DNA from: Yinghuangia seranimata
GTDB taxonomy: Bacteria; Actinomycetota; Actinomycetes; Streptomycetales; Streptomycetaceae
NCBI RefSeq assembly: GCF_029953285.1
Contig: NZ_JASAOI010000014.1
Span: 62,001 to 126,000, forward strand
Reading direction: 5' to 3'
DNA length: 64,000 nucleotides
Part shown: piece by piece, positions 1 to 64,000 of the stretch
Numbering within the stretch: the first letter of the stretch is position 1
Layout of the letters: each line of letters begins with the position of its first letter
Translations under genes and position numbers: made by a program
Notes under the pieces: generated by a model
What the model was told of the DNA's origin: nothing
The model's input: only the letters and a program-made list of their open reading frames with translations
Database searches by the model: none

Positions 1-831
1 GGCATGCACGCCGGCTGGAGCATCGGTGCCGTCACCGGCGGCCTGTTCGGCGCGCTCGCCGCGCGCTGCGGGCTGGGCTTCACCCCGTCGGTCGTGATCG
101 CCGCCGCGCTCGGCGCCCCGGCCGCGGTCTGGCTGCGCGGAACGTACCTGCCGGACGCGCCCGCTGGGCGGGGCGAGGCCGCGGCGTCCGGCGGTGCGGG
201 AGCGGACGGCGCAGGCCGCGCGTCCGGCGGGATGCGGCTGCCGTGGGCCGTCTACGTCGCCGGCGCGATCATCTTCTGCGCGTTCATGGTCGAGGGCGCC
301 GTCGCCGACTGGAGCGGGCTCTACCTGCGCGACACCCTCGGCTCGCCGGAGGCCGTCGCCGCGCTCGCCTACCCGCTGTACGAGGCCGCGATGGCGACCG
401 GCCGGCTCACCGGCGACCGCGTCACCAACCGGCTCGGCGCGCGTGCCGTGCTGATCATGTCCGGCGCCGCGACGGCGTGCGGCCTGACGATCGCACTCCT
501 GGCCGGCGGGACCGCGCTGGGCCTGGTCGGGTTCTTCGTCGTCGGCGTCGGCGTGTGCCTCGTCGTGCCGGTCGCGTTCTCCGTCGGCGGCGCGCTCGGC
601 GGTGCGGGCGACCCCGCCCGTGCCGGTACGGCGATCGCCCGCATCGGCGCCATGGGTTACACCGGGCTGCTGCTCGGCCCGGTGCTGATCGGGTTCGTCG
701 CGGACGCGTCCACGCTGCGCATCGGGCTCACCGTCACGGTGGCGCTGTCCCTCGCGATCGCGGCCGGCGCCCGACTCCTGCCGGGCGGACGGCACTTGGG
801 GAAGGACGCCGCCGCCGCGTCCCGCGGCTGA
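1..831 (+). CDS. MFS transporter, C-terminal part (5' end outside window)
   Basis: The reading frame is open from the first base of the window, so the gene is cut at its 5' end and about half of a 12-helix carrier is present. The translation has hydrophobic segments separated by short basic loops, including VYVAGAIIFCAFMVEGAVADW and LVGFFVVGVGVCLVVPVAF, and ends in a Gly/Ala-rich tail. This matches the C-terminal half of the YbjJ-like subgroup of the major facilitator superfamily, which are inner-membrane exporters or sugar-type carriers. The substrate cannot be read from the fragment. A Gly/Ala-rich linker near residues 55-75 probably marks the central cytoplasmic loop. Confidence 0.8.
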   Translation, partial: GMHAGWSIGAVTGGLFGALAARCGLGFTPSVVIAAALGAPAAVWLRGTYLPDAPAGRGEAAASGGAGADGAGRASGGMRLPWAVYVAGAIIFCAFMVEGAVADWSGLYLRDTLGSPEAVAALAYPLYEAAMATGRLTGDRVTNRLGARAVLIMSGAATACGLTIALLAGGTALGLVGFFVVGVGVCLVVPVAFSVGGALGGAGDPARAGTAIARIGAMGYTGLLLGPVLIGFVADASTLRIGLTVTVALSLAIAAGARLLPGGRHLGKDAAAASRG

Positions 832-832
832 A

Positions 833-1026
833 GCCTGCTGCTGGTAGGGCTGCTGCGGGTACGGCTGCTGCCCCAGGATGCCCAGGGGCTGCCCCGCGTA
901 CGCCTGCGGCTGCCCGGGGTGGCCCTGCTGGTCGGCCTGCGGCGCGTACACGATCTGCTGCATCTCCTCCCGCCAGGTGCGGTGCAGGGTGATGCGGCTC
1001 GGCGCGCCGATGCGCAGGCGCGTACG
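833..1026 (-). pseudogene. Gln/Pro-rich coding-like remnant without start or stop
   Basis: On the minus strand one frame has G or C at essentially every third codon position over about 60 codons. It translates as an ordered stretch (RITLHRTWREEMQQIVYAPQ) followed by a Gln/Pro/Tyr tail ending QQPYPQQPYQQQ. The bias stops abruptly where the frame meets the end of the convergent MFS gene (near 833) and fades upstream of about 1026. No start codon with a ribosome site and no stop codon bounds the segment. It looks like the C-terminal end of a lost gene. The remaining gap, about 1030-1220, shows no gene or clear signal. Chance bias in such GC-rich DNA is the alternative. Confidence 0.35.
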
Positions 1027-1235
1027 CCCGGCACACCGGCGTTCGGCGGGATGGTCCCAGAAACCCCGGTCGGAATAGGCGGCTTTCGCCGATTCCGACC
1101 GCGCTTTGTGACGCGACGCATACCGTGTGGAGCCGCCGCGGGCCCGGACGTCGTCGGGCTTTCCCGTCCGGCCCGCGGCCCGGCCCTGCCATCCCACAGG
1201 GCCGGTCGTGCCCGCCGACCCAGTGAGGGACCGTC

Positions 1236-2216
1236 GTGGACGTCATACACAGCAGCACCGCACCGACGGGCATGCCCGGCATGCTCACCGAGCACGAGGC
1301 CTTCCCCGGGGTCCGCGCACCCGCCCACCCGTCACCCCCCGCCGTCCGAGAACGCTCCGCGCCCACCGATCCGCTGCCCTCGCCGACCGCCGAGCTGATG
1401 TCGGCCTCGCGCACCACGCGCCTGCTCGGCGAGACCGCCCCGGCGCGGCAGCGGGTGCTCCGGCACCCGCTCTACCGGCTCCTCGCGCACCCCGACGACC
1501 TGCGGGTGTTCATGGAGCACCACGTGTTCGCCGTCTGGGACTTCATGTCCCTGCTCAAGGTGCTGCAACGGGAGCTCACCTGCGTCACCGTGCCCTGGGT
1601 CCCGCAGGGCACGCCCGAGGCACGGCGGCTCGTCAACGAGATCGTGCTCACCGAGGAAAGCGACGAGACCAGCGTCGGGCCGCGCAGCCACTTCGAGCTC
1701 TACCTCGAGGCCATGGCGGCGGCGGGGGCGGACACCGGGCCCGCGTGCTGCTTCCTCGACCTGCTGGCCGACGGCGTGGCGGTCCCTGAGGCCGTCCACC
1801 TGTGCGGGGCGCCTCCGGCGGCTGCGGCGTTCGTCGAGCACACGTGGCGGATCGTGCAGCACGCCCCGGTGCACTGCGTCGCGGCGGCGTTCGCGCTCGG
1901 GCGGGAGGAGCTCGTCCCGCGGATGTTCGAACACGTCCTGGACGGCCGCGAGGCCGACGAACGCACCGCCGGACTCGACACGGACGAGACCGACTTCGCG
2001 CTCTTCCGCGAGTACCTCGAACGCCACATCGAGGTCGACGGCGACGAACACGGACCGATGGCCCTGCGGCTGCTCGAGAACCTGTGCGGCTTCCAGCCCC
2101 GCCGCTGGCGCGAGTGCGCGGGCACCGTGACCGTCGCCCTCCGCGCCCGTGCGGCCCTCTGGGACGACGTCGCCGAAGCCGTACGGTCCCGCCGAGGAGC
2201 ACCGGCCCGTACCTGA
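1236..2216 (+). CDS. DUF3050 family protein (heme-oxygenase-like fold)
   Basis: The 326-residue protein carries the DUF3050 signature: HPLYRLL near residue 77, then [25 protein letters not shown] and [10 protein letters not shown]. Family knowledge places DUF3050 among heme-oxygenase-like helical proteins. The conserved Glu/His pairs could bind a di-metal centre, so oxygenase or oxidase activity is possible but unproven. The first 55 residues are Pro/Ser-rich and unlike the family core, so the true start may be an internal codon. The GTG at 1236 has a good GAGGGA Shine-Dalgarno about 6 bases upstream. No pathway genes flank it. Confidence 0.8.
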
Positions 2217-2377
2217 GCCCTTGGCGTACGGCTCGCGAGTCGGATGGGGGAGGCGGTTGGTCGTGCAGGCCGCCTCCCCGGGGCCCGACGAGCCGGCACG
2301 CGCGAACGGCCGCGGGAAGGTCGCTGCGACGGTGCCGTCACTGAGTCGCCCGACCCGCGGCCGCTCCGCGCGACCTG

Positions 2378-2578
2378 TCAGCCGCCGCCCTTGCCGCTGA
2401 GATAGATCGCCAGCCAGATGGCTCCGCCGATCAGGTGCGTCCCGAAGAAGAACACGAACATCCAGCGGAGGATCCCGCGTTCGATGTCCTTCTGCGACTC
2501 ACCCCGCCGCACCGGAGGCGCAGGCCGGGGCACCGCCTGCGGATCGGCGGCGGACGGACGGCGCACGTCGGAGGTCAC
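2378..2578 (-). CDS. small single-span membrane protein (DUF6126-like)
   Basis: A 66-residue protein starting at a GTG preceded by GAAAG at suitable distance. The first 30 residues are polar and Pro-rich. Then comes SQKDIERGILRW, one transmembrane helix (MFVFFFGTHLIGGAIWLAIYL, about residues 41-61) and a short SGKGGG tail. The arrangement of an Arg/Glu-rich amphipathic stretch, a conserved GTHL-type helix and a short exit matches the small actinobacterial DUF6126 group, whose role is unknown. A longer upstream frame exists but its codons are not coding-like. It is transcribed alone, downstream of the LysR gene in the same direction with about 200 bp between. Confidence 0.7.
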   Translation of the reverse strand: MTSDVRRPSAADPQAVPRPAPPVRRGESQKDIERGILRWMFVFFFGTHLIGGAIWLAIYLSGKGGG

Positions 2579-2776
2579 GGCGGAGCTTTCGGTGGAGGTT
2601 CGGACAGCGCCCCGCACGAGCGGGACGGCCCAGCCATTCTCGCAGCCACCGCCGCGGCAGCGGCGTGCGCGCGGCGCCGCCGGCCCCCAGCGGGCCCGGC
2701 GCGAGCGTTCAGCGGCCCCTGTCCAGGCTGATGCGTGGCGTGCGGTCAGGGCGGTCGCCACCCTCGTCGTCTGCGG

Positions 2777-3691
2777 TCAGCGGCGTCCGTCCGCCGGGGC
2801 CAGGGCCTCCGGGGCCGCGGCCTTCACCGCGTCGGTGAAGGCGCGGATCGCCGGGTGGCCGCCTGCGCCGGTGCGATATGCGACCTCGGTCTCGCGGGAG
2901 AGGGGCAGGCGGGTCAGGGTGACCGTGCCTGCATGGCGGTCGGCGGCGTCGCGGACGGCCAGTTCCGGGACGAGGGCCACGCCCTGGCCTACCGCGACCA
3001 GTTCGAGGACTGCCGCGAAGTCGTCGATGTGGTGGCGGGCGTCCGGGGTGTAGCCCGCGGCTTCGCAGGCCCGCACGGTCATCGTGTGGCACAGCGTGCC
3101 GGGGGTGGCCAGGATCCACGCCGTGTCGCGGCAGGCGGCGAGGCCGTCGGCGTGGGTGTCGGCGGGGGCCGCGAGGTAGAGCGGTTCGGTGAACAGGGCG
3201 CGTGTCTGTACGCCCGGGACGCGGATGCGCGGCGCGAAGTCGTAGCGGTGCAGCAGCGCGACCTCGAGGTCGCCCGCCCGCAGCCGGTCGGCGGCGGCCG
3301 CCGGGTCGAGTTCGTCGACGCGCGGCTGGAGGGCCGGGAACTCGCGGGCCAGGCGGGCCAGCGCCCCCGGCAGCAGCGAGCGTGCGGCGGACGGGAACGC
3401 GCCGATCCGCAGCGGTCCGGCCGGTCCGCCGCGGGCCGCGGCCAGTTCGGCCGCGGCCTGTTCGAGGCGTTCGAGCACCGCTTCGGCGTGTTCGACGAGC
3501 GCGACGGCGGCCGGGGTCAGCGTGACGCTGCGTCCGGTGCGTTCCAGCAGCGGCACGCCCGCTTCGCGTTCCAGTGCGGACAGTTGCTGGGACACCGCCG
3601 ACGGGGTGAACGCGAGGGCGTCGGCGACGGCCGCGATCGTGCCGCGGCGGGCGAGTTCGCGCAGCAGGCGCAGGCGACGGACGTCGAGCAT
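2777..3691 (-). CDS. LysR-family transcriptional regulator
   Basis: A 304-residue protein of normal LysR length. Residues 1-60 form the winged helix-turn-helix (MLDVRRLRLLRELARRG, then TPSAVSQQLSALEREAG). Residues 85-290 resemble the periplasmic-binding-like effector domain (GPLRIGAFPSAARSLLPGAL). The gene diverges from a DapA-family gene with 71 bp between the two starts, and a perfect inverted repeat sits in that gap. This is the classic layout of a LysR regulator controlling its neighbour and itself. The effector is probably the substrate or product of the aldolase, which is unknown. Confidence 0.92.
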   Translation of the reverse strand: MLDVRRLRLLRELARRGTIAAVADALAFTPSAVSQQLSALEREAGVPLLERTGRSVTLTPAAVALVEHAEAVLERLEQAAAELAAARGGPAGPLRIGAFPSAARSLLPGALARLAREFPALQPRVDELDPAAAADRLRAGDLEVALLHRYDFAPRIRVPGVQTRALFTEPLYLAAPADTHADGLAACRDTAWILATPGTLCHTMTVRACEAAGYTPDARHHIDDFAAVLELVAVGQGVALVPELAVRDAADRHAGTVTLTRLPLSRETEVAYRTGAGGHPAIRAFTDAVKAAAPEALAPADGRR

Positions 3692-3704
3692 CAGCCCAGC
3701 TTAT

Positions 3705-3731
3705 GTCCAGAACCGGAAAAGCGAACTGGAC
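3705..3731. promoter_or_regulatory. probable LysR operator between divergent genes
   Basis: GTCCAG (3705-3710) and CTGGAC (3726-3731) form a perfect inverted repeat with a 15-base spacer. They lie in the 71-bp gap between the LysR start (3691) and the aldolase start (3763). LysR proteins bind dyads in such gaps, so this is the likely recognition site. Confidence 0.55.
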
Positions 3732-3762
3732 CTACTGCTCGGAAGCGGGTCAGGCTGAAGCC

Positions 3763-4713
3763 ATGACGCAAACGCCTACGGCCGCAGCGCCGCTCAGGGG
3801 CATCTTCGTCCCGCTCGTCACCCCCTTCACCGAGGACGGTTCGCACATCGAGGCCGCCGCACTCGAGCAGCTCGCCCACCAGGTGCTCCGCGACGGAGCC
3901 GCGGGCCTCGTCGCGCTCGGCACCACCGCCGAGGCCGCGGCGCTGTCGCCCGACGAGCGCCGCGAGGTCGTCGCGGTGTGCGCCCGGGTGTGCCGGGAGC
4001 ACGGCGCGCGCCTGATCGTGGGCGCGGGTACGAACGACACGGCCGGCACCGCGGCGGCGCTGTCCGCGCTCGGCGGCGGGCCCGGGCCGCTGCCGGACGC
4101 GGCGCTCGTGGCGGTCCCGCCGTTCGTACGCCCCTCGGAGGACGGCGTGGTGGCGCACTTCGCGCACGCGGCCGAGCACAGCCCGGTGCCGCTCGTCGTG
4201 TACCACGTGCCGTACCGGACGGGCCGCGCGCTGAGCGTCGAGACGCTGCGCAGGCTGGCCGAGATCCCCGGCGTCGTCGGGATCAAGCACGCGGTGGGGG
4301 CGGTGGACGCCGACACGGTCGACCTGCTGGGCGAGCCGCCGGAGGGCTTCGCGGTGCTGGCGGGTGACGACGTCTTCGCGGGCGCGCTGTTCGCCCTCGG
4401 CGCGGCGGGCGGCATCCTCGCCTCCGCGCACGTGGCGACGAGCTCGTTCGTCGACCTGCACGCCGCGTGGGGCGCGGGCGACGTGGCGCGGGCCCGCGGC
4501 CTCGGCGCAGACCTGGCACGGCTGTCGGCGGCCTTGTTCGCCGAGCCGAACCCGACCGTGGTCAAGGGCGTTCTGCACGCGCTGGGACACATCCCGAGCC
4601 CGGCCGTCCGCCTGCCGCTGCTGCGCGCCGGAGCCCGGTCGGTCGAGGTGGCGCTCGACGCGCTGGAGCGGGTGGACACGCGCGAGACGGAACGGCCGGG
4701 ATTCGCGGCCTAG
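3763..4713 (+). CDS. dihydrodipicolinate synthase (DapA/NanA) family aldolase
   Basis: A 316-residue class I aldolase-like protein. The N-terminus GIFVPLVTPFTEDG and the strand GTTAEAAALSPDER are family hallmarks. The Schiff-base lysine is in VGIKHAVG (about residue 175), and the bridging tyrosine is in VVYHVPYRTG. Family members condense or split pyruvate with aldehydes. The usual glycine of the GTTGE motif is alanine here (GTTAE), and no other lysine-pathway gene is nearby, so a catabolic aldolase or lyase is more likely than true DapA. The ATG at 3763 follows GAAG and gives the standard N-terminus. Probably controlled by the divergent LysR. Confidence 0.88.
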   Translation: MTQTPTAAAPLRGIFVPLVTPFTEDGSHIEAAALEQLAHQVLRDGAAGLVALGTTAEAAALSPDERREVVAVCARVCREHGARLIVGAGTNDTAGTAAALSALGGGPGPLPDAALVAVPPFVRPSEDGVVAHFAHAAEHSPVPLVVYHVPYRTGRALSVETLRRLAEIPGVVGIKHAVGAVDADTVDLLGEPPEGFAVLAGDDVFAGALFALGAAGGILASAHVATSSFVDLHAAWGAGDVARARGLGADLARLSAALFAEPNPTVVKGVLHALGHIPSPAVRLPLLRAGARSVEVALDALERVDTRETERPGFAA

Positions 4714-4726
4714 CCTCGTCTGACCG

Positions 4727-5314
4727 TCAGCCGCCCGGCGGCGGGAGCAGGCCCTGGACCCGGGTGTTCTGGAACGACACGAGCACCCAGCACCCGCCGC
4801 GTCGGACGGCGACGAACGTCTGGATCGAACGGCTGTCCGGACGGCACTCCGCCTGCCCGGGATCGGCGATGCAGCCGGTCGTGATCATGACGGCCGTCCT
4901 CGGCGCCGGGAACCGCAGTGTCACCGGTATCCGCGTGAAGACCAGCCGGGTCCCGTGCGTGTAATGGTCGAAGTAGTACTGGAAGTTGCGCGCCATCTCC
5001 GGCAGGCCGCGCAGGTGCGTGCCGTCGAACGTGACGAACTCGGCGTCCTCGGCGAAGGTCGCGGCGAAGGCCGCGCCGTCTCCCCGGTTCCACGCGTCGG
5101 CCTGCGCCTGCAGGAGCCTGGTGAGCTGGGGGAGTGCCGAGCCGGTGGCGTCCGTGGCGGCGCCGGACGGGGTGTGGTGGCCGCCGGCCGGGGCCGCGGC
5201 GGCGTTCGCGGTGAAGGCGAACACCGCGGCCGCCGCCAGTGCGAGGGACCGGCGCAGACCGTGCCGCCGAGCGCGCGCAGGCCGCCGATTCGATGCGTTC
5301 GGGTGCGTCGTCAT
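4727..5314 (-). CDS. secreted SgcJ/EcaC-family (NTF2-like) protein
   Basis: A 195-residue protein with a Sec signal peptide: Arg-rich start, hydrophobic LALAAAAVFAFTANAAAA, cleavage near residue 41. An NTF2-like alpha+beta cone domain follows at about residues 60-190. Characteristic segments are QADAWNRGDGAAFAATFAEDAEFVTFDG and, near the end, WVLVSFQNTRVQG. SgcJ/EcaC proteins are small cone-fold proteins, often annotated as oxidoreductases, without an established reaction. Export suggests a ligand-binding or hydrolytic role at the cell surface. The start is fixed by a perfect AAGGAGG. It is convergent with the aldolase gene and divergent from the histidine kinase. Confidence 0.8.
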   Translation of the reverse strand: MTTHPNASNRRPARARRHGLRRSLALAAAAVFAFTANAAAAPAGGHHTPSGAATDATGSALPQLTRLLQAQADAWNRGDGAAFAATFAEDAEFVTFDGTHLRGLPEMARNFQYYFDHYTHGTRLVFTRIPVTLRFPAPRTAVMITTGCIADPGQAECRPDSRSIQTFVAVRRGGCWVLVSFQNTRVQGLLPPPGG

Positions 5315-5408
5315 GGTGCGTCCTCCTTGGCGGACAGGCGGGTTCGACCCGGGACGGGCCGGTTCCGCTCCGGTTCCAGCGTCGCCGCGCCGCGTCCGGG
5401 GGAGCCAT

Positions 5409-5465
5409 CTGCCGTTCGGCGGAGATACGGGCGCTCCGCGGTGGCGGTCTCTGCCGTTCGGCGGA
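5409..5465. repeat. 15-bp direct repeat in divergent promoter region
   Basis: CTGCCGTTCGGCGGA occurs identically at 5409-5423 and 5451-5465. The copies are 42 bp apart start to start, about four helical turns, and lie between the SgcJ-like gene and the histidine-kinase gene. Same-face spacing of direct repeats is typical of response-regulator binding sites. Confidence 0.6.
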
Positions 5466-5501
5466 TCCCGGAGCGCGGGCCTCCGGAGTACGTTGGCCGG
5501 T

Positions 5502-6740
5502 ATGTCCGTTGGAGGACGGGAGAGGGCGCAGGCCCAGCTGCCCCGGGTCGCGGCCGCGGGGATCGCGGTGTCGGCGCTCGCGGGGGTCGTCACCGCCGGC
5601 CCCCTGGTCCCGTTGCCGGCCGTCGTCGGGTTGTCCGCGGCCGTCGTGCTCGCGACGCGGCCCGGACCCGCCCGAAGGTGGACCGCCGTCGCCGCCGGAC
5701 TCGCCGCTCTGGTCTCCGTCGCGGTGACTCCGGTGCTGCTCGCCGAGGGCGGGGTGACCGTCCCGATCGCCGTGTGGGGCGTGGGCGAGGCCGGGGCCCT
5801 GCTCGCGCTCACCGTGCTGGTGGCCAGGTATGTGGCGTCGCTGCGGCAGGCGGCGGCCGCCGTCGCGGCGCTCTGCGCGGCCGAGGCCGGGCTGATGGTG
5901 CGGGTCGTGTGGCCCGAGGCGCTGCTCAACATGGTCTTCATCGCGGCGTACTGGTCACTGGGCGCGGGCATCGCGGTCGTGGTGGGCCTGTGCCTTCGGT
6001 CGACGGACGCGGCGCGGGCCCGTTCCGTCGCGGCGGCGCGCCGTATCCAGCGGCTGGAACTCGCGCGGGACCTGCACGACTTCGTCGCCCACGACGTCAC
6101 GGGCATGGTGGTGCAGGCGCAGGCCGCCGCGCATGTGCTGGCCGGACAGCCCGAGGTGGGCGCGGCGCTCAAGCGCATCGAGGAGGCCGGCCAGCGGGCC
6201 CTGGCCTCGATGGACCGCACGGTGCACATGCTCCGGGACACGGGCGGCGAACGGGCGGACGACCCGGTCGCGTTCCGTGTGCCGACGTTGGCCGACCTCC
6301 CCGTGCTGGTCGCCCGTTTCGCCGACGCCGGCCCCGCGCGCCCGGTGCTGCGCGTCGACCACGCGGCGGCGGCCGCGGCGACGCGTGAGACGGCCACGAC
6401 CGCGTACCGGGTGGTGACCGAGGCCCTGACGAACATCCGGCGGCACGCCCCCGCGGCCACGCGCGTCGAGATCGGCGTCGGCGGTGACCCGCCCGCGGCC
6501 GACGACGGGGGCGCCGGCCCGCGTCTGGTGGTGACGGTGACCAACGACCGTGCCCCCGCGGGCCGTGCGGACGCCGTGCCCGCGCGGCAGGCCGTCGGCG
6601 TGCGCCGGAACGGCGGCCTCGGCCTGGTGGGTCTGGCGGAACGCGTTGAGGCCCTCGGCGGCACGCTGACCGCGGGCCCCGCCGCTGCGGGCACCTGGCA
6701 GGTCACCGCCCTCTTCCCGATGTCCCCGCCGCGCGTTTGA
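5502..6740 (+). CDS. sensor histidine kinase, HisKA_3 (NarL) type, orphan
   Basis: A 412-residue kinase. Residues 15-160 hold about five to six membrane helices. The dimerisation segment is LARDLHDFVAHDVTGMVV, whose His192 is the expected phospho-acceptor. The ATPase domain (about 300-405) shows TEALTNIRRHAP (N box) and GGLGLVGLAERVEALGG (G box). Such kinases normally pair with a NarL-type regulator, but the next gene is a TetR on the other strand, so the partner lies elsewhere. The ATG at 5502 begins just before the first membrane helix; its GGAG is rather distant (13 bases). The direct repeats upstream suggest feedback by the missing partner. Confidence 0.9.
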   Translation: MSVGGRERAQAQLPRVAAAGIAVSALAGVVTAGPLVPLPAVVGLSAAVVLATRPGPARRWTAVAAGLAALVSVAVTPVLLAEGGVTVPIAVWGVGEAGALLALTVLVARYVASLRQAAAAVAALCAAEAGLMVRVVWPEALLNMVFIAAYWSLGAGIAVVVGLCLRSTDAARARSVAAARRIQRLELARDLHDFVAHDVTGMVVQAQAAAHVLAGQPEVGAALKRIEEAGQRALASMDRTVHMLRDTGGERADDPVAFRVPTLADLPVLVARFADAGPARPVLRVDHAAAAAATRETATTAYRVVTEALTNIRRHAPAATRVEIGVGGDPPAADDGGAGPRLVVTVTNDRAPAGRADAVPARQAVGVRRNGGLGLVGLAERVEALGGTLTAGPAAAGTWQVTALFPMSPPRV

Positions 6741-6767
6741 AGACGCGGCCCCGCAAGGCGGCCGAGG

Positions 6768-7388
6768 CTACCTGCCCGCCTTCTTCAGCCGGCTGCGCAC
6801 CGCCCGCTGCGTGAGCGGGCCCAGGTCCTCCAGCAGCGCGACCAGCGTGCCGAGTTGGTCGAGGGCGTCGAAGGCGCGTGCGGTGCCCTCGCCGTCGACG
6901 CCGCCGTACAGTTCGAGGCCGATGAACGTGGCGGCGACCGCGCGGGCGAGGCCGCCCGTGTCGACGACGCCGGCCAGCGGCGTGTCGGCGAGCACGCGCG
7001 CGAGGACGCCCTCGATCTCCTCGACCCACAGCCCGAGCCCTGCGGCGGTCGCGGGCGCGAGCGAGGGGTCGGTCCGGGCGCCGGCGAGCAGGTGTGCGAG
7101 GACGGCCATGTCGGCCTGCTCGTCGGCGTGCAACGCGCGGCTGAGATCCAGGAGTTCACGCATCGAGCCGACCTGCGTGAAGCGCGCCCGGTACTGCGCG
7201 ACGTGCTGCTCGGCGCCGTGCCGGCACGCCTCCGACAGCAGCTGGTCGAGGGTGCCGAAGTGGTAGAAGATCAGCGCCTGGTTGACGCCCGCGGTCGTGG
7301 CGATGCTGCGGGCCGACGTGCCGCTGATGCCGTACGTGCGCAGCGTGTCGAGGGCGCCTTGGATCAGCTTGGCCCGCGTGTTGCTCAT
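6768..7388 (-). CDS. TetR/AcrR-family regulator, last gene of a three-gene operon
   Basis: A 206-residue repressor. The N-terminal helix-turn-helix is residues 8-52 (GISGTSARSIATTAGVNQALIFYHFG); the rest is the variable helical ligand domain, ending in basic SRLKKAGR. It starts 20 bases after the DUF4166 gene in the same direction, so it is probably the autoregulator of the SRPBCC-DUF4166-TetR operon. The twin palindromes at 8884-8934, upstream of the first gene, are its likely operators. The ligand is unknown. Confidence 0.9.
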   Translation of the reverse strand: MSNTRAKLIQGALDTLRTYGISGTSARSIATTAGVNQALIFYHFGTLDQLLSEACRHGAEQHVAQYRARFTQVGSMRELLDLSRALHADEQADMAVLAHLLAGARTDPSLAPATAAGLGLWVEEIEGVLARVLADTPLAGVVDTGGLARAVAATFIGLELYGGVDGEGTARAFDALDQLGTLVALLEDLGPLTQRAVRSRLKKAGR

Positions 7389-7408
7389 CGTGGTCCGGTC
7401 TCCGTGGG

Positions 7409-8146
7409 TCAGCAGCGGGCTTCTTCCCGCACCGGCCTAACGCTAGCGGGGACGCTGTGCGCGGTCAGGTCCGCGTAGGCGGCGGTGAAGGCGCCGTCGT
7501 ATCCGAACAGGGGACCGAGCACCGGGTTGGTCACGCGCACGCTGATGTGGAAGCGCCCCGTCGCGTCGTCGAACCGCTCGCGCACCACCGCGTCTCCGAC
7601 GACGGCGCGCGGCAGCCGGGTGTCGAGGGCGCGTTCGCGGAACCGGTAGCCGCCGGAGCGGATGACCAGCCCGCCCGTGCGGTCGGCGGCGAAGGCCAGG
7701 TCGACGGCGAGGTGCTGGTGGGTGCCGAGGTAGTCGACGACGCAGTCGCGCCGTTCGCTGTAGACCATCGTCGCGTCGAACCGCCGGCGGCGACGCGGCA
7801 GGTCGAAGGTACGGACGAACGTGACCGTCTCGCGGCCGTACGAGTCGAGGTAGGGGTAGTTCTCGATCGTGAACGGCACGTCCTCGCCGGTCTCGGCGAG
7901 CAGGATGTGCCGCCGGTCGCCGACCGCCAGGAAGGGCCGCAGCAGCGGCCGGGACAGCCGGGTCCCGTTCCAGATCCGCCGCATGGTGCCGGTGCCGACG
8001 CAGGCCTCGCCCGCGTCGAGCCCGACGCCGAAGCGGCGGCGCAGTTCCGGGTGCAGGCGGCCGAAGTCGCGTCCCATCGCCCGGGCGAACATCGAGACGG
8101 GGCGCGGCGCGCGGCGGATCGGCGGGGCTGCTTGCGTGGAGGTCAC
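7409..8146 (-). CDS. DUF4166 domain protein
   Basis: A 245-residue protein with no signal peptide. It begins with SMFARAMGRDFGRLHPELRRRFG, typical of the DUF4166 domain, where the domain often follows a saccharopine-dehydrogenase-like or SRPBCC module. The rest alternates short strands (ETVTFVRTFDLPRRRRRFDATM). The function of the family is not known. Its GTG start overlaps the stop of the upstream SRPBCC gene (GTGA, 8143-8146), implying translational coupling and probably equimolar synthesis. Regulation is probably by the TetR encoded downstream. Confidence 0.78.
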   Translation of the reverse strand: MTSTQAAPPIRRAPRPVSMFARAMGRDFGRLHPELRRRFGVGLDAGEACVGTGTMRRIWNGTRLSRPLLRPFLAVGDRRHILLAETGEDVPFTIENYPYLDSYGRETVTFVRTFDLPRRRRRFDATMVYSERRDCVVDYLGTHQHLAVDLAFAADRTGGLVIRSGGYRFRERALDTRLPRAVVGDAVVRERFDDATGRFHISVRVTNPVLGPLFGYDGAFTAAYADLTAHSVPASVRPVREEARC

Positions 8147-8853
8147 GGGGTCTCCAGTCGTTCGAGGGTCTCGGGCGCGGTGGCGGCGTGTCGGTCGGGT
8201 GGACGGCGAAGACAGCGCCTGGCGGCGGGAGTTCCGGGCAGCGGCGGCACCAGCAGGCACGTGGTGGCGACCCACACCGTCGCCAACAAGGACCCGGTGA
8301 GCCGCGCCGCGAGCACGGTCACCGCGGTACGCGCGGCGGCCTCGGCGAGCGCGCGGGCGAGCAGGCGGCGTGGGGACGCGCCGGTCTCCAGCCACAGCCG
8401 CAGCCGGTCGAACGACCACGCGGTGGCCCAGCCGAGCAGCGGCCGGGCGATCCGGTCCGCCGCGCGGCCGAGGCCGGGCGTGTAGTCGTAGCCGGTGAGG
8501 AACCGCAGACCTGCGGCCGTGGGGACATAGCGCCAGTAGCCGCTGCCGGCGCGCATCGGCGAGAGCGGGTGCGGGCTGGCGAAGCGCAGCGCCGAGGTGC
8601 CGGTGCCGTCCGGTCGGCGGCGTTCGCCGACGGTCGTGCCGTGTCCGGCGATCGTCAGGCCGGGCAGGACGCGGGTGGCGTAGCGGAACCGGGTGCCTGC
8701 GGCGGGGGAGTCCGGGCACGCGGCGTGGCCGGGCTCCGGCGTGATGCGCGTGAACCGAAGGTCCCAGCGCGCGTGCTGCGCCGGGTCCTGCGTGTGGTGC
8801 CACACCGACGCGGGGTCGGCGCGGATCAGCGTTTCGACGTACAGAGGGCGCAT
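8143..8853 (-). CDS. SRPBCC-fold protein, first gene of TetR operon
   Basis: A 236-residue protein. The first 150 residues look like a START/polyketide-cyclase (SRPBCC) lipid-binding fold: VETLIRADPASVWHHTQDP, then RWDLRFTRI, then LRFLTGYDY. The C-terminal part has a hydrophobic stretch around GSLLATVWVATTCLLVPPLP that may be a membrane anchor. The fold binds hydrophobic ligands, and the pairing with DUF4166 suggests the two act on one lipophilic molecule; this is inference. The start (ATG 8853) lies just downstream of two operator palindromes. Confidence 0.72.
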   Translation of the reverse strand: MRPLYVETLIRADPASVWHHTQDPAQHARWDLRFTRITPEPGHAACPDSPAAGTRFRYATRVLPGLTIAGHGTTVGERRRPDGTGTSALRFASPHPLSPMRAGSGYWRYVPTAAGLRFLTGYDYTPGLGRAADRIARPLLGWATAWSFDRLRLWLETGASPRRLLARALAEAAARTAVTVLAARLTGSLLATVWVATTCLLVPPLPGTPAARRCLRRPPDRHAATAPETLERLETP

Positions 8854-8883
8854 GGACGGGCTCCGGACGCGTCGCGGCACGGG

Positions 8884-8934
8884 TTTGAGCGGTCGCTCAA
8901 AACACACCGTAGCGAGTTTTGAGCGACCGCTCAA
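8884..8934. promoter_or_regulatory. twin TetR-type operators
   Basis: Two copies of TTGAGCG-N2-CGCTCAA lie at 8885-8900 and 8919-8934, centres 34 bp apart. The spacers are GT and AC, so the second copy is the exact reverse complement of the first. They sit upstream of the SRPBCC-DUF4166-TetR operon and are the likely binding sites of that TetR. Confidence 0.75.
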
Positions 8935-8961
8935 GCGTGCGGGCCGGCCTGCGGCGGCGGG

Positions 8962-9846
8962 TCAGCCCTCCGGGATCTCCCCGAAGACGCCCGACTGCAC
9001 GTCGGCGACGGCCTGCTCGATCTCGCGGCGGGTGTTCATCACGAACGGGCCGTACGCGGCGACCGGTTCGCGCACCGGGCGGCCGGTCCACAGGACGAAC
9101 CGCAGGCCGTCCGGGTCGTCCGCCGCGATCCGGAGCGTGCCCGGGGCGGCGTCCTCGTCGACGCCGCGCGTCGGCGCCGGCTCCAGGTGGACCACCTGCC
9201 CGGCCTTCGCCGGGGTCGCGTCCGGGCCGAAGCGGCCCGCGCCCGACAGCACGTACACGAAGCCGTTCTGGTCGGCGGGGACGTCCTGGTCGTACGTGGC
9301 GCCCGCGGCCAGCGTGCCGTCCAGCATCGTCACGGGCACGACGTTGAAGGCCGGGCCGACCGCGTCGCCGGAGCGGCCGGAGAACACCCGTACCTCGACG
9401 CCGTCCTCGCGGTGCACGGGCATCGCGTCGGCGCGCAGGTCCTGGTAGCGCGGCTCGTCCATCTTGTGCGCGGCGGGCAGGTTGACCCACAGCTGCAGCA
9501 GGTGCACGGGCTCGCCGCGGTACGCCTTCTCGGCGTGGAACAGGCCGCGGCCCGCCGTCATCCACTGCACGTCGCCGGGGCCGAGCACGCCGTGTCCGCC
9601 GCGGTTGTCGCGGTGCTCGGCGTGGCCTTCGAGGACGAGCGTGACGGTCTCCTGGCCGCGGTGCGGGTGCCAGTCGAAGCCGACGGCGCTGAACCAGTCC
9701 TCGGCGAGCAGCAGGAACGGGTCGTGCCGGCCCCACTTGCCGGGCTCGAGCACCAGCGCCTTGTCGTCGACCTGCGCGTCCGCGCCCAGCATGCGCCGGT
9801 CGAGGACGGCGGCGACGCCGCGGGCGGTGGGGTTCCGGACGGTCAT
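8962..9846 (-). CDS. pirin family protein
   Basis: A 294-residue bicupin of pirin length. The metal ligands of the N-terminal cupin are visible: His60 and His62 in DWHPHRGQETV, and His104 and Glu106 in GLFHAEKA. The C-terminal cupin (about 165-240) lacks an obvious ligand set, as usual. Pirins bind iron; some act as quercetin dioxygenases, others modulate regulators or enzymes. A perfect palindrome precedes the gene, but no regulator gene lies beside it. It starts at ATG 9846. Confidence 0.93.
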   Translation of the reverse strand: MTVRNPTARGVAAVLDRRMLGADAQVDDKALVLEPGKWGRHDPFLLLAEDWFSAVGFDWHPHRGQETVTLVLEGHAEHRDNRGGHGVLGPGDVQWMTAGRGLFHAEKAYRGEPVHLLQLWVNLPAAHKMDEPRYQDLRADAMPVHREDGVEVRVFSGRSGDAVGPAFNVVPVTMLDGTLAAGATYDQDVPADQNGFVYVLSGAGRFGPDATPAKAGQVVHLEPAPTRGVDEDAAPGTLRIAADDPDGLRFVLWTGRPVREPVAAYGPFVMNTRREIEQAVADVQSGVFGEIPEG

Positions 9847-9877
9847 CGCGTCCGCCTCCGTCTCGTGTCGAATTCTT

Positions 9878-9891
9878 GTTGAACGTTCAAC
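9878..9891. promoter_or_regulatory. perfect palindrome upstream of pirin
   Basis: GTTGAACGTTCAAC is a perfect 14-bp palindrome beginning 32 bases before the pirin start, in an AT-richer stretch. It resembles MarR-type operators, which often control pirin genes. Confidence 0.6.
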
Positions 9892-10004
9892 TTAACCTAG
9901 CGCACGGCCGCGGTATTCCGCGACAACCCGCCGCGAACCGGGTCGAGCGCTGAACAGTTGGACGCTGTGTACGGGACCTTTCGGACGCCTGGTACTCCTT
10001 AGTC

Positions 10005-11621
10005 GTGAATCCGAGACACGCCCTCCTCGGCCGGGCCCTCCCCGCGGTCGCCGCCGCGGTCGCGCTCCTCGCCGGCTGCAGCTCCTCCGACTCCACCGAC
10101 CACGCCGCAGCGACCGGCACGCCGGCCGCCCCGAGCGCCCCCGCGGCGCCGTCCGGGCCGTCCGGGCCGTCCGGGTCGGCCACGGCGAGGCCGACCGGCG
10201 CCGACGACCCGGCCCTCAAGGACTTCTACGCGCAGAAGCTCGACTGGCAGCCCTGCCAGCCGGGCCCCGGCAGCGCGCCAGGCCTCCAGTGCGCCAAGCT
10301 CAAGGTGCCGCTCGACTACGCCGCGCCCGCCGCCAAGAGCATCACGCTCGCCGTCTACCGCCACCCCGCCAACGGTGCCGCCGCCGACCGCATCGGCTCC
10401 CTCGCGGTCAACCCCGGCGGACCCGGCGACGGCGTCAGCGGCCTCGTCGGCCACTTCGCCGCCAACGCCAAGAAGAAGGCCGTCGCCGACCGCTACGACA
10501 TCGTCGGCTTCGACCCGCGCGGCACCGGCGGCAGCTCCCGGGTCACCTGCGCGGGCGGACCCGTCGTCGACCGCCTGATGTCGATCGACCCGACGCCCGA
10601 CACCCCCGCCTCCCTCGACGCGGCCACCGCCGTCCTCAAGGAGTTCGGCCAGGCCTGCGCCACCAACACCGGCACCGACCTGCTCAAGCACATAGGCACC
10701 ACGGAAGCCGTCAACGACCTGGACGTCTTCCGCGCCGCGCTCGGCGACGACAAGCTCAACTACGCCGGCATGTCCTACGGCACCTACCTCGGCGCCCTCT
10801 ACGCCGAGCGCTTCCCGGGCCGCGTCGGCCGCGTGATCCTCGACGGCCTGCTCGACCCGGCCCTCGACCGCTTCGCGCTGGCCAGGGAACAGGCCAAGGG
10901 CTTCGAGGACGCCTTCCGCGCCTTCGCCGCCGACTGCGTCACGCGCGGCCGCGAATGCCCCTTCACCGGCGGCCCCGACGAGGCCTCCCGCGCGGTACGC
11001 GCGCAGTTCGACAAGCTCAGCGCCAACCCGCTCCCGGCGCGCGGCCGCTCGCTCGACGAGGGCATGGCGTCGACGGCCGTGTCCGGGTACCTGTACAGCC
11101 CCTCGGCCTGGCCGCTGCTGCGGCAGATGCTCACGGCGCTGTTCCAGGGCAACGGCGCGCCGACGGTCCAGGCGTTCGACAACTTCGCCGGCCGCTCGGC
11201 CGACGGCAGCTTCAAGGACTCCATCCAGCCCGCGTACTTCGAGATCAACTGCGCGGACGGCCGCTCGCTGACCGCCCAGGAAGCCGACAAGCTCGCCCGT
11301 GAGGTCGCCGCCACGATGCCGGTCCTCGGCCCGTCCACGGTGTGGAGCTTCGCCGCGGACTGCCCCGCGACGGGCACCGACCGCGCCCGCCCGATCGACG
11401 GCGCGAACATCCCCGGCGTCCTGCTGATCAGCACCCTGCGCGACCCCGCCACCCCGCACGTGGCCGCCGCGCGCATGCGCAAGGAACTGCCCAAGGCCGG
11501 ACTGATCAGCTACGACGGCGACGGCCACGTCGCGTTCTTCCGCGCGAACGCCTGCGTGGACGCCGCGACCGACGCCTACCTGCTCAACGGGACCCTGGTC
11601 CAGGGCGAAACGAAGTGCTGA
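10005..11621 (+). CDS. secreted TAP-like alpha/beta hydrolase (tripeptidyl aminopeptidase family), lipoprotein
   Basis: A 538-residue lipoprotein peptidase. The signal peptide ends in the lipobox LLAGCSS, so Cys24 is lipidated. A Pro/Ser/Gly linker follows to about residue 65. The hydrolase domain has AVNPGGPGDG (oxyanion region), nucleophile Ser257 in GMSYGTYLG, Asp480 in STLRDPATPH and His508 in GDGHVAF. The C-terminal TAP-like domain surrounds the last two residues. Family members release tripeptides or cleave proline-type substrates outside the cell. The GTG start has no good ribosome site. It is a single-gene unit. Confidence 0.9.
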   Translation: MNPRHALLGRALPAVAAAVALLAGCSSSDSTDHAAATGTPAAPSAPAAPSGPSGPSGSATARPTGADDPALKDFYAQKLDWQPCQPGPGSAPGLQCAKLKVPLDYAAPAAKSITLAVYRHPANGAAADRIGSLAVNPGGPGDGVSGLVGHFAANAKKKAVADRYDIVGFDPRGTGGSSRVTCAGGPVVDRLMSIDPTPDTPASLDAATAVLKEFGQACATNTGTDLLKHIGTTEAVNDLDVFRAALGDDKLNYAGMSYGTYLGALYAERFPGRVGRVILDGLLDPALDRFALAREQAKGFEDAFRAFAADCVTRGRECPFTGGPDEASRAVRAQFDKLSANPLPARGRSLDEGMASTAVSGYLYSPSAWPLLRQMLTALFQGNGAPTVQAFDNFAGRSADGSFKDSIQPAYFEINCADGRSLTAQEADKLAREVAATMPVLGPSTVWSFAADCPATGTDRARPIDGANIPGVLLISTLRDPATPHVAAARMRKELPKAGLISYDGDGHVAFFRANACVDAATDAYLLNGTLVQGETKC

Positions 11622-11925
11622 ACGCCTGACCGGCGGGGACGAGGGCCGCCGACGAGGCTCGGACGCGAGGACGTGACCGGACGAGACGTCGGCGAGTCGG
11701 CCGATCAGACCGCGTCGTGCCATGCGTGCGCGCTGGGCCTGGCAGCCCTCCCCGGCAAGGCGCGGGGTTCGGGAGGACCGCCGGCCCCGGCCGCGTGCCA
11801 CGCGGCGCGACTCCGAGAGATCTACCGGGCGCGCCCTCGCCTCCACGTGGCAACCCGCTTGTCGGGCCTTCCCGTTACCGTGTCGCCCCGGCCGACGGGG
11901 CCGGACAAGGGGAGGAGCGGAAATC
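11622..11925. other. 304-bp gap without recognisable gene
   Basis: Between the TAP-like peptidase and the DUF4132 gene I see no coding bias, clear palindrome or RNA signature. The last 20 bases carry the GGGGAGGAG ribosome site of the DUF4132 gene. Confidence 0.5.
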
Positions 11926-14900
11926 GTGCGGGTGGTCACGGCGGCGGAGGCGGCCGAGCGGAGTGACGGGCGGCGGGACGAGGACGTGCTGGTCGTCCCG
12001 GAAACGTGGCGAAAGCTCGTCCACCCGCGACGGGGACGGGTGTTCGTGACACCCGAGCCGCCGGCGCCCAACGCGCTGCGCTCGCTGCGCCGCCAGGTCG
12101 AGACGGCGGTCGAAGGCCTGGCAAGCGTCCACCCGCGCGTGGAACCGGACGCGGTCGAGGCCGCCCGCCGCTACGCCGCCGGCGAGCCCGACCCGGTCGG
12201 CGCGGCGGCGTGGCTCACGCTCGGCGTCAGCAGCCACACCAGGCCCGAGACGATCGTTGACGCGTGGGTCGAGGAGCACGGCCTGCCGTTCGCGGCGGCC
12301 GCGGGGGTCGAGGCGGGAGCGTTCCGGGACCACGGCGTCTGGCACAGCACGCTCGACGGCATCACCCGCCGGCTGCGCGAACTCCTGGCCGACTGCGAGG
12401 AGTCCACATACCGGGCCGCCGCCGACACGGTGGCCGAACACCGCGAGGGCACCCTCCGCCGGGTCGTCGCGAGCTACGTCATGCCGGACATGGCCGAGTG
12501 GGCCACCGAATGCGTGGCGCTCGACGGCGCGGCGCTCCGCGACGCCGGCGAGCTCCGCTACCTGCTCATACTGGCCGCGACGCGACCCGAACAACTCGCG
12601 TGGCTGCGCGGGAGCGACCTCGGCGAGTACTTCGACGACCAGTGGCGCACGGACGTCCTCACCACGCTGGTGGTCAACGTCGGACCCGGCTGGGAGTGGC
12701 TGATCGAGGACGCGCTGGAGGGACGCCCGTTCGAGGCGTCCGGGTATCTGCTCCTCCTCGAGATGCTGTCGCACATCCCCTCGGACAAGGCGTTCCGCCT
12801 GCTGGGCGGCCGCATCGGCTACAGCCGCGCCCGCCCGCTCATCCTCGCCGCGGCGAACCGGTACCCCGCGCGCGCGATGACGTGGACCGCGTCCGCGCTC
12901 GAACGCAACGGAGACAACGAAGAAGACGCCTCGCTCCGCCGCCGGTTCCTCGTGGCACACGCGGCCGCCCACCCGGGCATCGCCGCCGAACTGCGCGACC
13001 GACTCCCGGCGGTCGCCCAGGAGCTGCTTGTCCCGCATCTCGCCGACGCCCCCGCCGACGCGCTGCCCGGACTGCTGGCGACGCCGCCGTGGGCGGTCAA
13101 GCGCAAGCGGTCCGGCCCGGCCGCCGTACCGGGCCTCACGCCCGCTCCCATCCGCCGCGTGGTCTGGCAGGACGGCGAACGCGAGCCGGCTCTCAAGGTC
13201 GTGTTCTGGAGCAAGGTCCCCGCGAACGAGAGCAACCTCGCCGCATTGCGGGCCGGCCGGTTGAAGCACTACGAGGCCGTCGCCCTCTTCGTCCAGAACC
13301 CCGACGCGGACCTGGCGGACGACCTGCGCACGTGGCGCTCGGACGACCACTGGCCCGCCCTCCGCGACTACGCCGCGCTGCTGGCGACCTGGGAGGAACC
13401 CGCGATCGACGCGGTGCTGGCCCTCGTCGCCCGCACCGGCATGCACAACGCCGAACTCGTCATGCCCGTCGTCGACATCACCAGCGCCCGGCTGGTGGCC
13501 GGCTGGCTGCACCGCCGCCGTGACGCCCGCGACGTGGCGTTGCGCTGGCTCGGCCGGCACGCCGAGGACGCCCTGAGACTGCTGATACCTGACGCCTTCG
13601 GCAGGAATCTGCCGTTGCGCCGCGCGGCCGAAGCCGTCGTGCTTGCGGTCGCGGCCGCCGACAGCATGGGCGGTGCCGAGGCCGTCCGCCGGGCGGCCGC
13701 CGAGTTCGGCCCGGCCGCGGCGGCGGGCATCGAGGCGCTCCTCACCGCGGACCCGCTGTACGACACGCTTCCGTCCCGCCTCCCCGCACTGCCCGCATGG
13801 GCCGACCCCGCCGGGCTTCCCCAACTCGTCCTGCGCTCGGGAGCGGGCGCGGTCCCGGACGCCGAGGTCCGCCACCTGCTGACGATGCTCGCGATGTGCA
13901 AGCCCGACGCGCCCTACGCGGGCGTGGCGCGCGTGAAGGCCGAGCTGACCCCCGACAGCGCCGCCGAGTTCGCGTGGGCGTTGTTCGAGGCGTGGCGGAT
14001 GGCCGGCATGCCCGCCAAGGAGGTGTGGGCGTTCTCCGCGCTCGGTTGGCTGGGCGACGACCGGACGGCGGCGCGGCTCGCGCCGATCGTCCGCGAGTGG
14101 CCGTACGAAGGACTCCACCGGCGGGCCGCCGACGGCCTCGACGTCATCGCCGCGATCGGAACCAGCGGTGCCCTGCGCGAACTCCAGGCGATCGCCCTGC
14201 GCGCCAAGGCGCGGGCGCTCAGGACCCACGCGCAGGGCGCGCTCGCGAAGGTTGCCGACACACTCGGACTCAACGCCGACGAGTTCGCCGAACGCCTCGT
14301 CCAGGACTTCGGATTGGCGGACCCGACAGCGCTCGTCTTCGACTACGGCGCACGCCGCTTCACGGCCGGATTCGCCGACGACCTGACGCTGTACGTCGTC
14401 GACGAGCACGGCAAGCACAAGAAGGCACTCCCCGCACCCGGCGTCCGCGACGACGAGACCCGCGCGGCGGCCGAGCGCAAGCGGTTCACCGCCCTTAAGA
14501 AGGCCGTCCGCACCGCGGTCTCGGACGCGCTGCCCCGCCTGGAGCACGCGATGATCCACGAACGGACGTGGAGCGCAGCGGACTTCCGCGAGCTGTACGT
14601 CGACCACCCGCTGCTCGGCCGCCTCGGCCGCCGCCTCGTCTGGTCGGCGGACGTCGACGGCGTCGCCACAGCGTTCCGGATCGCCGAGGACCGCACGTTC
14701 GCCGACGCCGCCGACACGGCTTTCAACCTCCCCGACCACGCCGTCGTCAGCATCCCGCACCCGGTCGCCCTCACGGACGACGAACTCGCCTCATGGCGTG
14801 AGGTGTTCGAGGACTACGAGATCAGCCAGCCGGTGGCCCAGCTCGGGCGACCGGTCGGACGGCTCGCACCGGAGGACCACGCCGCCAACCGGGTGGCGCG

Positions 14901-15216
14901 TTTCGAGGGCGTCGAGCTGCACGCCGCGAAGCTGCTCGGTCTGGAACGCCGGGGCTGGCAGCGGGAGGCGCCCGGGCAGGGCGGGAGGCAGTTCGCCAGC
15001 GCGTTGGACGTCGGCGACGGCTGGTCGGTCGAAGTCTGGTACGAGCCGGGGATCTACGCCGGTTCGCCGCTCATGCGCCCCGACCAGAAGATCGACGGGG
15101 TGGTACTGCGCGACACCGGCCCGACCGGTGCGAGGGAGCGCACCTTCGGTGACCTGCGCCCGGCGCTGCGCAGTGAAATCGCCGTGGCACTGGACGAGTT
15201 GACCTCCGCGGACTGA
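11926..15216 (+). CDS. DUF4132 domain protein, very large
   Basis: A 1096-residue cytoplasmic protein. Residues 1-800 are mostly helical and Ala/Leu/Arg-rich, with HEAT-like stretches such as GALRELQAIALRAKARALRTHAQGAL. The DUF4132 domain is C-terminal (about 830-1090), with ERKRFTALKKAVRTAV, RLVWSADVDGVATAFRIAED and FEDYEISQPVAQLGRPV. Relatives include E. coli YehI and MolR-like proteins; the domain has been linked computationally to NTP-dependent conflict systems with MoxR ATPases, none of which is seen here. GTG 11926 has a strong GGAGGAG site. It runs to 2 bases from the convergent reductase gene, with no terminator between. Confidence 0.85.
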   Translation: MRVVTAAEAAERSDGRRDEDVLVVPETWRKLVHPRRGRVFVTPEPPAPNALRSLRRQVETAVEGLASVHPRVEPDAVEAARRYAAGEPDPVGAAAWLTLGVSSHTRPETIVDAWVEEHGLPFAAAAGVEAGAFRDHGVWHSTLDGITRRLRELLADCEESTYRAAADTVAEHREGTLRRVVASYVMPDMAEWATECVALDGAALRDAGELRYLLILAATRPEQLAWLRGSDLGEYFDDQWRTDVLTTLVVNVGPGWEWLIEDALEGRPFEASGYLLLLEMLSHIPSDKAFRLLGGRIGYSRARPLILAAANRYPARAMTWTASALERNGDNEEDASLRRRFLVAHAAAHPGIAAELRDRLPAVAQELLVPHLADAPADALPGLLATPPWAVKRKRSGPAAVPGLTPAPIRRVVWQDGEREPALKVVFWSKVPANESNLAALRAGRLKHYEAVALFVQNPDADLADDLRTWRSDDHWPALRDYAALLATWEEPAIDAVLALVARTGMHNAELVMPVVDITSARLVAGWLHRRRDARDVALRWLGRHAEDALRLLIPDAFGRNLPLRRAAEAVVLAVAAADSMGGAEAVRRAAAEFGPAAAAGIEALLTADPLYDTLPSRLPALPAWADPAGLPQLVLRSGAGAVPDAEVRHLLTMLAMCKPDAPYAGVARVKAELTPDSAAEFAWALFEAWRMAGMPAKEVWAFSALGWLGDDRTAARLAPIVREWPYEGLHRRAADGLDVIAAIGTSGALRELQAIALRAKARALRTHAQGALAKVADTLGLNADEFAERLVQDFGLADPTALVFDYGARRFTAGFADDLTLYVVDEHGKHKKALPAPGVRDDETRAAAERKRFTALKKAVRTAVSDALPRLEHAMIHERTWSAADFRELYVDHPLLGRLGRRLVWSADVDGVATAFRIAEDRTFADAADTAFNLPDHAVVSIPHPVALTDDELASWREVFEDYEISQPVAQLGRPVGRLAPEDHAANRVARFEGVELHAAKLLGLERRGWQREAPGQGGRQFASALDVGDGWSVEVWYEPGIYAGSPLMRPDQKIDGVVLRDTGPTGARERTFGDLRPALRSEIAVALDELTSAD

Positions 15217-15218
15217 GG

Positions 15219-15875
15219 TCAGGCGACCGCGACCAGCACCCGGTGGTGCTTGGGGTTGTCGATCTCGTCGACAAGCACGACCGCCAAATCGGCGTACGAG
15301 AACGTCTCGGCGTCGGGCAGCAGCGCCGTGCCGCCGATCCGGTACGTGCCGGTGCGCTCCGCCTCTGCGTCCAGGAACACCGGCGGCGGGGCGACCACCA
15401 GCCAGTCCAGGTCGGGCCCGGACTCTCCGCGCAGGATCTCGAGTTCGGCGAGGTGACCGAGCGAGAACGCACGCACCTCGGCGGGCGTGTCGGGCGCGTC
15501 GTGCAACGGCACACCGGGCGCGGTCTCCAACACGGTGCCGATGCCAACGGCCACGAGGCGCGCCACGCCCGCACGCCGCAGCCCGTCGATCAGGGCGCGG
15601 GTTGCGGCGGGGTAGAAGTCCGTAGACGGGACGTCGAGCCGGGCGGCCGCGTTCACCGCGGCGTCGTGCCCGGCGGCGACGGCCGCGACCGACTCGGCGT
15701 CCGTCACATCACCCTGGACGAGGGTGACGCGCTCACCCGCGAGCTCGGCGTGCGAAGCAGGGTCACGCACGACGGCGGTCACGTGATGCCCGCGCGCGAC
15801 CGCCTCGGCGACCGTCCGCCGTCCGGCCTTGCCGCCGGCGCCGAAGACGACGGTCCTGGTGTTGTTTTCGCTCAT
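15219..15875 (-). CDS. NAD(P)H-binding reductase (atypical SDR / NmrA-like)
   Basis: A 218-residue single-domain Rossmann protein. The dinucleotide loop is VVFGAGGKAGRRTVAEA near residues 9-25, followed by VVRDPAS (phosphate-contacting Arg), QGDVTDAESV and WLVVAPPPVF. Length and motifs match the YwnB/BVR-B-like atypical short-chain reductases, which lack the SDR Tyr-x3-Lys motif. They reduce quinones or flavins or act as redox sensors. A perfect hairpin lies just upstream of its ribosome site. HxlR regulators often control such genes, and an HxlR gene lies 1.5 kb away. Confidence 0.85.
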   Translation of the reverse strand: MSENNTRTVVFGAGGKAGRRTVAEAVARGHHVTAVVRDPASHAELAGERVTLVQGDVTDAESVAAVAAGHDAAVNAAARLDVPSTDFYPAATRALIDGLRRAGVARLVAVGIGTVLETAPGVPLHDAPDTPAEVRAFSLGHLAELEILRGESGPDLDWLVVAPPPVFLDAEAERTGTYRIGGTALLPDAETFSYADLAVVLVDEIDNPKHHRVLVAVA

Positions 15876-15897
15876 GACATGGCTCCGCTCCGTACCG

Positions 15898-15922
15898 AGC
15901 GGCGGGGCTTTTCCCCGCCGCT
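15898..15922. promoter_or_regulatory. perfect 10-bp stem hairpin in leader of reductase gene
   Basis: AGCGGCGGGG (15898-15907) pairs with CCCCGCCGCT (15913-15922) around a 5-base loop. On the minus strand it ends 22 bases before the reductase ATG, close to its GGAG. It could be an attenuator, an RNA stabiliser or a protein-binding dyad. GGTAT...ATACC half-sites lie a little upstream. Confidence 0.45.
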
Positions 15923-15968
15923 GCCTGCAACGGTATGGATCGGATACCGGTTACTTCAACGAAACCGA

Positions 15969-15997
15969 GGCGCGCCCGGACGAGGTCCGGGCGCGCC
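15969..15997 (-). terminator. terminator hairpin after DUF4190 gene
   Basis: GGCGCGCCCGGAC (15969-15981) and GTCCGGGCGCGCC (15985-15997) form a perfect 13-bp stem with a 3-base loop. It starts 15 bases past the DUF4190 gene stop in its direction of transcription. The following run is only weakly T-rich. Confidence 0.7.
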
Positions 15998-16011
15998 TTC
16001 GACGGCGCGGA

Positions 16012-17295
16012 TCAGCCGGTCGTCGTAGGACCGTTGGCGAGACCGAGCGCGTCGCGGGCCCGGGTGGCCTCGGAGCCGCCGGCGCTGGGCACCTTCTTGA
16101 AGGCGCTGATGAACGAGTCCACGTCGGGCGCCGCGGCGAGCGCCTGGAACGCCGGTATGCGAGCCCGGTCCTTCGCCACGAGCGCGGCAACGTGCGGGGC
16201 CGCCGCCGCCGGGAACGTGTGCGCTTCCAAGGCGTCGGCCTCACCCTGCAGTGCCTTCACCATTGCGGCGGCCCAGTCCTGATACTCCTTCAGGTTCGTC
16301 TCGTCGATGTCGGCCTCGGGCGCGTCCGGAGCGTTGTTGTAGATGCGCACCGCCTTGAGGTACGCGAGTTGGTCGGCGTTCAGGTTCGTCTCGTCGCGGC
16401 GGATGGAGGCGCGGACCGAGGACCCGGTTCCCGCGGTGCAGATGACCCGGTGGTTGCCGCGCGCCCACGACATGGCGTCGGGCCGGTAGTAGAAGACCTG
16501 GAGCTGCTCGTCGTAGGCCCGGATGTCCATGGCGTAGTCCCCGAGGACTTCCTGGCACCGCTGCATGGCCCCGGACTTGACGGGCGCGTCGCCGGGGTAG
16601 GTGTCGCCGGGCAGCGTGTAGTCGCCCGTGACCTCCGCCGTGTGCGGCTCGGTGCACGGGACGACGCGGACCACGATCGAGCGCCGGTGGGCCTCTTCAC
16701 CGGGGTTCATCGGGTGTTCCGTGGTCCGGTCGCTGAAGCAGTCGCCCTTGCGCAGCGTGGTGACGTCGATGTCGCCGGACTGCGTCACGGCGCCGTTGTC
16801 GTCCCGCTCGGGGTCGTCGTCGGTGTCGATGACGCCCGTGGCGATCAGGGTGACCAGCGTGACGGCGAAAGCCGCCATGAGCGAGGAGATCACGACACCG
16901 GCGATCGCCAGGCCCTTGCCGCGTTCGCCGCGCCGGCGTATCTGGGACAGCGCCGCGATGCCGAAGCCCAGGCCGACCGGCCACAGGCAGGTCAGCGACG
17001 TGACCAGCGAGGTGATCGCGAAGCGGTTGGTGCGGTCGGGGTGCCAGCCCGGCGGCGGGTTGTAGCCCTGGTAGCCGTAGGGGTACGGGTGCGGGTAAGC
17101 CTGCTGGTACGGCTGCTGATAGGGCTGTCCGGCGAAGCCGACGCCGGGCCCGGGCCCGGGTGTCGCGGCGGGCTGAGGGGCGGCGTCGGGGCCTGGCTCG
17201 GGACCGGTCTCCGGACCGGTCTCGGCGGCGTCCGGAACGGCGTCGGCGACAGGTTCCGCGGCGGCGTCCGGCTCGGGATCTCTCGGGGTGTCCAC
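16012..17295 (-). CDS. DUF4190 / septum-formation domain membrane protein
   Basis: A 427-residue protein. Residues 1-95 are acidic, then Pro/Gly/Tyr/Gln-rich (GFAGQPYQQPYQQAYPHPY). Two membrane helices at about 110-175 with TCLWPVGLGFGIAALSQIRRRGERGKGLAIAG match DUF4190. The exported part starts with a Cys pair region (LRKGDCFSDR, VVRVVPCTEPHTAEV), as in the actinobacterial septum-formation domain, with further cysteines at MQRCQE and VICTAG. A role in envelope or septum biology is inferred from that domain. GTG 17295 is chosen because of the AGGAGC upstream. A strong hairpin terminator follows. Confidence 0.78.
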   Translation of the reverse strand: MDTPRDPEPDAAAEPVADAVPDAAETGPETGPEPGPDAAPQPAATPGPGPGVGFAGQPYQQPYQQAYPHPYPYGYQGYNPPPGWHPDRTNRFAITSLVTSLTCLWPVGLGFGIAALSQIRRRGERGKGLAIAGVVISSLMAAFAVTLVTLIATGVIDTDDDPERDDNGAVTQSGDIDVTTLRKGDCFSDRTTEHPMNPGEEAHRRSIVVRVVPCTEPHTAEVTGDYTLPGDTYPGDAPVKSGAMQRCQEVLGDYAMDIRAYDEQLQVFYYRPDAMSWARGNHRVICTAGTGSSVRASIRRDETNLNADQLAYLKAVRIYNNAPDAPEADIDETNLKEYQDWAAAMVKALQGEADALEAHTFPAAAAPHVAALVAKDRARIPAFQALAAAPDVDSFISAFKKVPSAGGSEATRARDALGLANGPTTTG

Positions 17296-17400
17296 GCTTT
17301 CGTGCTCCTGGGACGGCGTGATGTGAGGCGCGCATCCTACCTGTCGGTTGGATGCGCCCAACTGCCGCCCCTGCTCTGGTGATCCGCTAGCGTCACAGCT

Positions 17401-17802
17401 ATGCCCGACACCCGCGACACGACCGCCCCCGCCCCGCTCACCGCGGACTTCTTCGACCCGGCCTGCCCGCAGAGCGCGATGCCGATCCGCATCGGCGAGA
17501 AGTGGGCGGGCATGGTCGTGGCGTGTCTCGCCGACGGGCCGCGGCGGTTCTCGGAGTTGAAGGTGCCGCTGCGCGGGATCACGCCCAAGGTGCTCACCGA
17601 GACGCTGCGGGCGCTCGAGCGGGACGGCATGGTGACGCGGACCGCCTACCCGGAGACGCCGCCGCGCGTCGAGTACGAACTGACCGACCTCGGGCGGACG
17701 TTGCTCGGGCCGATCCAGGCCTGCCGGGAATGGGCCGCCGAGAACCTGCCGGCATTGCTGGCGGCGCGGGAGGCTCACCAGGAGGGCCTGGACCGGCGCT
17801 GA
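17401..17802 (+). CDS. HxlR-family winged-helix regulator
   Basis: A 133-residue regulator with the HxlR hallmarks: the conserved cysteine in FDPACPQSAMP (Cys22), the recognition region RFSELKVPLRGITPKVLTETLRALERDGMV, and the wing RVEYELTDLGRTLLGPI. HxlR proteins sense quinones, aldehydes or hypochlorite through the cysteine, or bind small ligands. No divergent target adjoins it; the closest candidate is the NAD(P)H-binding reductase at 15219-15875. It is divergent from the DUF4190 gene and convergent with the AlkA gene. Confidence 0.9.
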   Translation: MPDTRDTTAPAPLTADFFDPACPQSAMPIRIGEKWAGMVVACLADGPRRFSELKVPLRGITPKVLTETLRALERDGMVTRTAYPETPPRVEYELTDLGRTLLGPIQACREWAAENLPALLAAREAHQEGLDRR

Positions 17803-17847
17803 GCCGAGCGACGACTGGGCGACAGCTGAGCGACCGAGGCCGAGCGG

Positions 17848-19368
17848 TCAGGCCGCGGACTCCGCGGCCGGAGCGTCGGCGACGACGTCGGACAGGTGCG
17901 TCCACAGGTGCATCGCGGCGTACGCGCGCCAGGGCCGCCAAGCCTCGGCGCGGGCCGTCGCGGCCCGGGCTTCGTCGTCGGCGCCGAGCGAGCGCAGTGC
18001 CTGCCGAACTCCCAGATCGGTGACGGGGATGGCGTCGGGGTCGCCGAGCGCGCGCATCGCGATGTAGGACGCGGTCCACGGGCCGATGCCGGGCAGGGCG
18101 AGGAGTCCGCGTTCGGTCTCGTCGCGGTCGGCGCCGGGGTCGAGGACGACGTCGCCGTCCGCGACCGCACGCGCGACGGCGCGCAGCGCGGTGATGCGCG
18201 CGTTGGTCAGCCCGATACCGCTCAGGTCGTCCTCGGCGACCTGTTCGGCGCTGGGGAACATGTGCGTCAGCGTCCCGTCCGCCGAGGCAAGCGGGCAGCC
18301 GAGCTTGGCGACGATGCGCTCGGCGAGCGTGCGGGCGCCCTTGACGGTGACCTGCTGCCCGAGCACGGCGCGGACCGCGAGCTCGAAGCCGTCGACGTGC
18401 CCGGGCACGCGCAGCCCGGGCCGGGCGGCGACCAGCGGAGCCAACAGCGGGTCGGCGCCGAGCACTTCGTCGACACCCTGCGGGTCGGCGTCCAGGTCGA
18501 ACAGCCGGCGGCAGCGCTGCACGGCGGCGGTCAGGTCGCGCAGGTCCTCCAGGCGCAGCCGCAGCGTCGCGAACCCGGCCTCGGGGTGCGGCGTGACGGT
18601 CATGATGCCGGTGCGGCGCGGCAACCGGAGGCTGCGCCGATAGGAGACCATGCCTCCTGCGCCGTCCGTCCCCGCGGGGACGACCTCCTCGACACCGCCG
18701 ATCGCCCGCGTCCCGAGGAATCCGAGGATGGGGTCGAGCGCATAGGGCCGACGGTGCTGGAGCCGCAGGACGATGTCGCCCTCGCCGTCCGCGCCGGGGC
18801 CGGTCGGGCGCCGTCGGCGGCGCAGCTCGCTCGGCGTGCAGCCGAACGCCTCGGCCATGCTCTCGTTGAACTGCCGCACACTCGCGTAACCGGCCGCGAA
18901 CGCGATCTGCGTGATCGGCAGGTCGGTGGCCTCGAGGAGCATGCGGGCGGTCTGCGCCCGGCGCATGCGGGCGAGCGCGAGCGGGCCGGTGCCGACCTCG
19001 CCGACCATCTGGCGGTGCAGGTGGCGCTCGCTGACCGCGAGGCGGCGGGCGAGCGCGGAAACGCCGCCCTCGTCGACGACGCCGTCGGCGATCAGCCGCA
19101 GCGCGCGGCCGACCAGGTCGGCGCGGATGTCCCAGTCGGGCGAGCCGGGGCTGGCCTCGGGGCGGCAGCGCTTGCAGGCGCGGAAGCCGGCGGCCTGGGC
19201 GGCCGCGGCGGTGGAGAAGAACGAGACGTTCTCGGGCTTGGGAGTGCGGGCCGGACAACTCGGGCGGCAGTAGATGCCGGTGCTTGATACAGCCGTGTAG
19301 AAGCTGCCGTCGAAGCGGGCGTCGCGGCTGCTGATGACCTGGTAGCGGGCGGTGAAGGTGTCGGGCAC
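17848..19368 (-). CDS. alkA: Ada-AlkA fusion: DNA-3-methyladenine glycosylase II with Ada N-terminus
   Basis: A 506-residue repair protein. Residues 1-75 are the Ada zinc/methyl-acceptor domain with four cysteines (Cys34, Cys38, Cys65, Cys68; GIYCRPSC and FRACKRC). Residues 80-185 are an AraC-type DNA-binding domain (SVRQFNESMAEAFG). The rest is the AlkA glycosylase, with helix-hairpin-helix LPGIGPWTASYIAMRA and catalytic Asp451 in IPVTDLGV. It removes alkylated bases and probably activates its own adaptive response. The GTG at 19368 fits homologue starts but has poor spacing from GGAGG. An in-frame GTG at 19491 overlaps the upstream stop, keeps coding-like codons and would add 41 residues. 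Confidence 0.92.
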   Translation of the reverse strand: MPDTFTARYQVISSRDARFDGSFYTAVSSTGIYCRPSCPARTPKPENVSFFSTAAAAQAAGFRACKRCRPEASPGSPDWDIRADLVGRALRLIADGVVDEGGVSALARRLAVSERHLHRQMVGEVGTGPLALARMRRAQTARMLLEATDLPITQIAFAAGYASVRQFNESMAEAFGCTPSELRRRRRPTGPGADGEGDIVLRLQHRRPYALDPILGFLGTRAIGGVEEVVPAGTDGAGGMVSYRRSLRLPRRTGIMTVTPHPEAGFATLRLRLEDLRDLTAAVQRCRRLFDLDADPQGVDEVLGADPLLAPLVAARPGLRVPGHVDGFELAVRAVLGQQVTVKGARTLAERIVAKLGCPLASADGTLTHMFPSAEQVAEDDLSGIGLTNARITALRAVARAVADGDVVLDPGADRDETERGLLALPGIGPWTASYIAMRALGDPDAIPVTDLGVRQALRSLGADDEARAATARAEAWRPWRAYAAMHLWTHLSDVVADAPAAESAA

Positions 19369-19487
19369 CCCTCCATCATGCGGGGTCGCGGTGACGAACG
19401 ACTGGCGGATTTCGGACGCGGCGGTGGCGCCCGGCCAGGAGGCGGTCGACGGGCGCCCACCGCCCGCCGAGATACCCGCCCCCGCCG

Positions 19488-20069
19488 TCACTGAGCCCGG
19501 CTGCGGAACGCCCGCGCCTTCGCCCGGTTCCCGCAGTACGCCATCGAACACCACGCCCGAGAGCGGTTGCGCGAGTGGTCGTAGTACGCCCAGCGGCAGT
19601 CGTCGTTGCGGCAGGCCTTCATGCGGCTCCAGGTCCCCGCGGTGACCGCGGCGGCCACGTCGCCCAGCAGGCGGGCGAGTGCCGCGTCCACGGTGCCGGT
19701 CGCGGCCGGGACGAGCGCAGCCGGATCGGCCGAGGGATCCAGGACGAGCGGGAGTTCGCGGGCGAGCGCGGTCAGGCCGGCGAGCCGGGCGGCGTCGTCG
19801 GGGGAGGGCGGGCCGTCGGCGTTGTTGCGGGCGATGAGGGCGCGCAGGCCCTCGCGTACGGCGTGGGTGCGGGCGACGTCGGCGTCGTCGACCGGTGCCC
19901 CGGCGGGCAGCAGGTCGCGGCCGGCGAACCAGGCGGCGATCGCGGCGGGGTCGGCGAGCGCCTCGGTGTCGTGCTCGACGCCGTACGTGTTGACCAGGTC
20001 CTCGATGCGGGCGAGCACACCGGGGGCGGCGTCCGCGGCGGGCTCGGGCGTGGGGTCGTGCTCGGGCAT
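19488..20069 (-). CDS. ABATE domain / CGNR zinc-finger protein
   Basis: A 193-residue protein. The N-terminal helical ABATE domain (about 15-140; LVNTYGVEHDTEALADP) is followed by a C-terminal treble-clef zinc finger with CRNDDCRWAYYDHSRNRSR and CSMAYCGNRAKAR; the second cysteine pair carries the CGNR motif. Family members are putative stress-linked transcription regulators. The gene precedes alkA on the same strand and diverges from the VOC gene. The dyads in that gap make it a candidate local regulator of the alkylation-repair group, which is inference. Confidence 0.9.
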   Translation of the reverse strand: MPEHDPTPEPAADAAPGVLARIEDLVNTYGVEHDTEALADPAAIAAWFAGRDLLPAGAPVDDADVARTHAVREGLRALIARNNADGPPSPDDAARLAGLTALARELPLVLDPSADPAALVPAATGTVDAALARLLGDVAAAVTAGTWSRMKACRNDDCRWAYYDHSRNRSRAWCSMAYCGNRAKARAFRSRAQ

Positions 20070-20086
20070 GCGGTCCCGTCCAACCT

Positions 20087-20120
20087 GCTATTGACGATAG
20101 CCGGTTACAGTAACTAGTGT
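20087..20120. promoter_or_regulatory. promoter with two dyads between ABATE and VOC genes
   Basis: The AT-rich gap has GCTAT-N5-ATAGC (20087-20101) and the palindrome GTTAC-A-GTAAC (20104-20114). A plausible promoter for the VOC gene is TTGACG (20091-20096) and TAGTGT (20115-20120), 18 bases apart, with both dyads overlapping it. Confidence 0.55.
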
Positions 20121-20182
20121 TCTTGCTTAGAAGGTTACGTCGGAAAGTGCTCGGATATTCCTGCGAAAGAAAGCGACCTCTC

Positions 20183-20530
20183 ATGTCTGTGCGTATCGGC
20201 GCGGTCAGCATCGACACCAACGATCTCGCGGCGGCCACCGCGTTCTGGACGGCGGCCACCGGTTACGCGGTCGACTCCGGGGACGACTCGTACACGTACC
20301 TGACCGACCCGGACAAGTCCGGCCCGGGCCTGTGCCTCAACGTCGTCCCGGAACCGCGGGTGGGCAAGAACCGCCTGCACCTCGAGCTCTACGTCGACGA
20401 CCTCACCGCCGAGGCCGAGCGCCTCGAGGGCCTCGGCGCCACCCGGGTCGCGCGCCACGGCGAGGACTCCGGCGGCTGGATCGTCTTCGCCGACAACGAG
20501 GGCAACCAGTTCTGCGTCAGCGTGGGCTGA
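20183..20530 (+). CDS. VOC (glyoxalase/bleomycin-resistance) superfamily protein
   Basis: A 115-residue single-module protein containing two beta-alpha-beta-beta-beta units. Units start at GAVSIDTNDLAAATAFWTAA and RLHLELYVDDLTAEAERLEGLGA, and it ends WIVFADNEGNQFCVS. This is the commonest small VOC form in actinomycetes and may be a metal-dependent enzyme or a drug-binding protein. The possible metal positions are the His in RLHLEL and the Glu in DNEGN. Starting at ATG 20183 removes an unlikely 22-residue extension. It stands 41 bases upstream of ogt and probably forms an operon with it. Confidence 0.88.
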   Translation: MSVRIGAVSIDTNDLAAATAFWTAATGYAVDSGDDSYTYLTDPDKSGPGLCLNVVPEPRVGKNRLHLELYVDDLTAEAERLEGLGATRVARHGEDSGGWIVFADNEGNQFCVSVG

Positions 20531-20571
20531 CCGCGCGGTCGCGGGGGTGCACGGGAAGGCAGACTGAAGGC

Positions 20572-21111
20572 ATGACGGGAACGGCGTCACCTGGATCGGC
20601 GGTCTTCGACACCGCGATAGGCCGGTGCGGCATCGCATGGGGGCCGCGTGGGGTCTGCCGCGTCCAGCTCCCGGAGCGCGACGACGCCGCTTTGCGGGCC
20701 CGGATGCCGGACGGCCACCCGGAGGCCGAACCGCCGCCCGAGGTCGCCGCCGCCGTCAAGGGCATCCAGGCGCTCCTGCGCGGCGAAGGCGGCGACCTGC
20801 ACGAGATCACCCTCGACCTCGACGGCGTCCCGGCGTTCCATCAGCGCGTCTACGAGGTGGCGCGAGCCATCCCGCCCGGCCGCACGATGACCTACGGCGA
20901 GGTCGCCCGAGCGCTCGGCATGCCGGGCGCCGCGCGGGCGGTCGGCTACGCGCTCGGCCACAACCCGTGCGCGATCGTCGTCCCGTGCCACCGCGTGCTG
21001 GCGGCCGGCGGGGCGTCGGGCGGGTTCTCGGCGCACGGGGGTGTGGCGACGAAGATGCAGATGCTCACCATCGAAGGCGCACGAGAGGCGCCGCAGCCGA
21101 CCCTGTTCTGA
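20572..21111 (+). CDS. ogt: methylated-DNA-[protein]-cysteine S-methyltransferase
   Basis: A 179-residue O6-alkylguanine transferase. The C-terminal domain has FHQRVYEVARAIPPGRTMTYGEVARALG (recognition helix and Arg finger) and the active site IVVPCHRV with acceptor Cys139, followed by GGFSAHGGVATK. It directly reverses O6-methylguanine and O4-methylthymine by a suicide transfer. Together with the nearby Ada-AlkA fusion this makes a local alkylation-damage repair group, though on the opposite strand. The ATG follows GAAGG. Confidence 0.95.
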   Translation: MTGTASPGSAVFDTAIGRCGIAWGPRGVCRVQLPERDDAALRARMPDGHPEAEPPPEVAAAVKGIQALLRGEGGDLHEITLDLDGVPAFHQRVYEVARAIPPGRTMTYGEVARALGMPGAARAVGYALGHNPCAIVVPCHRVLAAGGASGGFSAHGGVATKMQMLTIEGAREAPQPTLF

Positions 21112-21184
21112 TAACCACCTCACGCCGGACGGGCCGCGCCACGGGCCCGGCGCCGCCACGCCCGACGCGCCCCGCCTAAACTGA

Positions 21185-21219
21185 GTACGCCGTACGGAGA
21201 TCGGCTCCGTGCGGCGTAC
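21185..21219. promoter_or_regulatory. large dyad upstream of TetR gene
   Basis: GTACGCCGTACGGAG (21185-21199) and CTCCGTGCGGCGTAC (21205-21219) match as inverted arms at 14 of 15 positions around a 5-base centre. It lies 22-56 bases before the TetR start, as expected for an autoregulatory operator. The left arm recurs exactly at 25300-25314 in inverse orientation. Confidence 0.75.
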
Positions 21220-21240
21220 GCACATGTCGAGGGCGGTCTG

Positions 21241-22005
21241 ATGGCATCGGCGAAAACCGGCAGGTCCGATCCGGCGCGCACGCTCGCCCTGCTGTGGCGC
21301 GGCAAGGAGCCGGCGGCGCGGGGGCCCAAGCCGGGACTCGGCGTGGACCGCATCGTCGCGGCGGCCGTCGAACTCGCCGACGAGGAAGGCCTCGCCGCCG
21401 TGTCGATGCGGAAGGTCGCGGAGCGGCTGGGCGTCGGCGCGATGTCGCTCTACACCTACGTCCCGGGCAAGGACGAACTCCTGAACCTGATGGTCGACGC
21501 CGTCCTGGCGGAGGCGGACCGCCCCGCGGACTTCACCGGCACGTGGCGCGAGGGCCTCGAACTCCACGCACGCGCCGACCGCGCGGTCGCGCTGCGGCAC
21601 CCGTGGCTGGTCGGGCTGTCGACACCGGGCCTGATGCTGATGGGCCCCGGCGAGACCGCCCGCGCCGAGTTCGCGATGCGCGCCGTCTCGGACATCGGGC
21701 TGACCCCGCGCGAGATGGCGGACGTGGTCAACATGGTCGACGGATATGTGCGCGGCGTCGCCCAGATCAGCGCCGACATCGGCGCCACGAACCGCGAGAC
21801 GGACGTCGGCTACGAGGACTGGTGGGCGCAGGCGACGCCGATGTTGGAGCGGTTCATCCAGCAGAGCCGGTACCCGGCGCTGTACGGAGTGTGGGCCGCC
21901 GGGGCGTTCGAGACACCGCCGGAGGAAGGCTTCGAGTTCGGACTCCAGCGGGTGCTGGACGGGATCGAGGCCTGGATAGACGGCCGGACCGCGGTACCGG
22001 GGTGA
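21241..22005 (+). CDS. TetR-family regulator with TetR_C-type ligand domain
   Basis: A 254-residue regulator, longer than average. A 40-residue leader precedes the helix-turn-helix (VDRIVAAAVELADEEG, then SMRKVAERLGVGAMSLYTYV). The C-terminal domain (AVALRHPWLVGL, DGYVRGVAQI) is the class found in TetR proteins that control ABC or MFS exporters. No exporter adjoins it; it is alone between ogt and the convergent phospholipase gene. A dyad upstream suggests autoregulation, and the shared element before the SNF2 gene makes that operon a candidate target. Confidence 0.9.
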   Translation: MASAKTGRSDPARTLALLWRGKEPAARGPKPGLGVDRIVAAAVELADEEGLAAVSMRKVAERLGVGAMSLYTYVPGKDELLNLMVDAVLAEADRPADFTGTWREGLELHARADRAVALRHPWLVGLSTPGLMLMGPGETARAEFAMRAVSDIGLTPREMADVVNMVDGYVRGVAQISADIGATNRETDVGYEDWWAQATPMLERFIQQSRYPALYGVWAAGAFETPPEEGFEFGLQRVLDGIEAWIDGRTAVPG

Positions 22006-22023
22006 TCCCCGAGCCGGTGTGCC

Positions 22024-22060
22024 GGGTGGACGGGCCCGTCGGCGGCGGGCCCGTCCACCC
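22024..22060. terminator. bidirectional terminator hairpin
   Basis: GGGTGGACGGGCCCG (22024-22038) pairs perfectly with CGGGCCCGTCCACCC (22046-22060) around 7 bases. It fills the 66-bp gap between the convergent TetR and phospholipase genes. Confidence 0.8.
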
Positions 22061-22071
22061 CGGCGTTCACC

Positions 22072-24123
22072 TCACAGGTTGCCGGGGTCGCTGGTGCTGG
22101 CGCGTCCGGTTTCCACGTGGCCCGCGAGCCGGCGCAGGAAGCCCGGCGCGCCCGCCGCGGTGACGGTCACGTCGTACCAGCCGTCGGTGGCGCCGAGACG
22201 GGCGTTGTGCACGGCCCGTCCGCCCGGCCGCAGGCGGTACTGGGCGCCGCCGCGGGGGTTGTAGGCGTCGGCGACGACGAGTTCGACCGGCTCCCGGCCC
22301 TCGTTGGTCAGGGTCAGCTGAAGGTGCTCGGCGGCGCCGGTCTGGCGCGCGTCCACCTCCGGGCCCGCGGCGGCCGTGCCGCCCTTGAACTCGCGGTGGA
22401 AGCCGTTGGGGCCGTGCACGGTGAACGCGTAGGCGTCGCCCGCGGGCCGCCATTCGGCGGTGAGCCGCTTGCCGGCTTCCACGGTGTACGTCCACGGGCC
22501 GGCGGGGTGCGTGGCCGAGGTGACGTGGAAACACGCCCCCGCGGCACCGGTGTTGGCGAACTCCACGCGCAGCGTGCCGTCGGCGGCAAGGCGCGCGTCG
22601 GCGTCCAGGCGGTACGGCAGCGGCCGTGCGGGCCGCACCCCGTGCTCCTGCTTGGGCAGCGCCGGGTTCGTGGGCGGCGTCGGGACGTAGTCGGGGTGCC
22701 GGCCGTGGTCGGCGGGGACGTACCCGGACGTGCTGGGCAGGTGCGGCGTGTGCGGCTCGGTGCGGCGGAAGTCGAACGCCGACGTGAGGTCCCCGCACAC
22801 GGCGCGGCGCCACGGCGAGATGTTCGGCTCGCGCACGCCGAAGCGGGTCTCGATGAAGCGGATGATCGAGGTGTGGTCGAACGTCTCGGAGCACACGAAC
22901 CCGCCGGTGCTCCACGGCGATACGACCGTCATGGGGACGCGCTGGCCGAGTCCGTACGGTCCGGGCCGCCCCGGGGTGGCGGCCGTCGGGGTGAAGAGCT
23001 CGCCGTCCGTCGACACGGTGGACCGGCCCTGGGCGGGGGACGCGGGCGGGTAGGGCGGCACGACGTGGTCGAAGAAGCCGTCGTTCTCGTCGTACGTGAT
23101 GAGCAGCGCGGTCTTGCTCCACACGTCGGGGTTGGCGGTCAGCGCGTCGAGGACCTGGGAGGTGTACCAGGCGCCGAAGTTGACCGGCCAGTTCGGGTGC
23201 TCGGTGAACGCCTCGGGCGCGGCGATCCAGGAGACCTGCGGGAGCCGGTTCGCCTTGACGTCGGCACGGAGGATGTCGAAGAAGCCTTCGCCGGCCTTGC
23301 TGTTGGTGCCGGTGCGGGCCTTGTCGTACAGCGGGTTGCCGGGGGCGGCGGTGCGGTACTGGTTGAAGTAGAGCAGCGCGTTGTCGCCGTAGTTGCCGAT
23401 GAACGCGTCGTTGGTCCAGCCCCACGAGCCGGGTCCGTCGAGGCCGTCGCCGATGTCCTGGTAGATCTTCCAGGAGACGCCCGCCTGCTCCAGGCGCTCG
23501 GGGTAGGTCGTCCAGCCGTAGCCGAGTTCGGCGTTGGAGATGACGGGGCCGCCGCCCTTGCCGTCGTTGCCGGTGTAGCCGGTCCACATGTAGTAGCGGT
23601 TCGGGTCGGTCGGGCCCATGAGCGAGCAGTGGTACGCGTCGCAGATGGTGAACGCGTCGGCGAGCGCGAAGTGGAACGGGATGTCGTCACGCGTCAGGTG
23701 CGCCATCGTCGTGGTCGTCTTCGCCGGTATCCACCGGTCGTACGCGCCGCCGTTCCACGCGTCGTGGCCGTCGTCCCAGCCGTGCGGGGTCCCCTGGAGG
23801 AACACGTCGCCCAGGCCGTTGTGGTCGGGGCGGAACGGCAGGACGTCCTTGGCGCCGTCCGACTGGTACCACACCGGCTTGCCGTTGGGCTGCGTCGCCG
23901 GGCGCGGGTCGCCGAAGCCGCGCACGCCGCGCAGCGTGCCGAAGTAGTGGTCGAACGACCGGTTCTCCTGGACGAGGACGACGATGTGCTCGATGTCCTG
24001 GATGGTGCCGGTGCGCCGGTTGGCGGGGATCGCGGCGGCGCGGGCGATGGGCGCGGACAGCGCGGACAGGGCGGCGGTGCCGCCCGTCAGCTGGAGGAAG
24101 CGACGGCGGTTGATGGCGTTCAC
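22072..24123 (-). CDS. plcC: phosphocholine-specific phospholipase C, TAT-exported
   Basis: A 683-residue acid-phosphatase-superfamily phospholipase C. The leader NRRRFLQLTGG with a following Ala-rich segment is a twin-arginine signal. The catalytic region has VLVQENRSFDHYFGTLRG, then TICDAYHCSLMGPTDPNR and LITYDENDGFFDHV, the metal and phosphate contacts of this family. Two C-terminal beta domains (about 490-680) are the DUF756 repeats. It cleaves phosphatidylcholine or sphingomyelin outside the cell. GTG 24123 is preferred for its GGAG at 7 bases. Repeats in the upstream AT-rich stretch suggest control, perhaps by the DeoR encoded just upstream. Confidence 0.93.
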   Translation of the reverse strand: MNAINRRRFLQLTGGTAALSALSAPIARAAAIPANRRTGTIQDIEHIVVLVQENRSFDHYFGTLRGVRGFGDPRPATQPNGKPVWYQSDGAKDVLPFRPDHNGLGDVFLQGTPHGWDDGHDAWNGGAYDRWIPAKTTTTMAHLTRDDIPFHFALADAFTICDAYHCSLMGPTDPNRYYMWTGYTGNDGKGGGPVISNAELGYGWTTYPERLEQAGVSWKIYQDIGDGLDGPGSWGWTNDAFIGNYGDNALLYFNQYRTAAPGNPLYDKARTGTNSKAGEGFFDILRADVKANRLPQVSWIAAPEAFTEHPNWPVNFGAWYTSQVLDALTANPDVWSKTALLITYDENDGFFDHVVPPYPPASPAQGRSTVSTDGELFTPTAATPGRPGPYGLGQRVPMTVVSPWSTGGFVCSETFDHTSIIRFIETRFGVREPNISPWRRAVCGDLTSAFDFRRTEPHTPHLPSTSGYVPADHGRHPDYVPTPPTNPALPKQEHGVRPARPLPYRLDADARLAADGTLRVEFANTGAAGACFHVTSATHPAGPWTYTVEAGKRLTAEWRPAGDAYAFTVHGPNGFHREFKGGTAAAGPEVDARQTGAAEHLQLTLTNEGREPVELVVADAYNPRGGAQYRLRPGGRAVHNARLGATDGWYDVTVTAAGAPGFLRRLAGHVETGRASTSDPGNL

Positions 24124-24201
24124 GGCAGGCAGATCTCCCACACGGTCGGGGGACGGTGCGGACGGGGGCATCCGCGCCGCGGAGCACCCTAGCGGGAGTC
24201 T

Positions 24202-24281
24202 GGTCGATTTTGTTGATTTCTCTGTTCGATCTTGCGTGGTGATCGAGCATCAGCAGCTGAGGCTGTTGGAATTTGTTGATT
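24202..24281. promoter_or_regulatory. AT-rich region with repeated GTTGAT/GTCGAT motifs
   Basis: TTTGTTGATT occurs at 24209-24218 and 24272-24281, 63 bp apart. GTCGAT (24203-24208) and TTCGAT (24225-24230) are related copies. This AT-rich patch lies in the 184-bp gap between the DeoR gene end and the phospholipase start. DeoR-family operators are often arrays of such short repeats. Confidence 0.45.
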
Positions 24282-24307
24282 CCTGAAGCGATGGGGTTGT
24301 GCGGCGG

Positions 24308-25126
24308 CTACGCGTCCGTCGCGGCCACGAGGACTTCGCGCACCGACTGCCGGGCTGCCTCCCCGACGTCGTCCGGCAGCCCTGCGTCCGTCACCCAGGT
24401 GTCGACCTCGTCCAAGGCGGCGAACGACGACAGCCCGACGACGCCCCACTTCGTGTGGTCGGCCACCACGACGACGCGCCGCGCCGACGCCACCAGGAGC
24501 CGGTTCGTCTCCGCCTCGGCGAGGTTGGGGCTGGACAGTCCGGCCTGCGCGGACAGGCCGTGCACGCCGAGGAACAGGACGTCGAAGTTCAGCGACCGGA
24601 TCGCCTGGTCCGCCACCGGGCCCACCAGGGCGTCGGAGCGGGTGCGCACCCCGCCGGTCAGCACCACCAGTGCGTCCGCGCCGCGCCCCTCGCGGCGCGC
24701 GGACTCGAACACGTCCGCCACGGGCACCGAGTTGGTCACCACCGTGAGCCGCTCCACGTCGGTCAGCGACCGTGCGAGCGCGGCCGCCGTGCTTCCGCCG
24801 GACAGCGCGATCGCCGACCCCGGTGCGACGAGCCGCGCCGCGGCCAAGGCGATCTGGCGCTTGGCGGCCGACTGCAGCGCCGACTTCGTCGCGAAGTCCG
24901 GCTCGTGGGTCCGGGTGTCCTCGGGGGCGACCGCGCCGCCGTGCACCTTCACCACCTCGCCCGCACGCGCGAGCGCGTCGAGGTCGCGGCGGACCGTCAT
25001 GTCGGAGACGTTCAACTGCCGGGTCAGCTCCGCGACGCGCACCGCACCGCGGCGGCGCACCTCCTCGAGGATCACCGCCCGCCGCTGCCCGGCGAGCATC
25101 GCGCCACTGTCGGCCACCGGCTCCAC
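24308..25126 (-). CDS. DeoR-family transcriptional regulator
   Basis: A 272-residue repressor. The N-terminal DeoR helix-turn-helix reads RRAVILEEVRRRGAVRVAEL followed by LNVSDMTVRRDLDALARAG. The C-terminal sugar-phosphate-sensing domain has ALSGGSTAAALARSL, VVTNSVPVADVF, LTGGVRTRSDALVGP and ADHTKWG, typical of GlpR/DeoR proteins. Effectors are usually phosphorylated sugars. GTG 25126 has an excellent GGAGGAG, while the internal ATG at 25099 has none. No sugar operon adjoins it; the neighbours in the same direction are the phospholipase C gene and the repeat patch before it. Confidence 0.92.
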   Translation of the reverse strand: MEPVADSGAMLAGQRRAVILEEVRRRGAVRVAELTRQLNVSDMTVRRDLDALARAGEVVKVHGGAVAPEDTRTHEPDFATKSALQSAAKRQIALAAARLVAPGSAIALSGGSTAAALARSLTDVERLTVVTNSVPVADVFESARREGRGADALVVLTGGVRTRSDALVGPVADQAIRSLNFDVLFLGVHGLSAQAGLSSPNLAEAETNRLLVASARRVVVVADHTKWGVVGLSSFAALDEVDTWVTDAGLPDDVGEAARQSVREVLVAATDA

Positions 25127-25298
25127 CGCGACTCCTCCTCCGTGCAGGCAGCGCCCATCCTCGCACGGCGGCCCCCGGCCGTTCGGCGTTCGGCCGCCGT
25201 CGCGCGTTCCCGGGCGCCGACGCCGCGGGTGGTCGTCGGCCGGGGGTTCGGTGACGTCGGTGGGGCGGGGAACAATGCCGAGGCGTTGCCCGTTGTGC

Positions 25299-25331
25299 AC
25301 TCCGTACGGCGTACGGTACATCGTACGGAGT
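25299..25331. promoter_or_regulatory. TetR-type operator before SNF2-SWIM operon
   Basis: ACTCCGTACG (25299-25308) and CGTACGGAGT (25322-25331) are perfect 10-bp inverted arms. Inside, CCGTACG-G-CGTACGG (25302-25316) is a perfect 15-bp palindrome. CTCCGTACGGCGTAC (25300-25314) is the exact reverse complement of the left arm of the dyad before the TetR gene at 21241. Confidence 0.72.
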
Positions 25332-25359
25332 GATGTTCGACCCCCTGGGAGACCCCCGC

Positions 25360-28260
25360 ATGCCCCTCGGCACCACCGGTCCCGCCGTCCCACCCGCCGT
25401 CACACCGGTCGTCCCGCCCGCCGCGGCGGCCGCGCTCGCCCGCTGCGCGCCCGTGTTCACCCCCGCCGATCCCCCCAGGGCCGGCCACGTCGACTTCTGG
25501 AGCCCCGACGGCGTGGACCTGCCCGCCGGCGCGGGAGAGCTCGTCGAGGTGCCGGTCGCCGCACCGCCCCCGGAAGGCGGCCCGGTCGCCCTCCGTACCG
25601 TCCCCGCCCTCCGCCTGCCGGTCGCCTCCGCCGTACCCGTCCTCACCCGCGCCCGGACCGCCCCCGGCGCCCACCGCGCGGCCGCCTTCTGGGGCGCGGT
25701 CTGCGTCGCCGCTCTGCAACTCGTCGCCCGCGGCCGCATCCTCCCCGGCGTCACCCCTGGGGACCACGACGCGTGGCGGGCCGGTCCGCTCGACGCCGCC
25801 GATCTCGCACGCGTCCGGGACCTCGCCGCGGCGATGCCGCCCGAAGCCCGTGCCGTGCCCGTGCCGGCATCCGACTCGACCCCGACCGTCCTCGAACTGG
25901 CCCGCACCGAAGACCTCGTCAGAGCCCTCCTCGACGCCATCGCCGACGGCATGCCCCGCAGTGCAGCCGCCGCCCGCGCCACCGGCTCCCCGGTCTTCGC
26001 GGCGACCGCCCCTCTCCGCGTCCCCCGCCTGCGCCCCTGGGCCGACGAGGTCGCCGCGGGCCGGGACCGCGGACTCCGTCTGTCCCTCCGTGTCGAAGCC
26101 CCCGAAGACGACCTCACCACCGGCGGCTTCACGCTCGTCGTCCAGGCCCACTCACTGGCCGACCCCACCCTCGTCACCGACGCCGCCCGCCTCTGGGACA
26201 CCGAACCCACCCCGGGCTTCGGCAGCCGAGCCCGTCTCGACGCGACCTCGTCGATCAGCCGCGCCGCCGACACATGGCCCGTCCTCGAACGTCTCCTCAA
26301 CCGTCCCGTCCCGGACCGCGTCGAACTCGCGGACGACGAACTCGGCGAGCTCCTCAGCCGGTACGCCGCCGCCCTGTCCGCCGCGGGCGTCGACGTCCAC
26401 TGGCCCAAGCACCTGGTGCGCCGTCTGACCGCGAAGGCGGTGATCGGCCCGGTCCAGAACCACAACGCGAAAGACGAGGGGCCGACCCGTCCCGCAACCT
26501 TCGGCGGCGACGCCGCGTTCGCGTTCAACTGGCGCCTGGCGCTCGGCGACAGCGATCTGACCGACGCCGAGATGGACGCGTTGGCCGAGTCGCACAGGCC
26601 GGTCGTCCGCCTCCGCGACCGGTGGACCCTCGTCGACCCCGAACTCCTCCGCAAGGCCCGCGAACGCGACCTCAAGCCACTGACCGCGATCGACGCCCTC
26701 GGCGCCGCCCTCACCGGTACCGCCGACGTGGACGGCGTCCGCGTCCCGGTAGCCGCCAGTGGGTGGCTGCAACAGCTGAAAGACCGCATCTCCGATCCCG
26801 ACTCCGGAACCGAACCCGTCCACCAACCCGAAGCACTCGCCGCCACGCTGCGCGACTACCAGCTGCGCGGCCTGCGTTGGCTCGCGCGGATGACGGAACT
26901 CGGCCTCGGCGGCTGCCTCGCCGACGACATGGGCCTCGGAAAGACCGTCACCCTGATCGCCCTCCACCTCCACCGCCAGACCGACCCCACCACCGCCGGC
27001 CCGACCCTGGTGGTGTGCCCCGCGTCGCTGCTCGGCAACTGGGAACGCGAGATCACCCGGTTCGCCCCCGGCACGCCGGTCCGTCGCTTCCACGGCACGC
27101 GCCGCGACCTGGACGGGCTCGCCAACGGCTTCGTGCTGACGACCTACGGCACGATGCGCCGCGACGCCGACCGCCTCAGTGCGGACGTCGACGGCGACCG
27201 CGGCTGGGGCCTGCTCGTCGCCGACGAGGCGCAGCACGTCAAGAACCACCGCTCAGGCACCGCAAGGCAGTTGCGCCGCATCCCCGCCCTCGCCCGCGTC
27301 GCACTCACCGGAACACCGGTGGAGAACAACCTCACCGAGCTGTGGGCCGTCCTCGACTGGACGACACCCGGCCTGCTCGGCCCGCTCGGGGCGTTCCGCA
27401 CGCGCTGGGCGGCGCCCATCGAGTCGGGCCGCGAGCCGCGCACCGCCGAACGGTTCGCCCGCCTGATCGCGCCGTTCCTCCTCCGCCGCCGCAAGTCCGA
27501 CCCGGGCATCGCGCCCGAACTCCCGCCGAAGACCGAGACGGACCAGCCCGTCGCGCTCACCCGCGAGCAGGCGGCGCTGTACGAGGCGACGGTGCGCGAG
27601 CTGATGGCCGAGATCGAGGGCACCAGCGGCATCGTCCGGCGCGGCCGGGTCGTCAAGCTGCTCACCGGCCTCAAGCAGATCTGCAACCACCCGGCGCAGT
27701 ACCTCAAGGAGGACAAGCCGCAGCTCGACGGGCGCTCGGGCAAACTCGAACTCCTCGACGAACTCGTCGACACGATCCTCGCCGAGGACGGCGCGGTGCT
27801 GGTGTTCACGCAGTACGTCGCGATGGCGCGGCTGATCGAACGCCATCTCGCCGGCCGCGGCGTCGCCACCCAACTCCTGCACGGCGGAACGCCGGTGCCG
27901 CGCCGCGAGGAGATGGTCGCGCGCTTCCAGGCCGGCGAAGTACCCGTGTTCCTGCTCTCGTTGAAGGCCGCCGGGACCGGCCTCAACCTGACCCGCGCCG
28001 ACCACGTCGTGCACTTCGACCGGTGGTGGAACCCGGCCGTCGAGGACCAGGCCACCGACCGCGCGTACCGCATCGGGCAGACCCGGCCGGTGCAGGTCCA
28101 CCGGCTCATTGCGGAAGGGACCATCGAGGACCGCATCGCGGGGCTCCTGGCGTCGAAGCGGGCGCTCGCCGACACGGTGCTCGCCTCGGGCGAGGCCGCG
28201 CTGACCGAGCTCACCGACGCGGAACTGGCCGACCTCGTCGAGCTGAGGAGCGCGCGATGA
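25360..28260 (+). CDS. SNF2-family DNA helicase/translocase
   Basis: A 966-residue SNF2 ATPase. Residues 1-490 are the bacterial SNF2-associated region, including HWPKHLVRRLTAKA. The first RecA domain has LRDYQLRGLRWLARM, Walker A DDMGLGKTVT (Lys528), DEAQ box (622-625) and ALTGTPVENNLTELW. The second has VLVFTQYVAM, LSLKAAGTGLNLTRADHVVHFDRWWNPAVEDQATDRAYRIGQ. It should translocate on duplex DNA and remodel bound proteins. ATG 25360 is chosen for GGGAG at 8 bases, leaving the operator upstream. Its stop overlaps the SWIM-protein start, so the two products probably act together. Confidence 0.93.
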   Translation: MPLGTTGPAVPPAVTPVVPPAAAAALARCAPVFTPADPPRAGHVDFWSPDGVDLPAGAGELVEVPVAAPPPEGGPVALRTVPALRLPVASAVPVLTRARTAPGAHRAAAFWGAVCVAALQLVARGRILPGVTPGDHDAWRAGPLDAADLARVRDLAAAMPPEARAVPVPASDSTPTVLELARTEDLVRALLDAIADGMPRSAAAARATGSPVFAATAPLRVPRLRPWADEVAAGRDRGLRLSLRVEAPEDDLTTGGFTLVVQAHSLADPTLVTDAARLWDTEPTPGFGSRARLDATSSISRAADTWPVLERLLNRPVPDRVELADDELGELLSRYAAALSAAGVDVHWPKHLVRRLTAKAVIGPVQNHNAKDEGPTRPATFGGDAAFAFNWRLALGDSDLTDAEMDALAESHRPVVRLRDRWTLVDPELLRKARERDLKPLTAIDALGAALTGTADVDGVRVPVAASGWLQQLKDRISDPDSGTEPVHQPEALAATLRDYQLRGLRWLARMTELGLGGCLADDMGLGKTVTLIALHLHRQTDPTTAGPTLVVCPASLLGNWEREITRFAPGTPVRRFHGTRRDLDGLANGFVLTTYGTMRRDADRLSADVDGDRGWGLLVADEAQHVKNHRSGTARQLRRIPALARVALTGTPVENNLTELWAVLDWTTPGLLGPLGAFRTRWAAPIESGREPRTAERFARLIAPFLLRRRKSDPGIAPELPPKTETDQPVALTREQAALYEATVRELMAEIEGTSGIVRRGRVVKLLTGLKQICNHPAQYLKEDKPQLDGRSGKLELLDELVDTILAEDGAVLVFTQYVAMARLIERHLAGRGVATQLLHGGTPVPRREEMVARFQAGEVPVFLLSLKAAGTGLNLTRADHVVHFDRWWNPAVEDQATDRAYRIGQTRPVQVHRLIAEGTIEDRIAGLLASKRALADTVLASGEAALTELTDAELADLVELRSAR

Positions 28261-29564
28261 CCGAGTCCACAGCAACGGGGGAGACGACCATGAGTCAGGA
28301 CAGGCACCACAAGCGGGACTTCGGCACCGGGCAGAACGACGCAGCCCGAGGCTTCCCGGCGTTCCCGGCCGGACGCCGCGGCGGGCGCGCGTTCGCCCGG
28401 TCGTGGTGGGGCCGTGCGTGGATCCAGGCGATCGAGGACTCCGCGCTCGAACTCCAGGCGCTGAAGAACGGGCGCAAGTACGCCTACACGGGACGGGTCG
28501 GAACCATCACGGTCGGCGCGGGCCGGATCACCGCGACGGTCGAGGGCGACGAGGACACTCACCACACCTCCCTGGCACTGCAGCCGTTCTCGGCCACGCA
28601 GTGGGACCGCTTCGTCGCCGAAGTGGCCGGGCGGGCCGGGCACGTGGCGGCCCTGCTCCACCGCGACATGCCGCACGAACTCGCGTCGGCCGCCGCGGAC
28701 CTGGGCGCACCCCTGCTCCCGGGCCTCGGCGACCTGGACCCGGCGTGCGACTGCGACGAGTGGGGCCACCCGTGCCGCCACGCGGCCGCGCTCGCGTACC
28801 AGGCGGCGTGGCTGCTCGACGAGGACCCGTTCCTCCTGCTGCTCATGCGGGGGTTGGGCGAGGCGGCGTTCTTTGCGGCGGTACAGCGGCGCGGCACCGC
28901 GGCGACCGCCGCATCGGCCGAAGACACGCCACCGGCACGACACCTGACCCCCGCTCACGAGGCGTACGCCACCGACCCGGCGCCGCTGCCGGACCCGCCC
29001 GAGGTGCCGGAAGCCCCGGGCGAGCCTCCGGCGCTGCCGGGCGTCCCGGCCGCCGAGGACGCACCCGGCGTGGCCGCCGCCGCACTCCGCCTCCTGGCCC
29101 GCGACGCGGCGTTGCGTGCCTGGGAGTTGCTGCTCGGCGACACGGCGTCCGTAGGCCTCGGCGAGCACCACGACGCGGTCCGCTTCGCTGCGGTGCACCC
29201 CGGCGAGGTCGACGCGTGCGCCCGGCTGCGCGCCTCGGCCCCGCGCCGGACGGACTTCGACGGTGCGGTCCGCGCCTGGACCTACGACGGCCCGGCGGGC
29301 CTGGCGGCCTTCGAGGAGACCTGGACCCCGGCCAAGCCGGAGGCGGCCCGTGCGGCGGCCGCACTGGGGGAGTGGGCGCGCGAGGCAGACCGGGACCTCA
29401 CGTTGCAGCCGCTCCGCAACCGGTGGACCGACGAGCCCCGCGGCGTACAACTGCGCTACGGACGCGACGCAAGGTGGTACCCGTACCGCCGCGAAGCGGA
29501 CGCGTGGCGCCAAGCGGCGCCGTCGGGACGGACACCGCAGGAGGCGCTGGACGCGGCGTCCTGA
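28257..29564 (+). CDS. SWIM zinc-finger protein, partner of SNF2 helicase
   Basis: A 435-residue protein whose ATG overlaps the helicase stop (ATGA). The N-terminal FARSWWGRAWIQAIEDSALE and YTGRVGTITVGAGRITATVEG are conserved in bacterial partners of SNF2 helicases. The SWIM finger is Cys164-x-Cys166-x6-Cys173-x-His175 (CDCDEWGHPCRHAAALAYQ). A Pro-rich linker near 220-270 precedes a C-terminal helical domain ending YGRDARWYPYRREADAW. SWIM fingers bind DNA or protein. A joint role with the helicase in chromatin remodelling, repair or defence is inferred from operon structure only. Confidence 0.9.
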   Translation: MTESTATGETTMSQDRHHKRDFGTGQNDAARGFPAFPAGRRGGRAFARSWWGRAWIQAIEDSALELQALKNGRKYAYTGRVGTITVGAGRITATVEGDEDTHHTSLALQPFSATQWDRFVAEVAGRAGHVAALLHRDMPHELASAAADLGAPLLPGLGDLDPACDCDEWGHPCRHAAALAYQAAWLLDEDPFLLLLMRGLGEAAFFAAVQRRGTAATAASAEDTPPARHLTPAHEAYATDPAPLPDPPEVPEAPGEPPALPGVPAAEDAPGVAAAALRLLARDAALRAWELLLGDTASVGLGEHHDAVRFAAVHPGEVDACARLRASAPRRTDFDGAVRAWTYDGPAGLAAFEETWTPAKPEAARAAAALGEWAREADRDLTLQPLRNRWTDEPRGVQLRYGRDARWYPYRREADAWRQAAPSGRTPQEALDAAS

Positions 29565-29572
29565 AGTTGAGC

Positions 29573-29605
29573 CGGCGGGTGGGGGCGAAGCGAACCCACC
29601 CGCCG
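29573..29605 (+). terminator. hairpin after SWIM gene
   Basis: CGGCGGGTGGG (29573-29583) and CCCACCCGCCG (29595-29605) form a perfect 11-bp stem with an 11-base loop, beginning 9 bases after the SWIM gene stop. Confidence 0.75.
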
Positions 29606-29820
29606 AGAACCGCAGCAAAGCAGCGCCACCCAAGCCCAAAGCAGTGCCGGCAAGCCCCCAAAGCCGCACCCAACAGCGGCACCCAAGCCCGCAAGCACCA
29701 CCCATCAGCGCCGGCCAAGCCCCGAGCCGCACCCACCAGCCGCAACCAGGCCCCAAGGCGCCACCAAGCAGCGCGCCGCCCGAACCCAAAGCATCGCCGG
29801 CCGCACGCCGATCAAAGCGG
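29601..29820. repeat. T-depleted low-complexity tract
   Basis: The plus strand holds only 4 T in 220 bases and is built of repeated A/C-rich words such as CACCCAAGCCC, CAAAGC and CCGCACCCA. One plus frame would read as a Pro/Ala/Lys/Gln-rich low-complexity protein (PPKPKAVPASPQ), but there is no ribosome site or defined start. I consider it non-coding spacer DNA between the SWIM operon and the XRE gene (gap 29565-29904). Confidence 0.6.
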
Positions 29821-29904
29821 CGCCGCTCAGGCCTCCCGGGCCCGCGCAGACCACCTCGACAGCGCTCCCACGCCGAAGCGCCCGCCCGCCGCTAGGCTCG
29901 CCGC

Positions 29905-30765
29905 ATGAACGACGCGTTCGACGACCTCGGCGACTTCCTCCGCTCCCGTCGCTCCCGCCTGCAGCCCGAGGACGTCGGCCTGCCCGACTTCGGCCGCCGC
30001 CGTCGGGTGCCGGGCCTGCGTCGCGAGGAGGTCGCGCAGCTCGCCGGGGTCAGCGTCGACTACTACATCCGCCTGGAGCAGGGCCGCGGCCAGAGCGTCT
30101 CCGACTCGGTGCTCGACGCGGTGGCCCGCGTGCTGCGCCTGAACCCGACGGAGCACGAGCATCTCCGCACGCTGGCCCGCCCCGCGCGGGCCGCCGAGCG
30201 GGCGGGGCGGTCGGGGAGCCGTCAGGTGGTCCGTCCCGAGGTCCAGGCACTGCTGGACCTGATGGCCGCCCCGGCGTTCCTGCTCGGCCGTTGCATGGAC
30301 GTCCTCGCCTGGAACGCCCTCGGCGACGCCCTCTACGGCTTCGCGTCGTTCCCGCCCGGCGAGCGCAACATGGCCCGCCACGCGTTCCTCGACCCGGACG
30401 GTTCGGCGATCTACGCCGAGTGGGAGAGCGTCGTCTCCGAGACCGTCGCGTACCTGCGCCTGGACGCCGCCCGCCACCCCGGCGACCCGCGCATCGCGTC
30501 CTTCATCGACGAACTGAGCGATCGAAGCCCGGAGTTCCGTCGCCTGTGGGCCGAATACGACGTCAAGGAGAAGACCTTCGGCGTCAAGCGCATCAACCAC
30601 CCGGTGGCCGGTCCGCTCGAGCTCGCCTACGAGACCCTCGCGCTGCCGGGCGACGCCGACCAGCTGGTGGTCTCCTTCCAGCCGGTTCCGTCGTCCCCGT
30701 ACGTCGGCAACCTCGCCCTCCTCGGGGCGGGAGTCTCCTCGGCCCAGGCCCTCGTCGACGCCTGA
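29905..30765 (+). CDS. XRE-family regulator with MmyB-like ligand domain
   Basis: A 286-residue regulator. The helix-turn-helix lies at about 8-80 (RRRRVPGLRREEVAQLAGVSVDYYIRLEQGRG), a form nearly exclusive to MmyB-type actinobacterial regulators. The C-terminal PAS-like domain (105-280) starts LMAAPAFLLGRCMDVLAWNALGDAL. It contains FGVKRINHPVAGPLELAYETLALPGD, which binds fatty-acid-like ligands in characterised relatives. Targets often are adjacent reductases; here the next gene is a small DUF2784 membrane protein 48 bases downstream, possibly co-transcribed. Confidence 0.9.
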   Translation: MNDAFDDLGDFLRSRRSRLQPEDVGLPDFGRRRRVPGLRREEVAQLAGVSVDYYIRLEQGRGQSVSDSVLDAVARVLRLNPTEHEHLRTLARPARAAERAGRSGSRQVVRPEVQALLDLMAAPAFLLGRCMDVLAWNALGDALYGFASFPPGERNMARHAFLDPDGSAIYAEWESVVSETVAYLRLDAARHPGDPRIASFIDELSDRSPEFRRLWAEYDVKEKTFGVKRINHPVAGPLELAYETLALPGDADQLVVSFQPVPSSPYVGNLALLGAGVSSAQALVDA

Positions 30766-30813
30766 TCCACGCCGCCGCGCACACGAAGCGGCCCGACTGG
30801 GCATCAACCGGGT

Positions 30814-31215
30814 ATGGGCTACCGGATCCTGGTGGGCGCGGCAGTCGTCTCCCACGTCGCCTTCCTGCTGTACGTGGTGCTGGGAGGCTTCCTGGCCTGG
30901 CGGCGGCCGCGGCTGATCTGGCCGCACGTCGCGGCCGCGATCTGGGGTGTGCTCATCCTGGCCGACGCGGTCGACTGCCCGCTGACGTACCTCGAGACCT
31001 GGGCGCGGGAGCGCGCCGGGATGTCGCCGCTCCCGTCGACCGGCTTCATCGACTACTACATCGAGGGCAACGTCTATCCCAAGGCGTGGACGCCGCTGGT
31101 CCAGGCAGCGGTCATCGGATGCGTGCTGTTCTCGTGGACGGTGCCGGCGCGCCGCGCCCTCACCCGGTGGCTGCCGCGCGGCGGGGGCGCCCCGAGACGA
31201 CCGGGGCCGCGCTGA
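30814..31215 (+). CDS. DUF2784 membrane protein
   Basis: A 133-residue integral membrane protein with three to four helices. It shows AAVVSHVAFLLYVVLGGFLAWR, WPHVAAAIWGVLILADAVDCPLTYLE and IDYYIEGNVYPKAWTPLVQ, the conserved core of DUF2784. The conserved Cys in DCPLT and the ends of the third segment are typical of the family. The function is unknown. It follows the XRE gene by 48 bases in the same direction. Confidence 0.85.
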   Translation: MGYRILVGAAVVSHVAFLLYVVLGGFLAWRRPRLIWPHVAAAIWGVLILADAVDCPLTYLETWARERAGMSPLPSTGFIDYYIEGNVYPKAWTPLVQAAVIGCVLFSWTVPARRALTRWLPRGGGAPRRPGPR

Positions 31216-31274
31216 GCCCGGTCAGGCCAAGCCACCCCCTCAGCGGGCAGCGATGAGCGCGATCAGGCGCCCCC

Positions 31275-31766
31275 TCATCGGGCCGCGTCGAGCAACTCCC
31301 GCAGCAGGTTCCCGAGCAGCTTCGCGTCGTCCGGCGACAGTCGGCCGAGCACGGCGCGCTGCACCTCCAGCCCCGCCGCGACCGCGTTGTCGACCAGCTC
31401 GCGGCCTTCCGGGGTGAGCCGGGCGCGGACCGACCGGCGGTCGTCGGGGTCGGGTTCGCGGGCGATCAGGCCCGACTTCTCCAGCTTGTCGAGGCGGCCG
31501 GTCATGCCCCCGGTGGTCAGCATGAGCGTGCCGGCGAGCTGTTTCGGGGTCAGCCTGTACGGCTCGCCGGAGCGCCGCAGCGTGGCCAGGACGTCGAACT
31601 CGCCGCGGCCGATACCGAAGCAGCCGTACGCCTCTTCCATGCGGTTCCCGACCGCGTCCGCGATGCGGTAGATCCGGCCGAAGACCTCCATCGCGAGCAG
31701 GTCGCCGAGGTCGGGGCGCTCTCTGCGCCACTGGTCGCCGATCGCGTCGACACGGTCCTTGTGCAT
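31275..31766 (-). CDS. MarR-family regulator
   Basis: A 163-residue winged-helix repressor. GEPYRLTPKQLAGTLMLTTGGMTGRLDKLEKSGLIAREPDPDDRRS carries the recognition helix and the DxRS wing of MarR proteins. The N-terminal helices (LGDLLAMEVFGRIYRIADAV) form the dimer face. It diverges from an MFS transporter gene, with interlocked palindromes over a consensus promoter between them, so it most likely represses that efflux unit and itself. ATG 31766 is chosen; an upstream in-frame start would run into the operator. Confidence 0.92.
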   Translation of the reverse strand: MHKDRVDAIGDQWRRERPDLGDLLAMEVFGRIYRIADAVGNRMEEAYGCFGIGRGEFDVLATLRRSGEPYRLTPKQLAGTLMLTTGGMTGRLDKLEKSGLIAREPDPDDRRSVRARLTPEGRELVDNAVAAGLEVQRAVLGRLSPDDAKLLGNLLRELLDAAR

Positions 31767-31804
31767 GACCCTCACTATGCCCCCTCGGCACCCCAGTAAG
31801 TAGA

Positions 31805-31832
31805 TTGACACTAAGTAGCTTAGTGCTAAGTT
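31805..31832 (+). promoter_or_regulatory. MarR-controlled promoter with interlocked palindromes
   Basis: TTGACA (31805-31810) and TAAGTT (31827-31832) are a good promoter pair, 16 bases apart, facing the MFS gene. CACTAAG-TAG-CTTAGTG (31809-31825) and CTTAG-TG-CTAAG (31819-31830) are perfect palindromes sharing an arm and covering the spacer. A repressor bound here would block RNA polymerase. Confidence 0.75.
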
Positions 31833-31872
31833 ATCGCCAAGCTAAATTGTCGTCGTGTCGGGAGGAGGCACC

Positions 31873-33141
31873 GTGGAACGTGTGCGGGGGGAGCGGGCCC
31901 TGATCACGGGCATGCTCGTCGACGCCGTCGGGACCGGCATGTACGTCCCGTTCAGCCTGGTCTTCTTCCAACGCGTCACCGGCCTCTCCCTGACGGTCAT
32001 CGGGGCCGCGCTCACCGCCGCGGGCCTCCTCGGCATGGCCGCGCTGCCGCTCACCGGCGCCGCCATCGACCGGTTCGGCGCCCACCGGTGCCGCCAGGTC
32101 GTCTACCTGGTCCGGGCGCTCGGCTTCCTGGCCTTCCCGCTGGGCACCACCCCGGCCGCCTTCGCCGCGATCGCGCTGGTCACCTCGGCGGGCGAACGGG
32201 CGTTCCCCGCGACCCAGCAGGCGCTCATCGGCGAGATCAGCCAAGGCGCCCAGCGCGACCGCCTGTTGGCCCTCGGGCGCAGCGTCGCCAACGCCGGACT
32301 CGGCGCGGGCGGGCTGCTCGCCGCGCTGGTCATCACCCTCGCGGGGGACTCCGGCTTCCTCATCGCCGCCTGGATCAACGCGGCCAGCTTCCTCGCCGCC
32401 GCGCTGCTGGCGGCGCGGGTCCGGCCCGGCAAGACGGACCGGGCGGCGGTGCGTACCAAGACGCGCTACAGCGACGTGCTCAAGGACCGGCCGTTCGCGG
32501 GGCTGACCGCGGCGAACTTCCTGATCGCGCTGGGGTACGCGGCGCTGAGCATGCTGCTGCCCGCGTACGCGGTCGAGCAGCTCGACCTGTCGGACTCGAT
32601 CGCCGGCCCGCTGTTCGCGGTGAACACCGCGCTGTGCGCCTTCGCCGGACTCCCCGTCGGGCGGCTGGCCCGCCGCGCGCGGCGGCGTACCCGCGTGGCC
32701 GCGGTCGGCGGTCTGATCTTCACGGGCGCGTTCGCCGGGTTCGCGCTGATCGACGGACTGCCGCGCCACGTGCTGGTGGTGGCCCTGTTCGGCCTGCTCG
32801 TCGTCTACACCGTCGGCGAGTTGGTGCACAACCCGAGCGCGGGCGCGCTGTCCGTCGGTGCCGCGCCGGAGGACGCCCGGGGCCGGTACCTGGCGACGTA
32901 TCAGCTCTCGTGGGGGCTGTCGTCGGCCGTCGCCCCGTCACTGTTCACCGCACTGCTCGCGGTCGACGGGCGGCTGCCGTGGCTGGCGCTCGCGATGACG
33001 TCGACGGCGGGCTCCGCGCTGCTCGTCTGGCTGGAACCGCGGCTGCCCGCCGACGCGGTCTACACGACGCCGCCGGCCCCGGTCGCCGAGTCGGGCGCCT
33101 CGCAGACGCAACCGCAGCCCGCGGCCGACGCGCACCGCTGA
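31873..33141 (+). CDS. MFS efflux transporter
   Basis: A 422-residue carrier with about 12 helices. The loop after helix 2 has GAAIDRFGAHRCRQ, a variant of the MFS motif A. A central basic loop lies near KTRYSDVLKDRPFAG. A His/Gln-rich polar tail of about 30 residues ends the protein. Control by an adjacent MarR suggests drug or toxic-compound export. GTG 31873 is preferred because GGAGGAGG precedes it at proper spacing. A DsbA-like nitroreductase follows 44 bases later in the same operon. Confidence 0.88.
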   Translation: MERVRGERALITGMLVDAVGTGMYVPFSLVFFQRVTGLSLTVIGAALTAAGLLGMAALPLTGAAIDRFGAHRCRQVVYLVRALGFLAFPLGTTPAAFAAIALVTSAGERAFPATQQALIGEISQGAQRDRLLALGRSVANAGLGAGGLLAALVITLAGDSGFLIAAWINAASFLAAALLAARVRPGKTDRAAVRTKTRYSDVLKDRPFAGLTAANFLIALGYAALSMLLPAYAVEQLDLSDSIAGPLFAVNTALCAFAGLPVGRLARRARRRTRVAAVGGLIFTGAFAGFALIDGLPRHVLVVALFGLLVVYTVGELVHNPSAGALSVGAAPEDARGRYLATYQLSWGLSSAVAPSLFTALLAVDGRLPWLALAMTSTAGSALLVWLEPRLPADAVYTTPPAPVAESGASQTQPQPAADAHR

Positions 33142-33185
33142 GCCGAATCCCGCCCGAATCTTCCTTCGTCTACCAGGAGTTGACC

Positions 33186-33803
33186 GTGACCGACGTCGCC
33201 ATGTGGTTCGACCCCAAGTGCCCCTGGGCCTGGAACACCTCCCGCTGGCTGCTCGAGGTCGAGCAGGTGCGCGACGTGCGCGTGCGCTTCCAGGTGATGA
33301 GCCTGTGGCTCCTCAACGACGGCCGCGAGGGCCTCGACGACTGGTACGCGGAGTGGCTGAGCGACACACTCGGCCCGGTCCGCGTGCTGACCGCCGCGGA
33401 GCAGAAGTACGGCGCCGACGTCCTGCGCGACCTCTACACCGCGTTCGGCAACCGCATCCACCACAGCCGCACGCCCATAGGCCCGGAGCTGTACGCCGAC
33501 GTGCTGGCGGAACTGGGGCTCGCGCCGGAGCTCGCCGCGGCGGCCGACTCCGCTGAGTACGACGAGGCGCTGCTGGCCAGCCACCGGGCGGGCCTCGACC
33601 CGGTGGGCGAGGACCTCGGGACGCCGGCCATCCACGTCACCTCCGCCGCCGGCGACGTGAACGCGTTCTTCGGCCCGGTCGTGACGCCGGTTCCGCGCGG
33701 CGAGGCGGCCGGACTGCTGTGGGACGGAGTGGTCCTCGTGTCCGCCACGCCGGGCTTCTACGAGCTCAAGCGCGGCCGGAACGTCCGGCCCAGCGTCGAC
33801 TGA
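33186..33803 (+). CDS. Rv2466c-family mycothiol-dependent oxidoreductase (DsbA fold)
   Basis: A 205-residue thioredoxin-fold protein. The N-terminus VAMWFDPKCPWAWNTSRWLLE matches the Rv2466c family, where reduced mycothiol supplies electrons for nitro- and disulfide-reduction in the cytoplasm. The inserted helical domain includes FGNRIHHSRTPIGPELYADVL, and the cis-proline region is LGTPAIHV. The active site is CPWA: Cys12 is kept, but the second cysteine is Ala15, so the enzyme must work by a one-cysteine, mycothiol-mixed-disulfide route. Co-transcribed with the MFS gene and probably under MarR control, suggesting a role in electrophile or drug stress. Confidence 0.88.
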   Translation: MTDVAMWFDPKCPWAWNTSRWLLEVEQVRDVRVRFQVMSLWLLNDGREGLDDWYAEWLSDTLGPVRVLTAAEQKYGADVLRDLYTAFGNRIHHSRTPIGPELYADVLAELGLAPELAAAADSAEYDEALLASHRAGLDPVGEDLGTPAIHVTSAAGDVNAFFGPVVTPVPRGEAAGLLWDGVVLVSATPGFYELKRGRNVRPSVD

Positions 33804-33850
33804 GACCGGCGCCGACGGCCCCGGTCCCGTGCCCCGCGCCCTCGACAGCG

Positions 33851-34657
33851 TCAGGTGTCGAGCCCGAACCGCTCCTTCAGGAACATCAAGGCGTGGAAGT
33901 CGGCCTGTGAGCGGCGGTCCAGGTAGACCATGTGCGACCCGCCGTCCCGGGTCCCGAACTCGACGTGCCCGCTGCCGTAGCGGGGCCGGCCGTTGGCCCA
34001 GCAGGCGTCGGTGATCGACTCGAGGTCGACCCCGAGCGCGCGCCGCACGACCTCCGGGTCCGCGCCCGCGTAGGGCGCGGGGCTCGGCTCGTACGACGGC
34101 GTGAGCTTGTCCAGACCGCTGCGGGCCCGGGCCGCCGTCTCCGGGTCGCCGGTGGCGATCGCCCACGCGTACAGCTCGCGCGCCTGCTCCCTGCGGCCCT
34201 CCGCGGCCTCGAGGTTGGCGAGGTTGAGCAGGGCCTTGCGGGCGTGCTCGTGGTGCCCGGTCTCGATCGCGGCCCGGTAGAGCCGGCGCGCCTCGTCGAG
34301 GTCGCCCTGCCTGCTCTCGAACAGCGCGAGGTTGAACATCGCCTGCGGGGCGTGGTCGCGGTGCCCGGTGGCGATCGCCTCGCGGAACGCCGTGCGGGCC
34401 GCCTCGGTCTGCCCGGCGACGACCTCCAGGACCGCGAGGTTCGTCCAGGCCCGCGCGGTGACGTCCGCGTGCCCGGTGGCGATCGCCCGCCCGAACGCCG
34501 CCCGGGCCTCGGCCGTCCGGCCGAGGTTCCGTTCGAGGGCGGCGAGCAGGAACACCGCCTCCGCGGCCCGGTCCGGATCGCCGCTCGCTGCGGCCTCCAG
34601 GTACTGCGCGCGTGCCCGCTCGGCGTCGCCGACCGCCTCGTCCGGGTCCGTGATCAC
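33851..34657 (-). CDS. tetratricopeptide-repeat protein
   Basis: A 268-residue cytoplasmic protein. Residues 10-180 contain four to five helical repeats of about 36 residues, each with the pattern A-NLA--E---G---EAR--Y--AI-TG (for example LLNLANLEAAEGRREQARELY). The C-terminal 80 residues are a different small domain: RRALGVDLESITDACWANG, YLDRRSQADFHALMFLKERFG. TPR arrays bind partner proteins. It lies just upstream of the two-component response regulator on the same strand (52-bp gap) but no functional link is visible. The GTG start has GGGGAGG. Confidence 0.8.
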   Translation of the reverse strand: MITDPDEAVGDAERARAQYLEAAASGDPDRAAEAVFLLAALERNLGRTAEARAAFGRAIATGHADVTARAWTNLAVLEVVAGQTEAARTAFREAIATGHRDHAPQAMFNLALFESRQGDLDEARRLYRAAIETGHHEHARKALLNLANLEAAEGRREQARELYAWAIATGDPETAARARSGLDKLTPSYEPSPAPYAGADPEVVRRALGVDLESITDACWANGRPRYGSGHVEFGTRDGGSHMVYLDRRSQADFHALMFLKERFGLDT

Positions 34658-34709
34658 GTGGCCTCCCCAGGGTTCGTGACAACCCCGATCATAGGGACCC
34701 GACTTCGCC

Positions 34710-35363
34710 TCAGGGACGGCCGAGTCCGGCGTCGCGGGCGCGGAGGGCGGCGGCCGTGCGGTCGGCGACCTGGAGTTTGGCGAAGATGCTGGAGACGTGG
34801 TTCGCCACGGTCTTCGGGGAGATGGCGAGCCGGCGGGCGATCTCGCCGTTGGGGCGGCCCGCCGCGATGAGGTCGAGGATCTGGGTCTCGCGGTCGGTGA
34901 GTTCGGGGAAGCGGTCAGGAACGACGGGCGGTGTGGCGGTAGCCGGACCGGTGAAGAACGCCAGGACGTGGCGGGCGACGCCGGGCCCGAATATGGCCTG
35001 GCCGTCGGCCACGGCGTGGATGGCGCGGGCGATCTCCTGCTGCTGGGCGCCCTTGAGCAGGTAGCCGCGGGCGCCCGCGCGCATGGCGGCGAACACCGAG
35101 GCGTCGTCCTCGTACATCGTCAGCATGAGCACCGCGACGTCGGGCGCGGCCTCGGCGACGCGGCGGGTGGCCTCGATGCCGTCGAGGCCGGGCATCTGAA
35201 TGTCCATGACGAGGACGTCGGGGCGGTGCGTGACGGCTTCTCGGATCGCGGCGTGGCCGTCCTCGGCTTCGGCGACGACCTGGAATCCGTCGATCGAGCC
35301 GAGCAGCGCCCGCAGTCCGCTGCGGACGATCGGGTGGTCGTCGGCCAGCACGATGGTGATCAC
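34710..35363 (-). CDS. NarL/LuxR-type response regulator
   Basis: A 217-residue regulator. The receiver domain (1-120) has acidic pair Asp8-Asp9, phospho-acceptor Asp54 in VLVMDIQMPG and the Lys in GYLLKGAQ. The LuxR helix-turn-helix (about 150-210) reads LTDRETQILDLIAAGRPNGEIARRLAISPKTVANHVSSI. Its GTG start overlaps the stop of the sensor kinase gene (GTGA, 35360-35363), giving coupled translation of the pair. Confidence 0.95.
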   Translation of the reverse strand: MITIVLADDHPIVRSGLRALLGSIDGFQVVAEAEDGHAAIREAVTHRPDVLVMDIQMPGLDGIEATRRVAEAAPDVAVLMLTMYEDDASVFAAMRAGARGYLLKGAQQQEIARAIHAVADGQAIFGPGVARHVLAFFTGPATATPPVVPDRFPELTDRETQILDLIAAGRPNGEIARRLAISPKTVANHVSSIFAKLQVADRTAAALRARDAGLGRP

Positions 35364-37393
35364 AGGCTCCCCAGGGGCAGTCGGGCGGCGACGCGTCCGC
35401 CGCCGTCGGTCGCGGGGCCGACGGTGCACGTGCCGCCGACCTCGGCGGCGCGTTCGTGCATCGAGCGGATGCCGACGCCGGGGTGCCACGCGGCCCCGGG
35501 CGTCCCGCCGTCGTCGGCGACCTCGACGTGCAGGTGGCGCGGCCCGGGCGGGGCGCCGGGGGAGCGCTCGTCGACGCGGAGCCGCACCCGGATCCGGCCC
35601 GCGCCGGAGTGCCGTACCGCGTTGGTGACGGCCTCCACCGCGATGCGGTACGCCGCCGCCTCGACGGCCGCGGACAGCGCCGGGAGTTCGGCCGCCTCGA
35701 CGCGCACGGCCGGGCCGGTGCGGTCGAACTGGGCGGCGCGGTGCCGGATCGCGCCGGCGAGCCCGAGGTCGTCGAGCGCGGGCGGACGCAACTCGTAGAC
35801 CAGGCGCCGGACGTCGTCGAGGGCCTGCGCGGTCTCGGTGCGCAGTTCGGCGATGAGCACGCGGGCGGACGCCGGGTCGGCGTCCAGCAGGTTCCCCGCC
35901 GCGTCGGCCTTGAGGGTCACGCCGGTGAGCACGGGGCCGAGACCGTCGTGGATGTCGCGCCGCAGTCGGCGGCGTTCCTCCTCGCGCGCCGACACCAACG
36001 CCTCGCGGGAGCGCTGCAGTTGCTCGGACAGCGCGACCGCGTGCACAGCCACCGCCAGTGGGGCGGCCAGCAGTTCGACGACGGCCCGGTCGCGGCCGGA
36101 CAGCCGCTGCTCGCCCGAGCGCGGCCCGACGAGCAGTTCGCCGACGCGTTCGCCGCCGTACGTCAGGGGGATCGTCTCCAGGTGCTCCGGGACCGTGCCC
36201 GACGCGGCGACTTCGGCGCCGCGCACCCGGAGCGCCGCGAACGGCAGCCGCAGCGCGTCGCGGACGGCCTCCAGGACACCCGGCAGCCCGGTGTCCAGCC
36301 GGGCCCCGACCCGGGACACCGCGCGGACGGGGTCGCCGCGGTCCCCGTACAGGATCCGCTCCACGACCCGTTGCAGCCACACACGAACAGGGTTGAACGC
36401 CACGGCGATCAGCACGGTGACGGCCGTCGAGCCGCCCAGGCCCCGGTCGCGTGCGATCGCCTCCAGCAGCGCCACCATGCCGAGGTACGCGCCGACGACG
36501 CCCGCGGTGAGCAGCGTGTACAGGACGGTCCTGGAGAACACCAGGCGGATGTCGAGGAGTTGGTGGCGCAGGATGGCCACGGTCATGGACGCGGGGATGA
36601 GCGGGATCGCGAACAGCACGTACACCGGGCCGACGCCGAACACGCCCCACGGCACCATGATGACCGCCACCAGCAGGACGGCCTGCATGAGCCACAGCAG
36701 TTGGCGCCGCTCGCGCTCGCCGCCGCGCCGGTAGCGCCGGGCCAGCGCGGCGAGCCCGACCGCCAGCGCCGCGATGTTGCGGATCTCGACCGCGGTCCAC
36801 AGCGGTTCCAGGCCCGGCGGGTCGCCGACCGCGTAGCCGGAGAACCCGTTGCCGAACGGGTCGGGTTCGGTGCCCATCCGCACGGCGAACAGCGGGGACG
36901 TGAGCACCGTGGCCCACATCAGCCGTGGGAACACCGGTCGCCCGTCCGGGAACAACTGCAGCGCCAGCGGCAGGAACAGCCCGATCGCCCACGGCCACGA
37001 CCACGTCGCGACCGTGATGAGCGCGCGGATCAGCCAGACCGGGCCGTCGTGCCGCACCGCGAGGTCGATGACCGGGACCAGCGCGGCGGTCGTGGCGTGC
37101 GCGACGCCCGCCGCCAGCAGCAGCCAGCCGATCGGATTGCGCGGTCGGTGCCACGCCACCAGCACTCCGCTGACGGGAAACGCCAGGCCCATCGCCGAGT
37201 TCGTGACGATGTACCGGTCCAACGCCCGGTGCCACGTCATGCCGGTGGCCGCCCCGACCACCGCGACCACCACCTCGGCGACGGCCACCGCGAACAGCCC
37301 CGTGGCCAGCACCGCCGTGACACGGGTGCGGCCGGACGCCCCGGCAGGCTCCCCCTCCCGCCGGGGCTCCCCGTGCGATCCGACCCGCGCCAT
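35360..37393 (-). CDS. membrane sensor histidine kinase, HisKA_3 type
   Basis: A 677-residue sensor. Residues 20-320 contain about nine membrane helices with short loops (including [20 protein letters not shown]), an uncommonly large membrane input domain. A GAF-like region follows (about 340-450). His482 in [15 protein letters not shown] is the phospho-acceptor. The ATPase domain has [13 protein letters not shown] and [16 protein letters not shown]. The signal is probably a membrane or lipophilic cue, judged from the domain type. It forms a two-component system with the overlapping response-regulator gene. ATG 37393 is an internal start that removes an unlikely leader. Confidence 0.92.
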
Positions 37394-37560
37394 GCCCCCA
37401 TGATGAGGCGCCCGTCGCGCCCTGTCCCGGGTACAGGCTCCTACCCGCACCCGGGAAATCCTCCCGGCCGCGCCGTACCCGTACGCCCATGCGCCGGGCA
37501 ACCGCCCTACGAACAATCCGAGTTGCTGTCACACACGGTCCGACTCCGAAGGGAAGCACG

Positions 37561-38241
37561 ATGACCGCCGTCGCAACTCCACCGGCACGCACCGCCGTTC
37601 CGCTGCACCGTGCCGTGTTCGCTCTGCTGATCCCGGTCGGGCCGCTGGCTGTCGGAATCCTGCGGGGCATCCTGCCGTACTCGTCCACCGACGACTCCGC
37701 CGAGGTCGGCGCCAAGGTCGCGGCCCACCAGGGCACCCAGACCGCCGTCCTGTGGCTGCTCCTGCTCGCCGTCCTGACCCTGGTCCCGGGCACCGTCGCC
37801 ATCGGCCTCGCCGCGATCCGCCGCAGCCCCCGGTTGGGAACCTGGGCCCTGACGCTGTCGGTGGTCGGCTTCTCGTCCGTCTTCCTCGCCGGAATCGGCG
37901 ACTACCTCGCCCTCTCCGCCGCCCGCGTCGACCTGCCCGCGGCCGACACCGGCCGACTCCTCGACGACGCCGACAAGCTCGCCCCGGTCGACGCGGGCGT
38001 CCTCCTCTTCGTCCTCGGCCACATCGTCGGCATGGTCCTCCTCGGCATCGCCCTGTGGCGCACCCACCTGGTCCCGATCTGGGCCGCGGCCGCCCTGATC
38101 GTCTCCCAACCCCTGCACGCCCTCTTCGCCGTCGTCCTCCCGAACCCGCCCCTCGACGCCCTCGCATGGACGCTGACCGCCCTCGCCTTCGCCACTGCGG
38201 CGTACACGATCACGTGGCGCGGCCCCCACCCCGACGCCTGA
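37561..38241 (+). CDS. six-helix membrane protein of unknown function
   Basis: A 226-residue protein with about six hydrophobic helices ([58 protein letters not shown] and others) and a short polar N-terminus. I do not recognise a named family; the pattern resembles small actinobacterial membrane proteins annotated only as hypothetical. It diverges from the sensor kinase with 167 bp between starts, so it could be a target of that two-component system. The ATG follows GAAGGGAAG. Confidence 0.75.
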
Positions 38242-38249
38242 ACCCCGAA

Positions 38250-38280
38250 GCGCGGCCGCCCCGGATCGGGACGGCCGCGC
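38250..38280. terminator. bidirectional terminator hairpin
   Basis: GCGCGGCCG (38250-38258) and CGGCCGCGC (38272-38280) form a perfect stem, extended inside by CCC/GGG after one mismatch. It lies between the convergent unknown membrane protein and MFS genes. Confidence 0.75.
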
Positions 38281-38296
38281 CGGGATCGCGTGACGG

Positions 38297-39490
38297 TCAG
38301 TCGACGGCGAGCGGGATGCGGTCCGCGGCGACGGCCTGGTGGGAGCTCGCCACCGTGCGGGCGGAGGTGCGGCTGGTCGTGGCCGCGAAGGCGGCAGCGG
38401 CGAGGAGGAAGGCGCCGGTGTAGATGAGCAGTCCGTTCTTGCCCACCGCGGCGAGGAGGGGGCCTCCGATCGCGCTGCCGACGGCGATGCCGGTGTACTG
38501 GACGCTGGAGTTCAGCGAGACGTAGATGGGCGCGGACTGCGGCGCGAGCGCGATGATCCGGTGCTGTTGGGCCAGGGTGGCGCTCCAGCCGGTCGCGCCC
38601 CACAGGATCAGGGCGGCGGCGGTGGTGGCGAACGTGGCGTCGGCGACGGTCAGGAGCATGATCGCGGTGGCGATGCCGGTGACGCCGACGACGATGACGC
38701 GGCGGGAGCCGTAGCGGTCGATGATGTGGCCGGCGAACGGCGCGCCGATCAGGGAGCCGACGCCGAAGGCGGTGAGCGCCCACGCGAGGCGGCCCGGGCT
38801 GCCGTGGGTCGCGTCGGCGATCAGGTCGCCGAGGTAGGGGTAGATCGCGTAGACGCCGATGTAGATCCAGAACGTCACCACGAGCACGCGCTGCACGCTG
38901 AACGTCCCCAGCGGGCGCAGGCGTTCGCGCAGCGGGACGGCGGGAGGCGTGGGCACGCCGCGCAGGGACGCGGCGAGGCCGGCGAGCGCGACGGTGCCGA
39001 GCGCGGTGACCAGCCACAGCGTCGCGCGCCAGTCGGCGTGTCCGGCGAGCCAGGTGCCGAGCGGGGCGCCGGCGGCCATCGCGGTGCCCATGCCGCCGGA
39101 GACGACGGCGAGCGCGCGGGCGCGGCGTTCGGGGGCGACGAGGGAGGCGGCCGCGGCGGCGGCGTTGGGTGCGTAGAGGGCTGCGCCGGCGGCGGTGAGG
39201 ACACGGGCGACGAGGGCGACGGGGTAGGTCGGCGCGAGGGCGGTCGCGGCGTTGCCGAGGGTGAAGACCGCGAGGGCGGTCAGCAGTAGTCGCCTGCGCG
39301 GCCAGGACGCGGTCGCGGCGGCGAGGAGGGGCGAGAGGACCGCGTACGCGAGGGCGAACGCGGTGACGAGCTGGCCGGCCGCGGCCGTCGACACGTCGAG
39401 GTCGGCACCGACGTCGCCGAGGATGCCGGCGATGACGAAGGTGTCGGTCCCGATCGCGAACATGCCGAGCGCGAGGACGACGAGACGCAT
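38297..39490 (-). CDS. MFS transporter, DHA1 type, ArsR-controlled
   Basis: A 397-residue, 12-helix carrier starting MRLVVLALGMFAIGTDTFVIAGIL, the typical DHA1 drug-efflux N-terminus. The motif-A-like loop is ASWPRRRLLL and motif C is GGMGTAMAAGAPLG. Related to AraJ/YdhP-type exporters of sugars or drugs. It is divergent from an ArsR repressor, with a 55-bp dyad between, so expression is probably induced when the ArsR releases DNA. Confidence 0.92.
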   Translation of the reverse strand: MRLVVLALGMFAIGTDTFVIAGILGDVGADLDVSTAAAGQLVTAFALAYAVLSPLLAAATASWPRRRLLLTALAVFTLGNAATALAPTYPVALVARVLTAAGAALYAPNAAAAAASLVAPERRARALAVVSGGMGTAMAAGAPLGTWLAGHADWRATLWLVTALGTVALAGLAASLRGVPTPPAVPLRERLRPLGTFSVQRVLVVTFWIYIGVYAIYPYLGDLIADATHGSPGRLAWALTAFGVGSLIGAPFAGHIIDRYGSRRVIVVGVTGIATAIMLLTVADATFATTAAALILWGATGWSATLAQQHRIIALAPQSAPIYVSLNSSVQYTGIAVGSAIGGPLLAAVGKNGLLIYTGAFLLAAAAFAATTSRTSARTVASSHQAVAADRIPLAVD

Positions 39491-39513
39491 GGAGACCCCC
39501 AGATGCGGATGCG

Positions 39514-39568
39514 CATTGTTTGACAGTCATCAAACCGAATCAGATAGGTTGATGGTTGTCAAACAATG
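39514..39568. promoter_or_regulatory. ArsR operator: outer 12-bp arms and two TTGA-N6-TCAA sites
   Basis: CATTGTTTGACA (39514-39525) and TGTCAAACAATG (39557-39568) are perfect inverted arms. Within the region TTGA-N6-TCAA occurs at 39520-39533 and 39549-39562, centres 29 bp apart. TTGACA -35-like boxes are embedded in both arms, one per divergent gene. Confidence 0.8.
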
Positions 39569-39599
39569 AGACAATGGGGTCGGGCAAGGGAGAGAAGGG

Positions 39600-39983
39600 G
39601 TGGTCGGCATGGTGGAGCGCGACCTGTTCCAGCCGTCGACGGCGGACATCCGGTTGTCGGACGTCCTGGCGGCGTTCGCCGATCCGGTGCGCCTGGAGGT
39701 CGTCCGGCTGATCGACGGGCTCGGCGCCGGCGAGGACGGGGACGGTACGCCGTGCTCGCAGTACGGCGACATGCTCGGCATCCACAAGTCGACCGTGTCG
39801 CACCACCTGAAGGTGCTGCGCGAGGCCGGGGTGACGCGGACCCGCGTGCAGGGGCGCAACCGGCTGGTGCAGCTCCGGCGCGCGGACCTGGACGTGCGGT
39901 TCCCCGGGCTGGTGGACGTGGTGCTCAACGCGGCGGCGGAGGCCGACGCGAAGGCCGGAGCGGAGGCGGCCGCGGCGTCCTGA
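39600..39983 (+). CDS. ArsR-family winged-helix repressor
   Basis: A 127-residue regulator. LSDVLAAFADPVRLEVVRLIDG starts the winged helix. The recognition helix is SQYGDMLGIHKSTVSHHLKVLREAGVT, and the wing is RTRVQGRNRLVQLRRADLD. The metal-binding ELCVCDL-type motif of true ArsR is missing; a lone Cys occurs in GTPCSQYG. It is more likely a metal-independent, ligand- or redox-sensing member of the family. It diverges from the MFS exporter. GTG 39600 has GGGAG at 7 bases; ATG 39609 is the alternative. Confidence 0.9.
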   Translation: MVGMVERDLFQPSTADIRLSDVLAAFADPVRLEVVRLIDGLGAGEDGDGTPCSQYGDMLGIHKSTVSHHLKVLREAGVTRTRVQGRNRLVQLRRADLDVRFPGLVDVVLNAAAEADAKAGAEAAAAS

Positions 39984-40013
39984 CGGACGGTCGCGACGGC
40001 GGGCTCGAGGCCC

Positions 40014-40047
40014 GGCGGGGTGGCGGGTCACGGCCCGCCGCCCCGCC
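40014..40047. terminator. bidirectional terminator hairpin
   Basis: GGCGGGGTGGCGGG (40014-40027) and CCCGCCGCCCCGCC (40034-40047) form a 14-bp stem with a single T-G wobble and a 6-base loop. It lies between the convergent ArsR and SRPBCC genes. Confidence 0.78.
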
Positions 40048-40066
40048 CGCGTTACGGAAGCCCGCC

Positions 40067-40579
40067 TCAGTCCATACGCCGCGTCAACCGGTCCAACGAG
40101 CGCCGCAGTTCGCGTCCCGCACCCGGAACGATCAGCGCCCGCCCCGGGATTCGGAGGCCTCCGGTCAGCGCCACCCGCGTCCCGGCGCCGTCCGGCAGCG
40201 GCTCCGCGGCCATGCCGATGATGACGAACCGGCTTTGCAGCCAGCACCATCCGGGCCGCACCACCCCGTCCAGGCGCGCCCGCATGCCGTAGCGGCTGCG
40301 CGCGTGCGCGGTAACGCGGTCGCCGTCGCGCGCCGTCACCCGCACGTTCCGCATGTCCGGCTGGAACTCGCCGAAGCCGCCCTCCAGATCGGACATGACG
40401 GCCCACACGTCGGCGAACTCGGCGTCGAGCACGCCCTCCACGACCCGCGCCCCCGGGATCCCGGCCGCCATGACGTGCAGCCGGCGGACGGCGTCCAGGC
40501 CGGTGTCCGGCGTAGCGGAGGCCTCGGACGCGGCTTCCGGCCGCTGGGGCCCCGGGGGCCCGGTCTCGTCGTACGTCAT
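40067..40579 (-). CDS. SRPBCC-fold protein, third gene of sigma operon
   Basis: A 170-residue protein. After a 35-residue polar leader comes an SRPBCC/START-like domain: VVEGVLDAEFADVWAVMSDLEGGFGEFQPDMRNVRVTARDGDRV, then strands around RLDGVVRPGWCWLQSRFVIIGMAAEPL and the C-terminal helix GRELRRSLDRLTRRM. It would bind a hydrophobic ligand. Its ATG overlaps the sigma-factor stop (ATGA, 40576-40579), so it may sense or modulate in the same response. Confidence 0.82.
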   Translation of the reverse strand: MTYDETGPPGPQRPEAASEASATPDTGLDAVRRLHVMAAGIPGARVVEGVLDAEFADVWAVMSDLEGGFGEFQPDMRNVRVTARDGDRVTAHARSRYGMRARLDGVVRPGWCWLQSRFVIIGMAAEPLPDGAGTRVALTGGLRIPGRALIVPGAGRELRRSLDRLTRRMD

Positions 40580-41190
40580 CCCGTCCACATCCTTCGAAAG
40601 CCCGCCCGCGCCCGGTGCAGCCGGGACTTCACCGTGCCCTCCGGCACGCCCAGCAGCGCCGCCGCCTCCTGCTCGTCCAGCCCTTCGACGTCGCGCAGCA
40701 CCAGCACCGCGCGGTGTTCCGGCGACAGGCGCGCGAGGACGTCGTCGATGTCCGCGGCCAGTTGCGGGTCGCCGGGGGCCGGCAGGTCCGCCGGCTCGGC
40801 GGGGATGTCGCGCGCGTCGCGGCGGGCGACCCGGACCGCCTCGCGTGCGGCGATCGCGCGCACCCACCCGTACAGTGCGGCCGGTTCCTGCAGGCCGCGC
40901 AGCTTGCGGAAGACCACCACCAGTGTTTCCTGCACCGCGTCCTGACGGCTGCTCAGGGCGATCGGCGCGCAAATGGCCGACACGTAGGGGATCAGATGGT
41001 CGAGCAGGTCGTTCATCGCGATGGTGTCGCCGCCCCGCGCCGCGCGGGCCAGCGCGACACCGCGCTCCCGGCGCGCGTCTGCGGTGGCGGACGCGCCTAC
41101 GGTGCGGCCTTCCGCGCGCGGGCCGGCCGCCGGGCGCGCGACGGCGTCCGGCGGTCGGTGCGGCACGGGTCCGGTCATGGCGACGATCAT
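40576..41190 (-). CDS. ECF-type RNA polymerase sigma factor
   Basis: A 204-residue sigma factor. Region 2 is about residues 55-120 (SSRQDAVQETLVVVFRKLRG, then LYGWVRAIAAREAVRVARRD). Region 4 (150-200) reads LSPEHRAVLVLRDVEGLDEQEAAALLGVPEGTVKSRLHRAR. No SnoaL-type extension is present. Its start overlaps the stop of the DUF3995 membrane gene (ATGA, 41187-41190), and its stop overlaps the SRPBCC start. There is no recognisable zinc anti-sigma factor, so the membrane protein upstream or the SRPBCC protein might take that role; this is inference. Confidence 0.92.
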   Translation of the reverse strand: MIVAMTGPVPHRPPDAVARPAAGPRAEGRTVGASATADARRERGVALARAARGGDTIAMNDLLDHLIPYVSAICAPIALSSRQDAVQETLVVVFRKLRGLQEPAALYGWVRAIAAREAVRVARRDARDIPAEPADLPAPGDPQLAADIDDVLARLSPEHRAVLVLRDVEGLDEQEAAALLGVPEGTVKSRLHRARAGFRRMWTG

Positions 41191-41687
41191 CCCCGGTCGG
41201 CCCGCACGCGCCGCCACGGCCCCGGCAGCGGCACGCCGCGACCGGCGGCGGCCAGGCGCGCCGCGGCGTATCCGAAGCCGACGCACATCGGCGTGTAGAG
41301 CAGCAGATTCAGCCGGTAGAACGCGCTGTCCGTGTCCACCCCCACGCCGAGCGCCCAGCCGACGCCGACCGTCGCGCGGACCGTCAGGCCGGTCGCCACC
41401 GCGGCCGTCACGAGCCGGGCGCCGCGCCGGGCCGCCGGAGAGCCGAGCTCGTGCGCGTGGGCGTAGACGCCCGCCGCTGCGGTGGTCAGCACGGCGCACA
41501 GCGGCAGCAACACGCGCGGCGTGAACGGCACATCGGCGTTCAGCACGGCGTACGACAACGCCGTTGCGTCACCGGCGGGCCAGGTCAGCCCGGTCGCCCA
41601 GGCCGCGTGCAGCAGCGCGTCGGCGGCCAGCAGCGCCGCGACAGCCGTCCCGGCGCGTCGGCGCCGCGCAAGCAGGCGAGTCTCCAT
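41187..41687 (-). CDS. DUF3995-like four-helix membrane protein
   Basis: A 166-residue integral membrane protein with four helices. Helix 1 has ALLAADALLHAAWATGLTWPAG, the His-x2-Trp-Ala-x-Gly-x-Trp-Pro pattern of DUF3995. The rest runs through VLLPLCAVLTTAAAGVYAHA, LVTAAVATGLTVRATVGVGW and FYRLNLLLYTPMCVGFGYAA. The function is unknown. As first gene of the operon, with translation coupled to the ECF sigma factor, it may regulate or be regulated by that factor. The ATG follows AGGGGAA. Confidence 0.78.
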   Translation of the reverse strand: METRLLARRRRAGTAVAALLAADALLHAAWATGLTWPAGDATALSYAVLNADVPFTPRVLLPLCAVLTTAAAGVYAHAHELGSPAARRGARLVTAAVATGLTVRATVGVGWALGVGVDTDSAFYRLNLLLYTPMCVGFGYAAARLAAAGRGVPLPGPWRRVRADRG

Positions 41688-41865
41688 GGAGCGGTTCCCC
41701 TTTCCGGTCCGAGCCCGCCCGGATCGGCCTCCGGGCGAGCTGTCGGTGGGAAGAGGAGGTGGGTACGGAATTCGTTCCCTGTGTCCTGCGTCACACGAGT
41801 CCCGGCCGCGGCAGAGTGCACATGGCCTGCGCCTGGTCGGGCGCCGAGGCCGCGCTCCGGCCCGG

Positions 41866-42627
41866 CTACCGCACGGCGAGGTGCTCGCTGTGGCGGCGGA
41901 GGCGGCGGGCGGCCAGGGTCGCCAGCGCCAGGGCGGCGGTGAGGAGGGCGGTGCAGGACGCGGCGACCGCGCCGGTGTCTCCGTCGAGCGCCGCGTGCAG
42001 CCCGTGGTTCGCCCAGAAGCCGGGGGAGACGGGTGCGATGACCGACACCCAGTGCGGCAGGACGCTGAGCGGGGCCATCGCGCCGCCGAGGCTGCTCAGG
42101 AGCATGGCGCCGACGTCGAAGGCGGCGGAGAGTTCGCTGCTGCTGCGGGCCAGGACGCCCAGCAGTGTGCCGAGGCCGAGCAGGGTGCACGTCCAGCACA
42201 GCAACACGCCGAGCAGCAGCGCCGGGTGCGCGATCCGCAGGCCGAACGCGGCGACGCCGAGGCCGAGGACGAGCGCCTGCTGGGCGAGCAGGGCGGCGAT
42301 CACCGGGACCGCTTTGCCGACCAGGATCTCGGCGGGGTGCAGGGTGGTCGCGCGCAGCCGGTCCCAGGTGTGGGCGAGGCGTTCGCTCAGGATCGCGCCG
42401 CCGGAGATGCTGAGGGCGAGCAGCGAGAACGTCACGAGCGTTCCGATGACAGCCTGTTCGGTGCCCTTCGTCGTGCCGAAGGCCGCGGTGTGCAGCGGGC
42501 GCAGCAGCGTCAGGAACGCGAGCGGCAGCACCATCCGGCTGATGAGCGGGCCGGGTTCGCGCAGCATCAGCCGCAGGTTGTGGTGGACGAGGACGCCCGT
42601 GCGGGCGGCGGCGTCACGCGGCGGCAT
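41866..42627 (-). CDS. ABC-2 type transporter permease
   Basis: A 253-residue permease with six helices. It has the ABC-2 features of an amphipathic N-terminus (VLVHHNLRLMLREPG), a helix 2 loop GAILSERLAHTWDRLRATTLHPAEILVGK, and FWANHGLHAALDGD late in the chain. It pairs with the overlapping ATPase gene to form a DrrAB/Ybh-type exporter at the cytoplasmic membrane. The start overlaps the ATPase gene by 14 bases. Control by the divergent TetR is likely. Confidence 0.92.
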   Translation of the reverse strand: MPPRDAAARTGVLVHHNLRLMLREPGPLISRMVLPLAFLTLLRPLHTAAFGTTKGTEQAVIGTLVTFSLLALSISGGAILSERLAHTWDRLRATTLHPAEILVGKAVPVIAALLAQQALVLGLGVAAFGLRIAHPALLLGVLLCWTCTLLGLGTLLGVLARSSSELSAAFDVGAMLLSSLGGAMAPLSVLPHWVSVIAPVSPGFWANHGLHAALDGDTGAVAASCTALLTAALALATLAARRLRRHSEHLAVR

Positions 42628-43498
42628 GGTCGTGAATCTCCTGGGTCGGGTGGTCGCCGAGGGACCGGTACAGGTCGTCGAGGCTGGGACGCCGGACGTC
42701 GACGGAGGCGGGTGTCCGGCCCGCCGCGAGCAGCGCGGCGAGGTCGGCGCCCGGATCGGTGGTCGCCAGGCGCAGTTCGGGTTCGGCGGCGTCGGTGAAG
42801 GTGACGCGCAGTTCGCCGGGCAGGTCGCGGGTGAGGTCGTGCCGGGTGCCGCGGGCGATCACGCGGCCGGCCCGGGCGAGCGCCAACGTGGCATCCAGGT
42901 CGACGAGTTCGGGGAGGTAGTGGGTGGTGTAAAGGACGGCCGCCCCCGCCTCGGCGCGCGCCTTGACGGCGGCGAGGAGGGCGGACCGGGTGGCGGGGTC
43001 GGCGCCCGCGGTCGGTTCGTCGAGGAGCAGCAGGGGCGGTGACGCGACCATGGCGGTCGCGGCCTGCACCCGTCGGCGCTGGCCGCCGGACAGGACGGCG
43101 ACGGGACGGTCCGCCAGCTCGGTCAGGCGCAGTTCGTCGAGGACGCGGTCGATCTCGGCCTGCCGGCGGGGACCGCGCAGTCCGGCCAGCCCGGCGAACA
43201 GCCGCAGGTTCTCGTGCACGGTGGCCGCGCCGTAGAGCGCCGACTCCTGGGGCGCGACGCCGAGTCGGCGCCGCGCCTCGCGCCCGGAGCGCGCCGAGCG
43301 CAGCGCGTCGAGGCCGCCGATGCGCAGCCGGCCCGCGTCGGGGCGCACGAGGCCGGTGACGATTTCGACGAAGGTGGTCTTGCCGGCGCCGTTGTGGCCG
43401 ATGAGCCCGACGATCTCCCCGGACCCGACGGTGAGGTCGAAGCCGTCGAGCACACGTCGGCCCCCGTAGCGCTTGACGAGCCCCTCGCTGATGAGCAT
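42614..43498 (-). CDS. ABC transporter ATP-binding protein
   Basis: A 294-residue ATPase of the drug-export class. Walker A GHNGAGKTTF (about residues 34-43), Q-loop VAPQESALYG, signature VLSGGQRRRV, Walker B LLLLDEPTAG and H-loop YTTHYLPE are all intact. A C-terminal extension (210-294) ends with the SLDDLYRSLG motif common in DrrA-type ATPases. ATG 43498 begins directly before the Walker fold. It is divergent from the TetR gene; two palindromes lie in the 53-bp gap. Confidence 0.95.
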   Translation of the reverse strand: MLISEGLVKRYGGRRVLDGFDLTVGSGEIVGLIGHNGAGKTTFVEIVTGLVRPDAGRLRIGGLDALRSARSGREARRRLGVAPQESALYGAATVHENLRLFAGLAGLRGPRRQAEIDRVLDELRLTELADRPVAVLSGGQRRRVQAATAMVASPPLLLLDEPTAGADPATRSALLAAVKARAEAGAAVLYTTHYLPELVDLDATLALARAGRVIARGTRHDLTRDLPGELRVTFTDAAEPELRLATTDPGADLAALLAAGRTPASVDVRRPSLDDLYRSLGDHPTQEIHDHAAA

Positions 43499-43519
43499 CG
43501 GCCCTCCTCGATCCCGCAT

Positions 43520-43549
43520 GTATACGCTGTATACGTCTACACTGTAGAC
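43520..43549. promoter_or_regulatory. two abutting 15-bp palindromic TetR operators
   Basis: GTATAC-GCT-GTATAC (43520-43534) and GTCTAC-ACT-GTAGAC (43535-43549) are perfect palindromes placed end to end. They occupy the gap between the ABC-exporter and TetR starts. TACACT (43538-43543) within the second could be the TetR -10 box, putting the RNA start at about the ATG (43552). Confidence 0.82.
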
Positions 43550-43551
43550 CC

Positions 43552-44178
43552 ATGGGAGGCAGGCGGGAAGAGGTTCTGGACGCGGCACTGGCGATCGCCG
43601 ACGAGGCGGGGCTGGACGCGGTGTCGATGCGTGCGGTCGCCGACCGGCTCGGCGTCACGCCGATGGCGCTGTACCGGCACGTAGACGGCAAGGACGCGCT
43701 GCTGGACGGCCTCGTCGGCCGGGTGCTGGCCGGGCTCCTGCCCGCCGACGGCGGCAAGGAACTGCCGTGGGGCGAACGCCTTCGCGCGCTCGCGTACGCC
43801 TGCCGCGAGGCGACACTGCGTCACCCCTGGTCGGCACAGCTGCTGTTCTCCCGCCCGGCCGTGACCCTCGACGCGGTGCGCGTCGTCGAACTGGTCTTCA
43901 CCGCCCTGCTGGACGCGGGCGTCCCCGAGCACGAAGTCCCGCGCCTGGAACGGCTGGTCAGTACCTTCGTCATCGGCTTCGCCGTCTCCGAGGCGGCCGG
44001 CCGCTTCGGCCCCGGCCGCATCGACACCCGCAGCCGCCGCGCGGGGTTCGGTGAGGGCGAACTGCCCGCCCACCAAAGGCTCGCGCCCTGGCTGGACCTC
44101 CCGCTCGACGTGGCCGCCGAGTTCGACGCCGACCTGGCCGACCTCGAACGCCTCATCGAGGCGGCCGCCCGCCGCTGA
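43552..44178 (+). CDS. TetR-family repressor of ABC exporter
   Basis: A 208-residue repressor. The helix-turn-helix is VLDAALAIADEAGLDAVSMRAVADRLGVTPMALYRHVDGKD (8-48). The ligand domain has CREATLRHPWSAQLLF and the TetR_C pattern. It is divergent from the ABC exporter and almost certainly represses it and itself through the twin palindromes. The ATG lies only 2 bases after the second palindrome and has no Shine-Dalgarno, so translation is probably leaderless. Confidence 0.92.
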   Translation: MGGRREEVLDAALAIADEAGLDAVSMRAVADRLGVTPMALYRHVDGKDALLDGLVGRVLAGLLPADGGKELPWGERLRALAYACREATLRHPWSAQLLFSRPAVTLDAVRVVELVFTALLDAGVPEHEVPRLERLVSTFVIGFAVSEAAGRFGPGRIDTRSRRAGFGEGELPAHQRLAPWLDLPLDVAAEFDADLADLERLIEAAARR

Positions 44179-44199
44179 CGTCCGGCCCCGGGCAGAGCC

Positions 44200-44595
44200 C
44201 TATGCGGTGTCCGCCGCCTCGCTGCGCCCCGTCGCGCCGGCCAGCCGGGCGCGCAGGCGGGTCAGCCGGTCGATCTCGGCGTCGAGCGCCGCGAGCCGAC
44301 GGGTGACCGCGGCCGACGCGGGTGACGGCGGGTCGGACGGCGACGGAGACGCGCAGCGCGGCGTCGCGCCGTCCGTGAACATGTCCAGCCGCGCCGCGAA
44401 GCCGCGCACGTCCTCCACCGTGAGCCCGAGGTGCAGCAGTTCGCGGACGACGCGGATCCGCGCGACGTCGTCGGGCCCGTACTCGCGCTGGCCGGACGCA
44501 CTGCGCGGGGGCGGGGGGAGGAGCCCGCGCTCCTCGTAGAAGCGCAGCGCCCGCGGCGTCGTGCCGGCCGCCGCGGCCGCGTCCCCGATCCTCAT
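44200..44595 (-). CDS. MerR-family regulator
   Basis: A 131-residue regulator starting MRIGDAAAAAGTTPRALRFYEERGLLPP, the MerR helix-turn-helix with its YEERGL core. REYGPDDVARIRVVRELLHLGLTVEDVRGF forms the wing. A Ser/Pro-rich insert with one Cys lies near 80-95, and the dimer helix LAALDAEIDRLTRLRARLAG closes it. The multi-cysteine metal site of MerR/CueR is missing, so an organic or redox ligand is likely. It follows the MDR gene by 20 bases in the same direction, implying co-transcription and autoregulation. Confidence 0.92.
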   Translation of the reverse strand: MRIGDAAAAAGTTPRALRFYEERGLLPPPPRSASGQREYGPDDVARIRVVRELLHLGLTVEDVRGFAARLDMFTDGATPRCASPSPSDPPSPASAAVTRRLAALDAEIDRLTRLRARLAGATGRSEAADTA

Positions 44596-44615
44596 GCCCG
44601 CCCCCGTCCGGCCAC

Positions 44616-45641
44616 TTACAGCTTCACCACGACCGAGCCGAAGTGGCGTCCCTCGATCAGTTCCTGCAACGCCGCCGGGGCGCGGTCGATGCCCGGGAGC
44701 GCCACGTACGGGAAGCGGATCCGCCCCTCCCGCAGCCAGCCGCCGAAGCGCTCCGTCCACTCGGCCGGCACGTCGGGGTGGTCGGTGCCGCGGTAGCCGC
44801 GCATCGAGACGCCCTGGACGATGAGCCGGTAGCTGTCGACCTCGACCGGCGCGCTGCCGCCCGCGCGGTCGCCGGACAACTGGCCGGCCAACGCGCCGAC
44901 CAGCGCGATGCGCGCGCCCGGCCGCGCGGTGGCCACAGCGGCGGTCAACTGCTCGCCGCCGACGGTGTCCACGACGACGTCGACACCCTCGGGCGCGGCC
45001 TTCGCGAGGAGGTCCCCGAACGGCTCGGTTCCGCGGACGGCGACGGCGTCGAACCCGAACTCCGCCCGCAGCCGCTCGGCCTTCGCGGCCGATCCGGTGC
45101 TCCCGACCACCCGCCCCGCCCCCAACAGCCGTGCGATCTGCCCCGCGAGCACCCCGGTCGCGCCGGCCGCGCCGCTGACGAACACGGTGTCGCCGTCCCG
45201 GACGGGAGCGAGCCGGGTGAGCGCGCCGTACGCCGCCGAGCCGCTGGACAGGTGCGCCACCGGGTCCGGGAGGGCCTCGCCCACAGGGCTGCACCGCGTG
45301 GCGGGGAGCAGGGCGAACTCCCGCCAGCCGTCGAGGTGGACCACCGTCTCACCGGGCCGCAGCCCGGCCCCGTCGCCCGCCGCGACCACCTCGCCCACCG
45401 CCGGACCGAACAGCGTGTCACCCGCGCGCAGCGGCGGCAGCGGCAGCCCGCCGGTCTCGTCGCCCATCAGCGTGCGTAGCCCCGGAAACACCAGGAAGTG
45501 CCCGTTCCTGACCAGGACTTCGCCGGGTCCGGGGGCGGCGACCGGGACCTCGGCGATCCGCAGGTCGGCGGCCGTCGGCAGGCCTTGCGGCTGTACGGTC
45601 AGCCGGACTTCGCGCGAAGTGCGGGGCAGGGACGGGGTCAT
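44616..45641 (-). CDS. NADP-dependent MDR oxidoreductase (quinone/alkenal reductase-like)
   Basis: A 341-residue medium-chain dehydrogenase without zinc ligands. The GroES-like part runs to about 125. The Rossmann loop VFVSGAAGATGVLAGQIARLLGAGRVVGSTGS lies near 150-180, followed by GVDVVVDTVGGEQL and FGGWLREGRIRFP. This is the leukotriene-B4-dehydrogenase-like group, which reduces alkenals, alkenones and quinones with NADPH. Linked to a MerR regulator, as is usual for these detoxifying reductases. ATG 45641 has GAGGAG at 7 bases. Confidence 0.92.
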   Translation of the reverse strand: MTPSLPRTSREVRLTVQPQGLPTAADLRIAEVPVAAPGPGEVLVRNGHFLVFPGLRTLMGDETGGLPLPPLRAGDTLFGPAVGEVVAAGDGAGLRPGETVVHLDGWREFALLPATRCSPVGEALPDPVAHLSSGSAAYGALTRLAPVRDGDTVFVSGAAGATGVLAGQIARLLGAGRVVGSTGSAAKAERLRAEFGFDAVAVRGTEPFGDLLAKAAPEGVDVVVDTVGGEQLTAAVATARPGARIALVGALAGQLSGDRAGGSAPVEVDSYRLIVQGVSMRGYRGTDHPDVPAEWTERFGGWLREGRIRFPYVALPGIDRAPAALQELIEGRHFGSVVVKL

Positions 45642-45710
45642 GAGCGGACTCCTCGGGACGCGGGTGCCGCGCCACGCCGGCCTCGGCCGTGGCGCCGCGG
45701 CGACGCTAAA

Positions 45711-45731
45711 CCCTGACGCGCGCGTCAAGGG
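45711..45731 (-). promoter_or_regulatory. probable MerR operator before MDR-MerR operon
   Basis: CCCTGACGCG and CGCGTCAAGGG, meeting at 45711-45731, form an inverted repeat with one extra base. On the minus strand it contains a TTGACG -35-like box, with TAGCGT beyond it. It lies 70-90 bases before the MDR start. Confidence 0.55.
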
Positions 45732-45785
45732 CAAGCCGACGCCCGTCGCACGGACGGACGTGCCGCAGGCCGGGACGCCGCCCTC

Positions 45786-47375
45786 TCAGCGACCGCCCTC
45801 CGGCGCGGTGCCCGGTGGCACGACGGCCGTGCCCTGGCCCCACCCCGTGTAGTTGACGCTGAACGGGTCGTCCGACGGGTCCGGCCAGCCGGTGGCAGCC
45901 CGCTCCGGGGTGACCGTCACTCCGACGTGGAACTCCAGCCTGGACGGCAGGTGTTGGGCGTCGGTGACCAGCACGAAGCCGACGACGCCGTCGGTCGGCC
46001 CGCGGCCCAGGTAGGGGCCGTACAGGAACGCGCCGCCCGGATCGGCGGCCAGCGCCGCGAGCGGGGCGTGTCCGATCAGGGTGCGGGTGCCGTCGGCGTT
46101 GGACACATCGGTGGTCAGCGCGGCGTTGTCCAGCAGCAGGACGAGGTTCGCGGGCGACACCATCCAGCGGGCCAGACGGGCGTCGTCGATCCGCGGATCC
46201 GCCGCGCGCGCGAGACCGTCCACCGCCGAGGGGGTGCCCACAGGCGACGGGAACGCCTTGATGTCGGTCGCCGTCACCCACCCTCGGTCGCCGACCAGGA
46301 CCACCTCGGGCGGGTTCCACGGGTGCCCCTCGCCCATGTCGTAGCCCACCAGGGTCCGGACGTTCGCCGAGCCGTCGGTTTGGACGTCCAGCCTGGTCTC
46401 GCCCTTGATCCAGTCCCGCGCGCCGAAATTGCGGGCGCTGACCGACGCGGTCGCCAGCTGTGCCCGAATCATCGCCGCCCGAACGGCGGCCGCCTGCACG
46501 GTCTTCGGCCCGACCGAAGCCTGCTCGGTCGCCGCCGCGGCTGCAACCGCATGCGTCCGATGCGGCGGCGGCGTCACCACGCCGACCACGACCGCGAGAA
46601 CCACGAACAGCACCGTGGCGATCCCCGCCACGCCACCGAGCGGTGCCGAGGACGCGGGCACGTCGGGAGCCGGAGCCGTCGCGTCGAACACCTCCTCGAC
46701 GCGCGCCCGCAGGGGAGCCGCGCACAGCACCGGCACCAGCACCGGCCGCCAAGGATCGAGCAACCGCGGGTCATGATCCCGCCCCGGAAGGGCGAACGAC
46801 ACGAAGCCCCGCCAGGCCGCATCCAGCACCTCGCGCGCGTCGTCGTCGGCCCGCTCGGGGGAGACCCGCAGCACGGCGGCGAGCGCCGTACCGTACAGCC
46901 CGCGGCGCAGCGCGTACTCGAAGACGTGCTGCCGGTACGGGTCGAACGTCGGGACGATGTGGTTGTCGAGCGCCGCCCTCACCTGGTTCAGCCCGGCCTC
47001 GTCCTCGGTCTCGAGCAATCCGTGGCCGGGCGCGGCGTGTTCGCCGTTCTCGCCGAACATGAGGGCGTCCAGGCCCGGCCGTTGCCCGTCCTGCGCCGCG
47101 GCGACCCGGTGCCGCGCGACGACGTGCAGGAACCCGCTCAGCGGCTGCCTGACGGTGTGCCCCGCCGCGAAGTGCCCCGCGAGCTCCGCGAACACGTCCG
47201 CCGCGGCGTCGACCGCGCGGTCCCGGTCGTCGATCCGGACGGCGCAGAAGGCCAGCACCTGCCGGTGGTACCGCTCGAACACCATGCCCAACGCGTCACG
47301 CCGCGTCGCCGGATGCTCCAGGAAGCGGACCAGGTCCGCGTCCGTCCACCCGGTGCCAGGCCCCTCCACGCTCAT
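45786..47375 (-). CDS. sigma-factor-like protein fused to membrane anchor and exported domain
   Basis: A 529-residue protein with three parts. Residues 10-95 resemble ECF sigma region 2 (LGMVFERYHRQVLAFCAVRI, then AVDAAADVFAELAGHF and GFLHVVARHRVAA). Residues 130-195 are helical and could be a degenerate region 4 (YGTALAAVLRVSPERADDDAREVL). A single transmembrane helix lies at about 247-268 (IATVLFVVLAVVVGVV). The exported part (about 290-529) is beta-rich and ends FSVNYTGWGQGTAVVPP, reminiscent of LppX/LprG-type lipoproteins. This would tether a sigma-like domain to the membrane with an outside sensor. No separate anti-sigma gene adjoins it. ATG 47375 is preferred; 47417 is an alternative. 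Confidence 0.7.
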   Translation of the reverse strand: MSVEGPGTGWTDADLVRFLEHPATRRDALGMVFERYHRQVLAFCAVRIDDRDRAVDAAADVFAELAGHFAAGHTVRQPLSGFLHVVARHRVAAAQDGQRPGLDALMFGENGEHAAPGHGLLETEDEAGLNQVRAALDNHIVPTFDPYRQHVFEYALRRGLYGTALAAVLRVSPERADDDAREVLDAAWRGFVSFALPGRDHDPRLLDPWRPVLVPVLCAAPLRARVEEVFDATAPAPDVPASSAPLGGVAGIATVLFVVLAVVVGVVTPPPHRTHAVAAAAATEQASVGPKTVQAAAVRAAMIRAQLATASVSARNFGARDWIKGETRLDVQTDGSANVRTLVGYDMGEGHPWNPPEVVLVGDRGWVTATDIKAFPSPVGTPSAVDGLARAADPRIDDARLARWMVSPANLVLLLDNAALTTDVSNADGTRTLIGHAPLAALAADPGGAFLYGPYLGRGPTDGVVGFVLVTDAQHLPSRLEFHVGVTVTPERAATGWPDPSDDPFSVNYTGWGQGTAVVPPGTAPEGGR

Positions 47376-47614
47376 ACGCCGACCCCCCGGCCCTGAACTC
47401 CCCGGCGCCGCCGACAACTCCGACGCCCCTCACCGTCCCCGGGAATCGGCCCCCACCGGCACCCGACTCCATGCTCCCGCGCGGTCACAGAGCGTGTCCC
47501 GAAATCGCGGAACCTGCCCGTCGCGCACGCCGGATCCTGTCCACGGCGGCGCGTTCGGCCGCAGCCCTGCCGGCGACGCGCGTGCCCGCGGTTCGCGGCG
47601 TGTGTGGCGTATGA

Positions 47615-47633
47615 CACATATGTTGGTTATGTG
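47615..47633. promoter_or_regulatory. inverted repeat overlapping the start of a membrane-protein gene
   Basis: CACATA (47615-47620) and TATGTG (47628-47633) are perfect arms with a 7-base spacer; TATG-ACA-CATA (47610-47620) overlaps it. The dyad covers the GTG at 47631. The patch is AT-rich against its surroundings. Confidence 0.5.
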
Positions 47634-48158
47634 AGTGAATTGTCGGAAATGCCAGATGGGGCGGCGGACGACGACCGTCCCGGCGGGCGGGCGCACACGG
47701 ACTACACCGGCGCGGTCTACGGCTCGCTGTTGGCGGCGTCGGTGGTCGCGGCGGTCGGGGCGTCGGGCTACAACCGGCGGTCGGAGCTGATCGTGCTCCT
47801 GCTGGTCTCGGGGCTCGTGTTCTGGGCCGCGCACGTGTACTCGCGGCTGGCCGGCGAGCGGGCCGCGCACAAGCAGGTGACCCGGCGCGAAGTCCGACGG
47901 GTCGCGGGGAGCGAGTGGTCGATCGTGGAGGCCGCGCTGCTGCCGGCCGCCGCGGTCGCGGTCAGCCCGCTGTTCGGCCTCGGGCTGAGCGGGACGGCGT
48001 GGCTGGCGATCTCCGTGGCGGTCGGCCAGCAGGTGGCGTGGGCGGTGTTGGGGGCGCTCCGGGCCGGCGCGTCGCGCGGACTGGCCGTGGTGGAGGGCGC
48101 GGTCAACCTGGTGCTCGGGCTCATCCTCGTGGCCGCCAAGGCGGCCCTCGGGCACTGA
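47631..48158 (+). CDS. membrane protein of unknown function (about five helices)
   Basis: A 175-residue integral membrane protein. A polar, acidic 25-residue head is followed by helix pairs (YGSLLAASVVAAVGASGYNRR, ELIVLLLVSGLVFWAAHVYSRLAG) and, after a basic loop KQVTRREVRRVAG, three more (AALLPAAAVAVSPLF, WLAISVAVGQQVAWAVLGAL, GAVNLVLGLILVAAKAAL). No family is recognised with certainty. The start is uncertain: GTG 47604, GTG 47631 and ATG 47649 are all in frame and none has a good ribosome site, so leaderless translation is possible. Confidence 0.72.
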   Translation: MSELSEMPDGAADDDRPGGRAHTDYTGAVYGSLLAASVVAAVGASGYNRRSELIVLLLVSGLVFWAAHVYSRLAGERAAHKQVTRREVRRVAGSEWSIVEAALLPAAAVAVSPLFGLGLSGTAWLAISVAVGQQVAWAVLGALRAGASRGLAVVEGAVNLVLGLILVAAKAALGH

Positions 48159-48165
48159 ACACGCC

Positions 48166-48200
48166 GCGGGCCCGTCCGCGCACCGCACGGACGGGCCCGC
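48166..48200. terminator. bidirectional terminator hairpin
   Basis: GCGGGCCCGTCCG (48166-48178) pairs perfectly with CGGACGGGCCCGC (48188-48200) around 9 bases, between the convergent membrane-protein and SHOCT genes. Confidence 0.82.
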
Positions 48201-48217
48201 ACACCCGCGGGGCCGGG

Positions 48218-48514
48218 TCAGCCGGCCAGGATGCGTTCCTTCTGGACCTGGAACTCGGCGTCGGTGATGACCCCCTGGTCCTTGAGCTCGCCCAGCTGCT
48301 TCAGCTGGGCGAGCTTGTCGTCCATGCTGGGGCCGGCCGACGGGGCCGGGGGCGGGGGAGCCTCGTACTGCTGCTGCTGCTGCTGCTGGGCGGCGGCGTC
48401 GGCCTCCTGTTGGGACCAGCGGCCCGCCTGGCGGCGGGAGACACGGTTGGATACGGCGGTGGCGGTACCGGCGACGACGGCGGTACGCGCGACTCCGCGG
48501 AGAAGACCGGGCAT
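48218..48514 (-). CDS. SHOCT domain protein with poly-Gln linker
   Basis: A 98-residue protein. Residues 1-30 are moderately hydrophobic and basic (LLRGVARTAVVAGTATAVSNRVSRR). A run of seven Gln encoded by an uninterrupted CAG repeat (48368-48388) and a Pro-rich linker follow. The C-terminal SHOCT helix pair reads KLAQLKQLGELKDQGVITDAEFQVQKERIL. SHOCT domains are short oligomerisation or tail modules on membrane-linked proteins. A second SHOCT protein is encoded 0.7 kb away. The ATG follows GAGG. It is probably co-transcribed with the DUF6325 gene upstream. Confidence 0.88.
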   Translation of the reverse strand: MPGLLRGVARTAVVAGTATAVSNRVSRRQAGRWSQQEADAAAQQQQQQQYEAPPPPAPSAGPSMDDKLAQLKQLGELKDQGVITDAEFQVQKERILAG

Positions 48515-48606
48515 GGTGTCCGCCTCCTGAGGGCTCGGGCTTGCGCGGTGGGGGTGGGTTCGAAGCGTCGGATCGGCTTTTCGGCGTTGCGGTACGGAGG
48601 TGCGGC

Positions 48607-49062
48607 TCAGCCGCCCGCCTCCGCCGCCTCGATGGCGTCGAGGGCGCCGACCAGCTCGTCGTGCGGGATGCGGCCGCTCGCGACCAGCCGGGCGTCGGCG
48701 CGGCGCAGGGCCGCGACGAACGGCGCCGCCCAGGCGTTCTCGTACAGCAGGATGGCCGCCGAGCTGCCCGGCTCCAGGACCGCACCGGCCTCGTTGAGCT
48801 CGTCGTCGCCGATCAGCCCGGACGAGGCGCCTTCGAACACGGCCAGGTCCAGCTGCCCGTCGGCGTCGAGGTCGGCGATCTCGACCGCGGCGATCGAGCC
48901 GTCCGTGCCGCGCGCGACGAAGACCAGGTCGAGGATCCGGATGATCCCCGCGTCGACGAGGTCGAGCAGGATCGGCAGTCCTTCGCCCGTCAGCTTGCTG
49001 CCGGGGAACTCGACCACCAGGTAGTCGACGGGGCCCATCTCAGCCCCGGGGGTCTCGGTCAT
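48607..49062 (-). CDS. DUF6325 family protein
   Basis: A 151-residue soluble protein. MGPVDYLVVEFPGSKLTGEGLPILLDLVDAGIIRILDLVFVARG and the following acidic segment are characteristic of DUF6325 (formerly grouped with DUF1269). The pattern is a ferredoxin-like alpha/beta domain, then a helical region (AILLYENAWAAPFVAALRRADARLVASGRIP). No activity is established. The start is set by GAGGAGG. Genes of this family commonly sit with SHOCT and PLDN membrane proteins, as here. Confidence 0.88.
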   Translation of the reverse strand: MTETPGAEMGPVDYLVVEFPGSKLTGEGLPILLDLVDAGIIRILDLVFVARGTDGSIAAVEIADLDADGQLDLAVFEGASSGLIGDDELNEAGAVLEPGSSAAILLYENAWAAPFVAALRRADARLVASGRIPHDELVGALDAIEAAEAGG

Positions 49063-49196
49063 GTGTCCTCCTCGGGCGGTTGCGCGCGGCTGTCCGCCGC
49101 GCCCGCGTTCGGTGGCTTTCAGCCTCTCCCCGGCGGCCGGTCCGTGGATCACCCCTGGCGGGTGGTACGCGCACGCCGTCGGGCGGCGACGCTGAT

Positions 49197-49234
49197 CTCG
49201 GGGGATGCCCGAGGTCCTCGGGGGACGCCCGAGG
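49197..49234. repeat. tandem 20-bp repeat of a hairpin unit
   Basis: CTCGGGGGATGCCCGAGG (49197-49214) and CTCGGGGGACGCCCGAGG (49217-49234) differ at one base and are 20 bp apart. Each unit is itself an inverted repeat (CTCGGG...CCCGAG). They end 7 bases before the GAGGAGG of the PLDN-SHOCT gene. Confidence 0.75.
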
Positions 49235-49253
49235 CCGATCGAGGAGGCCCGCG

Positions 49254-49667
49254 ATGGACTACCCGCTGCTCAACGTGTTCTTCACGACGATGTGGATCTT
49301 CCTGTGGATCCTGTGGTTCTTCCTGCTCTTCCGCGTCCTGAGCGACCTGTTCCGGGACGACGAGGTCAGCGGTTGGGGCAAGGCCGGCTGGGCGGTCTTC
49401 CTGATCTGCCTGCCGTTCCTCGGCGTGCTGGTGTACCTGATCGCCCGCGGCAAGGGCATGGGCATGCGCGAGATGGCGCGCGCGCAGAAGAACGAGGAGG
49501 AGTTCCGCGCGTACGTGCGTGACGCGGCCGCCGAGGGGCAGGAGGGCCAGGCCACGACCTGGAAGGCCAGCCCGGTCGACGAGCTGTCGCGGCTGGCCGA
49601 GCTCAAGAGTCGCGGTGACATCAGCGAGGAGGAGTACCAGCGGATGAAGGCGAAGGTCATGGCCTGA
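49254..49667 (+). CDS. PLDc_N membrane protein with C-terminal SHOCT
   Basis: A 137-residue protein. Two membrane helices (VFFTTMWIFLWILWFFLLF, about 8-28, and WAVFLICLPFLGVLVYLIARG, about 46-66) form the PLD-nuclease N-terminal (PLDN) module. A charged linker and the SHOCT tail DELSRLAELKSRGDISEEEYQRMKAKVM follow. The PLDN segment occurs in cardiolipin synthases and in stand-alone stress-linked membrane proteins like this one. The SHOCT tail may pair with that of the protein encoded at 48218. GAGGAGG precedes the ATG. Confidence 0.9.
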   Translation: MDYPLLNVFFTTMWIFLWILWFFLLFRVLSDLFRDDEVSGWGKAGWAVFLICLPFLGVLVYLIARGKGMGMREMARAQKNEEEFRAYVRDAAAEGQEGQATTWKASPVDELSRLAELKSRGDISEEEYQRMKAKVMA

Positions 49668-49694
49668 CAGGCGGCCCACGGTTCGGAGGCGGGC

Positions 49695-49895
49695 ATGCGG
49701 TACGAGTTCCGCGTCACCGGGACGATGTCGGATGCCCTGCGCGAGGAGGGCTTCCCGGAGCTGGAGAGCGTGGTGGTGTCGAGCCAGACCGTGCTGATCG
49801 GGCAGATCGTCGACGACGCGCAGCTGTACGGCCTCCTGGCCCGTTTCCAGTCCCTGGGGCTGCGCGTCGCGGAGTTCCGGCAACTGCCTGAGTGA
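49695..49895 (+). CDS. 66-residue protein of unknown function
   Basis: A small protein with coding-like codons throughout and a good GGAGG upstream, 27 bases after the PLDN-SHOCT gene. MRYEFRVTGTMSDALREEGFPELESVVVSSQTVLIGQIVDD and LLARFQSLGLRVAEFRQLP suggest a compact beta-alpha-beta-beta-alpha-beta domain resembling an ACT-like half unit. No known family is assigned. Operon position points to a soluble partner of the PLDN/DUF6325 set. Confidence 0.78.
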   Translation: MRYEFRVTGTMSDALREEGFPELESVVVSSQTVLIGQIVDDAQLYGLLARFQSLGLRVAEFRQLPE

Positions 49896-49915
49896 CCGCG
49901 GGTACCGCGGTGAAA

Positions 49916-49965
49916 ACCGCAGCCGGGTCCGGTCGACCGGAAGGTCGCCCGGACCCGGCTGCGGT
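49916..49965. terminator. 16-bp perfect-stem bidirectional terminator
   Basis: ACCGCAGCCGGGTCCG (49916-49931) pairs perfectly with CGGACCCGGCTGCGGT (49950-49965) around 18 bases that can form a further small hairpin. It separates the convergent 66-residue-protein and LuxR genes. Confidence 0.85.
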
Positions 49966-49984
49966 CTTCGCACTCCGGAAGGCT

Positions 49985-52774
49985 CTAGAGCATCCCCAGC
50001 CGGCGCGCCCTGCGGACCGCCTCGGCGCGCCGGGTGACGTTCAGCTTGCGGTGGATGCTCTTGAGGTGGGTCTTCACGGTGTTGACCGACAGGTGCAGGT
50101 CGGCCGCTATCTCCTCGGTCGACCTCATCTCGGCGGCCAGGCCCAGGACCTCCTGCTCGCGGCCGCTCAACGGCTCGACCGGGGCCTGGTCGCCCGACGC
50201 CGGGTCGGCCCCGCCGCCGGGCGTCGCCCCCGACGCCCGCACGTCCTCCGGCAGCCACGCGTGGTCCGCGACCAGGCCGGGGCGCCGCCGCACGAGGCGG
50301 CGCAGCCACGGCCCCGCGTCGACGATCGGGCGCCGCAGGACGTCCGGCCGCGCCACGGTGAACGCGCGGGCCAGCAGGTGCTGCGCGGCGTCGTGGTCGC
50401 CGCTCAGCTCGGTCGCCTCGGCCCGGCCGAGCAGGACCCGTACGGCGATGGCGGGTGCCGCCGTCGAGGCGGGCACGCCCGTCAACGCGCGCAGTGCCTC
50501 GGGCGCGTCGCCCGACGCCAGGTGGGCCCGCGCGTGCGCGACGGCCCGCTCGGCCTCGCTCCCGGTGCCGGCCGACAGCACGTCGAGGGCCGCGGCGGCG
50601 TCCCCCTGCCCGAGGAGGGCCGCGGATGCGGCGAGCGCCGCCCGCCGCGTGGCCCACCGCGACGCGTGGTCCACGCCCGTGGGCAGCTCGGAGTCGGCGA
50701 CGGCGGCGAGGGCGCCGTGCGGGTCGCCCTTGCACAGCGCGAGCTTGGAGCGCAGCGTCGCGAGCACGAGCGCCTCGAGGGGGTCGTGCGCGCCCCCGTC
50801 CGCGTCTCCGCCGCCGGTGAGCGCTTCGAAGCGCGCCAGGTAGCGCTCGGCTTCGGTGATCTCGTCGTGCTCGGCGGCCACGTCGGCGAGCACCAGGTAC
50901 GCGATGCCGCAGCGGTCGGTCGGCGGCACGTGCTCCCGCTCGACCTCCGCGAGAGCCTGCCGGGCCCGCGTCTCGGCACGGCCGGGCGCGCCGCCGAGCA
51001 GGTCCGCGAGGGCCAGGAGGCTCACGGACTCGTGCCGCGCCGCCGTGCGCTCCGCGCCGCGGGCCTCGTCGGCCGCCCCGTACAGCGCGTCGCGCGCGGC
51101 CGTGATGCGGCCTTCCCAGAGCCGGGACGCGCCGAGCTCGTTCAGCAGGAGCGCGGCGACCTCGTGCTGCCGGGCCCGCAGTTCGGCGGGGGCGTCGGGG
51201 ACGTGGGCGGTCGGCCGGTCGGTGGCTCGCGCGGCCTCCTCGGCGAGGTCCGTCGTGCCGGCCATCCGGCCCGCGACCGCGCTCAGGCACGCGTGTTCGA
51301 GGCGCCGGACGGCCGCGGCGGTGCCCGGTTCCGCGGCGCCGCCGGACTCCGCTGAATGCGGATCCGTGCCGGCGGCGGCCGCCGCGCGCTCCAGGTGGCC
51401 GAGCCCGGCCTCGACGTCGTGGGCGGCCAGCGCCCGGGCCGCACGGATGAGTTCGGCGTCCTCGCCCGGTGCCGAGGGCGGCATCGTGTCGAACAGCGCG
51501 GCGAGCTGGCCGCTGCCGGGGTCGGCGAGCAGCCGCGTGACGCCCAGGTCGTCGACCAGCCAGGTCGCGGCGAGGTCCCAGCGCCCGGCCGCGGCGGCGT
51601 GCCGCAGCGCCTCGTCGAGGTGGCCCTCGCGGTGCAGCCAGCGGCCGGCCTTCTCGTGCAGCCGCTCGGTCAGCCCGGGGGCGCGGGCCCGCAGGTGCAC
51701 GCGCAGGATCTCCGCGAAGATCGGGCTGTGCCGGTACCAGGCGCCGTCCGCCGGGGTGACGAACGCGTTCGCGCGGGCGAGTTCGTCCAGGACACGGCCG
51801 GCGTCGCTGCCGCCGGTGAGCGCGTCGGCCAGGTCGGGGTGGGTGCGTTCGAGGATGCTCGTGCGCAGCAGCAGGTCCTGGACCTCGGGCGGCTGGGCGT
51901 CGAGCACCTCGGCGAGCAGGAAGTCGGCGACGACGCTGTGCCCGGCCTCGAACTCCTTGAGGTACGTCTCCGGGTCGGTGGACCGGGTCGCGGCCAGCGC
52001 GCACAGCCGCAGGCCCGCGGCCCATCCCTCGGTGCGTTCGGCCAGCGCGCGCACCCCGTCGTCCGACAGGTCGAGCCCGTGCCGCCGCATCAGGACGGCG
52101 GTCTCCTCCGGGGTGAAGGCCAGGTCCGCCGCGCGGATCTCGGCCACGTCGCCGGACGCCCGGTAGCGGTGCAGCGGCAGCACCGGGTCGGTGCGTCCGA
52201 CCAGGACGAGGCGCAGGCCGTCGCCCGCGTACCGGAGCAGGTCGTGCAGCCCGGCGGCCACCTGGGGGTCGTCGGCGCCGTCGAAGTCGTCGAGGACGAC
52301 GGCGATCGGCCGCGGCGCGGACAACTCGGCGGCGAGGCGGCGCGAGGGGCTGCGGTCGAGGTCGGCGGCCGTGTCGGCGGGGTCCGCGGGCGCGGACACC
52401 TTCGTGTGGACGGCCTCCGCGAGGTGGGCCCAGAAGACGCGCGGGTCGGTGTCGTCCGCGTCGACGGTCAGCCACGCCACCGGCATACCGGCCTGCCCGG
52501 ACCGGGCCCAGTCGGCGACGGCGAGCGTCTTGCCCGCCCCGGCGGGGCCGCTGACCAGGGTGAGCGGGTGCCGTATCGCCTCGGTGAGGCGCCGCGACAG
52601 GCGCGTGCGGCTGACGAAGGTCTCGGGGGTCGGCGGGACGCGCAGGTGCGGGCCGGGAGGGGAGTCCGCGGCGCCGTGCGGTGCCGTGTCCGCTCCCGGG
52701 ACGGGGGCCCCGGGGGAGGCCGGCGAGGCGCGGGGCGCGCGGTGCGACCGCGCGGGTCGGGCTTCCGGAGCCAT
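49985..52774 (-). CDS. MalT-like LuxR-family ATP-dependent regulator
   Basis: A 929-residue STAND regulator. A disordered Pro/Ala head (1-50) precedes the NTPase: Walker A VSGPAGAGKTLAV, Walker B IAVVLDDFDG, then VLVGRTDPVLPLHRYRASGD. Winged-helix and long TPR-like helical arrays occupy about 300-850. The C-terminal helix-turn-helix reads LSGREQEVLGLAAEMRSTEEIAADLHLSVNTVKTHLKSIHRKLNV. Such proteins oligomerise with ATP on an inducer signal and activate transcription. Candidate targets are the small-protein cluster next door or the divergent DHA2 exporter. ATG 52774 is chosen; GTG 52783 is possible. Confidence 0.93.
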   Translation of the reverse strand: MAPEARPARSHRAPRASPASPGAPVPGADTAPHGAADSPPGPHLRVPPTPETFVSRTRLSRRLTEAIRHPLTLVSGPAGAGKTLAVADWARSGQAGMPVAWLTVDADDTDPRVFWAHLAEAVHTKVSAPADPADTAADLDRSPSRRLAAELSAPRPIAVVLDDFDGADDPQVAAGLHDLLRYAGDGLRLVLVGRTDPVLPLHRYRASGDVAEIRAADLAFTPEETAVLMRRHGLDLSDDGVRALAERTEGWAAGLRLCALAATRSTDPETYLKEFEAGHSVVADFLLAEVLDAQPPEVQDLLLRTSILERTHPDLADALTGGSDAGRVLDELARANAFVTPADGAWYRHSPIFAEILRVHLRARAPGLTERLHEKAGRWLHREGHLDEALRHAAAAGRWDLAATWLVDDLGVTRLLADPGSGQLAALFDTMPPSAPGEDAELIRAARALAAHDVEAGLGHLERAAAAAGTDPHSAESGGAAEPGTAAAVRRLEHACLSAVAGRMAGTTDLAEEAARATDRPTAHVPDAPAELRARQHEVAALLLNELGASRLWEGRITAARDALYGAADEARGAERTAARHESVSLLALADLLGGAPGRAETRARQALAEVEREHVPPTDRCGIAYLVLADVAAEHDEITEAERYLARFEALTGGGDADGGAHDPLEALVLATLRSKLALCKGDPHGALAAVADSELPTGVDHASRWATRRAALAASAALLGQGDAAAALDVLSAGTGSEAERAVAHARAHLASGDAPEALRALTGVPASTAAPAIAVRVLLGRAEATELSGDHDAAQHLLARAFTVARPDVLRRPIVDAGPWLRRLVRRRPGLVADHAWLPEDVRASGATPGGGADPASGDQAPVEPLSGREQEVLGLAAEMRSTEEIAADLHLSVNTVKTHLKSIHRKLNVTRRAEAVRRARRLGML

Positions 52775-52969
52775 GGCGATCACCACCGCAGGGCCGGGCA
52801 TGCGCGCGTGCGCGCACTGCGTTGTTGGTCTCCATTTGATCGTGGCTGCGGTGGTCCGCGACCGCAACTCACCCCGCACAGGTGATCCGCGGCGCCGGGA
52901 CCGGCCCCTACCGTCGCGGTGAGACGCGGCGTCCCTCGCGGACGCCTGCCCCGACGCCCGGAGGTCTGC

Positions 52970-54559
52970 ATGGGCCGCTGGAAGGCACTGTTCGTACTCG
53001 GGATCGGCCAGTTCCTGATGGTGCTCGACGCGTCGGTGATGAACGTGTCGATCAGCCAGCTGGTCGAGGACTTCGACACCGAGGTCACCGCGATCCAGGG
53101 CGTCATCACGCTGTACACGCTGGTGATGGCGGCCTTCATGCTGACCGGCGGCAAGCTCGGCGACATGTTCGGGCGGCGCCGCGCGTTCATCGTCGGGCTG
53201 TGCGTGTACGGCGTCGGCTCGGGGCTCACCGCGATCGCGCCCACGCTGTGGGTGCTGGCGCTCGGCTGGTCGGTCATCGAGGGGCTGGGCGCGGCGCTGG
53301 TGCTGCCGGCCCTGGCGGCACTGGTCGCGGGCGCGTACCAGGGCCGCGACCGGGCGGTGGCGTACGGCGTGATCGGTGGCCTGGCCGGCGCGGGCATCGC
53401 GGTCGGGCCGCTGCTCGGTGGCTGGACCACCACCTATCTGACGTGGCGGCTGGTGTTCGCCGGCGAGGTGGTGCTGGTCGTGCTGATGCTCGCGCTCATG
53501 CGCTGGGTGCCCTCGGACGAGCCCCCCGAGCGGCGTCCGCGGCTGGACGTGGCCGGGGTGGTGCTGTCCGCGGCCGGTCTCGCGGTCATCGTGCTGGCGG
53601 TGCTGCAGAGCAGCTCGTGGGGCTGGCTCAAGCCGCGCAACCCGCCGTTCACCGTCCTCGGCTTCTCCCCGACCCTGTTCGCCGTCGCGCTGGGCTTCCT
53701 GCTGCTGGAGGTGTTCCGGCGGCACGAGCACCGGCTGGAGGCGCGGGGCCGCGAACCGCTGCTGCGGTTCGGCCTGTTCGCCAACCTGCCGCTGCGTTCG
53801 GGCCTGGTGACGCTGTTCAACCAGAACACCATCATGCTCGGCGTGTTCTTCGTGATCCCGCTGTACCTGCAGGTCGTGCAGGGCCTGGACGCGTTCGAGA
53901 CGGGCGTGAAGCTGCTGCCCGTGTCGGTCACGATGCTGATCGCCTCGATGGGCGGCAGCCGGCTGGTGCGGTTCGCGTCCCCGCGCGCGATCGTCCGGGT
54001 CGGGCTGCTGGTCCTGCTCGCCGCGACGCTCTGGCTGGTCGGCACCATCGAGCCGGAGCTCGGCGGGGTGCAGTTCGGCTTCGCGATGGGCCTGCTCGGC
54101 CTGGGCATGGGGCTGCTCGCCTCGCAGCTGGGCAACGTCGTGCAGTCCAGCGTCGAGGAGGCCGACCGCAGCGAGGCGGGCGGCCTCCAGTACACGGCGC
54201 AGAACCTCGGCTCGTCGGTCGGCACCGCGCTGATCGGCGCCATCCTGATCGGCGCCCTCGCCGGCTCGTTCAGCGCGAAGATCCAGGACGACCCGCGCAT
54301 CTCCGACGCGGTCCAGAGCCAGGCGACCGTGCGGATCGAGGCCGGCGTCGCGTTCGTCCCGACGGACGACGTCGCCAACGCCCTGCACGCGAGTGGCGCG
54401 GTCTCCGCCCCCGAGGCCGACGCGATCGTCGACAACTACAGCGAGGCGCAGATCGACGGCCTCAAGGTCGCCGTCCTCGCCTGCGCGGGCATCACCGCCG
54501 TGAGCTTCCTCTTCACGAGCCGCCTCCCGTCGGAACGGCCGGTGCGGCGCAAGAGCTGA
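52970..54559 (+). CDS. DHA2-type MFS drug exporter (14 helices)
   Basis: A 529-residue exporter. FVLGIGQFLMVLDASVMNVSISQL is the DHA2 motif D1. GGKLGDMFGRRRAF is motif A, and GVIGGLAGAGIAVGPLLGG is motif C. Fourteen helices are visible, with a ~70-residue polar segment between the last two (KIQDDPRISDAVQSQATVRIEAGV). Proton-driven export of drugs or metabolites is expected. It diverges from the LuxR ATPase with 195 bp between, containing TGCGGT-N8-ACCGCA (52847-52866). GGAGG sits 6 bases before the ATG. Confidence 0.94.
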   Translation: MGRWKALFVLGIGQFLMVLDASVMNVSISQLVEDFDTEVTAIQGVITLYTLVMAAFMLTGGKLGDMFGRRRAFIVGLCVYGVGSGLTAIAPTLWVLALGWSVIEGLGAALVLPALAALVAGAYQGRDRAVAYGVIGGLAGAGIAVGPLLGGWTTTYLTWRLVFAGEVVLVVLMLALMRWVPSDEPPERRPRLDVAGVVLSAAGLAVIVLAVLQSSSWGWLKPRNPPFTVLGFSPTLFAVALGFLLLEVFRRHEHRLEARGREPLLRFGLFANLPLRSGLVTLFNQNTIMLGVFFVIPLYLQVVQGLDAFETGVKLLPVSVTMLIASMGGSRLVRFASPRAIVRVGLLVLLAATLWLVGTIEPELGGVQFGFAMGLLGLGMGLLASQLGNVVQSSVEEADRSEAGGLQYTAQNLGSSVGTALIGAILIGALAGSFSAKIQDDPRISDAVQSQATVRIEAGVAFVPTDDVANALHASGAVSAPEADAIVDNYSEAQIDGLKVAVLACAGITAVSFLFTSRLPSERPVRRKS

Positions 54560-54592
54560 CCGATCCGTCCTGACCAGGTGGCCGTGGGGCCG

Positions 54593-55429
54593 TCAGCCCA
54601 GATACCGCCGCCTGTTGTCGCCCGGGCCGTTCGGCAGGTCGGCGAGCATCGTCAATTCGGCGCGTACGCGGGCGAGTTCGTTCGGATCGAGGTCCGCGCA
54701 CACCACGGCCTCGCCCTCGCCGGGCCCTTGCGCGACGAGTCGGCCGTCCGGGCCCCACACGGCGCTTCCGCCCGCCGCCAGCCACGGGCCGGCCGGGCCG
54801 ACGTGGTTGGACAGCAGCGCGTACATCGTGTTGTCGATCGCCCGGGCAGGGAACCAGCCGCGCACCTGGACCTCGCCGCCGCCGCAGCTGAACAGGCCGC
54901 CGACCAGGTACGCGTGGCAGCCGTCGAGGGCGGCGGCGCGGGCGTGCTCGGGGAAGCCGGAGTCGTAGCAGATGCCGAGTCCGAGGCGCCATCCGTCGAG
55001 GGTGAAGGTGCAGGCCGACCGGCCCGGCACGTAGTACTTCACCTCGGTCGCGAACAGGTGCTGCTTGTCGGCGCGGCCGACGACCTTGCCGGCCCCGTCG
55101 ACGACCAGCGCGGAGACGTACAGCCGCCCGGTGTCGGCGACGACGGCGCCGACGACGGCCGCGGTGCCGGTGGCGCGGCAGGCCTCGGCTATCGGGTCCA
55201 GGCGCGGGTCGGTCTCGGTGACGGCGTACGTGTCGGGGTCGGAGGCGATCAGGCCGGGCTCGTAGCCGGTCAGGATCTTCTCGGGCAGGACGACCAGCGC
55301 GGCACCGGCGTCGGCGGCCTTGTGGACCAGCCGCGCCACGGTGGCGGTGTTGGCGGCGATGTCGCCGGGAACGGACGCGGTCTGTGCGGAGGCGACCCGA
55401 AGGGTGCGGGTCGGCAGAGCCGTGATCAT
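54593..55429 (-). CDS. carbon-nitrogen hydrolase (nitrilase superfamily)
   Basis: A 278-residue amidase of the nitrilase superfamily. The catalytic Glu50 (VVLPEKILTGYEPG), Lys122 (RADKQHLF) and Cys154 (LGICYDSGFPE) are all present, with a later Glu in FPE. It hydrolyses amide or carbamoyl C-N bonds of a small substrate, which cannot be named. The gene is convergent with the DHA2 exporter (33-bp gap). No ribosome site stands out before ATG 55429. Confidence 0.92.
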   Translation of the reverse strand: MITALPTRTLRVASAQTASVPGDIAANTATVARLVHKAADAGAALVVLPEKILTGYEPGLIASDPDTYAVTETDPRLDPIAEACRATGTAAVVGAVVADTGRLYVSALVVDGAGKVVGRADKQHLFATEVKYYVPGRSACTFTLDGWRLGLGICYDSGFPEHARAAALDGCHAYLVGGLFSCGGGEVQVRGWFPARAIDNTMYALLSNHVGPAGPWLAAGGSAVWGPDGRLVAQGPGEGEAVVCADLDPNELARVRAELTMLADLPNGPGDNRRRYLG

Positions 55430-55641
55430 GGACCTTCAACCTATCGGACCCCTGGGCACTGGGGCGAGGCCCCCGGGCGACCGCGGATCGGCGCCGCTGC
55501 CTACTCGGCGAACTGCCGTGCGGCGGCTGCCTGGACGGGCTCGCCGGAGGCCCGGATACCCCGGAGTTCTTCCGCGATTGTGCGAACGTCCGCTCCGGTC
55601 CGTGGCAAGATCCACGCAGGGGCGGGCGTGGGGGAGGATCT

Positions 55642-56514
55642 GTGGCGGGGTGGCGTCGTGCTGTGCTGTTCGGCGGGGGCGTCGGGGCACTGGCGGCCGG
55701 GGTGGTACTGGTCATCTGGTCGGTCGATGTGCGGACGTCGTTGTTGTTCGGCGCGGTCGTCGCCGTGGTGACGGCGCTGGCGGGCGGAGTCGTGGTCTTC
55801 GCCCTCGCCGGGGTCCGGACGGCCGTCGGACGGTTCGCGGGCGAACAGCCCGTCCACGTCGGCACGGCGCCGTTCCCGTCGACCGGTGACGGGTTCCGCT
55901 GGGTGGTCCCGGACGTCCTCGACGCGCCGCGGTCGGACCAGCCGCTGACGCAGTGGGCCCAGGAGCGCGGCGGGGTGCTGGCGCACCCGTACCGCCTGGA
56001 CATCCTCGTGGAGGGGCGGGCCGCGCAGGCCGTCGTGCTGCACGGGCTGCGGGCCGTGGTCACCGAGCGCCGGGACGCGATGGACGGGACGTACTGCCAG
56101 GGCGTCGAACCGACCGGCATGCCGCTGACGCCGCGGACCTTCCACCTCGACCTGGACGCCGATCCGCCGTACCTGTGGCCGTCCCACCACCCGCTCGACG
56201 ACACACCGGACTTCCCGTACACGGTGACCAGCGGTGACCCCGAGCTGTTCCACGTCCAGGTCACCGCGCTCGACGCGGACTACGCGTGGCACCTGGAGCT
56301 CGACTGGACCGTCGCGGGCCGGAGCGGCACGTACGTCATCGACGACTACGGCAAGCCCTTCACCGTTGCCGCCGTCGGCAGCCGGCCCGAGCTGCGCCGT
56401 GAGACGGAGGGGTGGCAGGCCGTCGACGGCTCGGACGACCGCGCGCACCTGCGGACGTGGCGTGCCACGCAGCGCCGCGAGACGCAGGCCGGGGGCGGCG
56501 CGGGCGTGTCCTGA
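55642..56514 (+). CDS. two-helix membrane protein with soluble domain, unknown function
   Basis: A 290-residue protein. Two helices at about 6-58 (VLFGGGVGALAAGVVLVIWSV, SLLFGAVVAVVTALAGGVVVFAL) anchor a soluble domain (65-275). The latter contains VVLHGLRAVVTERR, DADPPYLWPSHHPLDDTPDFPYTVTSGDPELFHVQV and ELDWTVAGRSGTYVIDDYGKPFTVAA. Similar proteins recur in Streptomyces-type genomes as hypothetical proteins, with a beta-rich domain of unknown use. GTG 55642 has GGGGGAGG. It is followed by a LysR gene 53 bases later, perhaps co-transcribed. Confidence 0.75.
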   Translation: MAGWRRAVLFGGGVGALAAGVVLVIWSVDVRTSLLFGAVVAVVTALAGGVVVFALAGVRTAVGRFAGEQPVHVGTAPFPSTGDGFRWVVPDVLDAPRSDQPLTQWAQERGGVLAHPYRLDILVEGRAAQAVVLHGLRAVVTERRDAMDGTYCQGVEPTGMPLTPRTFHLDLDADPPYLWPSHHPLDDTPDFPYTVTSGDPELFHVQVTALDADYAWHLELDWTVAGRSGTYVIDDYGKPFTVAAVGSRPELRRETEGWQAVDGSDDRAHLRTWRATQRRETQAGGGAGVS

Positions 56515-56567
56515 CCGCCGGTCGGCAGGCGATGGCCCGCCGCGAGACCTGCTCGTACAGTGGCCGC

Positions 56568-57542
56568 ATGCACTCCGGGACCGCCGACCTCGACCTCCGC
56601 AAGCTGCGGGTGCTGCGCGAACTCGCCGAGCGCGGCACGGTGTCAGCCGTCGCCGAGGCGCTGCACCTGACGCCGTCCGCGGTGTCGCAGCAGCTCAGCG
56701 CGCTGGCCCGGGAGACCGGTGTGCGGCTGCTCGAGCCGGCGGGGCGGCGTGTGCGGTTGACCGGTGCGGCGCGTGTGCTGCTCCGGCACGCCGACGAGCT
56801 CTTCGCGCGGCTCGAGCGGGTGCAGGCGGATCTGGCGGCTTTTCAGGACGGCGCGAGCGGCGAGGTGCGGGTCACGGCGTTCAGTTCGGCGATCACCGGT
56901 CTGGTGCTGCCGGCCTTGCGCGAGCTGCGCGAGACGAGTCCCGGCCTGGCGCTGACGCTGTGCGAGTCCGAAGTGCCGGGGGCCTACACAGGCCTGGTGC
57001 ACGGCGAGACGGACCTCGTGATCGCCGTCGTCGCGCCCGGCGACCCGCCGGCCGACGACGCCCGCTTCGCCCGAGTATCGCTGCTCGCCGATCCGCTCGA
57101 CGTCATGCTGCACGCCGACCACCCGCGTGCCAAGGAACGCGCCCTCGACCTCGCCGACCTGGTCGACGAGGTGTGGGTGACCGGCTCGAGCGGGTCGTGT
57201 TCGAAGCTGACCGCCACGGCGTGCGCGTCGGTCGGCTACGCGCCGCGCGTCGTGCATCGTGCCGACGAGTGGACGACGGTGTTCGGGCTGGTCGAGGCCG
57301 GGCTCGGGATCTCGTTGGTGCCCAGGCTGGTGACGTCGCGGATCGCCGCCCCGCCGCCCGGGGAGCGCGGCGTGGTCATCCGCGAGCTGACCGGTGCCCC
57401 GCCGATGCGGCACATCACCGTGTTCGTCAGGAACGGCGCCGAGCGTGCCCCGCACATCGCGGCCGTCCTCGACGCGCTGACCCGGCAGGCCGAACGGGTG
57501 CGCGGCGGCCGCCCGTTGTCGGTCGTCGCCGGTGGCGCCTGA
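56568..57542 (+). CDS. LysR-family transcriptional regulator
   Basis: A 324-residue regulator. The winged helix-turn-helix is DLDLRKLRVLRELAERGTVSAVAEALHLTPSAVSQQLSALARETG (7-52). The effector domain spans about 95-300 (GEVRVTAFSSAITGLVLPAL, then EDLVIAVVAP-like and GLVEAGLGISLVPRL segments). It resembles the regulator at 2777 in its helix-turn-helix. A class I methyltransferase starts 44 bases after it on the same strand and may be its target or operon partner. Confidence 0.92.
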   Translation: MHSGTADLDLRKLRVLRELAERGTVSAVAEALHLTPSAVSQQLSALARETGVRLLEPAGRRVRLTGAARVLLRHADELFARLERVQADLAAFQDGASGEVRVTAFSSAITGLVLPALRELRETSPGLALTLCESEVPGAYTGLVHGETDLVIAVVAPGDPPADDARFARVSLLADPLDVMLHADHPRAKERALDLADLVDEVWVTGSSGSCSKLTATACASVGYAPRVVHRADEWTTVFGLVEAGLGISLVPRLVTSRIAAPPPGERGVVIRELTGAPPMRHITVFVRNGAERAPHIAAVLDALTRQAERVRGGRPLSVVAGGA

Positions 57543-57586
57543 GTCGGACGGGCTCCCACGCCGGGTCCATCTGACAGGGTGGTTGC

Positions 57587-58402
57587 ATGGACGACGCGGT
57601 GAGGTTCGACCCCGATCTGTACCAGGGCACGGCCGGGTTCTACGACCGCTACCGGTTGCCCTATCCCGACGCCATGACCGCCGACCTCGTGCGCAGGACC
57701 GCGCCGTCGGGCGCCGGACGGCTGCTCGATCTCGCGTGCGGCACAGGCCAGTTGACCTTCCCGCTGCGCGGCTCGTTCGCCGAGGTGTGGGCGGTGGACG
57801 CCGAACCCGACATGACCGCGGCGGTGCGCGCGAAGGCCGCCTCCGACGCCGGGATCCGCGCGGTCACCGCGGCCGCCGAGGAACTGGACGCCGAGGCGGG
57901 CGCGTTCGAACTCGTCGTGATCGGCAACGCCTTCCACCGGCTCGACCGCGCCTCGGTCGGCCGGCGCGCGTTCACGTGGCTGCGGCCCGGCGGGCATCTC
58001 GCGCTGTGCTGGTCCACGTCGCCTTGGACGGGCGACCTCGACTGGCAGCGCGCGCTCGACGACCTGCTCGGCCGGTGGAAGGCGGCGCTGGGCGCGGCCG
58101 ACCGCGTCCCGTCCGGCTGGGACCGGCAGCGGCGGCGTGACCCGGACGGCGAGGTGCTGGCCCGGGCCGGGTTCGAGGCCGCCGGGAGGCGCGACTTCCC
58201 GACCGCGCACGCGTGGACGGTCGAGGAGCTCGCGGGGCACGTCAGGTCGACGTCGTTCCTGCCGCCCTCGGTCCTCGCGGACCGGGGCGACGCGTTCGAC
58301 GCCGAACTGTCTTCTGTGCTCGGCCCGTTCGCGACCGGCGGCCGCCTGGCGGAGACGGTCGCCTTCGCGTACGACCTCTTCCGCACGCCGGTCGGCGGGT
58401 AG
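57587..58402 (+). CDS. class I SAM-dependent methyltransferase
   Basis: A 271-residue methyltransferase. Motif I is LLDLACGTGQLTFPL (about 46-60). The acidic ribose contact is VWAVDAEPDM, and motif IV/post I is FELVVIGNAFHRLDR. The C-terminal half (170-270) has the Trp-rich, helical SGWDRQRRR...AHAWTVEELAGHVRSTSFLP pattern of UbiE/SmtA-like enzymes with unknown acceptors. It sits directly after the LysR gene and before the EamA transporter. Confidence 0.9.
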   Translation: MDDAVRFDPDLYQGTAGFYDRYRLPYPDAMTADLVRRTAPSGAGRLLDLACGTGQLTFPLRGSFAEVWAVDAEPDMTAAVRAKAASDAGIRAVTAAAEELDAEAGAFELVVIGNAFHRLDRASVGRRAFTWLRPGGHLALCWSTSPWTGDLDWQRALDDLLGRWKAALGAADRVPSGWDRQRRRDPDGEVLARAGFEAAGRRDFPTAHAWTVEELAGHVRSTSFLPPSVLADRGDAFDAELSSVLGPFATGGRLAETVAFAYDLFRTPVGG

Positions 58403-58409
58403 CGGGCCG

Positions 58410-58423
58410 CCTGAATATTCAGG
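58410..58423. promoter_or_regulatory. perfect 14-bp palindrome before EamA gene
   Basis: CCTGAATATTCAGG is a perfect palindrome just after the methyltransferase stop, followed by AT-rich TTTTGCTTAATG. It has no loop, so an operator (Lrp/AsnC- or MarR-type) is more likely than a terminator. Confidence 0.6.
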
Positions 58424-58544
58424 TTTTGCTTAATGTTCTGCTGCGGATTATGTCGATGGACGTAAACAGTCGCCGACCGGCAGCCTTGCGTACAGGGCGA
58501 GGCGGCGCACCCGGCGCCGCCTCCCGGGGCTGGCGAAGGGGTCG

Positions 58545-59528
58545 GTGGCCATGGGCGGCGCGGCGCGGTGGGGGAGCCTGGGGCGGGTCGCGCTCCTCGC
58601 GGCGGTGTGGGGGTCGAGCTTCCTGTGGATCAAGCTCGCGCTGCGCGGGTTCTCGCCCGTCGAGGTCGCGCTGGTCCGCGTCGCGCTCGGCGCGGCCGTG
58701 CTGCTGGCCATCGCCGGGATGCGCGGCGCGCGCATGCCGCGCGGGCTGCGCACCTGGACACACCTGACGGTCGCGGCGTTCTTCAACAACGCCTTGCCGT
58801 ATGCCCTGTTCGCGTTCGGCGAGCAGAGCGTCGACAGCAACATCGCCGGCGTCATCAACGCCACGACACCGCTGTGGACGCTGCTGCTCGCCGTCCTGGT
58901 CGGCTCGGGTGTGCGCCTGTCGGTGGGTCAGGTCGCGGGCCTGTTCCTCGGGTTCGCAGGTGTGCTGGTGATCCTCGCGCCGTGGCGGTCGGCGGGGGCG
59001 TTCGGCGCGGGCGCCGCGGTGATCACGGTGGCGGCGTTCTGCTACGCCGTCAGTTACCTCTACATCGAGCGCTACCTGTCCGGGCGCGGACTCGACCCGA
59101 TCGCCATGTGCGGTACGCAACTCCTCGCGGCCACAGGCCTGTTGGCACTCGTCTTGCCGTTCACCGGCGATGTGTCGGTCGATCCGCGGCCGGACGCGCT
59201 CGCCGCCGTCGCCGTCCTCGGCATGATCGGCACGGGCATCGCGATCGCCCTCAACTTCCGGCTGATCGTGGACGACGGCGCCGCGGTCGCCTCGTCGGTC
59301 ACCTATCTGCTGCCGCCCGTCTCGGCGCTGCTCGGCGCGGTCGTCCTGGGCGAACCGTTCGGTCTGCGGATGACGGCGGGTATCGCGGTCGTCCTGGCGG
59401 GCATCGCGCTCAGCCGCCGCAAGCCGGCCGCCGCGCCCGCGGTCGAGGCGCGCGGGGACGATCCCGGGACCCTGCCGACGCCGACCGCGACCGGCCGTTC
59501 CGCCCCGCGCGCCCGCGCCGGGGTGTAG
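58545..59528 (+). CDS. EamA/DMT-family transporter
   Basis: A 327-residue transporter of ten helices in two EamA halves. The first starts LLAAVWGSSFLWIKLALRGFSPVEVALVRVALG. The second has VAAFCYAVSYLYIERYL and SSVTYLLPPVSALLGAVVLGEPFGLRMTAGIAVVLAGIALSRRK. These proteins export amino acids or metabolites. A Pro/Ala-rich polar tail ends it. ATG 58551 is equally likely as start. A palindrome 120 bases upstream suggests single-gene regulation. Confidence 0.92.
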   Translation: MAMGGAARWGSLGRVALLAAVWGSSFLWIKLALRGFSPVEVALVRVALGAAVLLAIAGMRGARMPRGLRTWTHLTVAAFFNNALPYALFAFGEQSVDSNIAGVINATTPLWTLLLAVLVGSGVRLSVGQVAGLFLGFAGVLVILAPWRSAGAFGAGAAVITVAAFCYAVSYLYIERYLSGRGLDPIAMCGTQLLAATGLLALVLPFTGDVSVDPRPDALAAVAVLGMIGTGIAIALNFRLIVDDGAAVASSVTYLLPPVSALLGAVVLGEPFGLRMTAGIAVVLAGIALSRRKPAAAPAVEARGDDPGTLPTPTATGRSAPRARAGV

Positions 59529-59552
59529 CGTCGACCCTCCGCCCCCCTGATT

Positions 59553-59588
59553 CGGATGCCCCGGCCACCAACCCCGCCGGGGCATCCG
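59553..59588 (+). terminator. terminator after EamA gene
   Basis: CGGATGCCCCGG (59553-59564) and CCGGGGCATCCG (59577-59588) form a perfect 12-bp stem with a 12-base loop, followed by GCATTTCGTG. It lies 24 bases after the EamA stop and may also serve the convergent amine-oxidase gene. Confidence 0.82.
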
Positions 59589-59666
59589 GCATTTCGTGTG
59601 CCGGTCGAGGATGCGCCCGTGCGCGGGCACCGGTTCACGCGGTCCGCGGGCGTCAGGCGTCCCTGA

Positions 59667-60986
59667 TTAGGAACCGAGCAGCGTGCGGACGCGCTCGGCA
59701 GCGGCGCGGCCCGAGACGACTGCGCCGTCCATGTAGCCCAGCGACGTCGGGCTGATGTCGCTGCCCGCGAACACGACGCGGCCGTGCGGCTCCTGGAACG
59801 CCGCCAGCAACGGCCACTGGCCCGGCTTCGGGGCGAACCACGTGCCGCGGGCATGGGGGTCGGCGTTCCAGTCGTGGCACAGCACGTCGACGACGCGGGC
59901 CTCCGGGTGGGCGCGCCGCAGCTGCGCGGTGAGTGCGTCAGGGGCCGCGGGGTCGAGGGTCTCCGGCAGGCCGAAGCAGATGACCAGGGCGTCGTCGGAG
60001 TCCGCCTGCGCGGCGCCGATGCCGATGGCCCCGGTCAGGACCGGCGGCCACATGCTCAGGGCCAGGTCGCCGGGCACGCCGGACACTCGGGCGATCGCCT
60101 TCACCGCCCGCCCGGTGTGCTTCTGCTGCGCGAGTGCCTCGACGTCCTGCGGGAGTACCGGGCTGAAGGCGATGTCGGCGAGCGTGTTGACGGGGACGGC
60201 GGCGACAAGCCCGCGGGCCCGGTGCGCCGTGCCGTCGGCGAGGGTCACGGTGACGCCGTCGGCGTCCTGGGCGACCGCGGCGACCGGCGCGCCCAGGAAC
60301 AGCCGGGCTCCGAAGTCCGCGGCGATGCGGTCGGCGAGCGTCCCCGTGCCGCCCTCGACCCGCCGCTGCGACGAGCCCGCGAAGCCGTCCGCGTCCTCGT
60401 CGTCGGACGGGTCGGGGTCACCGAGGCCGGCCATGTCGTCGAGCAGACCCGCCACGGAGACCTCGGTGGGCAGCGCTCCCATGACCGACGTGGCGAAAAC
60501 CGACAGCACCTGGGCGGCGCGTGGCGGAAGGCCCGCGAGCCGGTCCGCGAACGGGACCTCGACGTCGGGCGGGGTGGTGAACGCCGGGCGGCCGGCGAGC
60601 GATGCGGCCTCGTCCACCAGCGCGGCCATGAACGTGTCGAAGGCCGCGCGGTCGGGGCCGTCGAGCGGCAGGTCTCCGGTGCGGGTCTCGTCGCCGAGCA
60701 GCCAGATCCGGTCCCGGTCGACGGCGCGGGCCGGCAGCAGCTCGACGCCGTACCGGCCGTACTCGGCCATGATCGCGGCGTGGTGCGTGGGTTCGACCCA
60801 CTCGGCGCCCAGGTCGACGGTGGTGCCGGTGTCCGGAAAGACGCGGGACCAGGTGCGCCCGCCGACCCGCTCGCGGGCCTCGAACACCGCGACGGACAGG
60901 CCGCGCTCGGCAAGGTCGCGGGCGGCGACGAGACCCGCCAGGCCCGCGCCGGCCACGATCACGTCCCAGGGCTCGGCCGTGCTCAT
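59667..60986 (-). CDS. FAD-dependent amine oxidase (monoamine oxidase family)
   Basis: A 439-residue flavoenzyme. The FAD loop is VIVAGAGLAGLVAARDLAERG (about 9-29), followed by VFEARERVGGRTWS. DLGAEWVEPTHHAAIMAEYGRYG binds the flavin or substrate. The C-terminal FAD motif is GRVVFAGSDISPTSLGYMDGAVVSGRAAAERV. It should oxidise a primary amine to aldehyde, with ammonia and peroxide, in the cytoplasm. An acidic loop DPDPSDDEDADG near 190 is unusual. It is a single gene, convergent with EamA. Confidence 0.93.
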   Translation of the reverse strand: MSTAEPWDVIVAGAGLAGLVAARDLAERGLSVAVFEARERVGGRTWSRVFPDTGTTVDLGAEWVEPTHHAAIMAEYGRYGVELLPARAVDRDRIWLLGDETRTGDLPLDGPDRAAFDTFMAALVDEAASLAGRPAFTTPPDVEVPFADRLAGLPPRAAQVLSVFATSVMGALPTEVSVAGLLDDMAGLGDPDPSDDEDADGFAGSSQRRVEGGTGTLADRIAADFGARLFLGAPVAAVAQDADGVTVTLADGTAHRARGLVAAVPVNTLADIAFSPVLPQDVEALAQQKHTGRAVKAIARVSGVPGDLALSMWPPVLTGAIGIGAAQADSDDALVICFGLPETLDPAAPDALTAQLRRAHPEARVVDVLCHDWNADPHARGTWFAPKPGQWPLLAAFQEPHGRVVFAGSDISPTSLGYMDGAVVSGRAAAERVRTLLGS

Positions 60987-61247
60987 CAGTGGTGCTCCTC
61001 GCCGTCGTCGCCGCTCGGACCCACCCGCCCGCGGGCGGTCCGCTGTCGGCGAGTATCGACGCGGGAACGATCCCGCACAAGATCGCGAACCGGTCGGGTG
61101 GAGCATGCTGCGCACCCGCGCCCGCGCTGTTCGTCGGGAGCCGGGCCCTCGGGCGCCGAACCGTCCGCCGCCCCCGAGCGTGTTGGTCTGCGACGCGCCG
61201 GACGGCCGGTGCGTCGGGGGAGCGTGAACCACTGGGGGGGTGGTCCC

Positions 61248-61793
61248 ATGTCGTACGGCGGTGGCGGGAACCCGTTCGCGAACGGCCCGGCGGGGCCGGG
61301 CGATCCGGAGGAGCAGGCCCGGCCGCCGGGTGCGGAGCACGTCGACCAAGGGCCGGCGAACGCCGCCGCCGGGGCCGACCTCGCGCAGACGGTGGCCGAG
61401 GGTGCCGACGCCACAGGCGCGTGCGATTCGTGCGACGGCTGCGACGGGTGCGACTGCGGAAGCTGGCTCACCGTCACCACGACCCTGCGGCTGCTGGGCG
61501 TGGCCCTGCTCAGCCTGATGCTGCCCGCGCGCGGGCCGCGCCGCGGTGCGGCGGGCCGGCTGCTGCGCGCGGTGCACTACTACCGGCGGGAGATCAGTCC
61601 GACGAAGCCGCCGTGCTGCCCGTACACGCCGACGTGTTCGACGTATGCCGTCACCGCGCTGGAGCGGCACGGGGCGGTGCGCGGCGGGTTCTTGACGGTG
61701 CGTCGGCTGCGCCGGTGTCGGCCGGGTGCGGGAGGGGTCGACGTGGTGCCGGGCAAACGCGCGCGTGACGGAATCGGCCGCCGAAACGGCTGA
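61248..61793 (+). CDS. yidD: YidD-family protein with Cys-rich N-terminal extension
   Basis: A 181-residue protein. Residues 95-170 are a YidD domain: LLRAVHYYRREISPTKPPCCPYTPTCSTYAVTALERHG, then GFLTVRRLRRCRPGAGGVDVVP. YidD is a small peripheral membrane factor assisting YidC insertion. Usual YidD proteins are 70-110 residues. Here about 90 extra residues precede the domain, with CDSCDGCDGCDCGSW (Cys every third residue) and a hydrophobic segment LRLLGVALLSLML. It is not in the rpmH-rnpA-yidC locus, so it is probably an extra paralogue. The ATG has GGGGGG at 7 bases. Confidence 0.88.
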   Translation: MSYGGGGNPFANGPAGPGDPEEQARPPGAEHVDQGPANAAAGADLAQTVAEGADATGACDSCDGCDGCDCGSWLTVTTTLRLLGVALLSLMLPARGPRRGAAGRLLRAVHYYRREISPTKPPCCPYTPTCSTYAVTALERHGAVRGGFLTVRRLRRCRPGAGGVDVVPGKRARDGIGRRNG

Positions 61794-61909
61794 TACCGGC
61801 GGGGGTTCAGGCCTGGTGGCGGTTCGTAAGCGGAGGTAGCGTCCCCGTTTGTTTCACGAGGCGAAAATAATCCGTGCCTCCACCATGCCTCCTTCCACTG
61901 GAGACCGTC

Positions 61910-63487
61910 ATGCCCGCGAGATCCCCCCGACTCGCCCGATTGACGACAACGCTCGCCGTCCTCGCCGCGTCGGTCCTGGCCTTGACGGCCACGCCCGCGC
62001 GGGCGGACGGAAGCGGCCCTGTCGTCCCCACCCGATCAGGCGTGCTGCGCGGCCAGGTCCACGACAACGCCGAGGAGTTCCTCGGCGTCCCCTACGCCGC
62101 GCCGCCGGTCGGCGCGCTGCGCTTCCGGGCCCCGCAGCCCGCGGCGCCGTGGCGCGGCGTCCGCGACGCGACCCGGCAGGGACCGGCCTGCGTGCAGTTC
62201 GTCGACATCGGCATCGATCCGGCGCAGCCGCGCAGCGAGGACTGCCTGTCCCTCGACCTCTACCGCCCACGCTGGGCGCACCCCGGCACCCGGCTCCCGG
62301 TGATCGTGTGGATCCACGGCGGCGCCTGGGTGCAGGGCACCGGCACGCAGTTCGGCGGCCGCACCACCGCGGACCTGACCGGCGCCATCGTCGTCAGCAT
62401 CAACTACCGCCTGGGCGCGCTGGGTTACCTCGCCCTGCCCGGGCTGGACGCCGAGTCCCGTGAGGGCTCGGGGAACTGGGGCACGCTCGACCAGGCCGCG
62501 GCGCTGCGCTGGGTCCACGACAACGCCGCCGCCTTCGGGGGCGACCCCGGCAACGTGACGGTCACCGGCCAGTCCGCCGGCAGCGGGTCGGTCTGCGCGC
62601 TCCTCGCGTCGCCCGCCGCGACGGGACTGTTCTCCCACGCCGTCATGCAGTCCGGCCCCTGTGGGTTGCTCGCCGCGCGTCCGCTCGCCGGTGCGCAAGC
62701 GCAGGGGCAGGCTTACGCGCAACGGGCCGGCTGTCCCGACCCCGCCGCCGCCGTGTCCTGCCTGCGCGGCGCCTCCACCGCCGCCCTCGTCTCGGCGAGC
62801 GACCCCAGTGAACCGGTCGGGCCCGTGTCCGGCACCCCGACGCTTCCCGTGCAGCCGAGGGACGCGATCGCGTCCGGCCGCTGGAACAAGGTCCCGGTGG
62901 TGATCGGCGGCACGCGCTCGGAGGGCCTGCTGTTCGCGCTCGGCAGCCTCGGCATGACCCCCGACCAGTACGCGGCGGCGGTGCGGACGCAGTTCGGCCC
63001 GGCGGCCGACCAGGTGCTCGCGCGCTACCCGCTCTCCGCGTACCCCGCGCCGTTCTACGCCTGGGCGGCCGTGCTCACCGACTCCGGCTGGGCCTGCGGC
63101 ACCGCCGCCACCGCGGCCGCGTTCGCCCGCCAAGTGCCGACGTACCAGTACGAGTTCGACGACCCGAACTCGCCCCCGCTGCTTGGCCTCGACATCCCCG
63201 GCGTGAACCTCGGCAACGCGCACAGCGCCGAACTGGCCTACCTGTTCGACTTCACGATGCAGGGCCGCGCGTTCACCCCCGAGCAGCAGGCGCTCGCCAC
63301 GCGGATGAAGCGCACGTGGGCGGCGTTCGCCTGGACCGGCTCGCCGAACGGGCCGGGGCTGGCCGCGTGGCCGCGGGTGGCGGCGGACGGCACGGCCGTG
63401 CTCAAGTTCCAGCCGGGCGGCGACACGGTGTTCGCCGGATTCGCCGACGAACACCAGTGCGGCTTCTGGCAGTCGTTCGGGGCCTGA
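61910..63487 (+). CDS. secreted type B carboxylesterase
   Basis: A 525-residue alpha/beta hydrolase. A Sec signal peptide (LTTTLAVLAASVLALTATPARA) is cleaved near residue 33. The domain starts TRSGVLRGQ and FLGVPYAAPPVGALRFRAP, as in all type B esterases. The catalytic triad is Ser222 (VTGQSAGSGS), Glu338 (GGTRSEGLLF) and His438 (LGNAHSAEL). IVWIHGGAWVQG supplies the oxyanion hole. Disulfide cysteines are at ACVQF/EDCLSL. It hydrolyses ester bonds outside the cell. GGAG lies 6 bases before ATG 61910. Confidence 0.94.
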   Translation: MPARSPRLARLTTTLAVLAASVLALTATPARADGSGPVVPTRSGVLRGQVHDNAEEFLGVPYAAPPVGALRFRAPQPAAPWRGVRDATRQGPACVQFVDIGIDPAQPRSEDCLSLDLYRPRWAHPGTRLPVIVWIHGGAWVQGTGTQFGGRTTADLTGAIVVSINYRLGALGYLALPGLDAESREGSGNWGTLDQAAALRWVHDNAAAFGGDPGNVTVTGQSAGSGSVCALLASPAATGLFSHAVMQSGPCGLLAARPLAGAQAQGQAYAQRAGCPDPAAAVSCLRGASTAALVSASDPSEPVGPVSGTPTLPVQPRDAIASGRWNKVPVVIGGTRSEGLLFALGSLGMTPDQYAAAVRTQFGPAADQVLARYPLSAYPAPFYAWAAVLTDSGWACGTAATAAAFARQVPTYQYEFDDPNSPPLLGLDIPGVNLGNAHSAELAYLFDFTMQGRAFTPEQQALATRMKRTWAAFAWTGSPNGPGLAAWPRVAADGTAVLKFQPGGDTVFAGFADEHQCGFWQSFGA

Positions 63488-63500
63488 GCGTCACGTGTCG

Positions 63501-64000
63501 TCACGTCTCGGCGGCGGCCTGGTCGGCCGCCGCCGAGGCCTGCTCCGGTGCGCCGCGGCCGGCTGACGCGCTCTCCGGCGACGTGTCCACGGTCAGCAGG
63601 ACGAGGACGCCCGCCGCGACGCCGATGACGCCGCACACGACGAACACCCGGTCGAGCCCGGTGGCGAACGCGTGGTGGATCGCGTCCGCCACCGCGCCGC
63701 GCTTGTCCGCCGGCGCCGAGCCGACGATGCGCCCGGCCTGCCCGCCGCCCAGCGCCTCGGCGGTCGCGTGCGGGTCGGATCCGGCCGCCGCCGTGCCGTC
63801 GACGGAGTCCCCGACCGCCGCGCGGAACACGACGCCGACGACCGCGACGCCGAGCGCGAACCCGAGTTGCCGGAAGGTGTTGAGCGCGCCGCCCGCCATG
63901 CCGGACCGCTCGGGCGGAACCGCTGCATATGCGGCCGCTGCCATCTGCGGCATGCCCAGCCCGATGCCGGCGCCGATCAGCACCAGCCCCGGAACCAGTG
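63501..64000 (-). CDS. MFS transporter, C-terminal part (5' end outside window)
   Basis: The frame is open to the window edge, so only the last 165 or so residues are seen. LIGAGIGLGMPQMAAAAYAAVPPERSGMAGGALNTFRQLGFALGVAVVGVVF is the late-helix signature of DHA2-type exporters, where SGMAGGALNT-RQLG is highly conserved. A polar segment and one last helix (RVFVVCGVIGVAAGVLVLLTVD) follow, with a Ser/Ala-rich tail. A drug or metabolite exporter is expected. It is convergent with the carboxylesterase (13-bp gap). Confidence 0.85.
   Translation of the reverse strand, partial: LVPGLVLIGAGIGLGMPQMAAAAYAAVPPERSGMAGGALNTFRQLGFALGVAVVGVVFRAAVGDSVDGTAAAGSDPHATAEALGGGQAGRIVGSAPADKRGAVADAIHHAFATGLDRVFVVCGVIGVAAGVLVLLTVDTSPESASAGRGAPEQASAAADQAAAET

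Follow-up and report, generated by a model that had tools for sequence, protein, structure and literature searches.

A sigma-like domain joined by a membrane helix to an LppX/LolA-like exported domain, without the zinc-finger segment kept by its relatives

We identified, in the window (the whole stretch of 64,000 nucleotides analysed here), a complete gene whose product joins in one chain a sigma-like domain, a linker without a zinc finger, a membrane helix and an LppX/LolA-like exported domain. The one-chain plan is itself known; what is unusual in this copy is the lack of the zinc finger, together with a strongly deviating sigma domain. We consider, with a probability of about 0.45, that this protein is a derived one-chain transducer akin to ECF52/53, with a sensor of the lipid-carrier type, in which the inner domain would either be restrained by its tether only or no longer work as a sigma factor, a reading that draws on sequence comparison, on predicted structures and on analogy with characterised systems.

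The gene occupies 45786..47375 on the minus strand, as the earlier note had correctly placed it, with its ATG at 47375 and its stop codon ending at 45786, and was delimited by its open reading frame, codon GC and hydropathy. Genome scans gave an open frame of 547 aa, and in one case 937 aa, at this locus; the window sequence itself gives 529 aa from the ATG. Its codon-position GC is 0.77/0.53/0.92, and third-position GC is high in each of nine blocks of at most 60 codons (0.85-0.98), so the frame looks coding throughout. The source genome comprises 9.8 Mb in 113 contigs.

Judged from sequence and models, the N-terminal domain is sigma-derived, with eroded kinship. A sigma region 2-like domain (residues 12-111; 47043..47342, minus strand) was recognised by NCBIfam TIGR02952, by a profile of fusion relatives run on residues 1-110, by AlphaFold2 and by Foldseek, and is followed by a weak region 4-like segment (residues about 112-205; 46761..47042, minus strand), recognised by the profile of relatives and containing the putative recognition helix. 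Pfam returned no family for the whole 529 aa at E <= 10, TIGR02952 matched residues 26-92 only (E 3.1e-4, 20.7 bits, cut-off 206), the NCBI sigma70-ECF model did not list the protein at E <= 0.1, and neither Pfam nor NCBIfam gave a curated region 4 match. The empty Pfam search would fit a chance resemblance or a mis-called frame with no sigma relative, an explanation that is contradicted on two counts and that we hold to be very improbable. Firstly, a profile built from the N-termini of three proteins that had all been found via their exported ends (L019, L024 and L027) recognised residues 1-200 at E 2.8e-21, whereas the best of 1000 shuffles reached 4.4e-4. Secondly, L024 aligns over residues 11-525 of the fusion with 31% identity (E 1.9e-52). 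An E-value of 7.8e-28 was obtained with relatives selected by their match to the sigma part of the window protein, and is flattered by that choice, so the exported-end profile is quoted instead.

The same profile matched residues 1-110 at E 1.7e-15 (best of 1000 shuffles 2.7e-4) and residues 111-205 at E 4.9e-7 (best of 1000 shuffles 2.4e-5), bearing out the earlier note's description of a region 2-like N-terminus and of a weak region-4-like segment, the latter being homologous to region 4 by sequence and as weak as stated. The sigma HMM search that the earlier note had proposed, with the lack of a significant match counting against a sigma origin, came close to going against it, being negative with Pfam and positive with the profile of relatives. 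Run against the PDB, a profile of 14 sigma domains, the window's among them, retrieved ECF sigma factors with E-values down to 1e-24; the one PDB chain that phmmer matched to the fusion protein was AKAP18 (E 1.6), which we took as chance. AlphaFold2, run on residues 1-245 with a three-row alignment, predicted two helical domains (pLDDT 79.4), and 13 of the 14 best Foldseek matches of this model were sigma factors or sigma-chain entries, the exception being 9a7s, at poor E-values (best 0.036).

A zinc-finger segment that the relatives carry between region 4 and the membrane helix, and that the earlier reader missed, is absent from the fusion protein by sequence. L019, L024 and L027 all have the motif HxxxCxxCxxCxxC at this place; the window protein lacks HxxxCxxC, its only cysteines being residues 44 and 218. 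Two aligned landmarks lie 22 residues apart in the fusion and 68-70 apart in these three proteins, which makes an in-frame gap of 46-48 residues at the junction (residues 198-234; 46674..46784, minus strand, from the alignment), and the regions flanking the gap still align. All 14 extended sigma relatives taken from other records have HxxxCxxC behind the sigma domain, a tally that leaves out L003, L005 and L012 (233, 243 and 210 aa; sigma-like, with no long extension) and that does not represent 14 independent cases, L010 and L011 being close to each other. Where relatives were selected by sigma match, the selection does not affect their retention of the zinc finger. As a side observation, one of them (L004:1378-3003, plus strand), with a sigma part and HxxxCxxC, has a ricin-type lectin domain at its end (Pfam E 8.3e-12), a similar plan with another outside module.

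Within the same genome, we found 62 sigma-like matches among 150 scored of 392 candidates, and inspected 30 of them, the window's included. Five of the 29 other inspected frames have HxxxCxxC in an extension (L044, L045, L049, L051 and L055), all but L051 with a membrane helix as well, and none of the 29, some of which are end-cut, has a membrane helix without HxxxCxxC. The C-terminal ends of L044, L045, L049 and L055 differ from one another by eye. We considered that the zinc finger might have moved to a separate gene, and rejected this, as the profile of the segment, run over the own genome, yielded three weak matches and no convincing separate copy; these were the L055 gene, itself another fusion (E 0.067), the window's own flank behind the gap, which resembles positions 54-82 of the 86-position zinc-finger profile at only E 0.15, and one at E 0.78.

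The single membrane helix that the earlier note had placed at about 247-268 was recovered by Kyte-Doolittle hydropathy as the one strong hydrophobic segment, its best 19-mer being residues 249-267 (46575..46631, minus strand; mean 2.98). The 20 residues before it contain no lysine or arginine, compared with four arginines in L024, five in L027 and seven in L019, making for a weaker topology signal in the fusion. There is no lipobox, neither of the two cysteines lying behind the membrane segment.

We compared the sigma domain with others in an alignment of 44 sigma-like domains, comprising the window's, those of the 14 extended relatives and 29 others of the same genome. Of the 36 conserved-group columns, the fusion departs at 16, more than any other of the 44, with a lead that is not wide over L004 (14) and L049 (13). 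The changed positions include residues 58, 59 and 63, which we take to belong to region 2.2, residue 96, presumably of region 2.4, and residues 182 and 184, presumably of the recognition helix. The region 2.4 stretch, residues 75-105, contains 4 basic residues in the fusion, versus 5-10 in 12 of 13 relatives and 3 in L004, and the stretch 169-190 has a net charge of -2, versus -1 to +4 in the relatives (L024 -1; L013 is incomplete there). From these basic residues, this charge and the 16 deviating columns, we infer that the domain may not act as a sigma factor. Having drifted this far, it probably reads promoters poorly, or would now be a module that binds RNA polymerase or another protein; with regard to promoter reading, we lean slightly towards an inner domain that is no longer a sigma factor, tethered release being kept as the general plan. 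The alternative raised by the earlier note, of a sigma-derived binding module in place of a sigma factor, thus gains some support from this being the most deviating of the 44.

The same deviations, the depleted region 2.4 stretch and the acidic recognition helix would also be expected of a relic that reads no promoter and serves as the cytoplasmic anchor of a working exported LppX-like domain, the zinc finger having been lost with nothing left to restrain. Its empty Pfam search points the same way, given that seven of seven other sigma fusions match Sigma70_r2 at E <= 1 (several of them below the Pfam cut-off). We hold this explanation to be quite possible, if somewhat doubtful: the frame is intact, with a third-position GC of 0.95-0.98 over residues 1-180, over most of regions 2 and 4 the model has a block pLDDT of 84-96, and L024 deviates too, at 11 of 36 columns, with its zinc finger kept.

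The loss of the zinc finger together with the erosion of the sigma domain leaves either a tether that alone restrains or an inner domain that has ceased to be a sigma factor. In the former case, a working sigma factor would be held off by the membrane tether only, no anti-sigma domain would take part, and regulated proteolysis would activate it. The presence of the membrane helix and the clean absence of the zinc-finger segment agree with this, and proteolytic release has been characterised experimentally for IutY and proposed for ECF48, ECF52 and ECF53 (PMC8999054). The promoter-reading residues are, however, eroded, and a tether by itself may be too little to hold a sigma factor away from RNA polymerase, and we regard a working sigma factor of this kind as unlikely.

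For the C-terminal part (residues 284-529; 45789..46526, minus strand), delimited with relatives, AlphaFold2 and Foldseek, we modelled a half-barrel fold of the LppX/LprF/LolA type. The AlphaFold2 model, made with 7 sequences, has a pLDDT of 77.8 and a pTM of 0.79, and its top PDB match in Foldseek is LprF of M. bovis (4qa8; E 2.8e-6, prob 1.00, TM-score 0.53/0.60). Ranks two and three are taken by two chains of one porin-like Bacteroides protein (TM-scores 0.26-0.28), and the weaker ranks are crowded by MHC chains of low probability. Below LprF also come the LolA-type 4mxt (E 1.3e-3, prob 1.00), MucB (6in9_A; E 1.4e-3, prob 0.98, with a TM-score of only 0.32/0.30) and 6in8 (E 0.039, TM-score 0.41/0.37). 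Neither Pfam nor NCBIfam gave a family for the domain at E <= 10, and it has no LppX_LprAFG or NF053532 match of its own; the LppX/LprG resemblance suggested by the earlier note is supported by fold and not by Pfam. The exported-domain profile found no LppX-type PDB chain by sequence; the 13 antibody-type or designed-binder chains that it did match (best E 0.028) were taken as chance.

By sequence, the exported domain is rare. We found it in 4 of 394 genomes of the family, its own included, one of the four (L023) being unrelated; in 9 of 392 genomes of the genus of G047, a genome of the same family and another genus, three of the nine holding fragments; and in 5 of 394 genomes of the class, again with its own included, three of these being weak and distant. 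A scan of genome contigs with the fusion protein as single query returned no relative; an alignment-based contig scan, which used two short peptide patterns only and will have missed members, found six. We counted as one locus each L002, L020 and L030 with L026, L031 with L027, L032 with L028 and L035 with L022, left the fragments L036-L038 out of the intact count, and did not treat the weak and distant L040-L042 as members; L042 (E 9.8e-4) is a SCO4651-family lipoprotein by NCBIfam (136.3 bits vs 65). L015, L016 and L023 were uncounted, L023 being rejected as a relative since its frame is methyltransferase-like by eye, and L016 as an antisense-like frame.

Among the resulting 11 intact non-redundant loci, the domain is fused to a sigma-like domain in four (the window, L019, L024 and L027) and unfused in seven. 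Among the unfused proteins, L022 and L026 have signal peptides that look lipobox-like by eye, which indicates that the domain is exported, and L025, L028, L029, L033 and L034 have a hydrophobic N-terminal segment by eye. With the whole L019 fusion as query, no sigma part turned up in the stretches of L022, L025, L026, L028 and L029, that of L022 being only 3.7 kb long. The seven unfused loci favour a relic inner domain, as do the fragments of the domain in three other genomes of G047's genus, which suggest dispensability. One of these fragments has an in-frame stop, and from the sequences the exported-domain family seems to decay in places. Separately, we observed that in two Streptomyces the unfused exported-domain gene is directly preceded by a frame (L028:6233-7711 and L029:5904-7613, both on the plus strand), and that these two frames are related, with 31% and 38% identity in pieces.

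The survey of homologues that the earlier note had called for yielded a conserved fusion order in 3 of the 10 other intact loci: L019 (also P0003; WP_331732261.1, on a plasmid of Streptomyces sp. NBC_00015), L024 (Streptomyces sp. NEAU-Y11) and L027 (S. rhizosphaerihabitans). All three have the order and exported domain family of the window protein, with 33-39% identity in the exported part, and differ from it in keeping the zinc-finger motif. In a further alignment, L024 showed 37% identity. L019 is annotated as a 'sigma-70 family RNA polymerase sigma factor', and passes the NCBI sigma70-ECF cut-off of 42.9 bits (56.4), as does L027 (52.8); L024 falls below it (27.0).

We found no shared neighbourhood between the 23 kb around the fusion and the L019, L024 and L027 stretches, using a simple gene caller. 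The sole match of a gene other than the fusion was between 38300-39490 and L027:1708-3258 (32% over 174 aa), which does not adjoin the fusion. Downstream on the same strand lie a zinc-type dehydrogenase (44619-45734) and a MerR regulator (44203-44559), and divergently upstream a membrane-like protein (47604-48155) with no Pfam match at E <= 0.1. L019 (4204-4614, minus strand) and L027 (6379-6711, minus strand) have in common a small membrane-like protein divergent from the fusion gene, with 43% identity over 95 aa, and has no match among the genes called around the window fusion. The window additionally contains an ordinary-looking ECF sigma factor about 4 kb from the fusion gene (40579-41568, minus strand), whose region 4 is strong (Pfam Sigma70_r4_2 E 3.3e-17), and, by sequence look, at 41869-44175 an ABC-type ATPase/permease pair with a divergent TetR-like regulator next to it. 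Rfam gave no match in the window, and the interval 45500-47800 yielded neither promoter-like nor terminator-like sites.

Sigma factors fused to membrane-anchored extensions have been described as ECF48, ECF52 and ECF53 (PMC8999054) and in SCO4117 of Streptomyces coelicolor, an ECF52 protein (PMC5826349). The fusion plan pointed out by the earlier note is thus not novel, and the four frames of the same genome with sigma domain, zinc finger and membrane helix share its layout. The three groups and the window protein have in common a sigma domain and a membrane helix in one chain and an actinobacterial origin, and ECF52 has an outside part, as is predicted for the window protein. They differ in that the extension of ECF48, ECF52 and ECF53 carries a zinc-finger anti-sigma segment (PMC8999054), and in that SCO4117 exposes a proline-rich stretch and a carbohydrate-binding module where the window protein has an LppX/LolA-like domain. 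Since the zinc finger was looked for and is absent, we do not claim membership of ECF52/53.

The exported domain resembles those of RseB and MucB, in which a LolA/LppX-like lipid-holding domain controls a sigma pathway from outside the membrane, MucB sensing lipid and controlling proteolysis (PMC7400510). RseB and MucB are periplasmic proteins in their own right, with two domains each, and act on a membrane anti-sigma factor as gatekeepers of the RseA-sigma-E and MucA-AlgU pathways, whereas the window protein has one such domain, fused in cis behind the membrane helix, with no anti-sigma segment left. Fold likeness also links it to the LppX/LprF/LprG lipoproteins and the SCO4651 family (NF053532), from which it differs in having a membrane-helix anchor instead of a lipobox, and a fused sigma-like domain. 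Among titles and abstract beginnings of the open-licence literature, we found no description of a sigma factor fused to an LppX, LolA-like or LprF/LprG domain.

Joining the plan and proposed release of SCO4117, the release of IutY and the lipid gating of MucB, we can outline a likely ancestral mechanism by analogy. The ancestral type would have been an actinobacterial protein with an ECF sigma factor, a zinc-finger anti-sigma segment, a membrane helix and an outside domain in one chain. The C-terminal domain would lie outside the cell and sense lipid or lipoprotein, as MucB and RseB do in the AlgU and sigma-E pathways; ligand binding would alter the access of membrane proteases, and cleavage would free the N-terminal piece, the zinc-finger part being removed from the sigma piece. 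In this copy, which lacks the zinc finger, nothing but the membrane tether would still act as a restraint, and release by proteolysis is plausible by analogy. A more specific proposal, which we think improbable, is that of a lipid-responsive one-chain transducer without an anti-sigma factor, in which an RseB-type lipid-sensing fold would be linked in cis through one membrane helix to the sigma-derived domain, with tether and protease replacing the trio of sigma factor, anti-sigma factor and RseB, or in which the sigma-derived domain would capture RNA polymerase or another partner at the membrane.

If the inner domain still works, it would represent a sigma factor under tether-only control, and in Actinobacteria transcription would be tied directly to a lipid-carrier fold. 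Should it be inactive, the series from L027 and L019 through L024 to the window protein would document steps by which a sigma factor may lose both promoter reading and its brake within a membrane protein.
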